Part shown: positions 1-64,000 of the stretch, one piece after another
Layout of the letters: the number at the start of each line of letters is the position of its first letter
How positions within the stretch are numbered: the first letter of the stretch is position 1
From: Aequorivita iocasae
Lineage (GTDB): Bacteria; Bacteroidota; Bacteroidia; Flavobacteriales; Flavobacteriaceae
Assembly (NCBI RefSeq): GCF_016757735.1
Contig: NZ_CP068439.1
Coordinates: 1,984,001-2,048,000, forward strand
Reading direction: 5' to 3'
Length of the DNA: 64,000 nt
Program-made: the position numbers and the translations under genes
The notes under the pieces: model-generated
What the model saw: only the letters and a program-made list of their open reading frames with translations
What the model was told of the DNA's origin: nothing
Database searches by the model: none

Positions 1-1
1 T

Positions 2-1018
2 TCGGATAAAAAAAACCTTTCACTTTTTATTGTGTTAATCTGCAGTTTGTTGCTTTTGTATACAATACCTTCAAATCTATACGTACTTGTGGCTTTTGGG
101 TCTCTACTTTTCTGTAGTTGGTTGTATTATTACCGTAAAAGGGAAAATATTTCACGGCTATATTTTAATGTGATGATTTCAGTAATCGGTGGGGCTGTTT
201 TAGCATTTTTCCTGTATTTGCCAATATTGGAAGATGTAATGTTTAACAAATACTCCAATAGAGGTCCCTTTGGGTTGCTTTATTCATTTCACGTCTTAAG
301 AATTGCGGTTGTCGATTTTTTCTCAAATAGATATTTTTTATTGCTGTTGTTGCTACCGGGATTATTTATTTTTTATAAAAAGAGCTCAATAAAGGAACGC
401 TACTATTTTTTGTTTTTGGCATCTCTTTTTGTTGTGCCATTTGTGCTTTCCTTTTTACATCAAAAAGCTCCATTTCCCAGAGTTTTTGTTCCGTTGGCTC
501 CTATATTCTGTATCATTTTGACGATACTGATCGTGAAATTTATTGATACTTTAAAGGTATATCAAACACGCATTTTACAAGTAGTTGTTTCGGTTTACTG
601 TATTATTGTTTTTCTGAAAGAAATGGATAGAAACAATGTCATTATTTCAAAAAATATGGTTGAGAATAATATGGAAACCCAGGATTTATACAGAAATTTT
701 TACTTGGGAAATTTTTACAAGCAAGACAGCACGATGAACTATTTGAGCAAAATCCATAATAATTATCCGGTGGTCAAATACGATCAAAGAGACCAACCTT
801 CCACTGATTTTTATTTAAGAAAATACAATATCACCTTTTGTGAAGTTGATACTATAACAGCTATTTCTAACCAATTAAAAGAAAGGGGAAAAGTGTATGT
901 TTTAACTTCATTTAAGAATAGAACAGTAGATGCGCTTAATAAAATAGGCAGTATTGAAATAGAGGTTTTAAGCCCCGAGTATGCTTTTACAAATATTATT
1001 AGCGTACAAAAAAAATAA
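2..1018 (+). CDS. Membrane protein, probable GT-C type glycosyltransferase (5' end outside window)
   Basis: The reading frame is open from the first bases of the window, so the true start lies upstream; an internal GTG at 32 is probably not the start. The visible part has about five to six hydrophobic segments in its first 200 residues and then a soluble C-terminal part of roughly 120 residues. This layout resembles polyprenyl-phosphate-sugar dependent GT-C (GT39-like) transferases, which act at the periplasmic face of the inner membrane. The catalytic loop would be in the missing N-terminus, so the assignment rests on topology and on the polysaccharide genes that follow. It converges with the glycosyltransferase gene ending at 1029, leaving only 10 bp. 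Confidence 0.6.
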   Translation, partial: SDKKNLSLFIVLICSLLLLYTIPSNLYVLVAFGSLLFCSWLYYYRKRENISRLYFNVMISVIGGAVLAFFLYLPILEDVMFNKYSNRGPFGLLYSFHVLRIAVVDFFSNRYFLLLLLLPGLFIFYKKSSIKERYYFLFLASLFVVPFVLSFLHQKAPFPRVFVPLAPIFCIILTILIVKFIDTLKVYQTRILQVVVSVYCIIVFLKEMDRNNVIISKNMVENNMETQDLYRNFYLGNFYKQDSTMNYLSKIHNNYPVVKYDQRDQPSTDFYLRKYNITFCEVDTITAISNQLKERGKVYVLTSFKNRTVDALNKIGSIEIEVLSPEYAFTNIISVQKK

Positions 1019-1028
1019 AGAGTAAAAT

Positions 1029-2174
1029 TTATTTTTTCAATCCAAGAATACTGAAAAACAAACTGAAAAGTATAATCTGAACGCCCAATAGCATTAGCGT
1101 AATTGCAGGAATAACTCTTCTTAAAATTGCCGTGCTTTCAATATTTCCATAACCGGTGGCCTGCCAATCTGAATATGCCAAAAAGCTTAGAACTATTCCC
1201 ACAATAACCAAAACAAAACCGGTTATCAAGCCTTTTTCCAAATTAATAAATTTGAAAAGCCGGTCATATTTTTTTGACTTCGGAAGAAGTTCGTTTTCTA
1301 CCGTGAAAACTTTTGTTAGGCCGTAAAAAAGGATAAACTGGAAACCAATAAGTATAAAGCCGGAAGTGAAAAGAAGGGTGTGCACATCAAAATTTACATT
1401 TCCAACGGAAACGGGACCCATAATTAAAAACGCCGAAGTAATCAGCCCAAAAAGCATTAACAACAAACCGGGAACCATAAATAACCAATTGGGGCTGTAG
1501 AGCACCAAAAACCGTAAATGCCTCCAACCGTCACGCCATGTATTCAAATGTGGTGGTCGGGAGCGCCCATCAGGTGAAAGGATGGTCGGTACTTCAGCAA
1601 TTTTAAGATTTTTAAGACTTGCCTTTACAATCATTTCGCTGGCAAATTCCATGCCTGTGGTTTTGAGCTCCATTTTGTAAAAAGCTTCCTTGCTGAACCC
1701 ACGCAAACCGCAGTGAAAATCACCAATTTTACTTTTAAAGAATAATCTTCCAATAAAGGAAAGTACCGGGTTTCCCAGATATTTGTGTAGAAAGGGCATG
1801 GCACCTTTTTTAATTCCGCCCTTAAAACGATTGCCCATTACCAAATCATAACCTTCCCGAAGTTTCATGATATAGGGCATCAAATTTTCAAAATCATAAC
1901 TATCATCGGCATCGCCCATAATAATATACTTTCCGTTTGCTGCTTCTATGCCGCCCCGCAGTGCACTGCCGTAACCTTTTTGTGGAACGTTTATAACAGT
2001 AGCGTTTAAATCTTTTGCAATTTGTTGTGAGCCGTCCGTGCTGCCGTTGTCAGCAATAATAACTTCACCCACTATGTTTTTTCGTTCAAAAAAACCTTGT
2101 GCTTTTTTTATGCAAATGGCAAGGGTTTCGGCTTCATTTAGGCACGGCATTACAACAGATAGCTCTACGTTCAT
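1029..2174 (-). CDS. Family 2 glycosyltransferase with C-terminal membrane domain
   Basis: 381 residues. The N-terminal 220 residues form a GT-A domain: SVVMPCLNEAET at the start, IIADNGSTDGS, and the acidic GDADDSYDF motif that binds the metal-sugar nucleotide. A conserved DGRSRPPHLNTWRDGWRHL segment follows, as in DPM1/GtrB-like polyprenyl-phosphate sugar synthases. The last 150 residues have about four membrane helices. The likely role is transfer of a hexose from a nucleotide sugar to a lipid carrier, supplying donors for GT-C enzymes. The start overlaps the stop of the upstream membrane gene by 4 bp, so the two are translationally coupled. Confidence 0.85.
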   Translation of the reverse strand: MNVELSVVMPCLNEAETLAICIKKAQGFFERKNIVGEVIIADNGSTDGSQQIAKDLNATVINVPQKGYGSALRGGIEAANGKYIIMGDADDSYDFENLMPYIMKLREGYDLVMGNRFKGGIKKGAMPFLHKYLGNPVLSFIGRLFFKSKIGDFHCGLRGFSKEAFYKMELKTTGMEFASEMIVKASLKNLKIAEVPTILSPDGRSRPPHLNTWRDGWRHLRFLVLYSPNWLFMVPGLLLMLFGLITSAFLIMGPVSVGNVNFDVHTLLFTSGFILIGFQFILFYGLTKVFTVENELLPKSKKYDRLFKFINLEKGLITGFVLVIVGIVLSFLAYSDWQATGYGNIESTAILRRVIPAITLMLLGVQIILFSLFFSILGLKK

Positions 2175-3460
2175 ATTTTTGAAGTTATTTTTCGGAATAA
2201 AATAATTCCGATTAAAATGGCAAAAAAGTAATTGTAAAATAAATAGCGCATAATGGAATGCGAAGCAAATGCCACGATCATTGCATTTGAAACTATAAGT
2301 GTGGAACCAAATAGCAGCAATCCATTATTGACAGACCATTTTCTAAAAGTAATTATTGTGCTATAAAGAAAAAGAAGCAATGTGAGCACTGCCGGCAGGA
2401 TTCCCTTAAAACCGTGAAAAATACCTTCAAAATAAATAGATATGTATTTTTCGAAATTATCTTTCACCAAAACGGGAAGCATATTTTTTGCGGCCTTTTC
2501 GGCCAAAATTACATTTTCACTCAATTTATTGGTTTTGCTCTCAAAATAGTTCATCGTGGGAACGTGAAAAGATCTATTGCAGATCCACGGAAAATTGTTG
2601 TGAAAAAGCATGTATTTTTCAGTGGCGTCGCCTTCTACCTTTGAACTCAAAAGACCTAAGCTGTCAATTTTTTGATAGGTTCTTGAAAAAACTATTTTTT
2701 CATTCTCAGTTTTCATCAAAGAAGCATCTTCTTCATCTGAAACATAAAGTGGCAAAGTGAGTGCATTTACATAGCTGAAGGGCGTGGTAACAAAGAAACC
2801 GTGAACGGCTTTATGATATGTCTTGTCTAAGGTTTGAGTGATAATTGGCAAAATAAAAAGAAGTATCCCAAAAAATAGATTGGGTCTGTTAAGAATATTT
2901 TTTCGCTCTTTTAAAATGTACAAAACCCCTAGAATGGGGGCAACAATTATAAACTGACCGCGCGTAAGGCACAATAATATAAATGCAATAGAAAGGTGAA
3001 CTAATTTATTGGGCTGGTTGTTAAATAAAAAATCTAAGCTATAAGCTATCAAAAACAGGTAAAAAGGATAGGAGAGTCCTTCCGAAGTCAGATTGTTTCC
3101 CACCAAAAGTGGCGGAAAATATGGGAAAATAAGCAGTATGAACAACACAAAATACTCCCAGTTTTTAAGTTTCAGAAGTTGTTTGCATGTTTTTTGAAGC
3201 TTGGCAATTGCCAAAAAACCTAGCAACAGCTGAAAAGCAACCACAGCGGTTTCAAAAAAGCTGCCGAAAAAAAGATCAAAACTCCTCAAAAAAAGTCCGT
3301 AGCCTGGAAACCTGTAAAAATGTACTCTAAAATAGGTGTTGGTATCGGGAGAATAGATGGCCGGTTGAAGAACAAAATAAATAAAGACCGCTAAATAGAT
3401 TAACAGCAATAACCCATCAAACGCAGAAAATTTTAATCCTCTTGTAGAATATTTAAACAA
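2171..3460 (-). CDS. Polytopic membrane protein of the polysaccharide locus
   Basis: 429 residues with roughly ten hydrophobic helices and one large soluble loop around residues 215-320. An early extracytoplasmic loop holds an SPDTNTYF segment; acidic residues in the first periplasmic loop are typical of GT-C glycosyltransferases, but no family signature is certain. Its 3' end overlaps by 4 bp the lipid-linked sugar synthase-like gene, so the pair may work as donor synthesis plus GT-C transfer (inference). An O-antigen polymerase-like role is an alternative. It is divergent from the acetyltransferase-like gene at 3560. Confidence 0.65.
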   Translation of the reverse strand: MFKYSTRGLKFSAFDGLLLLIYLAVFIYFVLQPAIYSPDTNTYFRVHFYRFPGYGLFLRSFDLFFGSFFETAVVAFQLLLGFLAIAKLQKTCKQLLKLKNWEYFVLFILLIFPYFPPLLVGNNLTSEGLSYPFYLFLIAYSLDFLFNNQPNKLVHLSIAFILLCLTRGQFIIVAPILGVLYILKERKNILNRPNLFFGILLFILPIITQTLDKTYHKAVHGFFVTTPFSYVNALTLPLYVSDEEDASLMKTENEKIVFSRTYQKIDSLGLLSSKVEGDATEKYMLFHNNFPWICNRSFHVPTMNYFESKTNKLSENVILAEKAAKNMLPVLVKDNFEKYISIYFEGIFHGFKGILPAVLTLLLFLYSTIITFRKWSVNNGLLLFGSTLIVSNAMIVAFASHSIMRYLFYNYFFAILIGIILFRKITSKI

Positions 3461-3512
3461 TTTGATGGTTTTAATTAATTATTTGTGGGACTGTAAAACT
3501 AAAAATAAATTT

Positions 3513-3520
3513 TAGCTTTA
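3513..3520 (+). promoter_or_regulatory. Possible -7 element (TAGCTTTA)
   Basis: TAGCTTTA differs at one base from the Bacteroidota -7 consensus TAnnTTTG and lies 40 bp before the TTG start at 3560, inside the divergent spacer. No clear -33 element is seen. Confidence 0.35.
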
Positions 3521-3559
3521 CATTCTTATACCGAAACCCTTTTTAAAAAAAGAAATCAC

Positions 3560-4543
3560 TTGGAAAGCAATACATTTTCAGTAAAAAAATATACTGCGGA
3601 AGATAAACTTTTGTGGCAGAAATTTCTGGAGAATTCCAAAAATGCAACTTTTCTGTTTCAAAGGGATTTTATGGAATATCATGCCGACAGATTTACGGAT
3701 TATTCCCTTCTGGTATTTAAAAAAGGAAAAGTTGTTGCGGCCCTGCCAGCAAATATTTCTGAAAATACCGCGTATTCCCATCAAGGATTGACCTACGGAG
3801 GTTTGCTGCTTCAGAAAAAAACAAAGTTGAAGGAAGTTGTTTTGATTTTTAGCAGTGTGCTTCAATTTCTGAATGAAGCGGGAATTGAACATCTTCATTT
3901 AAAAATGTTGCCGAAAATATATAATTTATTGCCTTCTGATGAAATGGATTATCTGCTTTTTATTACAGAAGCGGAAAAGGTGCGTACCGATGTTTTAAGC
4001 GTAATTGATAACCAAAATCCGTTAAAGATTGCTGCGAACCGAATGGAAGGAGTGAAAAAAGCAAATAAAAGCGAGCTTCGGATTGAGGAAGAAAATGATT
4101 TTGAACCGTTTTGGGAAAAAATATTGATTCCCAACTTAGCTCTTCGCCATCAAGCGCTGCCTGTACATTCATTTGGTGAAATAACCGAACTGGCAAACAA
4201 TTTTCCGAAGAACATCATCCAGTTTAATGTTTATAAAGCAGATGAAATTGTAGGCGGCGCAACTATTTTTGAAACCGAAACCGTAGCGCACGTGCAGTAT
4301 ATTTCTGCAAATGAGGACAAGCAGCAATTGGGGACGTTGGATTTTTTATTTGAGTATTTAATAACCGAGCGTTTCAGAAATAAAAGATATTTCGATTTTG
4401 GGACTTCCAACGAGAACCATGGGAAAAACATAAATGAAGGCCTGCTTTATTGGAAGGAATGTTTTGGGGGCCGCTGCATTGTACAATCATTTTATGAAGT
4501 GAAAACCGCAAATTATAAAAAATTAGCAACCGTTTTTTTATGA
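3560..4543 (+). CDS. GNAT/FemAB-like acyltransferase
   Basis: 327 residues from a TTG start that follows an A-rich stretch; no ATG lies nearby in frame. The layout is two GNAT-like halves as in FemAB-type proteins. A segment around residue 230 ([19 protein letters not shown]) followed by a terminal [23 protein letters not shown] resembles FemAB/GNAT proteins of polysaccharide loci. It overlaps the following aminotransferase gene by 4 bp (ATGA). A natural reading is that it acylates an amino sugar made by the next enzyme; that substrate is inference. Confidence 0.65.
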
Positions 4544-5640
4544 TTCCATTTTTAGACCTACACGCCATAAATAAACGTTTTGAAAAGCAATTTCAAGACG
4601 GCTTCAAGCAATTTCTGGATTCGGGATATTATGTTTTGGGAAGTCAAGTAAAATTGTTTGAAGCAAATTTTGCGCGCTATTGCGGCACGAGTCACTGCAT
4701 AGGTGTTGGCAATGGTTTGGACGCTTTGCGGTTGATTTTGGAAGGATATAAAATTCTTGGAAAATTAAAAGACAATGATGAAGTTTTGGTTGCATCAAAT
4801 ACCTACATCGCTACAATTTTGGCAATAAAACAAGCCGGCTTAAAACCTGTTTTGGTGGAGGCAGATTTTAATGCGTATAATTTCGATATCAATTCACTTA
4901 AAAGTGCTATTTCAGAAAAAACGAAGGCGATAATGCCCGTTCATCTCTACGGACAGCTTTCGCCAATGGAAGAAATTTTAAAGATTTCAAAAGAAAATAA
5001 TTTGCTCGTTATTGAGGATGCCGCACAGGCCCACGGAGCTAAAAATAGTGATGGAAAACTGGCGGGAAATATTGGCGATGCGGCTGGCTTCAGTTTTTAT
5101 CCAACAAAAAATTTGGGTGCGCTGGGAGATGGGGGAGCGGTAACTACCAATGATGACGAATTGGCGTCTGTTATTGCAAAACTTCGAAATTATGGAGCTT
5201 CCACAAAATACGTAAATGAGTTTGTGGGCTTAAATTCAAGACTTGATGAAATACAGGCTTCCTTTTTAAATATAAAGTTGCCTACACTGGATTCTGATAA
5301 TGAAAGCCGTAGGACAATCGCGAAAAAGTATATTTCAGAAATAAAAAATGATAAAATAATTCTTCCGCATTACGATGGAAGTGAAAACCACATCTTTCAT
5401 CTTTTTGTGGTTCGCGTTGAAAATAGAAATGAATTTATAGATTACTTGGACCGCAATGGAATTGGCCATTTAATCCATTACCCCATTCCGCCACACAGAC
5501 AAGAGGCGCTTTCTGAATTTAAAAATTTAAACTTTCCCGTTACCGTAAAAATCCATGAGCAAGTAGTGAGCATTCCCATAAGCCCAATACTTTCTAACGC
5601 TGAAGTTGAGACTATAATATCAGTTTTAAATAAATATTAG
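4540..5640 (+). CDS. DegT/DnrJ/EryC1/StrS family sugar aminotransferase
   Basis: 366 residues, the usual length of PLP-dependent nucleotide-sugar aminotransferases. It starts with the typical [12 protein letters not shown] motif, has GNGLDALRL for phosphate binding, [10 protein letters not shown] with the PLP-contacting Asp near residue 160, and [14 protein letters not shown] with the Schiff-base lysine at about K190. It would convert a 3- or 4-keto-6-deoxyhexose nucleotide to an amino sugar. Together with the FdtA-like isomerase at 12547 it suggests a FdtB/QdtB-like role in dTDP-3-amino-3,6-dideoxyhexose synthesis (inference). The start overlaps the previous gene by 4 bp and the next gene follows its stop codon directly. 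Confidence 0.88.
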
Positions 5641-6921
5641 GTGAAAATACCATCCTTTATACGCGGTAATTTGCTTTTGAAGATGACATCGCTCAATGCT
5701 GTGGTGGTAAGTATCAGGCTCTTGATTTCTGCCGTTGTGCAACGTCTTCTCTATGATTATGTAGGTGCTGTAGGACTTTACAAAATTGGTCAGCTTAGAA
5801 GTTTGTCGCAGTTATTGATGTCAATCTCTTCGCTCGGTACTTTCAGCGGCCTGGTAAAATATGTTGCAGAATACAGGTCAGACAAGGCCCAGCTTCAAAA
5901 GCTATTTAGCACTACGTTTGTTTTTACCATATTTGGTGTTTTAGGTAGCTGTATCACGCTGCTTGTGTTTTCAGACCTCATCAGCGATTATCTTTTTGCC
6001 TCAAATGAATTTTCATATATAATTAAATTAACTGCTGTTATTATTCCCTTCATCGCGGTGCAACGCGTTTTTAATGGAGTTATAAACGGACTGTCCGAAT
6101 ACAAAAAGTTTGCAAAAATCGATTTGGTCAGTTACCTGCTTACGGTGTCATTAACTCTGTTGTTTCTTTTCCAGTACAATTTGGACGGGGTGCTGATAGC
6201 TATTAGTATTACGCCGATAATTCAGGTATTGGTCCTGCTTTTCTTTTTTTTCAGAGTACTGCGTGGCTACATAAGTTTCAAGGATATAAAATTGAAATCC
6301 CCTATGGCAAAAAGCCTTTTTGCGTTTACGGTTATGTCCTTTGTGAGTTCCATTTTACTACCTCTTGTGGAAATAGATATAAGAAGCATGCTGGAAGAAC
6401 GAATGTCAGGACGGGACGCCGGGGTATGGACCAATATGACTTTTATTTCGAAAAATTATATGGTTTTTTCAGGTTCCCTTTTTACATTATATGTGCTTCC
6501 CAAATTTGCGGGAATCTATTCCGCAAATAATTTTAAGAAAGAAGTTTTCAATATTTATAAAACCATTTTGCCGCTATTTGCCGCAGGTATGATTCTGGTT
6601 TATCTTTTTAGACACCTTATAATTGAATTGTTATATCCAGGATTGACCGAAATGGCGCCACTCTTTAAATGGCAGCTGATAGGAGATTTTATTAGGCTCG
6701 CGTCTTTGGTGCTTCTAAACCAGTTTTTGGCAAAAAAATTAGTGCGAAGTTTTATATTTTCGGAGCTTTTTTCATTGGCGCTTTTTTATGTGCTGGCCCA
6801 ATTGCTTGTTGCTCCGTATGGAGTTGAGGGAATTGTAATCGCACATTTTATCAGGTATGTGCTTTATTTTTTTGTTGTTTCATTTTTAGTGTTCAGATAT
6901 TTTAAAAAACAAAGAAAGTAA
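5641..6921 (+). CDS. Wzx-like polysaccharide flippase
   Basis: 426 residues, GTG start directly after the aminotransferase stop codon. The protein is almost entirely hydrophobic, with about twelve helices in paired arrangement, as in the MATE/MOP flippase superfamily (polysaccharide biosynthesis family). It should move an undecaprenyl-linked oligosaccharide from the cytoplasmic to the periplasmic face of the inner membrane. A second protein of the same family is encoded 56 bp downstream. Confidence 0.8.
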   Translation: MKIPSFIRGNLLLKMTSLNAVVVSIRLLISAVVQRLLYDYVGAVGLYKIGQLRSLSQLLMSISSLGTFSGLVKYVAEYRSDKAQLQKLFSTTFVFTIFGVLGSCITLLVFSDLISDYLFASNEFSYIIKLTAVIIPFIAVQRVFNGVINGLSEYKKFAKIDLVSYLLTVSLTLLFLFQYNLDGVLIAISITPIIQVLVLLFFFFRVLRGYISFKDIKLKSPMAKSLFAFTVMSFVSSILLPLVEIDIRSMLEERMSGRDAGVWTNMTFISKNYMVFSGSLFTLYVLPKFAGIYSANNFKKEVFNIYKTILPLFAAGMILVYLFRHLIIELLYPGLTEMAPLFKWQLIGDFIRLASLVLLNQFLAKKLVRSFIFSELFSLALFYVLAQLLVAPYGVEGIVIAHFIRYVLYFFVVSFLVFRYFKKQRK

Positions 6922-6977
6922 ATTTTAAAGGAAAAAATCAGGTAAAGTTTAGATAGCTTTGAAACCAATTTTGTTGC

Positions 6978-8459
6978 ATGCTTGATTCTAAAAACTCTTA
7001 CAGACAGGTAATTAAGGCCACTTCGCTTTTTGGGGGGGTTCAGGTATTCAATATTTTGATTTCCATAGTTCGCTCAAAATTTATCGCCTTGTGGATAGGC
7101 CCTGCGGGTTTTGGCATCGCCACGCTTTTGAACACGACCATAGGCCTCATCAACGGAATGACCAATTTGGGATTGGACAGAAGTGCCGTAAAGGATATTT
7201 CCTTCAGTCATGCCAACGCACAACCTGAAGGTACCGCACGCACCATCCAAATTGTGAAGAGATTAGTGTGGTTTACCGCTATTTTGGGCAGTGTAATTAT
7301 GCTTGCGGGCGCTCCGTGGTGGAGTGAGATTGCCTTTGACTCAAAGGAATATACCCTATCCTTTGTCTGGATTTCTTTGGCACTGTTTTTTAAACAGCTT
7401 TCCAATGGTCAGTTGGCAATACTGCAAGGCCTTCGAAAATTAAAAAAACTTGCAAAGGCGAATCTGTATGGAAATCTTTTGGCACTGCTCATTACGCTTC
7501 CCCTGTATTATTTTTACCGAATTGACGCCATTGTACCTGCAATAATAATTTCTTCTTTTATCGTTTTTATTTTTACCTATTATTTCGCCCATAGTGAAAA
7601 GGTTGCTACCATTAAACTTACCAACAGGGAAGCTTTTGTTGAAGGAAAAACAATGGTGCAATTGGGGCTTACGCTGAGCATTAGCAGTATGATCGGTCTT
7701 TTGGTAGCGTATATTATTCAAATCTTTATTAGCCAAACTGGGGGGCTGTCGGAAGTGGGTCTATACAACGCCGGGTTTGTTATTCTGAATGCATATGTGG
7801 GGCTGGTCTTTACGGCTATGGAAACGGATTATTTTCCGAGATTATCTGCAATTTCCGATAGGATTGAAGCCATACGCCAAACCGTTCTTGAACAAGCTTT
7901 TATCGCTATTCTTCTCATTCTGCCAATTATAGTAATTTTTTTGGCGGCCGCGCCATTCATTATTGTGCTTTTATATTCCAATGAATTTGTACCGATAATA
8001 GATATGGTTCGTTGGGGTATTTTGGGAATGGTATTCAAAGCCGTTTCCTTTTCCATGGGATACATCTTAATAGCGAAAGGTGACTCAAGACTTTTTATGA
8101 AAACGGCAATCGGGTTTAATGCTTTACTCTTAATAATGAATCTTTCCGGCTATTATTTTGGCGGTTTGGAAGGCTTGGGGATTAGTTTTTTATTATATTA
8201 TATCATTCATTTCATAGGCTTGCGGATGATTACAAAAACACGATATGATTTCTATTTTAATAAAAGCTTTTACGGCATCTTCGGCATTTGTGTTTTAATA
8301 TGTGGAATTTCATTTTTGTTGACCTATATAGAATATTCCTATCTTAAATATGGTTTGTTAATAGTTATGGCTGGTTTTTCTTTTGTATTTTCATACATCC
8401 AATTGGATAGAAAAATGGACATAAAGGAATTATTCCGAAAGATTTTTAGAAGAAAATAA
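6978..8459 (+). CDS. O-antigen translocase (second Wzx-like flippase)
   Basis: 493 residues with 12-14 hydrophobic helices. The N-terminal segment (SLFGGVQVFNILISIVRSKF followed by an IGPAGFG-type motif) is typical of flavobacterial O-antigen translocases. It differs strongly in sequence from the flippase just upstream, so this is not a recent duplication. The stop codon overlaps the next start by one base (TAATG). Confidence 0.85.
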   Translation: MLDSKNSYRQVIKATSLFGGVQVFNILISIVRSKFIALWIGPAGFGIATLLNTTIGLINGMTNLGLDRSAVKDISFSHANAQPEGTARTIQIVKRLVWFTAILGSVIMLAGAPWWSEIAFDSKEYTLSFVWISLALFFKQLSNGQLAILQGLRKLKKLAKANLYGNLLALLITLPLYYFYRIDAIVPAIIISSFIVFIFTYYFAHSEKVATIKLTNREAFVEGKTMVQLGLTLSISSMIGLLVAYIIQIFISQTGGLSEVGLYNAGFVILNAYVGLVFTAMETDYFPRLSAISDRIEAIRQTVLEQAFIAILLILPIIVIFLAAAPFIIVLLYSNEFVPIIDMVRWGILGMVFKAVSFSMGYILIAKGDSRLFMKTAIGFNALLLIMNLSGYYFGGLEGLGISFLLYYIIHFIGLRMITKTRYDFYFNKSFYGIFGICVLICGISFLLTYIEYSYLKYGLLIVMAGFSFVFSYIQLDRKMDIKELFRKIFRRK

Positions 8460-9208
8460 TGGTCGGCTCGTTAAAAAGAACATATCGAAATACCCGCGAG
8501 AGTTTTAGGTTTTACCTCTCGGTGAATTGGATAAAAACCATTTATTTCAATTTCAGGATGTTTCCCGTAAAAACGGCCCGGAAGCTGCCTGTTTTTTTCT
8601 ATGGACCAGTAAAACTCTGCGCAATACGTGGTAAGATTATAATTAAAGCTCCTATTAAACGGGCGATGATCGGATTTGGACAGCCATATGAAATGAATAC
8701 AAAATTTCAAGGCATTTCCGAACTTTTCTTAAATGGAACATTTGTAATTAAAGGACATATTCAATTTGGTAAAGATTATTTTATATACATATCAGATAAT
8801 GCATACTGTGAATTTGGACATATGGCATCCCTAGCTTCTAGAGGTAAGTTAATTTGTAAAAATAAAATTGTATTCGGCGATTATGCTCGAATTGGATCAG
8901 AATCGCAGGTAATAGATACCAATTTTCATCAAATGATTAACACTCAAACGAACGAAAAATATCCGATGGATGGCACCATTAAATTAGGAAACTACAATTT
9001 TATTGGCAATAGAGTTTCAATAATGCAGAAAACTATAACGCCCAATTACTGTACTATAGCCTCAAATACATTGTGTAATAAGGACTATTCAAAGCTCGGG
9101 GAGAATATCTTAATAGGAGGGATACCGGCAAAATTATTAAAGGAAAATATATCGCGAGATTGGCTTGGTGAACAGGATATTTTAGAGAAATATTTGATAA
9201 TAAAATAA
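8459..9208 (+). CDS. Hexapeptide-repeat acyltransferase (LbH superfamily)
   Basis: 249 residues. The C-terminal 150 residues have short imperfect hexapeptide turns (KGHIQFGKDYFIYISDNAYC, VFGDYARIGSESQVIDTNFHQ, LGNYNFIGNRVSIMQ, IGGIPAKLLKEN), forming a left-handed beta helix as in LpxA/WbbJ-type acetyltransferases. The NFH segment near residue 160 could supply the catalytic histidine. It probably O- or N-acetylates a sugar of the polymer. It is translationally coupled to the flippase gene (1-bp overlap) and its 3' half is markedly AT-rich. Confidence 0.8.
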   Translation: MVGSLKRTYRNTRESFRFYLSVNWIKTIYFNFRMFPVKTARKLPVFFYGPVKLCAIRGKIIIKAPIKRAMIGFGQPYEMNTKFQGISELFLNGTFVIKGHIQFGKDYFIYISDNAYCEFGHMASLASRGKLICKNKIVFGDYARIGSESQVIDTNFHQMINTQTNEKYPMDGTIKLGNYNFIGNRVSIMQKTITPNYCTIASNTLCNKDYSKLGENILIGGIPAKLLKENISRDWLGEQDILEKYLIIK

Positions 9209-9239
9209 TTTAGAAAAGACGTAATCGGGGCTATATAAT

Positions 9240-9247
9240 TATCTTTG
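9240..9247 (+). promoter_or_regulatory. -7 promoter element TATCTTTG
   Basis: TATCTTTG matches the Bacteroidota -7 consensus TAnnTTTG exactly and is followed by a short A-rich leader before the ATG at 9284. No strong -33 TTG is seen at the right distance. Confidence 0.6.
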
Positions 9248-9283
9248 CAAAAATAAATCTTCAGCCTTCCATTTTTTACTCCT

Positions 9284-10267
9284 ATGCCACTTTCCCTATA
9301 CAATCCCTTTGACGATTTAATTTTTGACGAACATTTCTGCTTTCTTTCGGGAGCGCTCACTACCGAAAAAATGCCAGTGTTTCCACAATGGTTGATGGAC
9401 AAATTTAAGTTTGGCGATGAGCGCATCGAAATGATGGACAAGCAGAAAACCTACGTATATGCCGATTTGGAATTGCCCTGCTCCCCAGAGGTAAAAAATG
9501 CCTTTGACGCACTGGATGAAAAAATTCAGGCCGCCTACAAAAAAGACTACGAGGGAATGGCCGCGCTGGACGAACTGCTCATCTTTCAATGGACGGGCAG
9601 AATGTTGTACGGCCTACTTTATTATGAAATGCGGTACGAACGCGACCGATTGCTGCGGCAAGGGGAGGAGTTTGCCCTTTCCACGCAGTTGAAACAGCGG
9701 TTCGGGAATTTCCATTTGATGCTCCAATCCATTGTTGAGTCGGTTTCTTTCGTTGGAAGAAAGCCGTGGAGCATAGTGGTGTTTCCACTGAAATATTCGG
9801 CCGATATTTTCAGCTATCGCGATGATGCCATCAATCTGCTGTTTTCATTTGGGGTAAACGGTTTTGGCTTTGTTGCGTGCTTACAGGACAATGGTATAAT
9901 TGCCGAAAAGCAAAAAGAGTTACTCGAAAAAATGAAAGGCCAGGTTTTGCACCCTATCCAGTTTGAGGAATTGTACGCCCGGTTCCATTACTCCGATTAT
10001 ATCTTACAGTATAACCCGGAATACAAAATTGAAAGGAAGGATAATGCAATTACTATAGAAGCGATTCCTATTGAAAAAAAGGGAAGCAAGCCTATTTTCG
10101 GGTTTTGGGACGAGGATATTTTTGCCCAGTTGCTCGCCAACTATTGGAGCGTTTACGGCATTGAGCGGGAGGATATCCTACAATTTCAAAAGCCGCCGCT
10201 CAGCTTTTTGGAAAACCCGTATTCCAAGGATTTTATAAAGCCGGAAGCAATCGATTTGCCTTTTTAA
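9284..10267 (+). CDS. Conserved hypothetical protein
   Basis: 327 residues, soluble, no signal peptide or membrane segment, rich in aromatic and charged residues. I recognise no catalytic motif. It has its own TAnnTTTG promoter, and its stop overlaps that of the convergent glycosyltransferase by 4 bp. G+C is higher than in the polysaccharide genes on either side (for example around 9480-9700), which suggests it is a core gene beside the more AT-rich, likely variable, polysaccharide genes. Function unknown. Confidence 0.75.
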   Translation: MPLSLYNPFDDLIFDEHFCFLSGALTTEKMPVFPQWLMDKFKFGDERIEMMDKQKTYVYADLELPCSPEVKNAFDALDEKIQAAYKKDYEGMAALDELLIFQWTGRMLYGLLYYEMRYERDRLLRQGEEFALSTQLKQRFGNFHLMLQSIVESVSFVGRKPWSIVVFPLKYSADIFSYRDDAINLLFSFGVNGFGFVACLQDNGIIAEKQKELLEKMKGQVLHPIQFEELYARFHYSDYILQYNPEYKIERKDNAITIEAIPIEKKGSKPIFGFWDEDIFAQLLANYWSVYGIEREDILQFQKPPLSFLENPYSKDFIKPEAIDLPF

Positions 10268-11403
10268 TTAGAATTCCAAACTTTCAAATATTTCTTGGCC
10301 ATTGAAATATAATGGTGTTCCCGTTCAATAAACGCCCGTGCATTTTTTGAAATAGTTTGTAATTTTTCGGGATTCAAAATTAGGTCTTCCATTTTTTGGA
10401 ATAAATAATCCACATCGGGAAGGGCGTTGATGCACACTTCATCTTCCTTTAGATTATAATGCTCCAAAAACTCCGCTTCGGCACCGGTAAAAACTACCTT
10501 TCCCTTTGCCATGGCTTCCAAAGCGTTATAACCTTGGTCATACGCAAACACTTGGTCCAAAATTATATGCGCTGAATTGTATTTTTCGATGTATTCGGAA
10601 TAGGGAACATTTTCAACGGTTATCACTTCAATATTATTGGAAAATTTATGCTGGATTTTTTTCAGTGCAGCTTCAAAATAATCATTTCCTTTTTTAAAAT
10701 AATTTGCCCGATTAATGCCGTGGAAAATGATAATTTTTTCAGAAACGGGAAGGGGTAGATAGTTTAACTTTTCAGTATTTACGGGGTTTGGTATAAGTCC
10801 TAAGTATTTTGAATGTTGTTGCAACGGAATGTCATAATCTAAATCGGAAGCAATAATTCCATCTACTTTTTCAAAAACAAAATTGTGTAATTCTTTGTAG
10901 TCGGCTTTTAAATATTTCAAAGCAGGAAAAAATTCTTTTTCAGATATTTTCCCTTCAAAATAGGGACTGAAAATTGAATACCGAAACTTTTTTTCAAAAG
11001 CATATTTCACGCTCATGTAATCTGTGCCACAGGAAAGTAGAAATAGCTTTGTATTGTTTTTTTTTAAAAAAGAAATAACTTCTTTTTCATATTTCGGCTG
11101 CAAGCCAAACGGGCTTTCATTTATAAGTTGCACAAAGTAAAAACCGGAGAAAACTTCCTTTTCCCGAAAAAATTGATTTTTAAGTGAAATGGAAGTAATA
11201 TCCAAACCCATGATTTTAAAGAGCAGGACCTTAATCTTTTTTGAAAATCCGGAATCGTATTTCCGTTTTAAAAGTATGTCTGAAGGGAATTTTTTAAAAT
11301 CATCGCCCGTCGAAACCAACGTTACCTGGTGGCCCAATTGCTGCAACCCTTCTTTTAAGGAGTTATGCAACCTGCTGTATTCGCCCACCAAAAGTATTTT
11401 CAT
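10264..11403 (-). CDS. GT-B fold glycosyltransferase
   Basis: 379 residues from the ATG at 11403 (MKILLVGEYSRLHNS); an in-frame start 24 bases further upstream is possible but adds a non-family-like extension. The N-terminal KILLVGEYSRLHNSLKEGLQQLGHQVTLVS is a Rossmann start as in GT1/GT4 enzymes. Near the C-terminus, QVFAYDQGYNALEAMAKGKVVFTG corresponds to the donor-binding E-x7-E region. It would transfer a sugar to a growing lipid-linked oligosaccharide in the cytoplasm. It is divergent from the next glycosyltransferase, with 47 bp between starts. Confidence 0.78.
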   Translation of the reverse strand: MKILLVGEYSRLHNSLKEGLQQLGHQVTLVSTGDDFKKFPSDILLKRKYDSGFSKKIKVLLFKIMGLDITSISLKNQFFREKEVFSGFYFVQLINESPFGLQPKYEKEVISFLKKNNTKLFLLSCGTDYMSVKYAFEKKFRYSIFSPYFEGKISEKEFFPALKYLKADYKELHNFVFEKVDGIIASDLDYDIPLQQHSKYLGLIPNPVNTEKLNYLPLPVSEKIIIFHGINRANYFKKGNDYFEAALKKIQHKFSNNIEVITVENVPYSEYIEKYNSAHIILDQVFAYDQGYNALEAMAKGKVVFTGAEAEFLEHYNLKEDEVCINALPDVDYLFQKMEDLILNPEKLQTISKNARAFIEREHHYISMAKKYLKVWNSN

Positions 11404-11409
11404 AAAAGC

Positions 11410-11417
11410 TATATTTG
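11410..11417 (+). promoter_or_regulatory. -7 promoter element TATATTTG
   Basis: An exact TAnnTTTG match in the divergent spacer, 33 bp before the ATG at 11451. It would give a very short leader for the rightward glycosyltransferase gene. Confidence 0.6.
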
Positions 11418-11450
11418 CGTTGTGCAATCAAAAATACACAATAATTGACG

Positions 11451-12560
11451 ATGCCCACCCAAAAGAAATTTAAAGTGTGTCTTGTTTCCATTTCACTTGC
11501 AAAAGGAGGGTTGGAGCGGTCTTGCGCCATGCTTTCACAAATGCTGGAATCTTACGGTCACGAAGTGCATTTGGTTATTTTGAACGATGAAATTGATTAT
11601 CCATACAGCGGAAAATTGCTGAATTTGGGAAAGCTGAAAACCGAAAAGGATTCGATGGTGAAGCGTTTGCTGCGTTTCCGAAAATTTCGAAATTATTTAA
11701 AAAAGGAAAATTTTGATGTAGTTATCGACCACCGACCCAAAAATAATTTTGACCGCGAGAAATTTTATTCTCAATTTATTTATCGTGAATTGAATAAAAT
11801 ATATGTGGTACACAGTTCAAAAAAGACTGAATATCTCACTGAAAATTTATCGGCTTTTTCAAAAATCTATAATAAGAATATATTGAACGTTGCGGTTTCT
11901 GAATATATTGAAAACGAAATTCTTAAAAAAGAAGGAATCACAAATTCCGTTACCATCCACAATGCTTTCAATCCTACCTGGGCGGAAGAAGCTGGAAATT
12001 TCCCTGAAATCCTTCAAAACAAAAAATACATACTTTCTTATGGCAGAATGGACGATTCCATAAAGGATTTTTCATTTTTGATTAAAGCTTTTTCGCAATC
12101 AAAGGTTTGGGAAAAGGATTATAAATTGGTCATTTTGGGCGATGGGAAAGACAAACAGATGCTCCAAGGTTTAGCGGCTTCACAACTTGGTGCGCAGCAT
12201 ATTTTGTTTTTGCCATTTACAAAAAACCCTTTTGAGATTATCAAAAAATCGCATTGTGTAACCCTTACCAGCAAATACGAAGGATTTCCGATGGTGCTTG
12301 TGGAATCACTTTCTTTGGGAACGCCCGTGGTTTCATTGGACGTAGTTTCGGGGCCTTCGGAAATCGTGCAGCATAAAAAAAACGGATTGCTGATTGCCGA
12401 AAGAAACTTATCTTTATTTGCGGAAGCGTTGCAAACAATTTGCTTTGATGAAGGAATGTATAAAACTATGAAAAACAACGCCCGACCATCCGTTGAAAAA
12501 TTTTCAATGCAGACCATTTCTGAAAAATGGAACCAAACTTTACAGCATGCCCTACACTAA
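11451..12560 (+). CDS. Family 4 glycosyltransferase
   Basis: 369 residues from the ATG at 11451; a TTG two codons upstream is possible but lies closer to the promoter. It has a GT-B fold: VCLVSISLAKGGLERSCAML at the N-terminus (glycine-rich acceptor loop), ILSYGRMDDSIKDFSFLIKAF at the start of the C-terminal domain, and TSKYEGFPMVLVESLSLGTPVVS, the EGFP...E donor-binding motif of GT4. This matches GalNAc/hexose transferases of capsule loci. The last 14 bp overlap the FdtA-like gene, so the two are likely one transcription unit. Confidence 0.9.
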   Translation: MPTQKKFKVCLVSISLAKGGLERSCAMLSQMLESYGHEVHLVILNDEIDYPYSGKLLNLGKLKTEKDSMVKRLLRFRKFRNYLKKENFDVVIDHRPKNNFDREKFYSQFIYRELNKIYVVHSSKKTEYLTENLSAFSKIYNKNILNVAVSEYIENEILKKEGITNSVTIHNAFNPTWAEEAGNFPEILQNKKYILSYGRMDDSIKDFSFLIKAFSQSKVWEKDYKLVILGDGKDKQMLQGLAASQLGAQHILFLPFTKNPFEIIKKSHCVTLTSKYEGFPMVLVESLSLGTPVVSLDVVSGPSEIVQHKKNGLLIAERNLSLFAEALQTICFDEGMYKTMKNNARPSVEKFSMQTISEKWNQTLQHALH

Positions 12561-12960
12561 AATAGAAAATATCGATTTAATTGAAATTCCCAAAATAACC
12601 GATCCGCGTGGCAATTTGTCGGTAGTGGAAGAAGGTTTTTTGCCTTACGCCGTAAAACGCGTTTATTATTTGTACGATGTGCCCAGCGGTGCCTATCGCG
12701 GCGGTCACGCCCACAAGGAGCAACAGGAATTTTTGATACCCCTTAGTGGTAGTTTTGAAGTTATTTTGGATGATGGGGAAAACAAAAAATCCGTTACTCT
12801 CAATAAACCAAATAAGGGATTATTGATACCTACGGGAATATGGCGGGAACTTGAAAATTTCTCCTCAGGCGCAGTGTGTTTAGTGCTCTCATCCGGCAGA
12901 TTTTTGGAAAGCGATTACATTCGGGAATATGACGAATTTAAGCTATTTAAAAGTACCTAA
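12547..12960 (+). CDS. FdtA/WxcM-type sugar-nucleotide 3,4-ketoisomerase
   Basis: 137 residues from the ATG at 12547; an earlier in-frame start lies deep inside the preceding gene and would add a non-homologous stretch. It is a single RmlC-like cupin. ITDPRGNLSVVEE, KRVYYLYDVPSGAYRGGHAHKEQQ and LIPTGIWREL are signature segments of the FdtA/QdtA/WxcM C-terminal family; the two His of GGHAHKE are the catalytic site. The reaction is conversion of dTDP-4-keto-6-deoxyglucose to the 3-keto isomer, substrate for a FdtB-like aminotransferase (candidate at 4540). It overlaps the convergent glycosyltransferase gene by 18 bp. Confidence 0.87.
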   Translation: MPYTKIENIDLIEIPKITDPRGNLSVVEEGFLPYAVKRVYYLYDVPSGAYRGGHAHKEQQEFLIPLSGSFEVILDDGENKKSVTLNKPNKGLLIPTGIWRELENFSSGAVCLVLSSGRFLESDYIREYDEFKLFKST

Positions 12961-13875
12961 ACGCAGGCCTAACTTTTCCAGATTATCTTTCGTTTTTGAA
13001 AGATATTTCAAAATTGTTTTATTCTGCCGAAGTAGAAACTGCTGTTTTTTACTAAGGTTTTCCAGATTTATTTTCTGAAAATTTTTCTGAAAAGCATCTT
13101 TATTACCTTCTATTTTTGCCAAAATACAAAGGGAATATCTGTTTAAATCCAGAAATTTTTTAAGCGCGGGATTGTTTTTTTCGTAATTTTCATAGGCCTC
13201 AAAATTGGCTTTTTCTTCCAGATTTTTTACACTTTGGAACAAGCTATTTTTTCGAACTACGTAAGTGGCACAAACTTTTGGACTAAAAACAATTGTGTAT
13301 TTTAACCCAATACGCACGTAAAGATCAGTATCTTCGCCACTTTTTATTTTGGGGTCATACCAACCTGCCACTTCAAATACGTTCTTGTTAAGTACAGTGG
13401 AAATACTCAACAATACCGAATCCAATTGGCTGGCTTCAAAATAGTCTACTACCACAGCATCCGTTCCAATGGTCTTAATGGAATAACTATTTTTAAAAGT
13501 TTTTCCGTTGCGCTTTATTTCGGTAGCGGTGGCAAAAACGGATTCATTGGGAAATTGGTTTATCAATCTATTTTGCTCTTCCAAATAGAATGGATACCAA
13601 TAATCATCGGCATCCATTAATGCTATATATTTTGAATTTGCCTGTTGTATCGTAAAATTTCGTGCGGCAGATGCCCCGCTGTTTTCCTTTGAAAAATACC
13701 GAATACGCGGATCGTTGAATTTTAAAATTTCAGCTTCACTTTTGTCGGTTGAACCATCATTCAAAATCACTACTTCAAAATCTGTAAAAGTCTGGGCCAA
13801 GACACTTTTCAAAGTATCGGCAATGTACTTTTCTTTATTAAAGACCGATATGACTACTGAAAATCTAGGCATCAT
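12943..13875 (-). CDS. Family 2 glycosyltransferase
   Basis: 310 residues; ATG at 13875, or one codon later (MPRFS). The GT-A domain is canonical: FSVVISVFNKEKYIADTLKSV, VVILNDGSTDKS, ALMDADDYW (metal-binding DxD) and SGEDTDLYVRIGLKY (catalytic ED). The C-terminal 90 residues are lysine-rich and helical. No membrane segment. It probably adds one sugar in polysaccharide repeat-unit assembly. Its start overlaps the end of the next leftward gene by 11 bp. Confidence 0.9.
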   Translation of the reverse strand: MMPRFSVVISVFNKEKYIADTLKSVLAQTFTDFEVVILNDGSTDKSEAEILKFNDPRIRYFSKENSGASAARNFTIQQANSKYIALMDADDYWYPFYLEEQNRLINQFPNESVFATATEIKRNGKTFKNSYSIKTIGTDAVVVDYFEASQLDSVLLSISTVLNKNVFEVAGWYDPKIKSGEDTDLYVRIGLKYTIVFSPKVCATYVVRKNSLFQSVKNLEEKANFEAYENYEKNNPALKKFLDLNRYSLCILAKIEGNKDAFQKNFQKINLENLSKKQQFLLRQNKTILKYLSKTKDNLEKLGLRLGTFK

Positions 13876-14761
13876 TTGGTTTTATGGAACTAAGATACCC
13901 CAAGCGGTACAAATCAAAAAGGAAAAGTGAAGGTTTTGGTGAATACAGATTTTTGAGCATGGGTTTTCTGAAAACACTGAAAAACCCTCTTACCGAAAAC
14001 AATAAGTTGCGATTCTTTAATTTTAAATACGTTTTTAAGATTTTCACCGTATCTGCTTCTATTGCTCCCCTTTTATAAAAATTCAACAAATTTTGAAGTG
14101 CCAACTCAGATTTTTTTATAAAATCCTCGTTGCTTTCCAAATTCAAGTGAATCACCGGATTGTCTATATGTAAAATGGAAATACTATTCTTTTGAAGCTG
14201 ATTCGCAAATACGGAATCCTCGTAACCATATCCCGCAAGTTTTTCGTTGAATTGTATAATTTTGAAAATTTCCTTTTTTATGGCAAACCCCATGGTTATA
14301 AAACTTAGGCAGGGATTTTTTACACGTTCCGCAAGTGGAAGACTTTCCCGATCGGTCCCGTATTTGTGCCTCAAACTGAAATTTTCCGAAACATTTTCCG
14401 GATACTTTATTCCGCCGAAAATAACCGAACTTCCTTTTGAAAAGGCCGATAGATAGTTCATGATAAATTCTGAAGAAGAAGGAAAAGTATCTGCATCCAA
14501 AAATAACAGCCAATTGTGTTTGGCCTTTTCGGCCAAAAGATTCCTGATTTTGCTTCGGCCAATATTTTCACCCAAAACCTGAAAACTACAGTTTTCTATG
14601 GAATTTATTTTTTTATTTTCTTCTAAGAAATTTTTATTGGTGGAAGCATCGTCCAGTACGATTATTTCATAAGCTACAGTTGCAATTTCACACTGTTTCT
14701 GCAGATTTTCCACCAGCGAAAGCACATTGTAATTATAGGTTGGAATTAATACGGAAATCAT
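13865..14761 (-). CDS. Family 2 glycosyltransferase
   Basis: 298 residues. MISVLIPTYNYNVLSLVENL, IVLDDASTNKN, WLLFLDADTFP (DxD) and FNEKLAGYGYEDSVFANQL (catalytic GxEDxx region) mark a GT2 enzyme of the WcaA/chondroitin-polymerase type. It overlaps the methyltransferase gene upstream by 4 bp and the next glycosyltransferase downstream by 11 bp, so the three form one leftward operon. Confidence 0.9.
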   Translation of the reverse strand: MISVLIPTYNYNVLSLVENLQKQCEIATVAYEIIVLDDASTNKNFLEENKKINSIENCSFQVLGENIGRSKIRNLLAEKAKHNWLLFLDADTFPSSSEFIMNYLSAFSKGSSVIFGGIKYPENVSENFSLRHKYGTDRESLPLAERVKNPCLSFITMGFAIKKEIFKIIQFNEKLAGYGYEDSVFANQLQKNSISILHIDNPVIHLNLESNEDFIKKSELALQNLLNFYKRGAIEADTVKILKTYLKLKNRNLLFSVRGFFSVFRKPMLKNLYSPKPSLFLFDLYRLGYLSSIKPNDA

Positions 14762-15486
14762 TTTCTGCAGATTAAAACGGTTTCTTCCATAAAGCCGTAA
14801 CGTTCATTTCCCGGAAAAGTTTTGATTTCAATAGTTTGAAAACCGCTATCCTTTAAACGTTGCCGCAATCCTTCAACAGAATAAATGCGCACGTGGTCTT
14901 CCTGCCCAAAGGCTGCCAATCTTTCTGACGCCGTTTTTTTTGAGAAATCCTCATAAATTTCCCCTTCCTTAAATGGTGTTTGGATAATACATGTTCCCTT
15001 TGGTTTTAAAACACGGAAAAGCTCCTCCATCGCCTTTAAATCATTTTCAATATGCTCCAAAATATGATAACAGATTATGAGATCAAAAAAATTATTCTCC
15101 AAAGGAATTTTAGTAATGTCGTACTGATAATCTGCCAAAAATTCATCTTCAAAATCGGTGCTGAAATATTCAATATTCGGGTTTTTCTTTAAATTTCTAT
15201 AAACACTTCGCGAAGGTGAAAAATGGAGTACTTTTCCATTCAGTAAACTATTTTCGGTTAGGTAAGAATAAAGTCTGCGAGTTCGTGAACGGCTGCCGCA
15301 GAATGGACAGAGCTTATCTCCGTCCGGAATGGCGATAAAATTTCTTAAACCTCGCCCACAGACAGTACATTCATATTTTTTTCCGTGGAGGTGAAATGCA
15401 AATAACGACCTGAAAAACACCTCATTTTGAAAAAGGAATTTTTTTGGTAACACGGAAAGTGCTATCTTTTTTAGGGTTTGGTACAT
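14758..15486 (-). CDS. SAM-dependent methyltransferase with N-terminal zinc ribbon
   Basis: 242 residues from the ATG at 15486; an in-frame TTG at 15504 is a weaker alternative. Two CxxC pairs near residues 35-60 (CTVCGRG and CPFCGSRSRTRR) form a zinc ribbon. The class I methyltransferase domain follows, with FFDLIICYHILEHIENDLKAMEELFRVLKPKGTCIIQTPF (motifs around the acceptor site). The usual glycine-rich SAM motif I is replaced by VLHFSPSRSVYRNL. The likely role is sugar or polymer methylation; the substrate is unknown. First gene of the leftward three-gene operon. Confidence 0.82.
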   Translation of the reverse strand: MYQTLKKIALSVLPKKFLFQNEVFFRSLFAFHLHGKKYECTVCGRGLRNFIAIPDGDKLCPFCGSRSRTRRLYSYLTENSLLNGKVLHFSPSRSVYRNLKKNPNIEYFSTDFEDEFLADYQYDITKIPLENNFFDLIICYHILEHIENDLKAMEELFRVLKPKGTCIIQTPFKEGEIYEDFSKKTASERLAAFGQEDHVRIYSVEGLRQRLKDSGFQTIEIKTFPGNERYGFMEETVLICRK

Positions 15487-15601
15487 GCCGCTAAAATACA
15501 GCAAACTTTTTTAGGGTGAAAGCAAATCCAACATCCTACTAAAGACTCCTTTTTTAAATTAGCCTATACTTTAGAAAAAAAGTATCTTTAAAAAAAAGTT
15601 C

Positions 15602-17233
15602 GTGCGCAATCTGTTGCTTTTCTTTATTCTCATTGCATCAATTTTTTCTGTAAATGCACAGGAAGAAGCTTGGTTTTATCTGCGGGCACGCGATACTTCC
15701 TTTTCACCTTCATTTGAAAAAAAGGGTGATTATTTAATATATACCGGGCAAGATCCCAAACTGAGTGCTGGACTTCAAAATTACACTATAAAAGCATTCA
15801 AGAAGACTCAGAAAAATGCCATAAGGGAAAACTTAAACAAAACTTTTTTTGTGATAGCAGACAAAAAAAGTCTGTTGCACGATTTGCTGATAAACATGGC
15901 CGATATTTTTGAATCTGGTGAAATAATTTCAAAGGAGGACAGGAAAATATTTGAGCCCAATGACTACGGGCTTACTAGTACCATTGGAGATAGCAAGGGT
16001 TTTAAAGTAAGCTTGGATTATCTGGATTTTCTAGAATTGCCCAAAGCTTGGTATTATACCACTGGAGATAGAAATACTTTTGTTGGAATATCTGATGGCA
16101 TTATTGATACAACAAATGCGGAATTTAAAGGGAAGATTACCGTATTAAAAAAATCGTATGATGTTAAGGGGCACGGTAGCAGCGTGGCTTCAATAGCCGT
16201 TGGTCAGGGCGATAACAGCTATGGTGTGCCTGGCGTTTGTTATGATTGTAGTATTTACGCAACCACGTATGGGAGCTCAAAGGCGTTGAGCATTTTTACA
16301 GAGTTGGCAGATGCTGGTGCCAAGGTTATAAATTGTAGCTGGCTTAGTAGCTTTTCAAGTCCAAAAATACAGGAAGGGATCAACGAGTTGCTCAAACAGG
16401 GTACTGTGATTGTAGCTTCCGCCGGGAATAAGCCATGGAGTGTCACTTTTGGTCAAAAGTCTTATTACCCCGCCTCATATGATCATGTAATTTCAGTTTC
16501 TTCAGGAATGTTCAAATACGATAGTATAGAGGACAACATTATACAGTTAGATTCTGGTGAGTATTATGCAGAAAATATTAGAGGTCATGTGGGGAGAACA
16601 GTAGGTTTTGAAGGTAATGATCTGAAAGGTAAAGCCAAAATATGGCCTATTTCCATAACAACGCTAAATAAGGATGTGGATCTATTGGCCCCATCGGTAG
16701 GTATTGTACAATTGGCCAAAACATTAAGGACAAACAAAATTTCCAATATACCTTTTGAGGCTACCTCGCCTTCCGCCCCTTTGGTTTCCGGAACAATCGG
16801 CTTAATGTTTTCTCTCTACCCTTGTCTGCCGGCAGATGAGGTGGAGAGTATTTTAAAAATGACGGCTATGAATATTGACGACATTGAGGTTAACAAACCC
16901 TACGCAGGAATGTATGGTGCTGGAATTTTAAATTCTGGTCGGGCCGTGGAAATGGTTTTTGATATGTTTGCCCAAAAAGGCAGCGTAAAAATTGAAAACC
17001 AGCGTTTCAGTCGGTGGGATTTTAAACTCACCTCTATTTCTGAAGTTGTGATGCGAAATCAAAAATTCACGGAAGATTCTTCCTTGAAATTAACATCCAA
17101 AAAAAGAATTGTAATTTCTGAAAACACAATTTTAAAACCGAATTCCAATGGGAAAATTCATCTCAAAATTGACCCTTCGCTCAAAAAAGAATGTGAACTT
17201 CAGCTTCGCGATCCAAATATTCTAAATGATTAA
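15602..17233 (+). CDS. Secreted S8 family (subtilisin-like) peptidase
   Basis: 543 residues, GTG start, signal peptide MRNLLLFFILIASIFSVNAQ. Catalytic residues are recognisable: Asp165 in VGISDGIIDT, His191 in VKGHGSSVASIA, oxyanion Asn276 in IVASAGN, and Ser389 in FEATSPSAPLVSG. The Ser motif departs from the usual GTSMAAP (Gly to Ala, Met-Ala to Pro-Ser), and the loop between Asn and Ser is long. No T9SS sorting domain is obvious at the C-terminus, so the protein is periplasmic or released by another route. Its 3' end overlaps the convergent ftsE by 4 bp. Confidence 0.87.
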   Translation: MRNLLLFFILIASIFSVNAQEEAWFYLRARDTSFSPSFEKKGDYLIYTGQDPKLSAGLQNYTIKAFKKTQKNAIRENLNKTFFVIADKKSLLHDLLINMADIFESGEIISKEDRKIFEPNDYGLTSTIGDSKGFKVSLDYLDFLELPKAWYYTTGDRNTFVGISDGIIDTTNAEFKGKITVLKKSYDVKGHGSSVASIAVGQGDNSYGVPGVCYDCSIYATTYGSSKALSIFTELADAGAKVINCSWLSSFSSPKIQEGINELLKQGTVIVASAGNKPWSVTFGQKSYYPASYDHVISVSSGMFKYDSIEDNIIQLDSGEYYAENIRGHVGRTVGFEGNDLKGKAKIWPISITTLNKDVDLLAPSVGIVQLAKTLRTNKISNIPFEATSPSAPLVSGTIGLMFSLYPCLPADEVESILKMTAMNIDDIEVNKPYAGMYGAGILNSGRAVEMVFDMFAQKGSVKIENQRFSRWDFKLTSISEVVMRNQKFTEDSSLKLTSKKRIVISENTILKPNSNGKIHLKIDPSLKKECELQLRDPNILND

Positions 17234-17913
17234 ACCGTTTTCTGAACTACTTCAAAAATCTGGTTTTCGTCACATTTCAAGGTTTTGGAAGGATATTTCA
17301 GCAGCAATGCATAATCGTGCGTTGCCATTAAAATAGTGTTGCCATTTTTATTTATTTCGCGCAAAACTTCCATTACTTCCACACTAGTTTGTGGGTCTAG
17401 GTTTCCCGTGGGCTCATCTGCCAAGATAAGTTCGGGATCATTTAAAAGAGCACGCGCAATGGCAACGCGCTGCTGCTCCCCGCCCGAAAGTTGGTAAGGG
17501 TATTTAAAGGCTTTGGTTTTCATATCCACCTTATCCAACACCTCGTTAATTTTGCTTTCCATGGCGGCTTTGTCTTTCCAGCCCGTTGCTGTCAAAACAA
17601 AGTTGAGGTTATCGCGCACCGTGCGATCATTCAAAAGTTTAAAATCCTGAAAAACCACGCCCAATTTTCTTCGTAAAAAAGGAATGTCTTTTTCTTTCAA
17701 AGTTGCCAAATCATATCCTACAATATTGCCTTCCCCTTCCTGAAGCGGAAGATCACCGTAAAGCGTTTTCATAAAACTACTTTTTCCGGTTCCGGTTTTC
17801 CCGATTAGGTACACAAATTCCCCTTTTTCCACTGAAACGGAGACATCAGAAAGAACTAAATTGTCACCTTGATAGATGGAAGCATCTTTTAAAAATAATA
17901 CGGTATCGGCCAT
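17230..17913 (-). CDS. ftsE: Cell-division ABC transporter ATPase FtsE
   Basis: 227 residues, one ABC domain. Walker A is [10 protein letters not shown], the Q-loop VVFQDFKLL, the signature [17 protein letters not shown], Walker [13 protein letters not shown] and the H-switch LMATHD. The combination FQDFKLL plus TVRDNL is typical of FtsE, which couples divisome assembly to periplasmic cell-wall hydrolase activation through FtsX. No ftsX lies next to it here, so the partner must be elsewhere in the genome. Confidence 0.88.
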
Positions 17914-17991
17914 TGGGATTATAGATTTACGATTTCGATTTCAAAAGTAATTTGAATTACTTCAAACTGCAACTGATTACTGCCAACATAT

Positions 17992-18462
17992 TTATTTTTC
18001 TGAAGTTTTTTCTTTCAAAGCATCTATTTCTTTTTGCTGTTGAAGCGTATAAAGTGTCAATTCTTCAATTTTTTGTAGCAAAAGAAGGTTCATTTCTTTC
18101 AATGAAATTCCTTCGGTTTCCATCGTTTCCGCAGAAGGTACATTTGGCAGATGGTTGTTTTCTTTTAAGAATGCTTCCAGGTCTTCCAAGGAAATCAAAC
18201 TGTAATTTGGCATCATTTCGGAAAAACCATTATAATAGGTCTCAAAAACATAATCCGGAGCAACGGCGCCGTCCAGATCCACCAAAACTTCCTGTGTGTG
18301 GATTTTTCCTTTTACGGTCAAAAGCTCATCGGGAATAGTTGTGCCAATGCCTATTTTTCCATCCTTTTCAGAAAGATTTTTAAAAGGATTGCGCTGTGCT
18401 GTGGCGGAAAAACAAAACAGCAGAACAATGGTAATTACGATTTTAGGTAACAATTTTTTCAT
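17992..18462 (-). CDS. Small secreted protein with tail-fibre/endosialidase-chaperone-like C-terminus
   Basis: 156 residues with a signal peptide (MKKLLPKIVITIVLLFCFSATAQ). The mature part has KIGIGTTIPDELLTVKGKIH, then a segment with LEDLEAFLKENNHLPNVPSA, and ends in a coiled coil (LLLQKIEELTLYTLQQQKEIDALKEK). This arrangement is very common in flavobacterial exported proteins and resembles the intramolecular chaperone of tail spikes. Function unknown; likely a trimeric surface or periplasmic protein. Confidence 0.75.
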   Translation of the reverse strand: MKKLLPKIVITIVLLFCFSATAQRNPFKNLSEKDGKIGIGTTIPDELLTVKGKIHTQEVLVDLDGAVAPDYVFETYYNGFSEMMPNYSLISLEDLEAFLKENNHLPNVPSAETMETEGISLKEMNLLLLQKIEELTLYTLQQQKEIDALKEKTSEK

Positions 18463-18477
18463 GACAAATAATTTTTA

Positions 18478-18506
18478 TAAAAATAGGGGTTATTTTTTGA
18501 ATCAAA
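18478..18506 (-). promoter_or_regulatory. Possible promoter for the small secreted protein
   Basis: On the minus strand TTTG (18503-18506) and TATTTTTA (18478-18485, one mismatch to TAnnTTTG) are separated by 17 bp, the usual spacing for the Bacteroidota housekeeping sigma factor. The start codon is 16 bp downstream. Confidence 0.4.
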
Positions 18507-18551
18507 CGTTTTTGATTTTTACCATCGCAAGCGTAAACAATAGCAATAGGC

Positions 18552-18575
18552 AGAGACAAGGCATGCCTTGTCTCT
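18552..18575. repeat. Perfect 24-bp palindrome (REP-like) downstream of the RAYT gene
   Basis: A perfect inverted repeat with GCATGC at its centre and AGAGACAAG at its outer arm, followed by a tract of TCAA repeats (18580-18596). REP elements beside or near a RAYT gene are the expected substrate of that transposase. The central sequence is shared with the three palindromic cores inside the RAYT gene. Confidence 0.75.
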
Positions 18576-18611
18576 ATGAATCAATCAATCAATCAACCCA
18601 TACGTCTGGCA

Positions 18612-19196
18612 TTAATTATTGAATTTATCATCATTCCAATTTTGTGGGTTTTTGATAATATAATTTTCAATTCGGTTATATTCCGCGTGGTTGCGAATAA
18701 TATGGTCGTGAAACCCCGCCTGCCAACCATTTTCTATTTCCAATCGGTTGGCGTGGCGCGTTACCGCCGATTTATACGAACCTACGATGGACGAAATGGT
18801 GTTTTTTCCGATATTTTGGAATAGGGTTTTCCCCGGTATATACAGGGCATGCCCTGTATATACAACACCGGGGGCATGCCCTGTATCTACACCGGGGGCA
18901 TGCCCTTTATCCGTCGGGTTATCCGGTTTATCAATCAATAAAATTCCGTGAATATGGTTGGGCATAACCACGAATTCGCCCAACGAAACGAATTTTGAAT
19001 GATTTGGAATTTCGTGCCACAAAATATCCGCAATAATCCCCAAGGATGAAAAAACCATTTTCCTATTCGTTATTTCCCCAAAATAATGATTCCTGTTTTT
19101 GGTGTAAATGGTTATAAAATAGGTGCCGTTCCAGCCGTAATTCCACCATTGGGCGCGGATGGATTCAATTCTATATTTTCCCCTAAATTTCGCCAC
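18612..19196 (-). CDS. REP-associated tyrosine transposase (RAYT, IS200-like Y1 family)
   Basis: 194 residues. The HUH motif is MPNHIHGILL and the Y1 tyrosine region is near FHDHIIRNHAEYNRIENYIIKNP, the usual RAYT C-terminus. RAYTs are domesticated single-copy transposases that process palindromic REP elements by single-strand cleavage. An insertion of about 30 residues after the HUH motif contains three GHA-type repeats, encoded by three GGGCATGCCC palindromes. The frame is open throughout, so the gene may still be functional. Confidence 0.85.
   Translation of the reverse strand: MAKFRGKYRIESIRAQWWNYGWNGTYFITIYTKNRNHYFGEITNRKMVFSSLGIIADILWHEIPNHSKFVSLGEFVVMPNHIHGILLIDKPDNPTDKGHAPGVDTGHAPGVVYTGHALYIPGKTLFQNIGKNTISSIVGSYKSAVTRHANRLEIENGWQAGFHDHIIRNHAEYNRIENYIIKNPQNWNDDKFNN
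18836..18905. repeat. Three REP-like GGGCATGCCC palindrome cores inside the RAYT coding sequence
   Basis: Cores lie at 18845-18854, 18872-18881 and 18896-18905. The first is the centre of a perfect 28-bp palindrome (18836-18863). The second and third share the direct repeat ACACCGGGGGCATGCCCT-like unit with 24-27 bp spacing. They read in frame as GHAPGV, GHAPGV and GHALYI in the transposase. Confidence 0.85.
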
Positions 19197-19387
19197 CTTT
19201 CAATTGACATTCAAATCTTTGAAATGAAATTCTAATTCTTAAAAATAAGGAATATTTGCATAAAAATCTGAAATGTAATTTATTGCCATTTATAGCGTTA
19301 TATTCCTATGAAAATTCTTCAAAAAAACATTCGTTAATTAAACCTTAAAAAATTACAGTATCGCCAAAAGCTACATTTAAAGTTAAA

Positions 19388-19395
19388 TATCTTTA
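19388..19395 (+). promoter_or_regulatory. Possible -7 element (TATCTTTA) for the TPR gene
   Basis: One mismatch from TAnnTTTG, 21 bp before the ATG at 19416. Confidence 0.4.
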
Positions 19396-19415
19396 CGCCA
19401 CAAAAACTGTAAATA

Positions 19416-22400
19416 ATGATAAAGAATTTTCTTGTTTTTTCACTTTTCCTATTCCTTTCATTTTCATCCTTTTCGCAGCAAACAGCGGTCTTTACAAATG
19501 ACCTCGCCGATTTCAACCAAGCGCTGGAACTCTACAATAACGGGCAATATTTGGCTGCGCAAATTCTTTTCGACAAAATAAAAAACAGCAGCGATGATGA
19601 AACCGTGCAAAGCGATTGTGCCTATTATATTGCGAATGCGGCGGTGAGGCTCAACCAGCAAAATGCCGACCAGTTGATGGAGGAATTTGTGGAGAAATAT
19701 CCCACAAGCTTAAAGCGAAATTCAGCGTATATAGATGTAGCAAACTATTATTTTGAAAACGGAAAATATGCCTACGCCCAAAAATGGTACGAAAAAGTTG
19801 ATACGGGAAATTTGAGTCGAAGCGAGCAGGAACGTTTCAATTTCAATAACGGGTACGTCTATTTTAAGGCGAATCGATATGACGAGGCGAAAAGTTATTT
19901 CAACAAAGTTTCAACTTCACAGAAATATGGCTCGCAGGCGAAGTATTATCTAGGTTTTATCGCTTACGAAGGCGATGATTATGAAGAAGCCAATAAAAAT
20001 TTTGAAGAGGTAAAAGGAGAGGAGCGCTATTCCGAAGATCTTAGTTATTACCAAGCCGATATGAATTTCAAGCTCGGAAATTTTGAAAAGGCTATCGAAA
20101 TGGGGAAGGAGCAGTTTGATAAATCCAGCCCGCAGGAGAAAAGTCAGCTTTCCAAAATTATTGGGGAAAGTTATTTCAATCTTGAAAAATATGCCGAAGC
20201 CATTCCATTTTTAAAGGAATACAAAGGACTGCGCGGCAAATGGAACAACACCGATTACTACCAGTTGGGCTATGCCTATTACAAACAGGGCGATTACGAA
20301 AGCGCCATTGGCGAGTTCAACAAAATTGTTGACGGAAAGAACGCCGTTGCCCAAAACGCCTATTACCATTTGGCTGAGAGTTATCTAAAACTCGACAAAA
20401 AACAGGAGGCATTGAATGCTTTTAAAAATGCTTCGGAAATGGATTTTAGTGCCGAAATTCAAGAAGATGCTTATCTCAATTATGCAAAATTGAGTTACGA
20501 GATTGGTAATAGTTACAAAAGCACGCCCCAAGTTTTGCTTTCGTTTATTGAAAAATATCCGAACAACTCCAATAATGACGAACTGAAACGATTGTTGATC
20601 GACAGTTACATCACTTCAAAAAATTACAAAGAGGCGTTAGATTTGCTCGAAAATAACAAAAATTTTGCGGATGAAGACGCCTATCAAAAAGTTGCTTTTT
20701 ACCGTGGAATTGAATTGTATAATGAAGCTGATTACAACGAAGCGATGTCGTTTTTTGACAAAAGCCTGAAATATCCCAAAAACCGGGATTTCACAGCGCG
20801 CGCAACCTATTGGAAGGCCGAAAGCGATTACCAACTCTCAAATTTTGAAAAATCGTTGGCTGGCTATAAAAAGTTTGCACAAATGCCGGGCGCGCAGAAT
20901 ACTTCAGAATATAAAAACTTGAAATACAATTTAGCCTACAACCATTTCAAACTTAAAAATTATACTGAAGCTATTTCAAATTTCAAAAGTTACGTAGGTT
21001 CTTCTTCCGCTGAAACAACCCGAAAAAAGGACGCATACCTGCGATTGGGCGACAGCTATTTCGTGACCAGCCAATATTGGCCGGCAATGGAAAACTACAA
21101 CGCCGCAATCGATTTGGGCGGCGATAATGATTATGCACAGTTTCAAAAAGCCATTAGTTATGGTTTTGTGGATCGCAGCGAGAAAAAAGTCGAAGAGCTT
21201 ATCACATTCATAAAAAAGTATAATAAATCCGTTTATCGCGATGATGCCTTATATGAATTGGGAAATACCTACGTGGCGCAAAACAAAACCAGCGAAGCTA
21301 TTTCGGCTTACGATCAATTGGTTCGCGATATTCCAAATAGCAGTTTTGTTTCAAAAGCATTGTTGAAAAAAGCCTTGATTTATGACAATACCGGAAAGAG
21401 CAACGATGCGTTGGCAATTTTCAAAAGAGTGGCGAAGGACTTTCCTTCAACGCCCGAAGCATTGCAGGCTGTTTCTTCCGCAAAAATAATTTACATAGAC
21501 CAAGGAAATGTTGACGAATACGCCCGTTGGGTAAAAACCTTGGATTATGTGCAAATGGGCGACACTGAACTTGACGATGCTACGTACTTGGCGGCGGAAC
21601 AACCGTATTTGGAGAATAACCAGAGTCAAGCCAAAGGTAGATTTGAGGATTATTTAAAACAATTCCCGAATGGGCAGCACGCTTTAAACGCACATTTTTA
21701 TTTGGGTCAGATTTATTTCGCTGACGGAAAAAACGATCAAGCCATTCCGCATTTTGAATATGTGGTGAACCGCGAGCGAAGTGAATTTACAGAACAAGCC
21801 TTGGCGCGTGTTTCGGAATTGTATTTGGGTAAAATGGATTACCAAAATGCCTTAAAATATTTGAAGCGTTTGGAAGCCGAAGCCGATTTTCCGCAGAATA
21901 TCATCTTTGCGCAGACCAACAGTATGAAGGCTTCGTATGAATTGAAGCAATATGCCGAAGCTGTAAATTATGCCGAAAAAGTGCTTCAAAATTCAAAGAT
22001 TGACAATTCAATTAAAAGTGATGCACAGGTAATCATCGCCCGTTCGGCGATGAAGACCAATAACGAGGCAAAAGCCAAAACCGCTTACGACGAAGTTCAG
22101 AAAATTGCAACCGGTGCCCTTGCTGCCGAAGCGCTTTATTACGATGCCTATTTCAAAAATAAAGAAGGAAATTTTGAAGGCTCAAATGCTTCCGTGCAGA
22201 AATTGGCGAAGGATTATTCAGGCTACAAACTCTACGGCGCCAAAGGTTTGGTGCTGATGGCGAAGAATTTTTACGCTTTGAAGGATGCATACCAAGCGAC
22301 CTATATTTTGGAAAGCGTTACCAAAAACTTTACCGATTTCCCAGAAGTAGTTGAAGAAGCAAAAGCCGAGCTTGCAGTAATCAAAAACGCAGAGGCAAAA

Positions 22401-22433
22401 ACCAATTCTTCCGTTGAAACCGGCGGAAACTAA
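19416..22433 (+). CDS. Large secreted tetratricopeptide-repeat protein
   Basis: 1005 residues. A signal peptide (MIKNFLVFSLFLFLSFSSFSQ) is followed by TPR-like helical repeats along nearly the whole length; recurring features are YYxLG-type helix A and YxEAI/YEEA-type helix B segments (for example QLGYAYYKQGDYESAIGEFNKI, YHLAESYLKLDKKQEALNAF, YLGQIYFADGKNDQAIPHFEYV). The mature protein should be a periplasmic or outer-membrane-associated superhelical scaffold. It is followed 31 bp downstream by a barrel protein, and the pairing suggests a joint envelope function. No enzymatic domain is seen. Confidence 0.85.
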   Translation: MIKNFLVFSLFLFLSFSSFSQQTAVFTNDLADFNQALELYNNGQYLAAQILFDKIKNSSDDETVQSDCAYYIANAAVRLNQQNADQLMEEFVEKYPTSLKRNSAYIDVANYYFENGKYAYAQKWYEKVDTGNLSRSEQERFNFNNGYVYFKANRYDEAKSYFNKVSTSQKYGSQAKYYLGFIAYEGDDYEEANKNFEEVKGEERYSEDLSYYQADMNFKLGNFEKAIEMGKEQFDKSSPQEKSQLSKIIGESYFNLEKYAEAIPFLKEYKGLRGKWNNTDYYQLGYAYYKQGDYESAIGEFNKIVDGKNAVAQNAYYHLAESYLKLDKKQEALNAFKNASEMDFSAEIQEDAYLNYAKLSYEIGNSYKSTPQVLLSFIEKYPNNSNNDELKRLLIDSYITSKNYKEALDLLENNKNFADEDAYQKVAFYRGIELYNEADYNEAMSFFDKSLKYPKNRDFTARATYWKAESDYQLSNFEKSLAGYKKFAQMPGAQNTSEYKNLKYNLAYNHFKLKNYTEAISNFKSYVGSSSAETTRKKDAYLRLGDSYFVTSQYWPAMENYNAAIDLGGDNDYAQFQKAISYGFVDRSEKKVEELITFIKKYNKSVYRDDALYELGNTYVAQNKTSEAISAYDQLVRDIPNSSFVSKALLKKALIYDNTGKSNDALAIFKRVAKDFPSTPEALQAVSSAKIIYIDQGNVDEYARWVKTLDYVQMGDTELDDATYLAAEQPYLENNQSQAKGRFEDYLKQFPNGQHALNAHFYLGQIYFADGKNDQAIPHFEYVVNRERSEFTEQALARVSELYLGKMDYQNALKYLKRLEAEADFPQNIIFAQTNSMKASYELKQYAEAVNYAEKVLQNSKIDNSIKSDAQVIIARSAMKTNNEAKAKTAYDEVQKIATGALAAEALYYDAYFKNKEGNFEGSNASVQKLAKDYSGYKLYGAKGLVLMAKNFYALKDAYQATYILESVTKNFTDFPEVVEEAKAELAVIKNAEAKTNSSVETGGN

Positions 22434-22464
22434 GCAATTATTTTAAAACGATATTACTATAAAT

Positions 22465-24201
22465 ATGTCAAAGAAACGCATAGTATTATTTTCAATCGCA
22501 ACAATATTATTGTTCAATCTTTCGATGTTTTCGCAGGAAAAAGAACTCGATCCGGAGGTTGTAAATATCGTAAAACCATATACCCCTACAATTTCGGATG
22601 CCTTTAAAGTGAAGGAAACTCCTGAATTGAACGATTCCATTTCAACCACAAAAAAGGAGGTGAAGTACAGCATTTTCTCGGTTCCTGTGGCTTCTACTTT
22701 TACACCTGCGAAAGGCAAGGCTACTACAGTTGAAAAGGCAAAACCCATTAAATTATACGATAATTACGCAACGCTGGGCTTCGGGAATTACACTTCCATT
22801 TTGGGCGAATTTTACAGCAATTTTGAAATCAGCCGTACCGATAACGCCGGGTTTTTCTTTCGTCATAATTCCTCACAAGGAGATATTAAAGATGTGAAAT
22901 TGGACAATAAATATTACGATACCAGTCTGGATGCCAATTACACAAGCAGACAAAAAGATGCAACCTATAGGCTTGATGCGGGCGTGGAACATCAAATATA
23001 CAACTGGTACGGTTTGCCCGAGGATTACGTGACATATCTTGACAACGTAATTACTGATATCAATCCGTTGCAAATGTATTTTAGCGGTTACGCGGGCGGA
23101 AGTATTGCGTTGGACGATTCGTTTTTTGAAAAGGCGGCTTTGAACATTCGCTATTTGGGTGATGCGTTTTCCTCTTCGGAATTCAATGCTACTTTGAAGC
23201 CTGAGTTTTCTTTTCCGTTGGAAAATTTGACTTTTAATATTGATGGAGATATTGATTATTTAAGTGGAAGTTTCGACAGAAATTACACAAACACTTCAGA
23301 CATTAAATACAGTTATTTAAATGCAGGCTTGGCACCGTCCATCACTTTTGTAAATGATGGTCTTTCTGTTTCATTGGGCGTTGCGGGGTATGTGAGTTTG
23401 GATTCTGAAAACAGTGACACGGAATTTTCGTTATACCCAAAATTGAATGCCTCGTACCGTTTATTGGACGAAACCGTGATTGTTTACGGAGGGGCAGAAG
23501 GCGGGCTTCAGCAAAATACTTATTATAATTTTAAGGAGGAAAACCCATTTGTTTCGCCTACTTTAAATATTGCGCCTACCAAAAAACTCTACGAAGGTTT
23601 CGGTGGAATTAAAGGGAAAATCTCTAATTCCGTTGCCTACAATGTTCGAGCTTCTTACGGAAAAGATGAAAACCGGGCGCTTTTTCAAATGAATCCTTTA
23701 AAGATTTACAACGCAAATTTTGAAGGATACGAATATGGAAATTCTTTCAATGTAGTTTATGATGATGTAAATACACTTGCCTTTTTCGCAGAATTGAAAG
23801 TGGAGGTTTCAAATACATTTTCATTGGGAATAAACGGAACCTATAATAGTTACAGCACAGATTTACAAAGTGAAGCGTGGAACTTACCGGATTTAAAGGC
23901 TTCGGTGTTTTCAGATTTCAACATAACCGAAAAATTATACGTTGGCGCTTCCTTGTTTTATGTTGGCGAACGAAAGGATTTGGTTTATAATAATGATCCT
24001 TTCGGGAATTCCATAAATCAAGAGGTAACTTTGAATGGCTACGTTGATGCCAATCTTCACTTTGGTTATAGGTTCACGGATAGACTTTCAGCGTTTGTAA
24101 AGGGAAATAACCTTTTTGGTGATAATTACGAAAAGTGGCTTAATTACCCTGTTCAAGGAATTCAGGGATTGGCAGGAGTAACCTATAAGTTTGATTGGTA
24201 A
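22465..24201 (+). CDS. Outer-membrane beta-barrel protein, TonB-receptor-like without a plug
   Basis: 578 residues with a signal peptide ending near FNLSMFSQ. After a proline-rich, low-complexity segment to about residue 95, the rest alternates aromatic and polar residues in short strands (YATLGFGNYTSILGEFYSNF, FFFRHNSSQGD, FVKGNNLFGDNYEKW), typical of a large barrel, and it ends in YKFDW with a terminal aromatic. No TonB box or plug domain is evident. It lies 31 bp after the TPR gene and is followed by a terminator, so the two form an operon. Confidence 0.78.
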   Translation: MSKKRIVLFSIATILLFNLSMFSQEKELDPEVVNIVKPYTPTISDAFKVKETPELNDSISTTKKEVKYSIFSVPVASTFTPAKGKATTVEKAKPIKLYDNYATLGFGNYTSILGEFYSNFEISRTDNAGFFFRHNSSQGDIKDVKLDNKYYDTSLDANYTSRQKDATYRLDAGVEHQIYNWYGLPEDYVTYLDNVITDINPLQMYFSGYAGGSIALDDSFFEKAALNIRYLGDAFSSSEFNATLKPEFSFPLENLTFNIDGDIDYLSGSFDRNYTNTSDIKYSYLNAGLAPSITFVNDGLSVSLGVAGYVSLDSENSDTEFSLYPKLNASYRLLDETVIVYGGAEGGLQQNTYYNFKEENPFVSPTLNIAPTKKLYEGFGGIKGKISNSVAYNVRASYGKDENRALFQMNPLKIYNANFEGYEYGNSFNVVYDDVNTLAFFAELKVEVSNTFSLGINGTYNSYSTDLQSEAWNLPDLKASVFSDFNITEKLYVGASLFYVGERKDLVYNNDPFGNSINQEVTLNGYVDANLHFGYRFTDRLSAFVKGNNLFGDNYEKWLNYPVQGIQGLAGVTYKFDW

Positions 24202-24223
24202 CCATTAAAAAATTATAATTTCT

Positions 24224-24258
24224 GAAAACATCCGTCTTTGGCGGATGTTTTCTATTTT
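24224..24258 (+). terminator. Rho-independent terminator after the TPR/barrel operon
   Basis: An 11-bp perfect stem (GAAAACATCCG with CGGATGTTTTC, 7-base loop) followed by TATTTTTA. Confidence 0.75.
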
Positions 24259-24279
24259 TACACCCTAAGAGAACCAATT

Positions 24280-25917
24280 ATGCAAAAACTACTATTTCTA
24301 TTATTGGCAATAGCCATTGCTTCGTGCGCTCCCGAAAAAATTCCCGCAGATTTATTGATTAAAAATGCAACCATTTATACGGTTGATAAGGATTTTAGCA
24401 CGGCGAATGCACTTGTGGTAAAAGATGGAAAAATTCTTGAAATAGGCTTAAAACCTGAACTTGAACTGAAATATAAAATAAAGGAAACCTACGATGCAAA
24501 AGGCAATACAGTTGTTCCGGGTTTGATTGATGCACACGCGCATTTGTACGGCCTCGGTATGAGTTTACAACAAGTAGATTTAGTAGGAACTACAAGTTTT
24601 GAAGAGATTTTGGGCCGTGTGGTGGCCTTTCAGGAAGAAAAGAATATGCCTTACATCATTGGTCGCGGTTGGGACCAAAACGATTGGGATGATAAAAGTT
24701 TCCCCACTAAAAAAGAATTGGATTCCTTATTTCCAAATACACCTGTTTCTTTACGCAGAATTGACGGCCACGCTATGTTGGTTAATTCAAAGGCTTTGGA
24801 ATTGGCCGGAATTACTTCAAAAACTAAAGTTGCCGGAGGCGAAATAGTTTTGGAAAACGGCGAACCAACAGGTATAATTGTTGATGCGCCAATGCGATTA
24901 ATAGGAAAAACCTTCCCGGAAATTACAGCTGAAGTTTCCACCGAAGCACTTTTGGAAGCTGAAAAATTATGCCTGCAATACGGATTGACAACTGTTGACG
25001 ATGCAGGTTTGGATAGAAATATCATTGAGCTGATTGATGCACTTCAAAAAGAAGGAAAATTTAAGCTCAGAATGTACGCGATGGTCAGCAACAGTCCCCA
25101 AAATCGTGATTATTATTTAAGCAACGGAATTTATAAAACCGAAAGATTAAACGTGCGTTCTTTTAAAGTATATGCAGATGGCGCTTTGGGATCCCGTGGT
25201 GCCGCAATGCGTGAGCCATATAGCGATATGCCTCATCATTTTGGAGCAATGATTACAACTGCCGACAGCTTGGATTATTTAGCCCAAAAAATTGCTGCTT
25301 CAGAATTTCAAATGAATACGCACGCCATTGGCGATTCAGCGAATATAGCAGTTTTGAGAGCTTACAAAAAAGCATTGGAAGGTAAAACCGATAGACGTTG
25401 GAGAGTGGAACATGCGCAGATCATTTCAGCTGGGGATTTCAATTATTTTGATGATAACAACAATATTCTTCCTTCGGTACAACCAACGCACGCCACCAGT
25501 GATATGTATTGGGCCGAGGATAGAGTGGGAGCAGAACGTATAAAGGGCGCTTATGCTTATAAGGAATTATTGGACAAAGCAGGAAGCATTGCTTTGGGAA
25601 CCGATTTCCCTGTAGAACAAGTAAACCCGATGTACACTTTTTACGCAGCCGTTGCCCGAAAGGATTTAAAAAACTATCCTGAAAACGGATTCCAAATGAA
25701 GGATGCTTTAACACGCGAAGAAGCTTTGAAAGGAATGACAATTTGGGCAGCTTTTGCAAACTTTGAAGAAAACGAAAAGGGAAGTATTGAAGTAGGAAAG
25801 TTCGCGGATTTCACGGTTCTTGATAAAGATATTATGAACGTTGATGATAAGGAACTTCCAAATACAAAAGTTTTGGCAACGTTCATCAATGGCGAAATGG
25901 TTTACCAAGCCAAATAA
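24280..25917 (+). CDS. Amidohydrolase lipoprotein (YtcJ-like, metal-dependent)
   Basis: 545 residues from the ATG at 24280; an earlier in-frame start runs through the terminator upstream. It has a lipoprotein signal (MQKLLFLLLAIAIASC, lipobox cysteine at 16). GLIDAHAHLYG (H86, H88) is the metal-binding HxH of the amidohydrolase superfamily; later NTHAIGDSAN, WRVEHAQII and LGTDFPVE carry the remaining His and Asp ligands. The family hydrolyses C-N bonds; the substrate cannot be read from sequence. Likely anchored to the periplasmic side of a membrane. Confidence 0.87.
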   Translation: MQKLLFLLLAIAIASCAPEKIPADLLIKNATIYTVDKDFSTANALVVKDGKILEIGLKPELELKYKIKETYDAKGNTVVPGLIDAHAHLYGLGMSLQQVDLVGTTSFEEILGRVVAFQEEKNMPYIIGRGWDQNDWDDKSFPTKKELDSLFPNTPVSLRRIDGHAMLVNSKALELAGITSKTKVAGGEIVLENGEPTGIIVDAPMRLIGKTFPEITAEVSTEALLEAEKLCLQYGLTTVDDAGLDRNIIELIDALQKEGKFKLRMYAMVSNSPQNRDYYLSNGIYKTERLNVRSFKVYADGALGSRGAAMREPYSDMPHHFGAMITTADSLDYLAQKIAASEFQMNTHAIGDSANIAVLRAYKKALEGKTDRRWRVEHAQIISAGDFNYFDDNNNILPSVQPTHATSDMYWAEDRVGAERIKGAYAYKELLDKAGSIALGTDFPVEQVNPMYTFYAAVARKDLKNYPENGFQMKDALTREEALKGMTIWAAFANFEENEKGSIEVGKFADFTVLDKDIMNVDDKELPNTKVLATFINGEMVYQAK

Positions 25918-25931
25918 TTAAACTAGGCGTC

Positions 25932-25983
25932 CTCTGCGCCTTTGCGGTGTAAATTTTACCGCAGAGGCGCAAAGAGCGCAGAG
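25932..25983. repeat. Imperfect inverted repeat (CTCTGCGC / GCGCAGAG)
   Basis: The left arm (25932-25948) and right arm (25958-25983) share CTCTGCGC and CTTTGCG blocks; the right arm has about 8 extra bases. The element ends 9 bp before the YkgJ-family start codon and overlaps its likely 5' leader. It resembles the intergenic palindromic sequences that recur in many genomes. Confidence 0.55.
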
Positions 25984-25992
25984 AAAATTGAA

Positions 25993-26490
25993 ATGGAAAA
26001 TATCCTAAAACAACTTCCACAAAAAGCAAAAGAAGCAGAGGCGGAAAACAAAAAGTTTTTCGCGAAGCTGAAAAAGAAACCGCCCAAACATCTCGATAGC
26101 TTGATGCAAGAATTGCATGAGGAAGAATTCAAAAGGACAGATTGTTTGACTTGCGCCAATTGCTGCAAAACCACAGGCCCGCTTTTCACCGACAAAGACA
26201 TCGAGCGGATTTCAAAACATTTTCGAATGAAACCGCAGCAATTCATCGAAACCTATTTGCGGATTGACGAAGACAAAGATTATGTATTGCAAAGCGTTCC
26301 CTGCACTTTTTTGGGAGCCGATAATTACTGTAGTATTTACGACGTGCGCCCAAAAGCCTGTCGCGAATTTCCACATACGGATAGAAAGAAATTTCAGCAG
26401 ATTTCAAATCTTACAATAAAAAACGTAGCCATTTGTCCGGCGGCTTTTAATATTGTGGAGGAGATGAAACGAAGGGTAAATTCCAAATAA
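25993..26490 (+). CDS. YkgJ family cysteine-cluster protein
   Basis: 165 residues from the ATG at 25993. An earlier in-frame ATG (25942) would translate the inverted repeat, so it is rejected. The cysteines are spaced CLTCANCCKTTG and CTFLGADNYCSIYDVRPKACREFPH, then a terminal CPA, the pattern of the YkgJ/zinc-or-iron-chelating family. An N-terminal lysine-rich helix precedes it. It is presumably a metal-cluster protein of unknown reaction. Its last codons fall in a heptad-periodic tract. Confidence 0.85.
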   Translation: MENILKQLPQKAKEAEAENKKFFAKLKKKPPKHLDSLMQELHEEEFKRTDCLTCANCCKTTGPLFTDKDIERISKHFRMKPQQFIETYLRIDEDKDYVLQSVPCTFLGADNYCSIYDVRPKACREFPHTDRKKFQQISNLTIKNVAICPAAFNIVEEMKRRVNSK

Positions 26491-26547
26491 CAAAAACCAA
26501 ATTCCAAAATAAATCAATTAGTTACTTTGGAATTTGAGATTGGGTGC
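26478..26547. repeat. Heptad-periodic degenerate tract
   Basis: Read in 7-base steps: AAATTCC, AAATAAC, AAAAACC, AAATTCC, AAAATAA, ATCAATT, AGTTACT, TTGGAAT, TTGAGAT, TGGGTGC. The first half favours AAnnnCC and the second half its complement. It also forms a 9-bp stem (26499-26507 with 26526-26534) and may act as a bidirectional terminator between the convergent genes. Confidence 0.5.
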
Positions 26548-26548
26548 T

Positions 26549-27781
26549 TTATGGATATAACAAATACTTCTCCCGAATCTTCTGAAAATTAGCAAGCCCA
26601 TCTTTCCAAGAATCCCGAATTTCTTCCGCAGATAAACCTTGTTCAATTTGTTTTTGCAATTTTTCCGTTCCGGCAAGTTTCACAAAAAATGAATTAAAGA
26701 AATCTTTCTTTTTCCCATTGGCGTTGTAGGCTTCAATCAACCATTCCAATTTGATTTTGCTCAAACGCGGTTCTTTCCGTAGATCTTTTCCGTGGCAAAG
26801 TTCCCCTTTGAATTTTGGGTCTTTTGCACCTTCGTTGGCTTGGGGCGTATATTTAAAAGTATATTTTGAAGTGGGCAAACTAGGCGCTCCAAAAACCTGA
26901 AATTGCATATCCGTGCCGCGACCAGCGTTTATAAATGTGCCTTCAAAAAAACAAAGGCTTGGGTAGAGGTTTATGGCTTGATCGTTCGGAAGGTTGGGGG
27001 ATGGTTTTATGGGAAGTGCATAAGGTGTTTCGTGTGTGTAGTTTTGCATTTCCACCACAGTTAATTTGCATTTTATTTTATCTTTTAACCAGCCTTCGCC
27101 ATTTATCATCTGTGCATATTCGCCAATAGTCATCCCGTGAACCACGGGAATAGGGTGCATCCCCACGAAACTTTGATGTTCGGTTTCCAAAATTGGGCCG
27201 TCAATATAATGTCCGTTGGGGTTTGGACGGTCCAAAACAATAACCGGAATTCCAGCTTCCGCGCAGGCTTCCATCACGTAATGAAGCGTGGAAATATAGG
27301 TGTAAAACCGCGCGCCCACATCTTGAATATCGAATACAATTACATCAATTCCCTTCAATTGCTCTTGCGAAGGTTTTTTATTGCTTCCGTAAAGTGAAAT
27401 CAACGGAACGCCTGTTTTTGAATCAACACCATCTTTCACATGTTCGCCGGCATCTGCGGTTCCGCGAAAACCGTGTTCTGGGGCAAAAACTTTTTTTATT
27501 GAAACTTTTTTCGAAATCAAAAAATCAACCAAATGCTGGTTTTCTTTTTCCAAAAAAGAGGTCTGATTTGCAACCACACCCACATTTTTACCTTTCAAAA
27601 TTTCAGAATAAATCTGAAACTGCTCCGCACCAACGATGATTTGTTCGTCTTGATTCTTGGTTCTTGCTTCTTGATTCTCTTTTATATCTTCTCTTTCTCC
27701 TTTCTTCTCAACCGAACTTCCGCAGGAAATAATAGTCAAAACAACCAATAAAACTGTATTTTTGAAAAAAGTTAAGCCCAT
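26549..27781 (-). CDS. DUF1343 / NamZ-like exo-beta-N-acetylmuramidase lipoprotein
   Basis: 410 residues with a lipoprotein signal (MGLTFFKNTVLLVVLTIISC). After a charged linker (residues 26-48), the DUF1343 domain shows KNVGVVANQTSFL, KKVFAPEHGFRGTADAGE, DVIVFDIQDVGARFYTYISTL and VLDRPNPN. NamZ family members release N-acetylmuramic acid from peptidoglycan-derived glycans (GH171), so muropeptide recycling is likely. The linker is encoded by a heptad-repeat tract (27641-27703). The start is only 9 bp from that of the divergent permease gene. Confidence 0.87.
   Translation of the reverse strand: MGLTFFKNTVLLVVLTIISCGSSVEKKGEREDIKENQEARTKNQDEQIIVGAEQFQIYSEILKGKNVGVVANQTSFLEKENQHLVDFLISKKVSIKKVFAPEHGFRGTADAGEHVKDGVDSKTGVPLISLYGSNKKPSQEQLKGIDVIVFDIQDVGARFYTYISTLHYVMEACAEAGIPVIVLDRPNPNGHYIDGPILETEHQSFVGMHPIPVVHGMTIGEYAQMINGEGWLKDKIKCKLTVVEMQNYTHETPYALPIKPSPNLPNDQAINLYPSLCFFEGTFINAGRGTDMQFQVFGAPSLPTSKYTFKYTPQANEGAKDPKFKGELCHGKDLRKEPRLSKIKLEWLIEAYNANGKKKDFFNSFFVKLAGTEKLQKQIEQGLSAEEIRDSWKDGLANFQKIREKYLLYP
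27641..27703. repeat. Heptad-periodic tract within the NamZ-like linker
   Basis: Plus-strand steps of 7: TTGTTCG, TCTTGAT, TCTTGGT, TCTTGCT, TCTTGAT, TCTCTTT, TATATCT, TCTCTTT, CTCCTTT. It encodes, on the minus strand, the charged linker between lipobox and catalytic domain. Seven is not a multiple of three, so the periodicity is a DNA and not a protein feature. Confidence 0.6.
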
Positions 27782-27790
27782 AAAATCGTA

Positions 27791-29026
27791 GTGAATTTCG
27801 AATTTTTCATCGCTCGGCGCATCATTGCTTCCAAGGACTATAAAAGTAGTATTTCGGCACCGATAATAAAAATTGCAATTACCGCAATTGCGCTCGGCAT
27901 TATTATGATGCTAATTTCCATTGCCACAGGCGTTGGACTTCAAAAAAAGATACGCGAAAAGGTTTCGGCTTTTAATGGCGACATCATTATTACGAATTTC
28001 GACACCAACTTTTCCAACGATTCGCAAAACCCGATTTCAAAAAAACAGGACTTTTATCCAACCTTTAAAAATATTGAAGGAATAAAACACGTGCAAATCA
28101 CTGCTTCAAAAGGCGGCGTAATCCGCACCGAAACAGATTTTGAAGGCGTGGTTGTAAAAGGCGTTGGTGAAGATTATGATTGGGAATATTTCAAGGATTA
28201 TTTGGTTGAAGGCAAACTACCGGATTTTAAAGGTGTTTTAAATGAAGATATTCTTATTTCAGAGTATTTGGCGAATCGGCTACATCTAAAATTAGGCGAT
28301 AAAGTGACCACTTTCTTCCTGAACGATGAAGTCTCAAAAACGCCACGCAGCCGCGGTTTTGATATCGTGGGAATTTACAATAGTGGCTTTCAGCAGTTTG
28401 ACGAACAGTTTATAATTACAGACATTCGCCACATTCAAAGATTGAATAAATGGGAAGACGACCAAATTGGCGCGTTCGAGGTTTTTGTGAACGATTTTGA
28501 TGAAATTATCCCTATTGGGCAAGAAGTTTATAACGAAACGGCAAGCACTTTGGACACGCAGACCATCCGCCAGAAATATGCCTCCATTTTTGAATGGCTC
28601 GATCTTTTCGATTTCAATATTATAATGATTATTGGAATTATGATTTTAGTGGCGGGCATCAATATGATTACGGCGCTTTTGGTTTTGATTTTAGAAAGAA
28701 CCCAAATGATAGGGATTTTGAAAGCCTTGGGCAGCAGCGATTGGAGCGTGCGGAAAGTGTTTTTGTATAACGCAATGTATTTGATTGGCGTCGGTCTTTT
28801 TTGGGGAAATGTTATTGGAATCGGGCTGCTTTTGGTTCAGAAATACGGAAAAGTTTTTAAACTTAATCCAGATACTTATTACGTTAACGAAGCGCCTGTT
28901 TATTTGAGTTGGGATTATATTTTAATTTTGAACGCAGGTACTTTTCTACTTTGTCTTTTAATGCTTTTGATACCTTCTTTTATCATTTCAAAAATTTCTC
29001 CTGTGAAGGCGATTCGGTTTGAGTAA
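27791..29026 (+). CDS. LolC/FtsX-type ABC transporter permease
   Basis: 411 residues, GTG start. The N-terminus FFIARRIIASKDYKSSISAPIIKIAITAIALGIIMMLISIATG contains the first membrane helix, followed by a periplasmic MacB-PCD-like domain (residues 50-265) and three C-terminal helices including AGINMITALLVLILERTQMIGILKALG, the FtsX signature with the coupling helix. This is the architecture of LolC/E lipoprotein-release permeases. The ATPase is not adjacent. The start lies 9 bp from the start of the divergent NamZ-like gene. Confidence 0.87.
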   Translation: MNFEFFIARRIIASKDYKSSISAPIIKIAITAIALGIIMMLISIATGVGLQKKIREKVSAFNGDIIITNFDTNFSNDSQNPISKKQDFYPTFKNIEGIKHVQITASKGGVIRTETDFEGVVVKGVGEDYDWEYFKDYLVEGKLPDFKGVLNEDILISEYLANRLHLKLGDKVTTFFLNDEVSKTPRSRGFDIVGIYNSGFQQFDEQFIITDIRHIQRLNKWEDDQIGAFEVFVNDFDEIIPIGQEVYNETASTLDTQTIRQKYASIFEWLDLFDFNIIMIIGIMILVAGINMITALLVLILERTQMIGILKALGSSDWSVRKVFLYNAMYLIGVGLFWGNVIGIGLLLVQKYGKVFKLNPDTYYVNEAPVYLSWDYILILNAGTFLLCLLMLLIPSFIISKISPVKAIRFE

Positions 29027-29172
29027 TAAAATCAATTGGCACTCAATCACTTTTAAAATTCCTAATTCTATTCTAACTTTAAATAAGCAACTAACCTATG
29101 GAAGAATCCATAGGTGGAATAGCTTTTTAATAGTATTGCTTAAACATATAAGAGAGTTATCTTTAATTCTTA

Positions 29173-29249
29173 TATAGTATATTTATAGTATGTATATAGT
29201 ATGTATATAGTATATATATAGTATGTTTATAGCGTATTTAAAGTATATA
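29173..29249. repeat. Seven tandem copies of an 11-bp AT-rich unit
   Basis: The units are TATAGTATATT, TATAGTATGTA (twice), TATAGTATATA, TATAGTATGTT, TATAGCGTATT and TAAAGTATATA, without gaps. The period is near one helical turn, which would be expected to bend DNA. It sits about 130 bp upstream of the cystathionine beta-synthase-like promoter. Confidence 0.85.
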
Positions 29250-29354
29250 TTCTTTAACTTTTACTTATACTTATTTGTCAATCTTCTAATTCTCTATTTT
29301 TTGGCAAAAATCATTAAGCATTTCGATATTAATAGGTATTGGGTAAGTAATGCA

Positions 29355-29384
29355 TTTTGTTTTCATCTATTAATTGTACCTTTG
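29355..29384 (+). promoter_or_regulatory. Promoter of the cystathionine beta-synthase-like gene
   Basis: TTTTG at 29355-29359 and an exact TAnnTTTG (TACCTTTG, 29377-29384) are separated by 17 bp. The start codon is 17 bp further on. Confidence 0.75.
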
Positions 29385-29401
29385 ACGCCTCAAAAAATAT
29401 T

Positions 29402-30760
29402 ATGGAATACGCAGAAAATATATTGGGAACCATCGGCAATACGCCTATGGTAAAAATCAACAAAATAGTTGGGGATATTCCCGCTTTGGTGCTCGCCAAA
29501 TACGAAACTTTCAATCCTGGAAATTCTGTAAAAGATAGAATGGCAGTGAAGATGATTGAAGACGCCGAAGCCGATGGCAGATTAAAACCCGGCGGTACCA
29601 TCATCGAGGGAACTTCCGGAAATACGGGAATGGGCCTCGCGCTTGCCGCAATCGTAAAAGGCTACAAAATGGTCTGTGTAATCAGCGATAAGCAAAGCAA
29701 GGAAAAGATTGATATTTTAAAGGCTGTGGGAAGCAAAGTGATTGTTTGCCCAACAAACGTTTCTCCCGAAGATCCGCGCAGTTATTATTCTACTTCAAAA
29801 CGGTTGGCAGAGGAAACTCCCAACAGTTGGTACGTAAATCAATACGATAATTTAAGCAATACAAAAGCACATTACGAAAGTACTGGTCCCGAAATTTGGA
29901 AACAGACCGATGGAAAAGTAACACATTTTGTGGTTGGCGTTGGAACTGGCGGGACGATAAGTGGCGTTGGAAAATATTTAAAGGAAAAAAATCCAAACGT
30001 GAAAATTTGGGGCGTTGATACCTACGGAAGTGTTTTCAAAAAATACCACGAAACGGGTGTTTTTGACGAAAACGAAATCTATCCATATATCACCGAAGGG
30101 ATTGGCGAAGATATTCTTCCAAAGAATGTGGATTTTAGCGTGATTGACGGTTTTGTGAAAGTGACCGATAAAGATGCGGCAATCTATACCCAAAAGCTTG
30201 CCAAAATGGAAGGTTTTTTCTTGGGGAATTCTGCTGGTGCAGCAATTAAAGGCTTGCTTCAACTGAAGGATAAATTTACGAAAGATGACGTAGTGGTAGT
30301 TCTATTCCACGACCACGGTAGCCGCTACGTTGGTAAAATGTACAATGACGAATGGATGCGCGAGCGCGGTTTTGTGGAAGATGAAGTGAAAAATGCTTCC
30401 GATTTAATTCAAGAGCACGCTGATAAACCGTTGATTACTGTAAAAACTGAAGAATTGGTAGGGCATGCAATAGAAAGAATGAAAAAATACCACATCAGCC
30501 AAATTCCAGTGGAAGATACTTCAGGTTTTGTGGGCGCTTTGGACGAAACCGATTTACTCCGTAAATTTTTGGAAAACAAAAATGTGGCCGACCTTCCCAT
30601 AAAAGAAGTAATGCACAAACCTTTTCCAATCGTAAAAAAGAGCACGCCCATTGAAGAAGTCTCAAAATTGATCCATAAAGAAAACAATGCCGTTTTGGTA
30701 GATTTGGGTGATGGAAACTATAATATTATTACTAAGCACGACATTATTCGCGCCTTGTAG
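29402..30760 (+). CDS. Cystathionine beta-synthase-like PLP enzyme with tandem CBS domains
   Basis: 452 residues from the ATG at 29402; an earlier in-frame start lies in the promoter. The N-terminal 320 residues are a fold-type II PLP enzyme: NPGNSVKDRM with Lys44 as Schiff base, EGTSGNTGMGLA for substrate carboxylate binding, and VGTGGTISGVGKYLKE for PLP phosphate. The C-terminal 120 residues are two CBS domains (VGHAIERMKKYHISQIPV and IEEVSKLIHKENNAVLV), which bind adenosyl ligands in regulators. The N-terminal heme domain of animal CBS is absent. It condenses serine and homocysteine or makes cysteine by a related reaction. Confidence 0.88.
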   Translation: MEYAENILGTIGNTPMVKINKIVGDIPALVLAKYETFNPGNSVKDRMAVKMIEDAEADGRLKPGGTIIEGTSGNTGMGLALAAIVKGYKMVCVISDKQSKEKIDILKAVGSKVIVCPTNVSPEDPRSYYSTSKRLAEETPNSWYVNQYDNLSNTKAHYESTGPEIWKQTDGKVTHFVVGVGTGGTISGVGKYLKEKNPNVKIWGVDTYGSVFKKYHETGVFDENEIYPYITEGIGEDILPKNVDFSVIDGFVKVTDKDAAIYTQKLAKMEGFFLGNSAGAAIKGLLQLKDKFTKDDVVVVLFHDHGSRYVGKMYNDEWMRERGFVEDEVKNASDLIQEHADKPLITVKTEELVGHAIERMKKYHISQIPVEDTSGFVGALDETDLLRKFLENKNVADLPIKEVMHKPFPIVKKSTPIEEVSKLIHKENNAVLVDLGDGNYNIITKHDIIRAL

Positions 30761-30782
30761 TTTTATTCATATTCAAAATAAT

Positions 30783-30820
30783 ATCCCGCTTCACTATAAA
30801 TGGAGCGGGATTTTTGTTAT
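30783..30820 (+). terminator. Rho-independent terminator
   Basis: The stem ATCCCGCT / AGCGGGAT (8 bp, extendable by a wobble) is followed by TTTTTGTTATTTTT. Confidence 0.75.
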
Positions 30821-30832
30821 TTTTAGGCTACT

Positions 30833-31213
30833 ATGAAAAACGAGGCTAAAAAATTATTTCGCTTTCTGCGCACCAAGCCAGTTCCAGCAAATACCAATGA
30901 AATATTGGCGTTGGAACGTACCAAATTGGCCAATGAGCGCACGCTGCTTTCCTATATTCGTTCCTCCCTTTATCTTTTGCTCGGCGGAATTGGAATTCTG
31001 CAATTAAAGGATTTTGAAAGTATAAAATGGCTTGGCTACGTGGCGCTCGCAGTATGTGTAATTTTTTTGGCAGTCGGCATTTTTAGGTATGTATTATTAT
31101 CGCGACGGCTATACAAATGGAACCGTATTCTATATGTAGATACTGTTTCTGAAAAAGTTCAAAAACAGGTAGATACGCAGGATAAAATGCAAAACGAAAA
31201 AGTAGAAGCATAA
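30833..31213 (+). CDS. DUF202 family membrane protein
   Basis: 126 residues. LALERTKLANERTLLSYIRSSLYLLLGGIGI is the DUF202 signature, an amphipathic stretch running into the first membrane helix. A second helix follows (LGYVALAVCVIFLAVGIFRYVLL), then a charged C-terminal tail. Inner-membrane protein with no known reaction. Confidence 0.82.
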   Translation: MKNEAKKLFRFLRTKPVPANTNEILALERTKLANERTLLSYIRSSLYLLLGGIGILQLKDFESIKWLGYVALAVCVIFLAVGIFRYVLLSRRLYKWNRILYVDTVSEKVQKQVDTQDKMQNEKVEA

Positions 31214-31223
31214 TATTTTTTAC

Positions 31224-31231
31224 TATATTTA
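31224..31231 (+). promoter_or_regulatory. Possible -7 element (TATATTTA)
   Basis: One mismatch from TAnnTTTG, 39 bp before the DUF2851 start. Confidence 0.35.
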
Positions 31232-31269
31232 CCTCTCAATTTTAAGACTCCCCTTAAAAGTTATTAGCA

Positions 31270-32571
31270 ATGAAAGAGGATTTTCTGCACTATGTGTGGA
31301 AATTTCAGAAGTTTGATGTGGGCAGTCTTTACACTTCGAATGGTGAAATTTTGCACATAAAGAATCAAGGGAGCCATAACCTTAATTCAGGACCGGATTT
31401 TTTTAACGCACAAATAGAGTTGGGCGGTCAGCTTTGGGCCGGCAATATTGAAATCCATATTAAATCCTCAGATTGGTACGCCCATGGCCATGAAACCGAT
31501 TCAGCTTATGATAACGTTATACTCCATGTTGTTTGGGAGCACGATGCCGAAATTTATAGAAACGATGGCTCTGTGGTTCCAACGTTTATTATAAAGGAAC
31601 ACGTCCCAAAAACTACGCTAGGGCAATATAAACAACTTTTTTCCAAAGAAAACAAATGGATAAATTGTGAGAATGATTTTAAGGAAACCGATGATTTCAT
31701 CATTGAAAACTGGCTAGAAAGACTTTATCTGGAAAGGCTACAGAAAAAGGAAGAAATACTTTTAAAAGAACTGAAAGCTACCCAAAACCATTGGGAAAGT
31801 CTGCTTTTCAGAATGCTTTGCAAAAACTTCGGGTTGAAAGTGAATGGCGATTCCTTTTTCAGTATCGCAAAATCAATTGATTTTTCCGTTGTGAAGAAAT
31901 GTAGTCATGAACGGCAAGATTTGGAAGCATTATTAATAGGTCAGGCAGGATTGCTAGAAGGTGAAGCGGAAGACTGGTACTTTAAAACGTTGAAATCTCG
32001 CTATGAATATTTAAAGTATAAGTTTCAATTGAATAATGAAAATGTAGTCGTTCCGAAGTTTTTCAGGCTTCGCCCGCCAAACTTTCCCACGGTTCGTTTG
32101 GCGCAGTTTGCCATGCTTTATTTTGGGCAGCCCAAATTATTTTCAAAAGTAATTGCGGCAAGGCATGTACATGAATTTTATGAATTATTTAATGTAACCA
32201 GCAGTGAGTATTGGGATACGCATTACAATTTTGGGATAGGATCGTTACAGCGCAAAAAGCGCGTTTCAAAGAGCTTAATGGATCTTTTGATAATCAATAC
32301 AGTAATTCCATTGAAGTTTTGTTATGGAATGCAAAACGGCAAGGATGTTTCTGAGGAAATACTGAGGCTTGCATTTTCTATTTCTTCTGAAGATAACACT
32401 ATTGTGAAAAAATTCAATTCCCTTAAAAACATTTCAACAAACGCTGGCCAAAGCCAAGCCCTATTGCAATTAAAGAGTGAATACTGCGAGAAAAATAAAT
32501 GCTTGCACTGCGCCATTGGTAATGCTATTATTGGCTCGCAAGCAAAATCAAGAGGAAGTAGATTGGTTTAA
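31270..32571 (+). CDS. DUF2851 family protein
   Basis: 433 residues, soluble. The N-terminus FLHYVWKFQKFDVGSLYTSNG followed by NSGPDFFNAQIELGGQLWAGNIEIHIKSSDWYAHGH and VILHVVWEHD is characteristic of this Bacteroidota family. The D...E...K arrangement in this stretch recalls a restriction-like nuclease core, which is only a suggestion. The C-terminus has a CEKNKCLHCAIG cluster that could bind a metal. Function unknown. Confidence 0.82.
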   Translation: MKEDFLHYVWKFQKFDVGSLYTSNGEILHIKNQGSHNLNSGPDFFNAQIELGGQLWAGNIEIHIKSSDWYAHGHETDSAYDNVILHVVWEHDAEIYRNDGSVVPTFIIKEHVPKTTLGQYKQLFSKENKWINCENDFKETDDFIIENWLERLYLERLQKKEEILLKELKATQNHWESLLFRMLCKNFGLKVNGDSFFSIAKSIDFSVVKKCSHERQDLEALLIGQAGLLEGEAEDWYFKTLKSRYEYLKYKFQLNNENVVVPKFFRLRPPNFPTVRLAQFAMLYFGQPKLFSKVIAARHVHEFYELFNVTSSEYWDTHYNFGIGSLQRKKRVSKSLMDLLIINTVIPLKFCYGMQNGKDVSEEILRLAFSISSEDNTIVKKFNSLKNISTNAGQSQALLQLKSEYCEKNKCLHCAIGNAIIGSQAKSRGSRLV

Positions 32572-32633
32572 AACTGACTTTTTTCTTTTCTTCTATATTA
32601 AAAATTTTGAGGGAAAAAGTGTAATTTGCAGCT

Positions 32634-32864
32634 ATGTTACAAGCCGTTTATTCCTTACGTCATTACCTTGAAAAGAGAGGCTTTTATGTTTCCTCCCGTT
32701 TTGCGGATAGATTAGGCATGCGCGCCAAAAGTGTCCGCCTTTTTTTTATTTATGTTTCCTTTGCCACTCTGGGTGCGGGTTTTGCCATTTATCTTACAAT
32801 GGCATTTTTACTGCGTTTGAAAGACTTAGTGAATACGAAACGAACCTCCGTCTTTGATCTATGA
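32634..32864 (+). CDS. Small PspC-domain-like membrane protein
   Basis: 76 residues. The N-terminus (LRHYLEKRGFYVSSRFADRLGMRAKSVRLFFIYVSF) is a short PspC-type domain with a conserved hydrophobic helix, ending in LLRLKDLVNTKRTSVFDL. PspC proteins sense envelope stress, but this one lacks other domains. Its last 4 bp overlap the K+ channel gene start, so the pair is co-translated. Confidence 0.75.
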   Translation: MLQAVYSLRHYLEKRGFYVSSRFADRLGMRAKSVRLFFIYVSFATLGAGFAIYLTMAFLLRLKDLVNTKRTSVFDL

Positions 32865-33868
32865 GGCAAATGTTTAATTCTAAAATAGCAGTTGCTCTTT
32901 TTTTGCTCTTGGTAGTATTTATGACAGGAGTTATTGGGTTTCGTTTTTTTTCAGACTATAGTTGGATAGATGCTTTCTACATGACGGTCATCACTATAAC
33001 AACCGTTGGCTATGGAGAGGTAATGCCCTTAAGTCCGGGTGAAAAAGTTTTTGTTTCGCTTCTCATCATTTCCAGTATCTTTATCGTAGGGTATGCCATT
33101 TCGGTAATCACTGAATATATTTTAAGTAAGAACATAGGTATTTTAAGACAGAAAAAAGTGCAAAAAAAATTGGAATCCATGCATGGCCACATAATTGTAT
33201 GCGGTTATGGCAGAAACGGAAAACAAGCGGTCCAAAAGCTTTTGGCCTATAAGCGTCCCTTTGTTATTATTGAAAAAGACGAAGAAGTTATAGATCGCTT
33301 TTCCGATGAAAAAAATCTATTTATTCTCGGTAATGCCATAGAGGACGATGTGTTGCTAAAAGCTGGAATAAAAAAAGCTTCAACCCTTATTTGCGCCACG
33401 CCAAATGATGCAGATAATTTATTTATAGTCCTTTCAGCGAGGCAGATGAATAAGAATCTTAAAATAATAAGCCGCGCCAGCGAAGAAACCAGTTATAAAA
33501 AACTGAAACTTGGCGGGGCAGACAATGTAATTATGCCCGATAAAATAGGTGGAGACCATATGGCATCGTTGGTGGTAGTGCCAGATCTTGTTGAATTTTT
33601 GGATAATCTTACTGTTTCAGGGCAACATGACAGTATTAATGTGGAACAAATACCATTTGAGAATATGTGTCCCGATGGCAAGGAGCAGGCTATTAAGGAA
33701 TTGGATGTTCGCAAAAAAACAGGTTGCTCCATCATCGGTTACCGCTCGCCAACTGGAGAATACATTGTAAACCCAGAGCCTTCACTCGTGTTACAAAAAA
33801 GCTCAAAGTTGATACTAATTGGGCGACCTGAGCAAATAGAAAACTTAAAAAGGGAATACGGCGTTTAA
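32861..33868 (+). CDS. Potassium channel with RCK (TrkA-N) domains
   Basis: 335 residues. Two membrane helices flank the selectivity filter TTVGYGE (residues 47-53), as in Kch/MthK. The RCK domain starts near residue 108 with HIIVCGYGRNGKQAVQKL (nucleotide-binding glycine motif) and includes a VIIEKD acidic end of strand 2. The C-terminal part is a TrkA-C-like regulatory domain. It should be a ligand-gated K+ channel of the inner membrane. Translationally coupled to the PspC-like protein by an ATGA overlap. Confidence 0.9.
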   Translation: MRQMFNSKIAVALFLLLVVFMTGVIGFRFFSDYSWIDAFYMTVITITTVGYGEVMPLSPGEKVFVSLLIISSIFIVGYAISVITEYILSKNIGILRQKKVQKKLESMHGHIIVCGYGRNGKQAVQKLLAYKRPFVIIEKDEEVIDRFSDEKNLFILGNAIEDDVLLKAGIKKASTLICATPNDADNLFIVLSARQMNKNLKIISRASEETSYKKLKLGGADNVIMPDKIGGDHMASLVVVPDLVEFLDNLTVSGQHDSINVEQIPFENMCPDGKEQAIKELDVRKKTGCSIIGYRSPTGEYIVNPEPSLVLQKSSKLILIGRPEQIENLKREYGV

Positions 33869-33970
33869 GAAAGCGTTAACAAATTTCCTTTTAATTTTTT
33901 GAAATTGTAGTTTTTTTTAAGCATCTTGCTCTGTTTTATTTCAAAAAACGTTTCATCTTAAAAATCCACT

Positions 33971-35596
33971 ATGAAGAAATATCTTCTTTCGCTAATTACT
34001 TTTTTAATTCCAATTATCACTTTTGCGCAGGATACCACTGCTTCTGAGAAAGTTGATGAAATTTTCCAAAAATACACGGGTTGGTTTGTTGAATTAATAT
34101 TTTACGAAATACCATTTTCTGAGTCTTTTCAAATACCCTGGGTGTTAATAGTGTTAATTGGTGGCGCATTTTATTTTACCATCTATTTCAAATTAATAAA
34201 TTTTACGGGTTTCGGTACCGCTATTCGAGTAGTTCGCGGAAAATATGAAGACATAGAGAAGCACGGAGCTGATACACTCTACGGAGATGTTACGCCAAAC
34301 GAACAGGAAAATTTAATAGAAACCATTCGCGATGACAGTGCAGATGGAGAGGTTTCACACTTTCAGGCATTAACTGCAGCACTTTCTGCTACCGTAGGCT
34401 TAGGAAATATTGCCGGAGTGGCGGTAGCGCTATCCATCGGTGGGCCGGGAGCGACTTTCTGGATGATTGTTGCAGGTTTACTGGGAATGGCATCAAAATT
34501 CGCTGAATGTACACTGGGTGTAAAATTTCGGGATGTGGGACCTGACGGGACCGTTTACGGAGGGCCAATGTACTACCTTAAAAAAGGACTTGGCCAGAAA
34601 GGAATGGGCGGACTCGGTAAAGTGCTCGCCATACTTTTCGCAATATTTGTAATTGGTGGTTCCTTTGGGGGCGGAAATATGTTCCAGGCAAACCAAGCAG
34701 CGGCACAATTTGTTCAACTTTTTGAATTGCAGGGAACCAATGCAGCAATATGGTTTGGGATTGCAATGGCAATTATAGTTGCCGTAGTAATTATTGGCGG
34801 TATCAAACGGATTGCAAAAGTTACCGAAAAGATAGTGCCGTTTATGGCGGGAATTTATGTTTTGGGAGCCCTCATTATTTTAGCTGCAAATTATCACCAC
34901 ATAGGCGATGCCTTTGCTTTGATTTTTGAAGGCGCTTTCAGCGGACTTGGAATTGCCGGTGGTTTGGTGGGTGTAATGATTCAGGGAATTCGCCGGGGCG
35001 CATTTTCAAACGAAGCTGGGGTTGGTTCCGCAGCTATTGCACACTCCGCAGTACGCACTAAATATCCTGCTTCCGAAGGGATTGTAGCGCTTTTGGAGCC
35101 TTTTATTGATACTGTTGTTATCTGTACTATGACGGCTTTAGTAATTGTAATCACTAATTTCGACAATAATATTATTCAATACGGTGTAGAAGTTAAGGAA
35201 GGTGTTGAGCTTACCGCAACGGCTTTTGACAGTGTAATTCCACACTTTTCGGTAGTATTAACCGTGGCCGTTATTCTATTCGCTTTTTCTACCATGATTT
35301 CATGGTCTTACTACGGAATGCAGGGCTGGGTTTATCTATTCGGAAGAGGTAAAGTTACCGAGCTTATTTATAAATTGTTATTTTGTATCTTTATATGGGT
35401 AGGATCGGTTATCAGCCTTGGGTCTGTTATCAACTTCTCAGACGCAATGATATTTGCAATGGTAGTTCCGAACATTATAGGGGTTATTCTGTTAACGCCT
35501 GTTGTTAGAAAAGAACTCAAGCGCTATATGACCGCCATCCGTACCAAACACGAGGCCATTGATGATGGACTTGAAGATATGTCAAAGCATTTGTAA
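33971..35596 (+). CDS. Alanine/sodium symporter (AGCS family)
   Basis: 541 residues, larger than usual. It begins with a signal-like segment (MKKYLLSLITFLIPIITFAQ) and then has about ten membrane helices. SATVGLGNIAGVAVALSIGGPGATFWM is the AGCS signature; RRGAFSNEAGVGSAAIAHSA is the second conserved region. It imports neutral amino acids such as alanine or glycine with Na+. A cleavable signal before a transporter is uncommon but recurs in Bacteroidota AGCS proteins. Confidence 0.9.
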   Translation: MKKYLLSLITFLIPIITFAQDTTASEKVDEIFQKYTGWFVELIFYEIPFSESFQIPWVLIVLIGGAFYFTIYFKLINFTGFGTAIRVVRGKYEDIEKHGADTLYGDVTPNEQENLIETIRDDSADGEVSHFQALTAALSATVGLGNIAGVAVALSIGGPGATFWMIVAGLLGMASKFAECTLGVKFRDVGPDGTVYGGPMYYLKKGLGQKGMGGLGKVLAILFAIFVIGGSFGGGNMFQANQAAAQFVQLFELQGTNAAIWFGIAMAIIVAVVIIGGIKRIAKVTEKIVPFMAGIYVLGALIILAANYHHIGDAFALIFEGAFSGLGIAGGLVGVMIQGIRRGAFSNEAGVGSAAIAHSAVRTKYPASEGIVALLEPFIDTVVICTMTALVIVITNFDNNIIQYGVEVKEGVELTATAFDSVIPHFSVVLTVAVILFAFSTMISWSYYGMQGWVYLFGRGKVTELIYKLLFCIFIWVGSVISLGSVINFSDAMIFAMVVPNIIGVILLTPVVRKELKRYMTAIRTKHEAIDDGLEDMSKHL

Positions 35597-35610
35597 ACAA
35601 ACATTTTTAT

Positions 35611-36495
35611 ATGGAGTTAAAATCCCACTTTACGTTCAGCAAACAGCAACGGAGTGGGATTTTGCTTTTGTTGCTGGTTATTGTTTCGCTATTATGTATT
35701 TATTGGTTCGTGGATTTTTCAGAAGAAGATACATTTGATATTTCTTCTGCTGAAATTGTTTCCGCTCAAAAGCAAATGGATTCCCTTCGGCTTGTTGAAA
35801 TTGAAAACAGAAAACCTAAAAAATATCCCTTCAACCCAAATTTCATAACAGATTATAAAGGTTATGTTTTAGGAATGTCCAATGAGGAAATTGACCGGTT
35901 GCTTCAGTATAGAAAAGAAGGAAAGTGGATTAATTCGGCAACAGATTTTAAGAAGGTTACCGGTGTTTCAGATTCTTTGTTGAATGAATTGAGCCCTTAT
36001 TTCAAATTTCCCGATTGGGTGACCAATCCAAAACCAAAAAACAATTTCAAAAATTATAAAAGCGAAAAAGGTTTTGCTGAAAAGCCCTACGAGCAAAAAA
36101 TTGACTTAAATAAAGCTACAGAAGAACAGTTGCAGCAAGTAAGCGGCATAGGCGAAGCACTCAGCAAGCGGATAATTTCGTATCGTGAAAAATTGGGTGG
36201 ATTTTCAAATGATATTCAGTTATACAATGTTTTCGGACTGGAACCTTCCGTGGTACAGCGCACACTCAATCTATTTACGGTAAAAACCCCTAAGGCTATT
36301 TCAAAGATTAATGTGAATACTGCTTCTGCTTCCGATATCTCGACCATTCCCGGCATCTCTTTCGAGATGGCTAAAAAAATCTGGGAATTTAGGCGGCTTC
36401 GCGAAAAACTAACCAGCATACAGGAACTGGACAAAATTGAGGGAATGACGGAAAGAAAGTTACAGCTAATTCATTTATATTTGTCCGTTGAGTAA
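35611..36495 (+). CDS. ComEA-like helix-hairpin-helix protein
   Basis: 294 residues. One N-terminal membrane anchor (ILLLLLVIVSLLCIYWFV) is followed by three ComEA-type HhH modules: around residue 90 (VLGMSNEEIDRLLQYRKEGKWI), around 170 (IDLNKATEEQLQQVSGIGEALSKRIISYRE) and around 240 (INVNTASASDISTIPGISFEMAKKIWEFR). In ComEA the domain binds DNA in the periplasm during uptake; three modules suggest a similar DNA-binding scaffold. The gene follows the symporter by 14 bp. Confidence 0.82.
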   Translation: MELKSHFTFSKQQRSGILLLLLVIVSLLCIYWFVDFSEEDTFDISSAEIVSAQKQMDSLRLVEIENRKPKKYPFNPNFITDYKGYVLGMSNEEIDRLLQYRKEGKWINSATDFKKVTGVSDSLLNELSPYFKFPDWVTNPKPKNNFKNYKSEKGFAEKPYEQKIDLNKATEEQLQQVSGIGEALSKRIISYREKLGGFSNDIQLYNVFGLEPSVVQRTLNLFTVKTPKAISKINVNTASASDISTIPGISFEMAKKIWEFRRLREKLTSIQELDKIEGMTERKLQLIHLYLSVE

Positions 36496-36542
36496 ATTTT
36501 CTAAATCGCCGAAAGGCTTACAAATATTAGTTTTAAGACCGC

Positions 36543-37709
36543 ATGGATAAAATGTATTTTACAGAGGAACACGATTTTTTCAGAAAGAGTTTTCAGGATT
36601 TCCTTCAAAAGGAAGTAGTGCCACACATTGAAAAATGGGAAAAAACTGGGCATATTGAGCGCTTCATCTGGGAAAAATTTGGTGAGATGGGCTACTTTGG
36701 TATTTATCAGCCTGAAGAATATGGAGGTCTTGATTTAGACCTTTTTTATACCGTAATTTTTTTAGAAGAACTTCAAAAAATTAATAGTGGCGGTTTTGCG
36801 GCCGCGATGTGGGCGCATGCATATCTTGCCATGACACATTTAAAAGTGGAAGGCAATCATGAGCAAAAGGAAAAATATCTAGCCCCCAGCATCACTGGTG
36901 AAAAAATAGGCTGTCTTTGTATCACAGAACCTTTTGGTGGTAGCGATGTTTCTGGAATGCGGAGTACCGCTGAAAAAAAAGGGGACAGCTATATTTTAAA
37001 TGGTTCAAAGACTTTTATCACTAACGGTGTTTACAGCGATTATTTGATAGTAGCGGCCAAAACAGCCCCCGAACTAGGCAATAAAGGCATCAGTATTTTT
37101 GTAGTTGATCGTGATGCAAAAGGGATTTCTGCAACAAAGCTTGACAAATTAGGCTGGCGAGCCAGCGATACCGGCGAAATAGCTTTTGACAATGTTGAAA
37201 TTCCCGCTAAAAATTTAATGGGCGAGGAGAATAAAGGATTTCCGTACATAATGCAGCACTTCGCATTGGAACGTTTGATTATGGGCATCAATGCGCACGC
37301 ACGAAGTGAGTTTGCTTTGGAATATACCATTCAATATATGAAAGATCGTTTTGCCTTTGGGAAAAGCATTTCGAAATTTCAAGCCTTGCGTCACCGCGTT
37401 GCCGAGATTGCTAGTGAAATTGAGGTTAGCAAGACCTTTAACTATGTTACCGCAAAACGTTTGAACGATGGTGAATATGTAGTAAAGGAAGCCACGATGA
37501 GTAAACTTATTTCCACCAAAGTTGCCGATGAGGTGATGACCGAATGCCTTCAGTTTTTGGGTGGTTACGGATATATGGAAGATTATCCTTTGGCGCGTTT
37601 GTTGCGTGATAGCAGACTAGGGCCCATTGGTGGCGGAACTTCAGAGATTCTTCGGGAAATAATTGCTAAAATGATTATTGAAGGGAAGGAATATAAGCCG
37701 GCGAAGTAA
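36543..37709 (+). CDS. Acyl-CoA dehydrogenase
   Basis: 388 residues, canonical length. CITEPFGGSDVSGMRSTAEKKGDSYILNGSKTFITNG covers the FAD-binding and acyl-contacting loop, and LRDSRLGPIGGGTSEILREIIAKMI is the C-terminal helix with family signature. The start could be the ATG at 36543 or three codons later. It oxidises acyl-CoA to enoyl-CoA, passing electrons to ETF. The chain-length class cannot be decided from the sequence. Confidence 0.9.
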   Translation: MDKMYFTEEHDFFRKSFQDFLQKEVVPHIEKWEKTGHIERFIWEKFGEMGYFGIYQPEEYGGLDLDLFYTVIFLEELQKINSGGFAAAMWAHAYLAMTHLKVEGNHEQKEKYLAPSITGEKIGCLCITEPFGGSDVSGMRSTAEKKGDSYILNGSKTFITNGVYSDYLIVAAKTAPELGNKGISIFVVDRDAKGISATKLDKLGWRASDTGEIAFDNVEIPAKNLMGEENKGFPYIMQHFALERLIMGINAHARSEFALEYTIQYMKDRFAFGKSISKFQALRHRVAEIASEIEVSKTFNYVTAKRLNDGEYVVKEATMSKLISTKVADEVMTECLQFLGGYGYMEDYPLARLLRDSRLGPIGGGTSEILREIIAKMIIEGKEYKPAK

Positions 37710-37739
37710 AATTATTTATTTTAAAAAATCAATTTGGAA

Positions 37740-39152
37740 ATGAAGCATTTCACTTTAAAGCATTTTTCTTTATTATTTGTTTTTTTTATCGGGACCACCA
37801 CCTTCGCACAAACAGAGCTAAAGGGAAAAGTGGCCGATTTCTTAACATTTCAGCCCATTGAAAGCGCCAGTGTTTATATAGAGAATACCACTATCGGTTC
37901 CATTACCAATGCCGATGGTAATTTCGTTTTAAAAGTACCACACCAACATTTGCAGGACACGCTTGTTATTTCTTCCATTGGGTATAAAAGTTTTAAGATT
38001 GTCATTAGTGAATTTGAAAACGGTTCCGATATTTTCTTGGAAGAAGACGTTGCATCCCTCGATGAAGTCGTGATCGTCGCAGATCCGCGCCCCACAACTG
38101 GAAATGGTATTGTTGAGAAAGCCATTGAAAAACTCCCGAAAAACCTTCCCGAGAAAGCCTACCTTCAAAAGGGATTTCTTCGCCACAAAGAGCGCAATAA
38201 AAAGGAGTACAAATGGCTTATTGAAAGCGCCATTACAATCTACGACTCCAGCTATGCTGCCGGAGCTAAAGACAATCTAAAAATAAACGTAGACGAAACC
38301 CGCAAAAGCTATGATTTAAGGGATATTGACAGTCTTTTTACATATTCAGCCTATCTTAAAAGTATGAATTCAAAAAGTGGAAATCTAAATTCGGTGAAAA
38401 CTTCATCATTGGTTGAGGCCATAAAATGGAACGACAGCCGCGTAAATGGTTTGGAGAATCTTTTTAAAGGAAAGCTCAATTTGGTCCGAAATTCAAATGT
38501 TACGGGTGCTTTGTTAGGAAAAAATATGTTGGAAAAGCATCAGTTTGCACTCGATACTATTCTTGTGGATAATGGAAGAAAACTCTATAAGATAAAAATT
38601 GAAAAAGGGGCGGATTTTGTGGGTCTCAACACACCTAATATTTATAACGAAGGCTTTGAGCCAAAAGGGTGGATTTATATTTATTATGATAATTACGCCA
38701 TAAAAAAAGTGGAATATGAATTGGTCGCTGCGTCCGACGTTCAGAAAAAGCGAAGCAAGAGCCTTTTTGATACACAGACCATCCATAAACTAGTAATAAC
38801 CTATAAAGATTACGACGGAAAGATGTATCCGAACTACATTTATTACGAAACGCCAAAACTTGTAAACACAGGCGACCGCTCTTCAGATAGAATAAAGACG
38901 GAGGCTGAGCCCGGTTTTGACAAAGACGAACAATATTACTATACCATTCAGGAAATTTTGTTTAGCGACATTATTCAAGATTCAGAATTAATAAATCAGG
39001 AATTACAACAAAATAATTGGTCTGCAGATATTTTCTCAAGCAAACCCTATAACGAATCGTTTTGGAAGAATTACAACGTTTTATTGGAAAGCAAAGAAGA
39101 GGAGAAGCTAATCCAGGATTTAAGCAAGCGCGCCTCTTTATATAAAGAGTAA
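37740..39152 (+). CDS. Secreted protein with CarboxypepD_reg-like N-terminal domain
   Basis: 470 residues from the ATG at 37740; a TTG two codons earlier is a weaker choice. Signal peptide ending in GTTTFAQ. TELKGKVADFLTFQPIESASVYIENTTIGSITNADGNFVLKVP is the carboxypeptidase-regulatory-like Ig fold found in Bacteroidota outer-membrane proteins. The remainder is a large domain with no clear match. It is not a TonB receptor. Probably outer-membrane associated or periplasmic. Confidence 0.8.
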   Translation: MKHFTLKHFSLLFVFFIGTTTFAQTELKGKVADFLTFQPIESASVYIENTTIGSITNADGNFVLKVPHQHLQDTLVISSIGYKSFKIVISEFENGSDIFLEEDVASLDEVVIVADPRPTTGNGIVEKAIEKLPKNLPEKAYLQKGFLRHKERNKKEYKWLIESAITIYDSSYAAGAKDNLKINVDETRKSYDLRDIDSLFTYSAYLKSMNSKSGNLNSVKTSSLVEAIKWNDSRVNGLENLFKGKLNLVRNSNVTGALLGKNMLEKHQFALDTILVDNGRKLYKIKIEKGADFVGLNTPNIYNEGFEPKGWIYIYYDNYAIKKVEYELVAASDVQKKRSKSLFDTQTIHKLVITYKDYDGKMYPNYIYYETPKLVNTGDRSSDRIKTEAEPGFDKDEQYYYTIQEILFSDIIQDSELINQELQQNNWSADIFSSKPYNESFWKNYNVLLESKEEEKLIQDLSKRASLYKE

Positions 39153-39160
39153 TTTTTTCA

Positions 39161-39195
39161 AAAAAACTGAAAACTGAATACTAATTACTGAAAAG
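39161..39195. repeat. Heptad-periodic tract upstream of rpsU
   Basis: Steps of 7: AAAAAAC, TGAAAAC, TGAATAC, TAATTAC, TGAAAAG, directly before the rpsU promoter. Confidence 0.5.
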
Positions 39196-39202
39196 TTTTT
39201 TC

Positions 39203-39210
39203 TACTTTTG
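39203..39210 (+). promoter_or_regulatory. -7 promoter element TACTTTTG of rpsU
   Basis: An exact TAnnTTTG. The transcript would start around 39215, placing the Shine-Dalgarno at its very 5' end. Confidence 0.65.
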
Positions 39211-39219
39211 CAGTCCTAA

Positions 39220-39233
39220 AGAAAGGAGGTGAT
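39220..39233 (+). promoter_or_regulatory. Exceptionally strong Shine-Dalgarno of rpsU
   Basis: AGAAAGGAGGTGAT is complementary over 14 bases to the conserved 16S rRNA 3' tail (AUCACCUCCUUUCU). The core GGAGG is 10 bases before the ATG at 39240. Most other genes in this window have no such match. Confidence 0.85.
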
Positions 39234-39239
39234 GACACT

Positions 39240-39434
39240 ATGTTAATTATACCAGTTAAAGACGGAGAAAATATCGACAGAGCGCTGAAGCGTTTCAAGC
39301 GTAAATTTGATCGTACCGGAACTATGCGTCAGCTACGTGCAAGACAACAGTTTACGAAGCCTTCTGTTAAGAAAAGAGCACAGATTCAAAAAGCACAATA
39401 CATTCAAAACCTAAGAGATCAGGAAGAGATTTAG
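39240..39434 (+). CDS. rpsU: 30S ribosomal protein bS21
   Basis: 64 residues, the standard length. It starts MLIIPVKDGENIDRALKRFKRKFDRTGTMRQLRARQQF, the typical bS21 sequence, and ends in a basic helix. It binds near the 16S 3' end on the small subunit. In Flavobacterium johnsoniae bS21 helps hide the anti-Shine-Dalgarno, so the strong SD of this gene fits an autoregulation model. Confidence 0.95.
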   Translation: MLIIPVKDGENIDRALKRFKRKFDRTGTMRQLRARQQFTKPSVKKRAQIQKAQYIQNLRDQEEI

Positions 39435-39463
39435 TGTTTCTATTTTGAAAATTGAAGATATAT

Positions 39464-39496
39464 ATCCGCTGGAATTTTTTCCAGCGGATTTTTTTG
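39464..39496 (+). terminator. Rho-independent terminator after rpsU
   Basis: The stem ATCCGCTGG / CCAGCGGAT with an 8-base AT loop is followed by seven T's. Confidence 0.85.
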
Positions 39497-39533
39497 TGAG
39501 TATATCTGCCAATAAAAATTTCACTATTTTTAA

Positions 39534-39554
39534 CTCACAATTCACAACTTACAA
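39534..39554. repeat. Three heptads abutting the recombinase start codon
   Basis: CTCACAA, TTCACAA and CTTACAA run directly into the ATG at 39555. Confidence 0.45.
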
Positions 39555-40439
39555 ATGCCCTTACAAGCCTTCAGTGATTATCTCCAACTCGAAAAAAAAT
39601 ATTCGCGACATACGTTGACTGCATATTTAAAGGATTTAGAAGATTTTCAAACTTTTGCCTCGCAAGAGTATCAATATGATGAAATAGCAAGCGTGAATTA
39701 CGCAATTATAAGGAGCTGGGTTGTTGCGCTTGTAGATTCAGGCATCTCTAACCGGACTGTAAACCGAAAGATTTCCTCATTAAAAACCTACTATAAATTT
39801 CTACTGAAAACCGGCCAGATAGAAGTTAATCCATTGGCCAAGCACAAAGCGTTGAAGACTTCAAAAAAAGTACAAGTTCCTTTTTCCGAAAGTGAAATTG
39901 AAAGCGTAATGAAACTCCTTGGTTCTGAAAATAGCTTTGAGGGAATGCGCGACCGTTTAATAATAGAGCTTTTTTATGCTACGGGCATACGCAGGGCAGA
40001 ATTGATCCGCATAAAACTGAGCGATATTTCTTTTGCGCAAAAAACCCTAAAGGTTTTAGGCAAAAGAAATAAGGAGCGCATAATTCCGCTCTTGCCTGCA
40101 GTGTTAAAAACTATTGAAGAATATTTGCCGTTTCGGCAGGAGCTTGAAAATGTAAAGGACGATCACTTATTGTTTCTTACCCCAAAAGGGGTTAAAATTT
40201 ATGAAACTCTTGTCTATCGGATTATAAATTCTTACTTTAGTAAAGCTTCCGAAAAAGTAAAGAAAAGTCCGCATATTTTGAGGCATTCTTTTGCAACACA
40301 TCTTTTGAACGAAGGCGCTGACATTAATGCGGTAAAAGAATTGCTGGGCCACTCCAGCCTTGCTTCAACCCAGGTTTATACACAAAACAGTATAGCGAAA
40401 CTGAAGGAGGTCTATAAAAACTCCCACCCGCGTAATTAA
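39555..40439 (+). CDS. XerC/XerD-type tyrosine recombinase
   Basis: 294 residues, the usual size. The N-terminal SAM-like domain (residues 1-90) is followed by the catalytic domain with R146 (YATGIRRAEL), K170 (LGKRNKERIIPL), H240/R243 (HILRHSFATHLL), H266 (LLGHSSLASTQVY) and nucleophile Y275, so all six active-site positions are present. It should resolve chromosome dimers at dif with a partner recombinase. XerC versus XerD cannot be decided. It lies between rpsU and hpf. Confidence 0.88.
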   Translation: MPLQAFSDYLQLEKKYSRHTLTAYLKDLEDFQTFASQEYQYDEIASVNYAIIRSWVVALVDSGISNRTVNRKISSLKTYYKFLLKTGQIEVNPLAKHKALKTSKKVQVPFSESEIESVMKLLGSENSFEGMRDRLIIELFYATGIRRAELIRIKLSDISFAQKTLKVLGKRNKERIIPLLPAVLKTIEEYLPFRQELENVKDDHLLFLTPKGVKIYETLVYRIINSYFSKASEKVKKSPHILRHSFATHLLNEGADINAVKELLGHSSLASTQVYTQNSIAKLKEVYKNSHPRN

Positions 40440-40500
40440 AAAACCAAATAGGCTTATGGCATAAAAATACATAGTATATTAACTTTTAAAATAATATAAT

Positions 40501-40803
40501 ATGAGAGTGAACGTGCAAACACCCAACTTTGCTGCCAAAGATGAATTATTGGTATTTGTTGAAAAGAAACTGAACAAGCTGGAGCATTTTTATGATAAAA
40601 TTGTTTTTGCAGATGTGTTTTTGAAAGTGCAGAAAACAAGTGAGAAAGAAAATAAAATTGTGGAAGTGCTATTAAGTATTCCTGGAGATGATGTAATGGT
40701 TAAAAAAGAAGCAAAAAGCTTTGAAGAGGCTACAGATGAAGTTGTAAAGACTTTGGAGCGGCAGCTTAAAAAAAGAAAACAAAAACAAAAAGCATATTTG
40801 TAA
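40501..40803 (+). CDS. hpf: Ribosome hibernation-promoting factor (short HPF/RaiA)
   Basis: 100 residues, short-type HPF. MRVNVQTPNFAAKDELLVFVEKKLNKLEHFYDKIVFADVFLKV is the beta-alpha start, with a basic KKRKQKQK tail. It binds the 30S decoding channel and silences ribosomes in slow growth. The gene follows the recombinase by 61 bp and precedes the tRNA/tuf transcription unit. Confidence 0.87.
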   Translation: MRVNVQTPNFAAKDELLVFVEKKLNKLEHFYDKIVFADVFLKVQKTSEKENKIVEVLLSIPGDDVMVKKEAKSFEEATDEVVKTLERQLKKRKQKQKAYL

Positions 40804-40822
40804 TATAATTTTTTAGAAAAAG

Positions 40823-40853
40823 TTTTGTAGAAAAAATAATTTCTCTACATTTG
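40823..40853 (+). promoter_or_regulatory. Promoter of the tRNA-tuf operon
   Basis: TTTTG at 40823-40827 and the exact TAnnTTTG element TACATTTG at 40846-40853 have an 18-bp spacer. It is the best-formed promoter in the window. Confidence 0.85.
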
Positions 40854-40854
40854 C

Positions 40855-40882
40855 AGTCCGTTAGAAATAGCGGACTTTTTTA
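40855..40882 (+). other. Terminator-shaped hairpin at the start of the tRNA-tuf transcript
   Basis: AGTCCG (40855-40860) pairs with CGGACT (40871-40876) and is followed by a T-tract. It lies directly at the expected transcription start, so it may act as an attenuator or simply be the initiation region. Confidence 0.45.
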
Positions 40883-40916
40883 TGGCTAAAAAATAGTCTT
40901 AAAAAGAGGTCAAAAA

Positions 40917-40990
40917 GCCGATGTAGCTCAGCTGGCTAGAGCAGCTGATTTGTAATCAGCAGGTCGTGGGTTCGAGTCCCTCTATCGGCT
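40917..40990 (+). tRNA. tRNA-Thr (TGT)
   Basis: 74 bases. Acceptor GCCGATG pairs with TATCGGC; the anticodon stem GCTGA/TCAGC encloses TTTGTAA with anticodon TGT; the T-loop is GTTCGAGTC. First of the four tRNAs before tuf. Confidence 0.95.
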
Positions 40991-41029
40991 CTTTAAGAAG
41001 GAAACGTTCCTATAATTATTTAACGTATC

Positions 41030-41112
41030 GGGGAGATACTCAAGCGGCCAACGAGGACAGACTGTAAATCTGTTGGTTTTCACCTTCGCAGGTTCGAATC
41101 CTGCTCTCCCCA
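41030..41112 (+). tRNA. tRNA-Tyr (GTA)
   Basis: 83 bases. Acceptor GGGGAGA/TCTCCCC, anticodon loop CTGTAAA with GTA, and the long variable arm of class II tRNAs. Confidence 0.95.
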
Positions 41113-41179
41113 CACTTTTAGCGGAAGCGTGAATTGAAATATTGAAAACCAAGATTCTGAAATGTAGGATCAAAAAAAT

Positions 41180-41252
41180 GCGGGAGTAGCTCAGTTGGTA
41201 GAGCGTCAGCCTTCCAAGCTGAATGTCGCCGGTTCGAACCCGGTCTCCCGCT
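41180..41252 (+). tRNA. tRNA-Gly (TCC)
   Basis: 73 bases. Acceptor GCGGGAG/CTCCCGC, anticodon loop CTTCCAA with TCC, T-loop GTTCGAACC. Confidence 0.95.
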
Positions 41253-41259
41253 CAATATG

Positions 41260-41329
41260 AGTTACAAGTTGTAAAGTTGCAAGTTACAGGTTGGAGTAAC
41301 CTGAAACTCGAAACCGGAAACCTGAAACC
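41260..41329. repeat. Ten-unit heptad-periodic tract between tRNA-Gly and tRNA-Thr
   Basis: Steps of 7: AGTTACA, AGTTGTA, AAGTTGC, AAGTTAC, AGGTTGG, AGTAACC, TGAAACT, CGAAACC, GGAAACC, TGAAACC. The first half has the AGTTnnn theme; the second half has the roughly complementary nGAAACC theme. CAGGTT/AACCTG (41287-41292, 41298-41303) can form a small hairpin at the junction. Confidence 0.75.
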
Positions 41330-41334
41330 AAAAC

Positions 41335-41406
<72 letters not shown>

Positions 41407-41462
41407 CAGATTTAGAATACAATAGATCACTAATATATAACTAAGATTAAAATTAATACAAA

Positions 41463-42650
41463 ATGGCAAAAGAAACATTCGATCGGTCAAAACCACACTT
41501 AAATGTTGGTACAATTGGACACGTAGATCACGGTAAAACAACGTTAACCGCAGCTATTACCAAAGTGATGGCTGATGCTGGTTTTTCGGAAGCCAGATCA
41601 TTCGACCAAATTGATAACGCTCCAGAGGAAAAAGAAAGAGGTATAACAATCAACTCTTCACACGTAGAGTACCAAACAGCAAACCGCCACTATGCGCACG
41701 TTGACTGTCCTGGTCACGCGGATTACGTTAAGAACATGGTAACTGGTGCTGCTCAAATGGACGGTGCTATATTAGTTGTAGCTGCTACAGACGGACCAAT
41801 GCCGCAGACTCGTGAGCACATCCTTCTTGGTCGCCAGGTAGGTATCCCACGTATCGTTGTATTCATGAACAAAGTGGATATGGTTGATGATGAAGAATTA
41901 CTTGAGCTAGTTGAAATGGAAATCCGTGACCTTCTTAACTTTTACGAGTATGATGGAGATAACGGACCTGTAATTGCTGGTTCTGCACTTGGCGCACTTA
42001 ATGGTGAGCAAAAGTGGGTTGATACAGTAATGCAGTTGATGGAAGCAGTTGACAATTGGATTGAACTTCCAACTCGTGATGTTGATAAGCCTTTCCTAAT
42101 GCCTATTGAAGATGTATTCTCTATTACTGGTCGTGGTACCGTTGCAACAGGACGTATTGAAACTGGTGTAGCTAACACAGGTGATGTTGTTGACATTATC
42201 GGTATGGGTGCTGAAAAATTGACTTCTACAATTACTGGGGTTGAAATGTTCCGTAAAATTCTTGATAGAGGTGAAGCTGGTGATAACGTAGGTATCCTTT
42301 TAAGAGGTATTGAAAAGAACGACATCCGTCGTGGTATGGTTATCTGTAAAAAAGGATCTGTAACGCCACACGCTAAATTCAAAGCTGAGGTTTATATCCT
42401 TAAGAAAGAAGAAGGTGGACGTCACACTCCATTCCACAACAACTACCGTCCACAGTTCTACGTTCGTACAACTGACGTAACTGGAACAATCATGCTTCCT
42501 GACGGTGTTGAAATGGTTATGCCTGGTGATAACTTAACTATCCATGTTGAGTTACTTCAGCCTATCGCAATGAACGTTGGTCTTCGTTTCGCTATCCGTG
42601 AAGGTGGACGTACCGTTGGTGCAGGTCAGGTAACTGAAATTTTAGACTAA
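41463..42650 (+). CDS. tuf: Translation elongation factor Tu
   Basis: 395 residues, canonical length. It starts [32 protein letters not shown] with the G1 loop, then the switch I RGITI, G3 DCPGH and G4 NKVD. Domains II and III follow ([11 protein letters not shown] and RDEGGRT-like [12 protein letters not shown]). It delivers aminoacyl-tRNA to the ribosome. Codon use is strongly biased, as expected for very high expression. It is preceded by four tRNAs as in many bacterial tufB operons and followed by a hairpin, tRNA-Trp and secE. Confidence 0.98.
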
Positions 42651-42663
42651 TTTCTATATAATT

Positions 42664-42710
42664 AAAAGCGCTGGGTGTCCCGAATTAACGTCGGGATACC
42701 TTGGCTTTTA
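42664..42710 (+). other. Hairpin between tuf and tRNA-Trp
   Basis: A 10-bp stem (GGTGTCCCGA with TCGGGATACC; loop of 7) extended at its base by AAAAGC/GCTTTT. It lacks a clear T-tract beyond TTTTA, so partial termination or an RNA-processing site is as likely as full termination. Confidence 0.6.
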
Positions 42711-42757
42711 TAGCGGGTTTAGCAGAATGCCAATAAAATGGAAGCTAATCCTTAGAA

Positions 42758-42830
42758 ACGGGTTTAGCTCAGTTGGTAGAGCACTGGTCTCCAAAACCAG
42801 GTGTCGGGAGTTCGAGCCTCTCAACCCGTG
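42758..42830 (+). tRNA. tRNA-Trp (CCA)
   Basis: 73 bases. Acceptor ACGGGTT/AACCCGT, anticodon loop CTCCAAA with CCA, discriminator G. It lies between tuf and secE, as in many bacteria. Confidence 0.95.
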
Positions 42831-42881
42831 CTAAAGATGATAAATAGTTAAACATCTTGAAAAATTTTAAACTGCGACAAA

Positions 42882-43070
42882 ATGGTAAACTATATTACAG
42901 AATCGTATAAAGAACTTAAAAACCACGTTACCTGGCCTACCTGGGCTGAAGCACAAAAACTAACTGTTATTGTGGCAGTGTTTTCTGTTTTGTTAGCCTT
43001 GGCAGTTTGGGGAGTAGATACCGTTTTCAGCAAGGTCGTGGGTTTATATTTTGATTGGATCAAGTCCTAA
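42882..43070 (+). CDS. secE: Preprotein translocase subunit SecE
   Basis: 62 residues, the short single-helix SecE of non-enteric bacteria. The amphipathic helix (YITESYKELKNHVTWPTWAEAQKLT) precedes one membrane span. It clamps SecY in the Sec channel. It is followed after 3 bp by nusG. Confidence 0.93.
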   Translation: MVNYITESYKELKNHVTWPTWAEAQKLTVIVAVFSVLLALAVWGVDTVFSKVVGLYFDWIKS

Positions 43071-43073
43071 GCA

Positions 43074-43628
43074 ATGACCGAAACAACAAGTACAAAAAAG
43101 TGGTATGTAGTCCGTTCAGTTAGTGGACAGGAAAACAAGATCAAATCGTATATCGAAACGGAGATAAAACGATTGGAGCTTGAGGATTATATTGATCAGG
43201 TGCTCGTGCCCACTGAAAAAGTAATACAGATTCGTAACGGAAAAAAAGTAAACAAAGAACGTGTTTACTTTCCCGGGTATATAATGATACAAGCAAACCT
43301 GGGTGGAGAAATTCCGCACATTATAAAATCAATAAACGGAGTAATAGGTTTTTTGGGCGAAACCAAAGGTGGTGATCCCGTGCCGCTTAGACAGTCTGAG
43401 GTAAACAGAATGCTTGGAAAGGTTGATGAGCTTTCTGTGAAAGACGACAGTGTGAACATCCCTTACACAATAGGCGAAACTGTAAAAGTAATAGACGGGC
43501 CGTTCAACGGATTTAACGGAACCGTAGAAAAGATAAATGAAGAAAAACGCAAGCTTGAAGTAATGGTGAAAATTTTCGGAAGAAAAACACCTTTGGAATT
43601 GAGCTATATGCAAGTTGAAAAAGTTTAA
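43074..43628 (+). CDS. nusG: Transcription antitermination factor NusG
   Basis: 184 residues. The NGN domain includes KKWYVVRSVSGQENKIKSYIE and VYFPGYIMIQANL; the KOW domain at the C-terminus has IGETVKVIDGPFNGFNGTVEKINEEKRKLEV. It links RNA polymerase to the ribosome or Rho. Its position between secE and rplK is conserved. Confidence 0.96.
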   Translation: MTETTSTKKWYVVRSVSGQENKIKSYIETEIKRLELEDYIDQVLVPTEKVIQIRNGKKVNKERVYFPGYIMIQANLGGEIPHIIKSINGVIGFLGETKGGDPVPLRQSEVNRMLGKVDELSVKDDSVNIPYTIGETVKVIDGPFNGFNGTVEKINEEKRKLEVMVKIFGRKTPLELSYMQVEKV

Positions 43629-43693
43629 TTGTTACGCTTAATAGGTTTTTTCAGAGGCTTCCACTTTTGAAGGACCACATTTAAAAATTAGAA

Positions 43694-44131
43694 ATGGCAA
43701 AAGAAGTTAGTAAAGTAGTTAAGTTGCAAGTTCGTGGAGGTGCTGCTAACCCATCACCACCAGTTGGACCTGCCCTTGGTGCTGCCGGTGTTAACATCAT
43801 GGAATTCTGCAAGCAGTTTAATGCTAGAACCCAGGATAAGCAAGGAAAAGTATTGCCAGTAGCGATCACGGTTTACAAAGACAAATCATTTGATTTTGTT
43901 ATTAAAACCCCACCCGCTGCCGTACAAATACTTGAAGCTGCTAAGGCAAAAAAGGGCTCCGGTGAACCACACGCAAAAAAAGTAGCCACAATCTCTTGGG
44001 ACCAAATCAAAACGATCGCGGAAGACAAAATGCCCGATCTTAATGCATTTACCGTTGAGTCTGCCATGAAAATGGTAGCTGGTACTGCACGTTCCATGGG
44101 AATTAAAGTAAAAGGTGACGCACCTTTTTAA
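43694..44131 (+). CDS. rplK: 50S ribosomal protein uL11
   Basis: 145 residues. It has the [37 protein letters not shown] proline-rich motif of the GTPase-associated centre and the [38 protein letters not shown]-terminal helix set. Neighbour of rplA. Confidence 0.97.
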
Positions 44132-44152
44132 TCTGAAAAAAGAATCTATAAA

Positions 44153-44851
44153 ATGGCACGATTAACTAAAAAGCAAAAGGAAGCCGCTTCAAAAATAGAG
44201 CCTAACAAGGCCTATTCAGTAGCTGAAGCTTCTGCTTTAATAAAAGAAATCACCAGCGTAAAGTTTGATGCTTCCGTTGACCTTGCGGTACGTCTTAACG
44301 TGGATCCACGTAAAGCGAACCAAATGGTTAGAGGCGTTGTTACCCTTCCACACGGAACAGGTAAAGACGTTAAAGTGTTGGCATTGGTAACTCCAGATAA
44401 GGAGGCCGAGGCTAAAGAAGCAGGAGCAGACTACGTAGGTCTAGATGAGTACCTCGACAAAATTAAAGGAGGATGGACAGATGTTGACGTTATAGTAACT
44501 ATGCCAAGTGTAATGGGTAAATTAGGTCCTTTAGGACGCGTATTAGGTCCTCGTGGCCTTATGCCAAACCCAAAAACAGGTACAGTGACAATGGACGTTG
44601 CTAAAGCAGTTTCTGATGTAAAAGCTGGTAAGATCGATTTTAAGGTTGACAAAACCGGTATTGTACACGCAGCAATCGGAAAAGCATCTTTTGATGCCGA
44701 AAAAATTGCAGGAAATGCAAGAGAATTATTAACAACCCTCGTTAAGCTAAAGCCTCAAGCGGCAAAAGGTGTTTACATAAAGAGTATCTATATGTCTAGC
44801 ACAATGAGCCCAGGTGTTGAAATCGACACTAAAAGGTTTACTGAGCAGTAA
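44153..44851 (+). CDS. rplA: 50S ribosomal protein uL1
   Basis: 232 residues, full length. [25 protein letters not shown] is the L1 signature in the domain that binds 23S rRNA, and [31 protein letters not shown] lies near the N-terminus. L1 also represses its own operon in other bacteria; no copy of that binding site was identified here. Confidence 0.97.
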
Positions 44852-44863
44852 AAACTGGAAATT

Positions 44864-45385
44864 ATGACAAGAGAAGAAAAATCACAAGTAATTGAAACGT
44901 TGACTGCGCAGTTGTCTGATAATGCCAATATCTATTTGGCAGATATTTCAGGACTAGACGCAGGGAATACTTCCAACCTTCGTAGGGCTTGCTTCAAAGC
45001 AGGTGTTCAGTTGGCAGTTGTTAAGAACACATTGCTTAAAAAAGCAATGGAAAGTTCCGATAAAGATTTTGGTGAGCTTACAAATATCCTGAAAGGAAAC
45101 ACATCTTTGATGATTTCTGAAACAGGAAATGCTCCAGCTAAAGTAATTAAGGAATTCAGAAAAAAATCTGATAAGCCTCTTTTAAAGGGAGCCTACATCC
45201 AAGAGTCAATTTACGTTGGCGATAACCAATTGGATAGTCTGGTTGAGCTTAAATCTAAAGACGAGCTTATTGGAGAAATTATCGGGTTGCTACAATCCCC
45301 TGCCAAAAACGTTATCTCTGCTCTTAAGAGTGGTGGTAGCACAATTGCAGGACTTGTTAAAACCTTATCCGAGAGAGAAGGATAA
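44864..45385 (+). CDS. rplJ: 50S ribosomal protein uL10
   Basis: 173 residues. It is the stalk base: MTREEKSQVIETLTAQLSDNANIYLADISGLDAGNTSNLRR then AVVKNTLLKKAM, ending in a helix that carries L7/L12 dimers. Only 12 bp separate it from rplA, so the L10 leader element of enteric bacteria is not available here. Confidence 0.96.
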   Translation: MTREEKSQVIETLTAQLSDNANIYLADISGLDAGNTSNLRRACFKAGVQLAVVKNTLLKKAMESSDKDFGELTNILKGNTSLMISETGNAPAKVIKEFRKKSDKPLLKGAYIQESIYVGDNQLDSLVELKSKDELIGEIIGLLQSPAKNVISALKSGGSTIAGLVKTLSEREG

Positions 45386-45442
45386 AATTTCATTAAGCAC
45401 TAATTAATTTATATAAACACAATTTTTTTAAAAACGATAGAA

Positions 45443-45820
45443 ATGGCAGATTTGAAAGATTTCGCAGAACAATTGGTTAACCTAACAGTAAAAGAAGTTA
45501 ATGAGTTAGCTACAATATTAAAAGATGAGTATGGCATCGAGCCTGCTGCTGCAGCTGTTGCTGTTGCTGCTGGTGGTGCTGCTGCTGGTGGAGAAGCCGC
45601 TGAAGAGCAATCAGAATTCACAGTAATGTTGAAGGCTGCTGGCGCATCTAAACTGGCAGTTGTAAAACTAGTTAAGGAATTAACTGGCGCTGGTCTTAAA
45701 GAAGCAAAAGAATTAGTTGATAATGCTCCATCTCCTATTAAAGAAGGTGTAGCTAAAGATGAAGCTGAAGCTTTAAAAGCTCAATTAGAAGAAGCTGGAG
45801 CAGAGGTTGAGCTTAAGTAA
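45443..45820 (+). CDS. rplL: 50S ribosomal protein bL12 (L7/L12)
   Basis: 125 residues. The N-terminal dimerisation helices are followed by an alanine/glycine-rich hinge (residues 32-55), and the C-terminal domain has [27 protein letters not shown]. It recruits translational GTPases. The gene is followed by a strong hairpin before rpoB. Confidence 0.97.
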
Positions 45821-45843
45821 GCTCCCTACGTTCCAAACCTTAA

Positions 45844-45887
45844 GGTTTAGGTCTTCCCGATAGTTCGGGAAAGACCTAAACCATTTT
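45844..45887 (+). terminator. Attenuator-like hairpin in the rplL-rpoB spacer
   Basis: A long stem: GGTTTAGGTCTTCCCGA (45844-45860) pairs with 45865-45882, with one bulged A and a 4-base loop, followed by ATTTTG. Such a structure between rplL and rpoB often sets the ribosomal-protein to polymerase ratio. Confidence 0.7.
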
Positions 45888-45957
45888 GCGTATATAATGG
45901 TGAATGCCTTTTTATACGATTATTTCATTTTTATTTTAATTAAAATTCCGTCCATAG

Positions 45958-48900
45958 ATGTCAGCAACGCAAACTGAAAGATTGAATTTTTCCTCTGTAA
46001 AAAATAAGCCGGAATATCCCGACTTTTTGGACATTCAGATTAAATCCTTTCAGGATTTTTTCCAGTTGGAAACCAAATCAGAAGAAAGAGGCCAAGAAGG
46101 ATTGTACAAAACCTTTTTGGAAAATTTCCCGATTACCGATACCCGAAACCAATTCGTTTTAGAGTTTTTGGACTATTTCGTAGATCCGCCAAGATATTCC
46201 ATACAGGAGTGTATTGAACGTGGTCTTACCTATAGCGTGCCTTTAAAAGCACGTTTAAAACTGTACTGTACGGACGCCGAGCACGAAGATTTTGAAACCA
46301 TCGTGCAAGATGTTTACTTAGGTACAATCCCGTACATGACCCCTAGCGGAACTTTCTGCATCAACGGGGCCGAGCGTGTAGTTGTTTCGCAACTTCACCG
46401 TTCGCCAGGGGTGTTCTTTGGCCAGTCGTTCCACGCTAATGGAACCAAACTTTACTCTGCCCGTGTAATCCCTTTTAAAGGTTCGTGGATTGAGTTTGCC
46501 ACAGATATCAACAGTGTAATGTACGCGTACATTGACCGTAAGAAAAAGTTACCTGTAACTACACTTTTCCGTGCCATTGGTTTTGAAAGGGATAAGGATA
46601 TTCTTGAAATTTTTGATCTTGCGGAAGAAGTAAAAGCTTCAAAAACAGGACTTAAAAAATATATTGGTCGTAAGCTAGCCGCCCGTGTGCTAAAAACTTG
46701 GCATGAGGATTTCGTAGATGAAGATACTGGCGAGGTTGTTTCCATAGAACGTAACGAGATTATTTTAGACCGTGATACTGTTCTTGAAAAAGAACATATT
46801 GACGAAGTAATTGATTCTGGTTCTAAGACTATATTATTACATAAAGAGGATAATCTTCAGGCAGATTACGCAATTATCCATAACACTTTGCAAAAGGATC
46901 CTACCAACTCAGAAAAAGAAGCGGTAGAACATATTTATAGACAGCTTCGTAACGCTGAACCGCCCGATGAGGAAACAGCTCGTGGCATCATCCACAAACT
47001 TTTCTTCAGCGACCAGAGATATAATCTTGGTGAAGTAGGTCGTTACAGAATGAACAAAAAACTTGGTCTTGATATCGCAATGGATAAGCAAGTGCTTACC
47101 AAAGAAGATATCATTACCATTGTTAAATACTTGATCGAGCTTATCAACTCCAAAGCTGAGATTGATGATATTGACCACCTTAGTAATCGTCGTGTACGTA
47201 CTGTAGGGGAGCAATTATCACAACAGTTTGGTGTTGGTCTTGCCCGTATGGCGCGTACCATACGTGAGCGCATGAACGTTCGTGACAACGAGGTGTTTAC
47301 ACCTATTGATTTGATTAATGCGAAAACACTTTCGTCAGTAATCAATTCATTCTTTGGTACCAACCAGCTTTCTCAGTTTATGGACCAGACCAACCCTCTG
47401 GCAGAGATTACGCACAAGCGTCGTCTTTCAGCACTTGGGCCAGGTGGTCTATCCCGTGAAAGGGCAGGTTTCGAGGTTCGTGACGTTCATTATACACACT
47501 ACGGAAGGCTGTGCCCGATTGAAACCCCGGAAGGACCAAACATTGGTCTTATTTCTTCACTTGCGGTTTATGCCAAAGTGAACAACCTTGGTTTCATAGA
47601 AACTCCATATCGTAAAGTAACGGATGGAAAAATTGACTTGAAGCACGAACCCGTTTATCTTTCTGCTGAAGAAGAGGAAGAAAAACATATTGCACAAGCC
47701 AATATACCATTAACAGATAAGGGTGAAATTGATACAGATAAGGTAATTGCACGTATGGAAGGTGACTTCCCACTTGTGGAACCAACAGTAGTAAATTACG
47801 CCGATGTTGCACCAAACCAGATTGCATCTATTTCTGCATCGTTGATTCCTTTCTTGGAACACGATGATGCTAACCGTGCATTGATGGGGTCAAACATGAT
47901 GCGCCAGGCGGTACCTTTGTTGATTGCAGATTCACCAATCGTTGGAACAGGTCTTGAAAGACAAGTTGCCTCCGATAGCCGTGTATTGATAAATGCTGAA
48001 GGAGATGGTGTGGTTGAATACGTTGATGCAAATGAAATTACCATTAAATACGACCGTACCGAGGAAGAGCGTATGGTAAGTTTTGATAGCGATTCAAAAA
48101 CATATCAATTAATTAAATTTAGAAAAACAAACCAAAGTACTTCCATTAACTTGAAGCCTATTGTTCGCAAAGGCGATAGAGTTAAAAAAGGACAGGTACT
48201 TTGCCAAGGTTATGCTACCGAAAAAGGAGAACTTGCACTGGGACGAAACATGAAAGTCGCTTTCATGCCTTGGAAAGGTTACAATTTTGAGGATGCAATC
48301 GTTATTTCTGAAAAAGTGGTTCGTGAAGATATTTTCACTTCTATCCATATAGATGAATATTCTTTGGAAGTTCGTGATACCAAACTTGGTAACGAGGAAT
48401 TGACAAATGATATTCCCAATGTATCGGAAGAAGCCACAAAAGATTTGGATGAATTCGGTATGATCCGAATTGGAGCCGAGGTAAAACCTGGTGATATCCT
48501 TATCGGAAAAATTACTCCTAAAGGAGAAAGCGATCCAACTCCAGAAGAAAAACTGCTTCGTGCCATTTTTGGTGATAAAGCAGGTGATGTTAAGGATGCT
48601 TCTCTTAAAGCTTCACCGTCTTTGAATGGCGTGGTAATAGACAAGAAATTGTTTGCCCGTGCTGTAAAAGATAAACGTAAGCGAGCGAAAGACAAAGAAG
48701 ATATCGCTGAACTTGAGGCAAAATACGAAGCAAAATTTGTTGCGCTTCAAGATGTATTGGTTGAAAAACTTTTCGCCATTGTAGGTGGAAAAACTGCCCA
48801 AGGTGTAAACAATGACCTTGGCGAAGTAGTATTCCCAAAAGGTAAAAAGTTCACATTAAAAATGCTCCATGCCGTTGACGATTACACCCACTTAACTGGT

Positions 48901-49770
48901 GGTACTTGGACGACCGATGATGAAACCAACGTGTTGGTGGCAGATTTGATGCACAACTATAAAATTAAAGAAAACGACCTTCAAGGTAACTTGCGTCGTG
49001 AGAAGTTTACAATCTCTGTGGGAGATGAGCTTCCTTCCGGAATTTTGAAACTTGCAAAAGTTTACATCGCTAAAAAGCGTAAACTGAAAGTAGGGGACAA
49101 GATGGCGGGACGTCACGGAAACAAAGGTATTGTTGCACGTATTGTACGTGAAGAAGATATGCCTTTCCTTGAAGACGGAACTCCTGTTGATATCGTGTTG
49201 AACCCACTTGGGGTACCATCGCGTATGAACATTGGGCAAATTTATGAAACGGTTCTTGGATGGGCTGGACAAAAATTAGGTCGCAAATATGCAACCCCGA
49301 TTTTTGATGGTGCAACCATTGATCAAATCAATGAATTGACCGATGAAGCTGGAATCCCAAGATTTGGACACACCTATCTATTTGACGGTGGAACCGGTAA
49401 GCGTTTTGATCAACCTGCAACCGTAGGTATAATCTATATGCTGAAACTGGGCCACATGGTAGATGATAAGATGCACGCGCGTTCAATCGGTCCCTACTCA
49501 CTTATTACGCAACAGCCGCTTGGTGGTAAAGCACAATTTGGTGGTCAGCGTTTTGGGGAGATGGAAGTTTGGGCACTCGAAGCATATGGTGCATCCAGCA
49601 CACTTAGGGAAATATTGACTGTTAAATCTGATGATGTTATTGGAAGGGCGAAAACCTACGAGGCAATCGTAAAGGGTGAAACCATGCCAGAACCAGGATT
49701 ACCGGAATCTTTCAACGTACTTATGCACGAATTGAAAGGATTGGGTCTTGACATTAGATTAGAAGAATAA
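45958..49770 (+). CDS. rpoB: DNA-directed RNA polymerase subunit beta
   Basis: 1270 residues, Bacteroidota-length. Recognisable segments: [40 protein letters not shown] (rifampicin pocket), [42 protein letters not shown], and the C-terminal [28 protein letters not shown]. The rifampicin-pocket residues look wild type (SQFMDQ...HKRR...L). It forms the catalytic core with RpoC. Confidence 0.98.
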
Positions 49771-49776
49771 ATTGAA

Positions 49777-49796
49777 ACCCCTGCTAATGCAGGGGT
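49777..49796 (+). other. Small hairpin between rpoB and rpoC
   Basis: ACCCCTGC/GCAGGGGT with a TAAT loop, 6 bp after the rpoB stop, without a T-tract. It is more likely an RNA-stability or processing element than a terminator. Confidence 0.6.
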
Positions 49797-49860
49797 CTCA
49801 AAAATTCTTACCGAAACCATTTAAATGGTTTCAAAAACAACAACAAAGTTTATTTAAATC

Positions 49861-52800
49861 ATGATGAACAGAAATAAAGAAAACACAGTACAGAAATTCG
49901 ACAAGATTTCTATTGGTTTGGCTTCTCCTGAATCCATTTTGGCGGAATCACGCGGCGAAGTTCTAAAACCCGAAACAATCAACTACCGTACGCACAAGCC
50001 AGAGCGTGACGGTCTTTTCTGTGAGCGCATTTTCGGTCCGGTAAAGGATTACGAATGTGCCTGTGGTAAATATAAAAGAATACGCTACAAAGGTATTGTT
50101 TGCGACCGTTGTGGTGTGGAAGTAACGGAGAAGAAAGTACGTCGTGACCGTGTGGGGCATATCAATTTGGTGGTTCCCGTGGCGCACATTTGGTACTTCC
50201 GAAGCCTTCCGAACAAAATTGGTTACCTTCTTGGGTTGCCTTCCAAGAAATTGGATATGATCATTTACTACGAGCGTTATGTAGTAATTCAGCCAGGTAT
50301 TGCAAAATACGAAGGTGGTGAAGCCGTTAAGAAAATGGATTTCCTTACTGAAGAGGAATACATTGCAATCCTTGACACACTTCCGCAGGAGAACCAATAT
50401 TTGGAAGAAAGCGATCCAAACAAATTTATCGCGAAAATGGGAGCGGAGTGCTTGATCGATCTTTTACAAAGAATCGATTTGAACACACTTTCGTACAACC
50501 TTCGCCATAAAGCAAACAACGAAACTTCAAAACAACGTAAAACCGAAGCGCTGAAACGTCTTCAAGTTGTGGAAGCACTTCGTGATGCAAACAAAAACCG
50601 CGAGAACAAGGCCGAATGGATGATTATGAAAGTAATCCCGGTAATTCCGCCAGAATTACGTCCATTGGTGCCACTTGATGGTGGTCGTTTCGCAACATCA
50701 GATTTGAACGATCTTTACCGAAGAGTAATCATTCGTAACAACCGTTTGAAGCGATTGATGGAGATTAAAGCTCCAGAAGTTATTCTTCGTAACGAAAAAC
50801 GTATGCTTCAAGAATCGGTAGATTCATTGTTTGACAATACACGTAAATCTTCCGCGGTAAAAACTGACAGCAACCGTCCGTTGAAATCCCTTTCAGATTC
50901 ATTGAAAGGAAAACAAGGTCGTTTCCGTCAAAACTTGCTTGGTAAGCGTGTGGATTATTCGGCACGTTCGGTAATCGTCGTTGGACCAGAATTGAAATTG
51001 TTCGAGTGCGGTCTTCCAAAAGATATGGCTGCCGAGCTTTACAAACCTTTCGTAATCCGTAAATTGATTGAGCGAGGGATTGTAAAAACAGTAAAATCTG
51101 CAAAGAAAATTATAGATAAAAAAGAGCCGGTAGTTTGGGATATTCTTGAAAATGTTTTGAAAGGACACCCAGTATTGCTAAACCGTGCTCCAACGCTTCA
51201 CCGTTTGGGAATCCAAGCGTTCCAGCCTAAATTGATTGAAGGCAAGGCAATCCAGCTGCACCCATTGGTATGTACCGCATTCAACGCGGATTTCGATGGT
51301 GACCAGATGGCGGTACACCTTCCACTTGGGCCAGAGGCTATTTTGGAAGCCCAGTTGTTGATGCTCGCTTCGCATAACATTTTGAACCCTGCGAACGGAT
51401 CTCCGGTTGCGGTTCCTTCACAGGATATGGTTTTGGGTCTTTATTATATGACCAAACTGAAAAAGACCATGGGCGATGTGGTGGTTAAAGGAGAAGGACT
51501 TACTTTTTATTCTGCCGAAGAAGCTATTATTGCCTACAACGAAGGGCAAGTAGATTTGAATGCCGAAATAAAAATACGTACCAAGGATTTCAACGAAAAT
51601 GGTGAATTGGTAAAACAAATCATCACCACAACTTTGGGAAGAGTAATCTTCAACGAGCAAGTTCCCGAAGAAGCTGGTTTCATTAATGAGGTATTGACGA
51701 AAAAATCACTTCGTGATATTATCGGAAGGATTTTGAAAGTAACTTCAGTTCCCGTTACTTCAGCTTTCCTTGATGAAATTAAAACCCTTGGCTATAAATT
51801 CGCCTTTGAGGGTGGATTGTCTTTCAGCCTGGGTGATATTATCATTCCTGCCGAAAAACAAAGTATGATTGATAGTGCCAACGAACAAGTAGATGGCATT
51901 ATCAACAGCTACAACATGGGTCTAATTACCAACAACGAACGTTACAACCAGGTAATTGATATTTGGACCGCAACCAACGCTGAACTTACCGAGCTTTCTA
52001 TGAAGCGTATTCGTGAAGATCAGCAAGGTTTCAACTCTGTGTATATGATGCTTGACTCTGGTGCGAGGGGTTCCAAGGAACAAATTCGCCAGCTTACAGG
52101 TATGCGTGGATTGATGGCGAAACCAAAAAAATCAAACTCCGGTGGAGGCGAGATTATTGAGAACCCGATTCTTTCCAACTTTAAGGAAGGTCTATCAATT
52201 CTTGAGTACTTTATCTCTACCCACGGTGCGCGTAAAGGTCTTGCGGATACCGCTCTTAAAACAGCGGATGCAGGTTACCTAACCCGTCGTTTGGTGGATG
52301 TTTCACAAGATGTTATCATCAATATTGAAGATTGTGGCACCCTTCGTGGAATCGAGGTTTCACCATTGAAAAAGAACGAAGAAGTTGTAGAAACTTTGGG
52401 AGATAGAATTGTTGGGCGTACCGCGCTTAATGATATCGTAAACCCATTGACCAAGGAATTATTGGTTGCCTCCGGCGATCACATTTCTGAGGAAATAGCA
52501 GAAGCCATTGAAAAATCGCCCTTGGAAAGTGTGGAAGTTCGTTCCGCCCTAACTTGTGAGGCAAAACAAGGAATCTGTTCACAGTGTTACGGTCGTAACC
52601 TTGCAACCAATAAAATGGTTCAGCGTGGTGAAGCAGTAGGTGTTGTGGCCGCACAATCCATCGGGGAGCCCGGTACACAGCTTACGCTACGTACCTTCCA
52701 CGTGGGTGGTATCGCGGGTAACATTTCCGAAGAAAATAAATTGGTCGTTAGATTTGACGGAAAAGCTGAGATCGAAGATCTTAAAACCGTTAAAGGTGAA

Positions 52801-54162
52801 GACAACCAAGGAAAAACGGTAGATATCGTTATTTCCCGTACTTCTGAAATTAAACTTGTTGACAAGAAAACAGGAATTACACTCAGCACCAACAACATTC
52901 CTTACGGTTCCACACTGTATGTGAAAGATGGCGATAGCCTAAATGCCGGTGATGTTGTGTGTTCTTGGGATCCATATAACGGGGTAATTATTTCTGAATT
53001 TGCTGGAAAGATCAAATACGAAAACATTGTTCAAGGTTTGACCTATCAGGTTGAAATCGATGAACAAACCGGTTTCCAAGAAAAGGTAATTACAGAATCT
53101 AGAGATAAAAAACGTATCCCGACCCTGCAGATTTTAGGGAAGAAAGACGAAATTATCCGAAGCTATAACCTGCCGGTTGGTGCCCACTTGATGGTGGACG
53201 ATGGCGACAAGATCAAGATTGGTAAAGTACTGGTGAAAATTCCACGTAAGTCTGCGAAAGCGGGTGATATTACTGGAGGTCTTCCACGTGTTACCGAACT
53301 TTTTGAAGCGCGTAATCCTTCCAACCCAGCGGTTGTTAGCGAGATTGACGGGGTAGTTTCCTTCGGAAAAATTAAGCGTGGTAACCGCGAGATTATCGTC
53401 GAGTCCAAATTGGGCGAACTGAAAAAGTATTTGGTAAAACTATCAAACCAAATTCTTGTTCAGGAAAACGATTACGTTCGTGCAGGTATGCCACTTTCCG
53501 ATGGTTCCATTACGCCAGAGGATATCCTTCGCATTAAAGGCCCTTCAGCAGTACAACAATATCTTGTGAACGAAGTTCAGGAGGTTTACCGTCTGCAAGG
53601 GGTGAAAATTAACGACAAGCACTTCGAGGTGGTTGTTCGCCAAATGATGCGCAAGGTACAGATCCAGGATCCGGGAGATACAACTTTCCTTGAAGATCAA
53701 TTGGCTCATAAAGATGATTTCATTGAAGAAAACGATAAGATTTTTGGAATGAAGGTGGTAACAAACGCCGGTGATTCCGAAAACTTGAAGGAAGGACAAA
53801 TCCTTACTTCACGTGAACTTCGCGATGAAAACTCTTTATTGAGAAGAAATGACAAAGTGCTTGCAGAAGCGCGCGATGCGGTTCCTGCAACGGCAACTCC
53901 GGTACTTCAAGGTATCACCAGAGCGTCGTTACAGACCAAGTCATTCATCTCTGCAGCTTCATTCCAGGAAACCACCAAAGTACTTAACGAAGCGGCTGTT
54001 GCCGGTAAAGTAGATACTTTGGAAGGCTTGAAAGAGAACGTAATTGTAGGACATAAAATACCAGCCGGAACCGGTATGCGTAGATATGATACTATAATTG
54101 TAGGCTCTAAACAAGAGCTTGAGGAAATGAACCGCGTAAAGCAAGAAGTAAATTATAATTAA
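49861..54162 (+). CDS. rpoC: DNA-directed RNA polymerase subunit beta prime
   Basis: 1433 residues. The zinc-binding [23 protein letters not shown] lies near residue 60; [15 protein letters not shown] carries the catalytic Mg-binding Asp triad; the second zinc site includes the [13 protein letters not shown] cluster. The C-terminus ends [20 protein letters not shown]. The start may be the first or the second ATG of ATGATG. A strong terminator follows. Confidence 0.98.
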
Positions 54163-54168
54163 TACTGA

Positions 54169-54206
54169 AAAAGGTGCGTTTTGAGAAACGCACCTTTTCT
54201 TTTTAT
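54169..54206 (+). terminator. Rho-independent terminator after rpoC
   Basis: A 13-bp perfect stem (AAAAGGTGCGTTT / AAACGCACCTTTT, 4-base loop) followed by CTTTTTAT. Confidence 0.88.
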
Positions 54207-54215
54207 AAAAAACAC

Positions 54216-54536
54216 ATGGCAGATCAAAAGAAAGAACAGCCCAAGCAAGGGCAGATAAATATAGAATTGGATGAAAGTGTTGCGCAGGGAATTTATAGTA
54301 ACCTGGCAATTATCAATCATTCCGTTTCTGAATTTGTGGTTGATTTTGTTACCATAATGCCAGGAATCCCAAAAAGTAAAGTGAAGTCGAGAATTATCTT
54401 GACGCCACAGCACGCAAAAAGATTCCTAAAGGCATTGAACGACAATGTAAAAAGATTTGAGAACGCCCACGGCGAAATAAAGGATTACGAGCAACCGCCC
54501 ATTCCTTTAAACTTCGGCCCGACCGGCGAAGCATAA
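54216..54536 (+). CDS. DUF3467 family protein
   Basis: 106 residues from the ATG at 54216; an earlier in-frame start would translate the rpoC terminator. INIELDESVAQGIYSNLAIINHSVSEFVVDFVTIMPG and KSRIILTPQHAKRFLKALNDNVKRFE are the DUF3467 features. Proteins of this family are small, soluble and common after rpoC in Bacteroidota. Function unknown. Confidence 0.88.
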   Translation: MADQKKEQPKQGQINIELDESVAQGIYSNLAIINHSVSEFVVDFVTIMPGIPKSKVKSRIILTPQHAKRFLKALNDNVKRFENAHGEIKDYEQPPIPLNFGPTGEA

Positions 54537-54540
54537 TAAA

Positions 54541-54570
54541 AAATCCAGCTTTTTGAGCTGGATTTTTTTT
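54541..54570 (+). terminator. Rho-independent terminator after the DUF3467 gene
   Basis: The stem AAATCCAGCT / AGCTGGATTT with a 5-base loop is followed by a T-tract. Confidence 0.85.
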
Positions 54571-54574
54571 ATTT

Positions 54575-54595
54575 AGTTATAAGTTATGGGTTTTT
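54575..54595. repeat. Short heptad-like trio
   Basis: AGTTATA, AGTTATG, GGTTTTT immediately after the DUF3467 terminator. The same AGTT theme appears in the tRNA spacer, but three units are weak evidence alone. Confidence 0.3.
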
Positions 54596-54609
54596 TGCCT
54601 AAAGCCTTT

Positions 54610-56208
54610 TTATTTTGTCTTTTCAAATTCACTCACAAAATGCAATTTCACATTCGGATATTTTGATTGCGTCATCTGCAGCGTAAATGCTGAATCTGCG
54701 AAAAACACCAATTGGCCGCGCTTGTCCTTCGCCAAAAACTTCGCTTTAACCCTTTTAAAATCTGCAAATTCCTCGCTTTTTGGATCTTTTGCTTCTACCC
54801 AACAGGCTTTGTGCACGTTTAGATTTTCATAGCTGCATTTTGCGCCATATTCGTGTTCCAAACGATATTGAATTACTTCAAACTGAAGTGCGCCCACGGT
54901 TCCTATTACTTTCCTGCCATTCAATTCCAAAGTGAAAAGTTGCGCCACACCTTCATCCATCAATTGGTCAATGCCTTTTTCAAGCTGTTTGCTCTTCATT
55001 GGGTCTGCGTTGTTGATGTATTTAAAGTGTTCCGGTGAAAAGCTGGGGATGCCTTTATATCGCATTTCCTCGCCTTCAGTCAACGTATCGCCAATCTTAA
55101 AATTTCCTGTGTCGTGAAGCCCGACAATATCGCCGGGATAGGAAATATCAACAATTTGTTTTTTTTCAGCAAAAAATGCATTTGGGCTACTGAACTTTAA
55201 TTTTTTGCCATTTCGAACGTGCAAATACGGTGAATTTCTTTCAAAAGTACCCGAAACAATTTTCACGAAAGCCAAACGGTCGCGGTGCTTCGGGTCCATA
55301 TTTGCGTGAATTTTAAATACGAAGCCCGAAAATTCCTTTTCGTCCGGTTTCACCAAACGCGTGTCGCTTTCTTTTGGGCGCGGGGTAGGGGCAATCTCTA
55401 CGAAACAATCCAACAATTCACGCACGCCAAAATTATTCAAAGCCGAACCAAAAAAAACGGGTTGAAGTTTCCCTTCCAAATATTCCTCACGGTCAAAATC
55501 TGGATAGACCTCATAAACCAATTCCAGTTCATCGCGAAGGGTTTTTGCTGGTTTTTCGCCAATAAGCTTTTCAAGTTGTGGGCTTTGAACATCTTCAATT
55601 TCAATGGTTTCCTCAATATTTTTTCTGCTATCGCCACTAAAAAGATTTATATTCTTTTCCCAAATATTATAAATTCCTTTAAAGTCATATCCCATTCCGA
55701 TGGGGAAGCTTAGAGGTGTTACGCGTAGGTTCAGTTTTTGTTCAATCTCGTCGAGCAATTCAAAAGCATCCTTTCCTTCGCGGTCCATTTTATTGATGAA
55801 AACAATCATCGGGATATTGCGCATTCGGCATACTTCAACAAGTTTCTCGGTTTGTTCCTCAACTCCTTTTGCCACGTCAATTACCACAATTACGCTATCA
55901 ACGGCAGTCAATGTTCTAAAAGTATCCTCGGCAAAATCCTTGTGGCCGGGCGTATCAAGAATGTTGATTTTTATGCCTTCGTATTCAAAAGCCAACACGG
56001 ATGTTGCCACGGATATTCCACGCTGGCGCTCTATTTCCATAAAATCGCTGGTAGCGCCTTTTTTTATTTTGTTGCTTTTTACCGCGCCCGCTTCCTGGAT
56101 GGCTCCACCAAAAAGAAGTAGTTTCTCCGTTAAAGTAGTTTTTCCCGCATCGGGGTGGCTAATGATACCGAAAGTTCTTCGGCGTTTTATTTCTTTTTGT
56201 AGGGACAT
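54610..56208 (-). CDS. prfC: Peptide chain release factor 3
   Basis: 532 residues. GTPase motifs are intact: G1 ISHPDAGKTTLTEKL, G2 QRGISVATS, G3 DTPGHKDF and G4 INKMDRE. Later domains include FGSALNNFGV and GTVGALQFEVIQYRLEHEYGAKC, typical of RF3. It recycles RF1/RF2 from the ribosome after peptide release. It is convergent with the DUF3467 gene. Confidence 0.95.
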   Translation of the reverse strand: MSLQKEIKRRRTFGIISHPDAGKTTLTEKLLLFGGAIQEAGAVKSNKIKKGATSDFMEIERQRGISVATSVLAFEYEGIKINILDTPGHKDFAEDTFRTLTAVDSVIVVIDVAKGVEEQTEKLVEVCRMRNIPMIVFINKMDREGKDAFELLDEIEQKLNLRVTPLSFPIGMGYDFKGIYNIWEKNINLFSGDSRKNIEETIEIEDVQSPQLEKLIGEKPAKTLRDELELVYEVYPDFDREEYLEGKLQPVFFGSALNNFGVRELLDCFVEIAPTPRPKESDTRLVKPDEKEFSGFVFKIHANMDPKHRDRLAFVKIVSGTFERNSPYLHVRNGKKLKFSSPNAFFAEKKQIVDISYPGDIVGLHDTGNFKIGDTLTEGEEMRYKGIPSFSPEHFKYINNADPMKSKQLEKGIDQLMDEGVAQLFTLELNGRKVIGTVGALQFEVIQYRLEHEYGAKCSYENLNVHKACWVEAKDPKSEEFADFKRVKAKFLAKDKRGQLVFFADSAFTLQMTQSKYPNVKLHFVSEFEKTK

Positions 56209-56229
56209 TTTTTTAATCTAAATTGGTTG

Positions 56230-56237
56230 CAAAGATA
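56230..56237 (-). promoter_or_regulatory. -7 promoter element TATCTTTG of prfC
   Basis: An exact TAnnTTTG on the minus strand, 21 bp upstream of the prfC start. Confidence 0.65.
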
Positions 56238-56605
56238 AAATTTGTAAGTATAGAATTGGCCTCTTGACTAATATAATTAATCAATCTTTATATCTGTTTT
56301 TGCGATAAATCTATAATTTTTCCTACGGTTTTTTTCTTGTTAGTTTTTGTTTTATGTACAGTCAATATTCTAAATATCGGGGTCGCTTTTTATGATAAAT
56401 AAAGAAACAAAAGGTTAGAACGCTGTTTTTTTCCTACCTATAGATATCTCAAAAGCCTTATATTCAGCATATATACGTACTAACACGTATGTCTTTTTCC
56501 TACAAAATTCCTTTCATTTTTTATCAATTTAGGTCGTTTGCCGACTATTTTTTACATTTTAGCTAATACTTGTTTGTCAGTAATTTTTAACAGTTTTTAC
56601 ACTGT

Positions 56606-56613
56606 ATATTTGA
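56606..56613 (+). promoter_or_regulatory. -7 promoter element TATATTTG of the giant repeat gene
   Basis: An exact TAnnTTTG 70 bp before the ATG at 56684, leaving a leader of about 65 bases. Confidence 0.6.
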
Positions 56614-56683
56614 CCATTAATTGAGGTGAAATGTTCAATTATTGCATTATCAAAAGATATCGGTATAAATAAAATTCTAACTT

Positions 56684-59600
56684 ATGTTTAAAATAATTAC
56701 TAAATTATTTGCTTCTGATAAGAGGTTCTTAATAGGTCTCATTTTAATAGTTTGCTTGAGTAGCCAAGGTTATTCTCAGGTAAAAGAATCTAGCGATGGA
56801 GAACAGGTAATATTGCCATATTCCCAAGAATATTTGGATCAATATAACGCTAATTTAGATAAAAAAGCGGCGGAATATAATTCAACTTTCCGTTCAAGGT
56901 CTAAAGCTGAAGCTTTCAATAACGCCCAAAGAGGAGGAACGGTTGGGGCTTGTAATTTAATTACTTGCGGTTCCTTTGAAAAAACGGATGTTAACGGGGG
57001 AACTTTCCGCACCGCTGTAGGGGGAACAAATGGACAATACCAAGCCGATGCCAGATATACTTGCTGGAACGATGATGGGACGGTTGATTGGTCAGAGGGA
57101 CAGTATATTTCTTACTCAACTACGAACTCAAACGTTTTATATCCCGCTATTATAGAACCTTCCACATTTGATGGAGGTGGTTTTGCTATTTTTTCTTATC
57201 AAAATGAAGCAATTCGTCAAACTTTAAATGTTGTTCCAAATACAATTTATACCGTGTGTTTTGAAATAGCAGTAATACCTCGATATAATACGGTAAACAG
57301 TAACAATCAAGGAGGTGGAGTAATTGAATATGCGCCCAATTTGCAATTTGGAGTAAGAAATGGGGCTGTTCAAATTTCTGATCCATTAACTTACACCCAC
57401 AACGATTTAGTACAGCATCCATTGAGTGATTTCCCAACGAGATTATCATTTGCCACAAATGGTAATAACGGAAATCAGAACCCTGGAGGCTGGACCGAGA
57501 TAAACCCTTATTGGGAAAATAGATGTATTACTTTTAGATCTGGCAATAGTGCTACATCGGTTGAAGTTTTTTACAAAACTGGAAACCCTGGAAGATCAGT
57601 TGTTTTAGTTGATGGTTTAAGATTATCGGTTGAGGGTTATGCAAATGCCCCTACGCTTTCTCTAACTGAAAAGACCTATTGTGTGCCTACACAAGTACAA
57701 CTAGATAGCTTTGTTACTTCTACAACTCCACCAGGAGCACAATTAAGATGGTCTGCTAACTCAGATTTAAGTAATCCCCTGGCTGTTAATCCAACTGTTA
57801 CGACTCCAGGTATTTGGTATGCATTTTATTTTAACCCCACTTTAGGTTGTACTTCACCATCCCGAAAGCTTACATTAACAAATACAGATTTAAATTCAAG
57901 CTACACAAAAGTAAATGTAACTTGTTTTGGTGGAAATAATGGTTCTATTGATTTATCTGTTACCGGTGGATCAGGGACATACACTTATGCCTGGACCGCC
58001 AGTAACGGTGGAAGTGGTTTAAATCCCACAGCTCAAGATCAATCTGGTCTAACTGCTGGTACTTACAATGTAACTGTTAATGACGGTACTTGTACTACTT
58101 TAGAAACTATTGTAATTAATCAACCTAATCAAATAAATGTCGATGCGGGCAATTACGGTCCACTTTGTGACCGAATAAATCCCATAACTCTAACGGGTAC
58201 TCCTACGGATTCCAATGGAACTTGGACTGGAATAGGTGTTACAAATAATGGCAATGGTACGGCAAGCTTCAACCCAACGGGTCTTAGTGGCACGATAACT
58301 GTTACCTATAGTTATACAAATGGTAGTGGCTGCTCCAACAGCGATACTGCTGATATAGTAATTAACACCACACCTTTAGTAGACGATCCGTCGGATGTTA
58401 CTGCCTGCGACAGCTACACGCTTCCTGCCTTGACGCACGGAAACTACTTCACCGGCAGCGAGGGGACAGGTACTGCATTGAGCGCTGGTTACATAGTTGA
58501 GACTACCCAGACAATTTACGTGTACGCAGAGACTGGCACTACGCCCAACTGTACCGCTGAGAACAGCTTCTTGGTAACGATCAACGACACCCCTTTGGTG
58601 GACGATCCGTCGGATGTTACCGCCTGCGACAGCTACACGCTTCCTGCCTTGACGCACGGAAACTACTTCACCGGCAGCGGTGGTACAGGTACTGCATTGA
58701 GCGCTGGTTACATAGTTGAGACTACCCAGACAATTTACGTATACGCAGAGACTGGCACTACGCCCAACTGTACCGCTGAGAACAGCTTCTTGGTAACGAT
58801 CAACGACACCCCTTTGGTGGACGATCCGTCGGATGTTACCGCCTGCGACAGCTACACGCTTCCTGCCTTGACGCACGGAAACTACTTCACCGGCAGCGGG
58901 GGGACAGGTACTGCATTGAGCGCTGGTTACATAGTTGAGACTACCCAGACAATTTACGTATACGCAGAGACTGGCACTACGCCCAACTGTACCGCTGAGA
59001 ACAGCTTCTTGGTAACGATCAACGACACCCCTTTGGTGGACGATCCGTCGGATGTTACCGCCTGCGACAGCTACACGCTTCCTGCCTTGACGCACGGAAA
59101 CTACTTCACCGGCAGCGGGGGGACAGGTACTGCATTGAGCGCTGGTTACATAGTTGAGACTACCCAGACAATTTACGTATACGCAGAGACTGGCACTACG
59201 CCCAACTGTACCGCTGAGAACAGCTTCTTGGTAACGATAAATAATTGTGGAATTCAACTTGAAAAAATTGCTAGTCCAAATAACTCTCAGGGTTGTACCC
59301 CTATAGCTCCAGGAGAATCGATTACATATACATTTAATGTTTCAAATCCAGTAGGGAACGCTCCTATAAATAATGTTGAATTAAGAGATCCATTAATTGA
59401 CCCAACAAACAATCCCCTTCCTGGCCCTGTTAGTGGAGATACATCAAATCCAGGAGTTTTAGACGCAGGTGAAACTTGGGTTTATACTGCTTCCTTCATA
59501 ATAACTCAACAAGATATTATAAATGGACAAGTTCAGAATACTGCTACAGTAAATGGACTGGTTCAAACCACAGGCAATCCTTATCCAGTTTCAACTTCTG

Positions 59601-62600
59601 ACTCGGTTACAGTAAATCTTTGCCAAAATGCTGAAATTTCCATTGTGAAATCTAGCGTGAGCGCAACTGGAGATTGTATTAATTTTGAAGTTGATGATAC
59701 AATTGACTACAAATTCGTAGTAACAAATGAGGGTGATGTTGATATCACGGATGTTATTGTAAACGATACTAAGCTTGGTGGTGTAATTGCTGGGCCTGCA
59801 ATGGGAGACGTTAATCTTGACGGAATATTAAATGTAGGTGAAGTTTGGACATATAATGCATCATATACGATTACACAGTTCGATATAGATTTTGGTTCAG
59901 TAGTGAATATTGCAACCGTAGAAGGTGATACAGCTTTGGGGCATAGAGACGCTACCAGTAATACAGTTACAGTTTTAATCTGCCAGAGCGCGGACATCGC
60001 GATCGTAAAATCGAGCGATCAAGTACCGGGCAACAACGGATGCGTTGACCTAGCGGAAGGCGATGTTATCACCTATACCTTTACAGTGACCAACGAGGGC
60101 AATGTTTCCATAGACAATGTAGTTGTGGCCGATCCATTGGTAGGCCTTTCTGCAATCACTGGCCCAACGGGCGACACCGGTTCAGACGGTATCCTTGGAC
60201 TTGATGAGATTTGGGAATACACGGCGACCTATACCGTAACGCAGTCAGATGTTGACGCTGGCCAGGTAACTAACCAAGCAGCAGTCAACGGCCTTGCAAT
60301 GAACCCATCAAATACTCCGGTATCCGATGACTCACACCCAACCTCTACCACAGCGGATGGCGATACAGTTGTGGTTATCTGCCAGAGCGCGGACATCGCG
60401 ATCGTAAAATCGAGCGATCAAGTACCGGGCAACAACGGATGCGTTGACCTAGCGGAAGGCGATGTTATCACCTATACCTTTACAGTGACCAACGAGGGCA
60501 ATGTTTCCATAGACAATGTAGTTGTGGCCGATCCATTGGTAGGCCTTTCTGCAATCACTGGCCCAACGGGCGACACCGGTTCAGACGGTATCCTTGGACT
60601 TGATGAGATTTGGGAATACACGGCGACCTATACCGTAACGCAGTCAGATGTTGACGCTGGCCAGGTAACTAACCAAGCAGCAGTCAACGGCCTTGCAAGG
60701 AACCCATCAAATACTCCGGTATCCGATGACTCACACCCAACCTCTACCACAGCGGATGGCGATACAGTTGTGGTTATCTGCCAGAGCGCGGACATCGCGA
60801 TCGTAAAATCGAGCGATCAAGTACCGGGCAACAACGGATGCGTTGACCTAGCGGAAGGCGATGTTATCACCTATACCTTTACAGTGACCAACGAGGGCAA
60901 TGTTTCCATAGACAATGTAGTTGTGGCCGATCCATTGGTAGGCCTTTCTGCAATCACTGGCCCAACGGGCGACACCGGTTCAGACGGTATCCTTGGACTT
61001 GATGAGATTTGGGAATACACGGCGACCTATACCGTAACGCAGTCAGATGTTGACGCTGGCCAGGTAACTAACCAAGCAGCAGTCAACGGCCTTGCAAGGA
61101 ACCCATCAAATACTCCGGTATCCGATGACTCACACCCAACCTCTACCACAGCGGATGGCGATACAGTTGTGGTTATCTGCCAGAGCGCGGACATCGCGAT
61201 CGTAAAATCGAGCGATCAAGTACCGGGCAACAACGGATGCGTTGACCTAGCGGAAGGCGATGTTATCACCTATACCTTTACAGTGACCAACGAGGGCAAT
61301 GTTTCCATAGACAATGTAGTTGTGGCCGATCCATTGGTAGGCCTTTCTGCAATCACTGGCCCAACGGGCGACACCGGTTCAGACGGTATCCTTGGACTTG
61401 ATGAGATTTGGGAATACACGGCGACCTATACCGTAACGCAGTCAGATGTTGACGCTGGCCAGGTAACTAACCAAGCAGCAGTCAACGGCCTTGCAATGAA
61501 CCCATCAAATACTCCGGTATCCGATGACTCACACCCAACCTCTACCACAGCGGATGGCGATACAGTTGTGGTTATCTGCCAGAGCGCGGACATCGCGATC
61601 GTAAAATCGAGCGATCAAGTACCGGGCAACAACGGATGCGTTGACCTAGCGGAAGGCGATGTTATCACCTATACCTTTACAGTGACCAACGAGGGCAATG
61701 TTTCCATAGACAATGTAGTTGTGGCCGATCCATTGGTAGGCCTTTCTGCAATCACTGGCCCAACGGGCGACACCGGTTCAGACGGTATCCTTGGACTTGA
61801 TGAGATTTGGGAATACACGGCGACCTATACCGTAACGCAGTCAGATGTTGACGCTGGCCAGGTAACTAACCAAGCAGCAGTCAACGGCCTTGCAATGAAC
61901 CCATCAAATACTCCGGTATCCGATGACTCACACCCAACCTCTACCACAGCGGATGGCGATACAGTTGTGGTTATCTGCCAGAGCGCGGACATCGCGATCG
62001 TAAAATCGAGCGATCAAGTACCGGGCAACAACGGATGCGTTGACCTAGCGGAAGGCGATGTTATCACCTATACCTTTACAGTGACCAACGAGGGCAATGT
62101 TTCCATAGACAATGTAGTTGTGGCCGATCCATTGGTAGGCCTTTCTGCAATCACTGGCCCAACGGGCGACACCGGTTCAGACGGTATCCTTGGACTTGAT
62201 GAGATTTGGGAATACACGGCGACCTATACCGTAACGCAGTCAGATGTTGACGCTGGCCAGGTAACTAACCAAGCAGCAGTCAACGGCCTTGCAAGGAACC
62301 CATCAAATACTCCGGTATCCGATGACTCACACCCAACCTCTACCACAGCGGATGGCGATACAGTTGTGGTTATCTGCCAGAGCGCGGACATCGCGATCGT
62401 AAAATCGAGCGATCAAGTACCGGGCAACAACGGATGCGTTGACCTAGCGGAAGGCGATGTTATCACCTATACCTTTACAGTGACCAACGAGGGCAATGTT
62501 TCCATAGACAATGTAGTTGTGGCCGATCCATTGGTAGGCCTTTCTGCAATCACTGGCCCAACGGGCGACACCGGTTCAGACGGTATCCTTGGACTTGATG

Positions 62601-64000
62601 AGATTTGGGAATACACGGCGACCTATACCGTAACGCAGTCAGATGTTGACGCTGGCCAGGTAACTAACCAAGCAGCAGTCAACGGCCTTGCAAGGAACCC
62701 ATCAAATACTCCGGTATCCGATGACTCACACCCAACCTCTACCACAGCGGATGGCGATACAGTTGTGGTTATCTGCCAGAGCGCGGACATCGCGATCGTA
62801 AAATCGAGCGATCAAGTACCGGGCAACAACGGATGCGTTGACCTAGCGGAAGGCGATGTTATCACCTATACCTTTACAGTGACCAACGAGGGCAATGTTT
62901 CCATAGACAATGTAGTTGTGGCCGATCCATTGGTAGGCCTTTCTGCAATCACTGGCCCAACGGGCGACACCGGTTCAGACGGTATCCTTGGACTTGATGA
63001 GATTTGGGAATACACGGCGACCTATACCGTAACGCAGTCAGATGTTGACGCTGGCCAGGTAACTAACCAAGCAGCAGTCAACGGCCTTGCAATGAACCCA
63101 TCAAATACTCCGGTATCCGATGACTCACACCCAACCTCTACCACAGCGGATGGCGATACAGTTGTGGTTATCTGCCAGAGCGCGGACATCGCGATCGTAA
63201 AATCGAGCGATCAAGTACCGGGCAACAACGGATGCGTTGACCTAGCGGAAGGCGATGTTATCACCTATACCTTTACAGTGACCAACGAGGGCAATGTTTC
63301 CATAGACAATGTAGTTGTGGCCGATCCATTGGTAGGCCTTTCTGCAATCACTGGCCCAACGGGCGACACCGGTTCAGACGGTATCCTTGGACTTGATGAG
63401 ATTTGGGAATACACGGCGACCTATACCGTAACGCAGTCAGATGTTGACGCTGGCCAGGTAACTAACCAAGCAGCAGTCAACGGCCTTGCAATGAACCCAT
63501 CAAATACTCCGGTATCCGATGACTCACACCCAACCTCTACCACAGCGGATGGCGATACAGTTGTGGTTATCTGCCAGAACCCAGTTATCGCGATCGTTAA
63601 GACGGGTGTGTTCAATGACGTTGACGGCAACCAGTGCGCCGATGCGGGCATCGATACTATAACCTATACGTTCACGGTTACCAATGAAGGAAACGTGAGC
63701 CTATCGGGCATAACAGTGACCGACCCATTGCTGCAGGCGCCGAACCCAATAGTGGACATCGTGTTCCAGGGTGGCGATACCGATGGCGACAATGAGCTTG
63801 ACGTGACCGAGACCTGGACCTACACGGCCACCTCGTATACCATCACACAGGATGATATCGATACGGGCAGCGTGACCAACCAGGCAACCGTGACGGGCAC
63901 TGCACCAGACCAGACCACGGTAGAGGATCTATCGGGAACAGATGTGACCAACGATAACGAGACCGTTATCGAGCTGTGCCAGAACCCAGTTATCGCAATC
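56684..64000 (+). CDS. Giant secreted repeat protein (SprB repeat, 73-, 133- and 135-residue repeats; 3' end outside window)
   Basis: One open frame from the ATG at 56684 to the window end, at least 2439 codons. Signal peptide to about residue 32 (GYSQ). Residues 85-325 begin ACNLITCGSFEKTD and look like a beta-sandwich ligand-binding domain. Residues 410-482 form one SprB repeat (VNVTCFGGNNGSIDLSVTGG). Residues 567-852 are four near-identical 73-residue repeats; residues 855-1098 are two diverged DUF7507/DUF11-like Ig domains; residues 1099-2296 are nine near-identical 133-residue repeats; then a different 135-residue repeat starts. SprB-type giants are exported by the type 9 secretion system in Flavobacteriia, so a C-terminal sorting domain is expected past the edge (inference). 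Likely an adhesin. Confidence 0.9.
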   Translation, partial: MFKIITKLFASDKRFLIGLILIVCLSSQGYSQVKESSDGEQVILPYSQEYLDQYNANLDKKAAEYNSTFRSRSKAEAFNNAQRGGTVGACNLITCGSFEKTDVNGGTFRTAVGGTNGQYQADARYTCWNDDGTVDWSEGQYISYSTTNSNVLYPAIIEPSTFDGGGFAIFSYQNEAIRQTLNVVPNTIYTVCFEIAVIPRYNTVNSNNQGGGVIEYAPNLQFGVRNGAVQISDPLTYTHNDLVQHPLSDFPTRLSFATNGNNGNQNPGGWTEINPYWENRCITFRSGNSATSVEVFYKTGNPGRSVVLVDGLRLSVEGYANAPTLSLTEKTYCVPTQVQLDSFVTSTTPPGAQLRWSANSDLSNPLAVNPTVTTPGIWYAFYFNPTLGCTSPSRKLTLTNTDLNSSYTKVNVTCFGGNNGSIDLSVTGGSGTYTYAWTASNGGSGLNPTAQDQSGLTAGTYNVTVNDGTCTTLETIVINQPNQINVDAGNYGPLCDRINPITLTGTPTDSNGTWTGIGVTNNGNGTASFNPTGLSGTITVTYSYTNGSGCSNSDTADIVINTTPLVDDPSDVTACDSYTLPALTHGNYFTGSEGTGTALSAGYIVETTQTIYVYAETGTTPNCTAENSFLVTINDTPLVDDPSDVTACDSYTLPALTHGNYFTGSGGTGTALSAGYIVETTQTIYVYAETGTTPNCTAENSFLVTINDTPLVDDPSDVTACDSYTLPALTHGNYFTGSGGTGTALSAGYIVETTQTIYVYAETGTTPNCTAENSFLVTINDTPLVDDPSDVTACDSYTLPALTHGNYFTGSGGTGTALSAGYIVETTQTIYVYAETGTTPNCTAENSFLVTINNCGIQLEKIASPNNSQGCTPIAPGESITYTFNVSNPVGNAPINNVELRDPLIDPTNNPLPGPVSGDTSNPGVLDAGETWVYTASFIITQQDIINGQVQNTATVNGLVQTTGNPYPVSTSDSVTVNLCQNAEISIVKSSVSATGDCINFEVDDTIDYKFVVTNEGDVDITDVIVNDTKLGGVIAGPAMGDVNLDGILNVGEVWTYNASYTITQFDIDFGSVVNIATVEGDTALGHRDATSNTVTVLICQSADIAIVKSSDQVPGNNGCVDLAEGDVITYTFTVTNEGNVSIDNVVVADPLVGLSAITGPTGDTGSDGILGLDEIWEYTATYTVTQSDVDAGQVTNQAAVNGLAMNPSNTPVSDDSHPTSTTADGDTVVVICQSADIAIVKSSDQVPGNNGCVDLAEGDVITYTFTVTNEGNVSIDNVVVADPLVGLSAITGPTGDTGSDGILGLDEIWEYTATYTVTQSDVDAGQVTNQAAVNGLARNPSNTPVSDDSHPTSTTADGDTVVVICQSADIAIVKSSDQVPGNNGCVDLAEGDVITYTFTVTNEGNVSIDNVVVADPLVGLSAITGPTGDTGSDGILGLDEIWEYTATYTVTQSDVDAGQVTNQAAVNGLARNPSNTPVSDDSHPTSTTADGDTVVVICQSADIAIVKSSDQVPGNNGCVDLAEGDVITYTFTVTNEGNVSIDNVVVADPLVGLSAITGPTGDTGSDGILGLDEIWEYTATYTVTQSDVDAGQVTNQAAVNGLAMNPSNTPVSDDSHPTSTTADGDTVVVICQSADIAIVKSSDQVPGNNGCVDLAEGDVITYTFTVTNEGNVSIDNVVVADPLVGLSAITGPTGDTGSDGILGLDEIWEYTATYTVTQSDVDAGQVTNQAAVNGLAMNPSNTPVSDDSHPTSTTADGDTVVVICQSADIAIVKSSDQVPGNNGCVDLAEGDVITYTFTVTNEGNVSIDNVVVADPLVGLSAITGPTGDTGSDGILGLDEIWEYTATYTVTQSDVDAGQVTNQAAVNGLARNPSNTPVSDDSHPTSTTADGDTVVVICQSADIAIVKSSDQVPGNNGCVDLAEGDVITYTFTVTNEGNVSIDNVVVADPLVGLSAITGPTGDTGSDGILGLDEIWEYTATYTVTQSDVDAGQVTNQAAVNGLARNPSNTPVSDDSHPTSTTADGDTVVVICQSADIAIVKSSDQVPGNNGCVDLAEGDVITYTFTVTNEGNVSIDNVVVADPLVGLSAITGPTGDTGSDGILGLDEIWEYTATYTVTQSDVDAGQVTNQAAVNGLAMNPSNTPVSDDSHPTSTTADGDTVVVICQSADIAIVKSSDQVPGNNGCVDLAEGDVITYTFTVTNEGNVSIDNVVVADPLVGLSAITGPTGDTGSDGILGLDEIWEYTATYTVTQSDVDAGQVTNQAAVNGLAMNPSNTPVSDDSHPTSTTADGDTVVVICQNPVIAIVKTGVFNDVDGNQCADAGIDTITYTFTVTNEGNVSLSGITVTDPLLQAPNPIVDIVFQGGDTDGDNELDVTETWTYTATSYTITQDDIDTGSVTNQATVTGTAPDQTTVEDLSGTDVTNDNETVIELCQNPVIAI
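58382..59238 (+). repeat. Four tandem 219-bp repeats (73 residues each)
   Basis: The units begin GACGATCCGTCGGATG at 58382, 58601, 58820 and 59039. They are nearly identical; copy 1 differs at a few sites and all vary at one spot (GAGGGG, GGTGGT, GGGGGG). Each carries two cysteines (TACDSYT and PNCTAEN). In frame with the giant protein. Confidence 0.95.
59981..63571 (+). repeat. Nine tandem 399-bp repeats (133 residues each)
   Basis: Units start with TGCCAGAGCGCGGACATC at 59981, 60380, 60779, 61178, 61577, 61976, 62375, 62774 and 63173. By eye the only difference is one codon, ATG or AGG, at residue 107 of each unit. Each encodes a DUF7507/DUF11-like Ig domain with GDVITYTFTVTNEGNVSIDN and DEIWEYTATYTVTQSDVDAG motifs and two cysteines (positions 1 and 21). 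Confidence 0.95.
63572..64000 (+). repeat. Start of a second 405-bp repeat family
   Basis: From TGCCAGAACCCAGTTATC at 63572 to the same sequence at 63977 is 405 bp (135 residues). It is related to but clearly different from the 399-bp unit (KTGVFNDVDGNQCADAGIDT). A further array probably continues beyond the edge. Confidence 0.8.

Follow-up and report, generated by a model that had tools for sequence, protein, structure and literature searches.

Nine head-to-tail copies of a 399-bp unit lie within a gene for a giant SprB-like adhesin in the stretch of Aequorivita iocasae DNA analyzed here (64,000 nucleotides; the window), and 398 of their 399 aligned columns are invariant. The sole variable column, at offset 319, is the middle position of an in-frame codon that reads either ATG (Met) or AGG (Arg), and the nine units carry it in the order M R R M M R R M M. 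We interpret this array as having been homogenized by intragenic homologous recombination, with one step that duplicated a block of four units, and we give this reading a probability of about two in three. Support for the block step is moderate because one site varies.

Pfam content and the open reading frame identified the adhesin, which continues past the edge of the window. It contains DUF7507 domains, one SprB repeat (PF13573; residues 407 to 440, E = 3.2e-13), and, at the C terminus, a CHU_C type IX secretion signal domain (E = 1.7e-27). Each of the nine array units matches DUF7507, and in the first 562 residues the SprB repeat is the only Pfam match at E ≤ 0.001. The genes that follow encode a PorP/SprF protein (E = 1.6e-92) and then an OmpA-family protein. 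SprB of Flavobacterium johnsoniae was found bound to the PorP-like SprF (PMC9143113). The window locus resembles that system in its SprB repeat, its CHU_C signal, and the PorP/SprF gene directly 3′ of the adhesin gene; it is likened to SprB by domains and gene order and differs in having a stalk built of DUF7507 units. By analogy with SprB, the CHU_C signal and the adjoining PorP/SprF gene predict a protein that is probably surface anchored and probably secreted by the type IX route. Five two-unit structure models had mean pLDDT values of 38.1 to 85.7. The model with the value of 85.7 (pTM 0.70; alignment of 11 rows) contains two strand-rich domains, and from this strand pattern the DUF7507 units are probably Ig-like stalk domains. 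No solved relatives were found by sequence at E ≤ 0.01. We count the variable residue as position 108 in the unit, immediately past model strand 102-107. The features of the locus are listed in Table 1.

Table 1. Features of the adhesin locus, in window coordinates
Feature	Position	Strand	Basis or remark
Giant SprB-like adhesin gene, 3311 aa	56684..64000, continuing beyond the window to window-equivalent 66619 (G000:C1:2040684-2050619)	+	ORF and Pfam
Second tandem array, 4 units × 219 bp, 98% match	58369..59238	+	TRF
Two diverged single-copy DUF7507 units 5′ of the array	59246..59977	+	GC3 0.16 and 0.24
Exact 399-bp periodicity, nine DUF7507 units	59978..63578	+	Mismatch list; nine full units at 59981-63571
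First four-unit block (1596 bp), M R R M	59981..61576	+	Zero mismatch at lag 1596
Variable codon of unit 1 (ATG, M)	60299..60301	+	Repeats each 399 bp through 63491
Second four-unit block, M R R M, same as first	61577..63172	+	Lag 1596 without mismatch
Ninth unit (M), after the second block	63173-63571	+	
Diverged DUF7507 unit 3′ of the array, single copy	63569..63976	+	GC3 0.68

TRF scored the array as 9.1 copies with a 399-bp period and 99% match. The variable bases, at positions 60300, 60699, 61098, 61497, 61896, 62295, 62694, 63093, and 63492, read T G G T T G G T T. When the array was compared with itself at increasing lags, mismatches numbered 4 at 399 bp, 7 at 798, 3 at 1197, 0 at 1596, and 2 at 1995. 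Identity at lag four is 1.000 versus 0.9987 at lag one, a difference that comes from one site. An earlier note on this DNA had described nine 399-bp repeats that differ at one codon in the order MRRM-MRRM-M. That description is exact; all nine of its codon starts (60299 through 63491) are correct, with the variable base in the middle of each codon, and alignment of the units, which it had proposed as a way to list all variants, yielded this one column and no others. Chance cannot explain the near-identity of the nine units, whereas the signal in the order of their one variant is much weaker. No other source of units was detected in the genome, where all 18 DUF7507 matches fell within the adhesin gene.

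Comparison with relatives provided evidence for homogenization and for the ancestral state of the variable codon. The N-terminal region of the adhesin was detected in 15 of 28 Aequorivita genomes, the window genome included, and the named loci that carry it number 13 (12 from Aequorivita and one from Flavobacteriaceae). With each species represented by a single genome in the set, array lengths are compared between species. In a second genome assembled as one contig (G001), the orthologue is 4288 amino acids long and carries 11 copies of the 219-bp unit (L050:4279-6683) and ten of the 399-bp unit (L050:7651-11640), compared with four and nine, respectively, in the window. The ten G001 units, with 29 variable columns, match one another at 96% (TRF) and match the window units at 81 to 84%. 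Since the G001 units are closer to each other than to the window units, the array has undergone concerted evolution. We labeled the G001 unit types A B C D D C′ B A B A′; unit C′ is a mosaic, its front from one type and its end from another, which is a sign of exchange inside units. The order of types in G001 is near a mirror, not a repeat, with no regular lag (p = 0.39). At the variable codon, the compared unit has ATG in five of six other species and ACA in the remaining one (G018), and within G001 eight of the ten units have ATG and two have ATA. Because ATG is found in five of the six other species, AGG is derived and ATG ancestral in the window lineage. A partial second copy of the diverged unit that follows the array is present in G017 and G010, where it reaches the contig end.

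We propose that near-identical units would allow homologous recombination between misaligned copies, either by unequal sister-chromosome exchange or by exchange inside a single chromosome, presumably with a need for RecA. Misaligned exchange of this kind would gain or lose whole units and spread variants, such that the array would evolve as a unit. In an older array that was already uniform, one T-to-G change would have converted M to R; the R unit would then have been duplicated (MRMM to MRRMM), and a four-unit block would have been duplicated last (MRRMM to MRRMMRRMM, i.e., MRRM-MRRM-M).

Counting of events is consistent with this order of steps. After one mutation, the observed order takes at least two events when blocks may be of any size, three when blocks are limited to three units or fewer, and four when they are limited to two or fewer; single-unit duplication alone cannot reach it. 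The only two-step history found was MRMM to MRRMM to MRRMMRRMM, and four-unit block duplication, which needs one mutation plus two duplications, is the most economical history. There are 126 possible orders of five M and four R units, three of which (2.4%) have a perfect period of four or less, and a permutation test on the order (5000 permutations, lags 1 to 4) gave p = 0.028. Two block duplications can reach 22 of the 126 orders, so economy alone is not decisive.

Simulations were started from nine units with one R and run for up to 60 events with uniform block size, 4 to 14 units, and equal gain and loss, settings that are arbitrary; the frequency scored was the share of the exact order among polymorphic nine-unit states. 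Block exchange produced the exact order at frequencies of 4.3e-3 (blocks of up to four units), 4.7e-3 (up to six), 4.1e-4 (up to three), and 2.0e-4 (up to two), and single-unit duplication never produced it. The alternative that survives these comparisons best is nonreciprocal gene conversion of single units, whereby R was copied three times within a fixed nine-unit array and the regular order is coincidental. Three events suffice for it, the minimum by conversion only after one mutation, and the mosaic units of G001 are such as conversion would leave. Yet conversion from random donors gave the exact order at 7.0e-4, about six times more rarely than block exchange of up to four units (4.3e-3), neighbor-limited conversion gave it at a frequency of 0, and just three of the 126 orders are equally regular. 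We consider single-unit conversion unlikely. The roughly sixfold advantage of block exchange over its best rival, obtained under arbitrary simulation settings, is moderate and not decisive.

These results bear on how the earlier note had explained the order, namely, as duplication of a four-unit block and not single-unit slippage, or else as strong homogenization with two alleles kept. The exclusion of single-unit slippage stands under the assumption of a single mutation, since single-unit duplication never yields the order. Duplication of a four-unit block is upheld as the most economical history, with zero mismatch at lag 1596, although it draws on one informative site and three single-unit conversions could also lead to the same order. 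The either-or does not hold: strong homogenization is seen across species, and the alternatives are compatible, not exclusive. Block duplication would then be a single step within a wider process of homogenization.

Multi-unit periods were also found in other arrays. DUF7507 matches occur in 176 of the 298 genomes of the family that were searched, and 30 stretches (L066 to L095) were hand-picked among the best matches listed, which therefore do not constitute a random sample. Similarity by lag was surveyed in 24 arrays of at least six units, with the window array included and the opposite-strand G001 frames left out. The best similarity fell at a lag greater than one in 10 of the 24 arrays, and four of these reached p < 0.05: the window array (lag 4, p = 0.028), a 384-bp array in G207 (lag 4, p = 0.022), and arrays in G213 (lag 2, p = 0.045) and G321 (lag 3, p = 0.009). 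Seven other arrays had p < 0.05 with lag one best; with 24 arrays tested, about one is expected at p < 0.05 by chance. The clearest case of multi-unit blocks outside the genus is a nested higher-order repeat in G212, which belongs to another genus (L070, ORF positions 3216-8291). Here a three-unit period of 1167 bp matches at 94.6% over 3909 positions, and a six-unit lag of 2334 bp is closer still, at 98.5% over 2742 positions and 99.6% in the best 2385-position stretch. Several diverged arrays are most similar between adjacent units (lag 1), a pattern suggestive of single-unit events or local conversion in those arrays; such events are therefore common too. Taken with the window array and that of G001, the multi-unit blocks of other genera suggest that stalks of bacterial adhesins can change in steps of several domains.

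An assembly or polishing artifact could in principle account for the pattern, if 3.6 kb of near-identical repeats had confused the assembler and the number of units or the placement of AGG were wrong. Drafts do fragment within this gene: among 13 draft assemblies, the adhesin reading frame is open from the N-terminal marker to the contig end in nine, and among the other four it stops at the contig end in G010 and G012. The window genome, however, is one contig of 3,353,883 bases, which suggests that long reads were used, and 3.6 kb would be short for such reads; moreover, G001, likewise one contig, holds its ten-unit array with all 29 variable columns. We regard an artifact as decidedly unlikely. 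Selection that maintains functional M and R unit types in set alternation, for example for packing of stalk domains, is highly implausible: the only surviving difference does alter the protein (Met to Arg) right after a model strand, but no alternation is conserved, because the residue is M in the compared unit of five of six other species, T in one, and I in two of the ten G001 units, and such selection cannot be shown from one site.

The proposed recombination with duplication of a four-unit block has parallels in known systems. Periscope Proteins are single-chain surface proteins with tandem, highly identical stalk domains, whose DNA identity was proposed to permit change in repeat number by intragenic recombination (PMC8201768; PMC9704523). 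The window adhesin fits this description by the identity of its array and may also fit it by its predicted surface anchoring, and the array would be a tidy example of a known route by which surface proteins of this sort change length. It differs in being a Bacteroidota protein with a type IX signal and DUF7507 units (the strings "Bacteroid" and "Flavobacter" have no occurrences in the main text of PMC8201768) and in keeping one variant site, by which the order of its units can be read. Long arrays in surface proteins can alter how far a protein would reach from the cell, and near-identity usually masks the history of such change; a single derived variant in a near-perfect array would record the likely size of the exchanged block. 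Alpha satellite higher-order repeats are produced by unequal exchange. They consist of larger units built from several basic units (PMC4431391); the window array, unlike these, is coding and bacterial, with nine units, one informative site, and two block copies only. Among the titles and abstract beginnings listed from an open-licence library, we found neither Aequorivita adhesin repeats nor higher-order repeats in a bacterial adhesin.

The arrays also differ in base composition from the genes that contain them. The window array is GC-richer than most of the adhesin gene: GC3 is 0.51 for the 399-bp units, 0.62 to 0.66 for the 219-bp units, and 0.68 for the diverged unit 3′ of the array, versus 0.15 to 0.34 elsewhere. 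A wider survey covered ORFs of at least 600 amino acids. An array qualified when its match was 93% or higher, its copy number 2.7 or higher, and its period a multiple of 3 no shorter than 120, and overlapping rows were discarded; 17 ORFs had tandem repeats but no qualifying array. The GC3 of the homogeneous arrays exceeded that of the rest of their own ORF in 24 of 25 arrays. In G119, an array of 20 × 357 bp has a GC3 of 0.61, compared with 0.13 for the rest.

Comparison of like domains within single genes showed this contrast too. Among ORFs with at least five domain matches (33 ORFs, 456 units), 18 held both homogenized units (with a paralogue at 95% or more) and diverged units (below 80%). 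GC3 was higher in the homogenized units in 16 of these 18 ORFs and in 15 of 16 genomes (Wilcoxon p = 2.5e-4), and G+C at fourfold sites was higher in 13 of 18 (p = 0.038), a weaker effect than that for GC3. Relative to neighboring ORFs, the rest of the array-bearing ORFs had lower GC3 in 14 of 14 cases, whereas the arrays lay above their neighbors in only 16 of 24, so the contrast comes partly from the AT-rich single-copy parts of the adhesins. The window array departs from the codon use of ribosomal protein genes. The frequency of G at fourfold sites was 0.18 for the 399-bp unit and 0.35 for the one that follows, compared with 0.05 for ribosomal protein genes; the remaining genes in the first 43 kb have 0.20, a background that the 399-bp unit does not exceed in G.

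Two tests addressed the direction of change. Across 21 arrays, which included the opposite-strand frame of the G001 219-bp array and from which units below 88% identity to the consensus were dropped, G/C was the majority state at 198 W/S segregating sites and A/T at 173, ties excluded, with 128 versus 130 at third positions. Species-specific singletons in seven species showed no W-to-S excess (9 W>S and 16 S>W at third positions; 17 and 25 over all positions). With both tests negative, we do not claim ongoing GC-biased gene conversion. The broader proposal that homogenized tandem arrays in Flavobacteriaceae adhesins are compositional islands in which unit exchange raises synonymous G+C by GC-biased gene conversion is doubtful, and we would give it long odds; the GC3 contrast may stem from past biased conversion, from preferential amplification of GC-richer units, or from import. 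If the proposal were true, such arrays would be natural test sites for biased conversion in bacteria, and a within-gene GC3 contrast offers a control for expression level when asking if recombination shapes bacterial base composition. Among the titles and abstract beginnings listed from the open-licence library, none concerned GC bias in bacterial tandem arrays of surface-protein domains.

Sequence sharing between species was uneven along the gene. G003 (L052:8231-8752) and G017 (L055) share a stretch of unit sequence at 98.7% over 522 bp, and their other alignments stand at 91% (1522 bp upstream), 84% (4415 bp, N-terminal part included), and 75% (1294 bp covering diverged units and an edge unit). 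The reverse pattern was found between the window genome (G000) and G010, with 97.8% over the first 430 codons and 85.1% in the unit. The units shared by G003 and G017 may reflect exchange between species or a chimeric metagenome contig. G003, G005, G010, and G018 are metagenome assemblies, and in each of them the units sit no more than about 1.1 kb from the end of a contig; chimeric contigs could therefore contribute to these patterns, as could the pairing of edge units with homogenized ones. Regarding a phage origin, the 399-bp unit had no match in 50,697 phage records, and of 33 stretches in viral_contigs that matched a pattern, 0 were confirmed.

Two minor observations concern other repeats in the window. 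Opposite the 219-bp array, a 293-aa open frame runs along the minus strand (58376-59257) and is probably a by-product of repeated sequence without stops in that frame. At 29171-29250, between an ORF ending at 29026 and one starting at 29357, lies an AT-rich 11-bp repeat of 7.3 copies.
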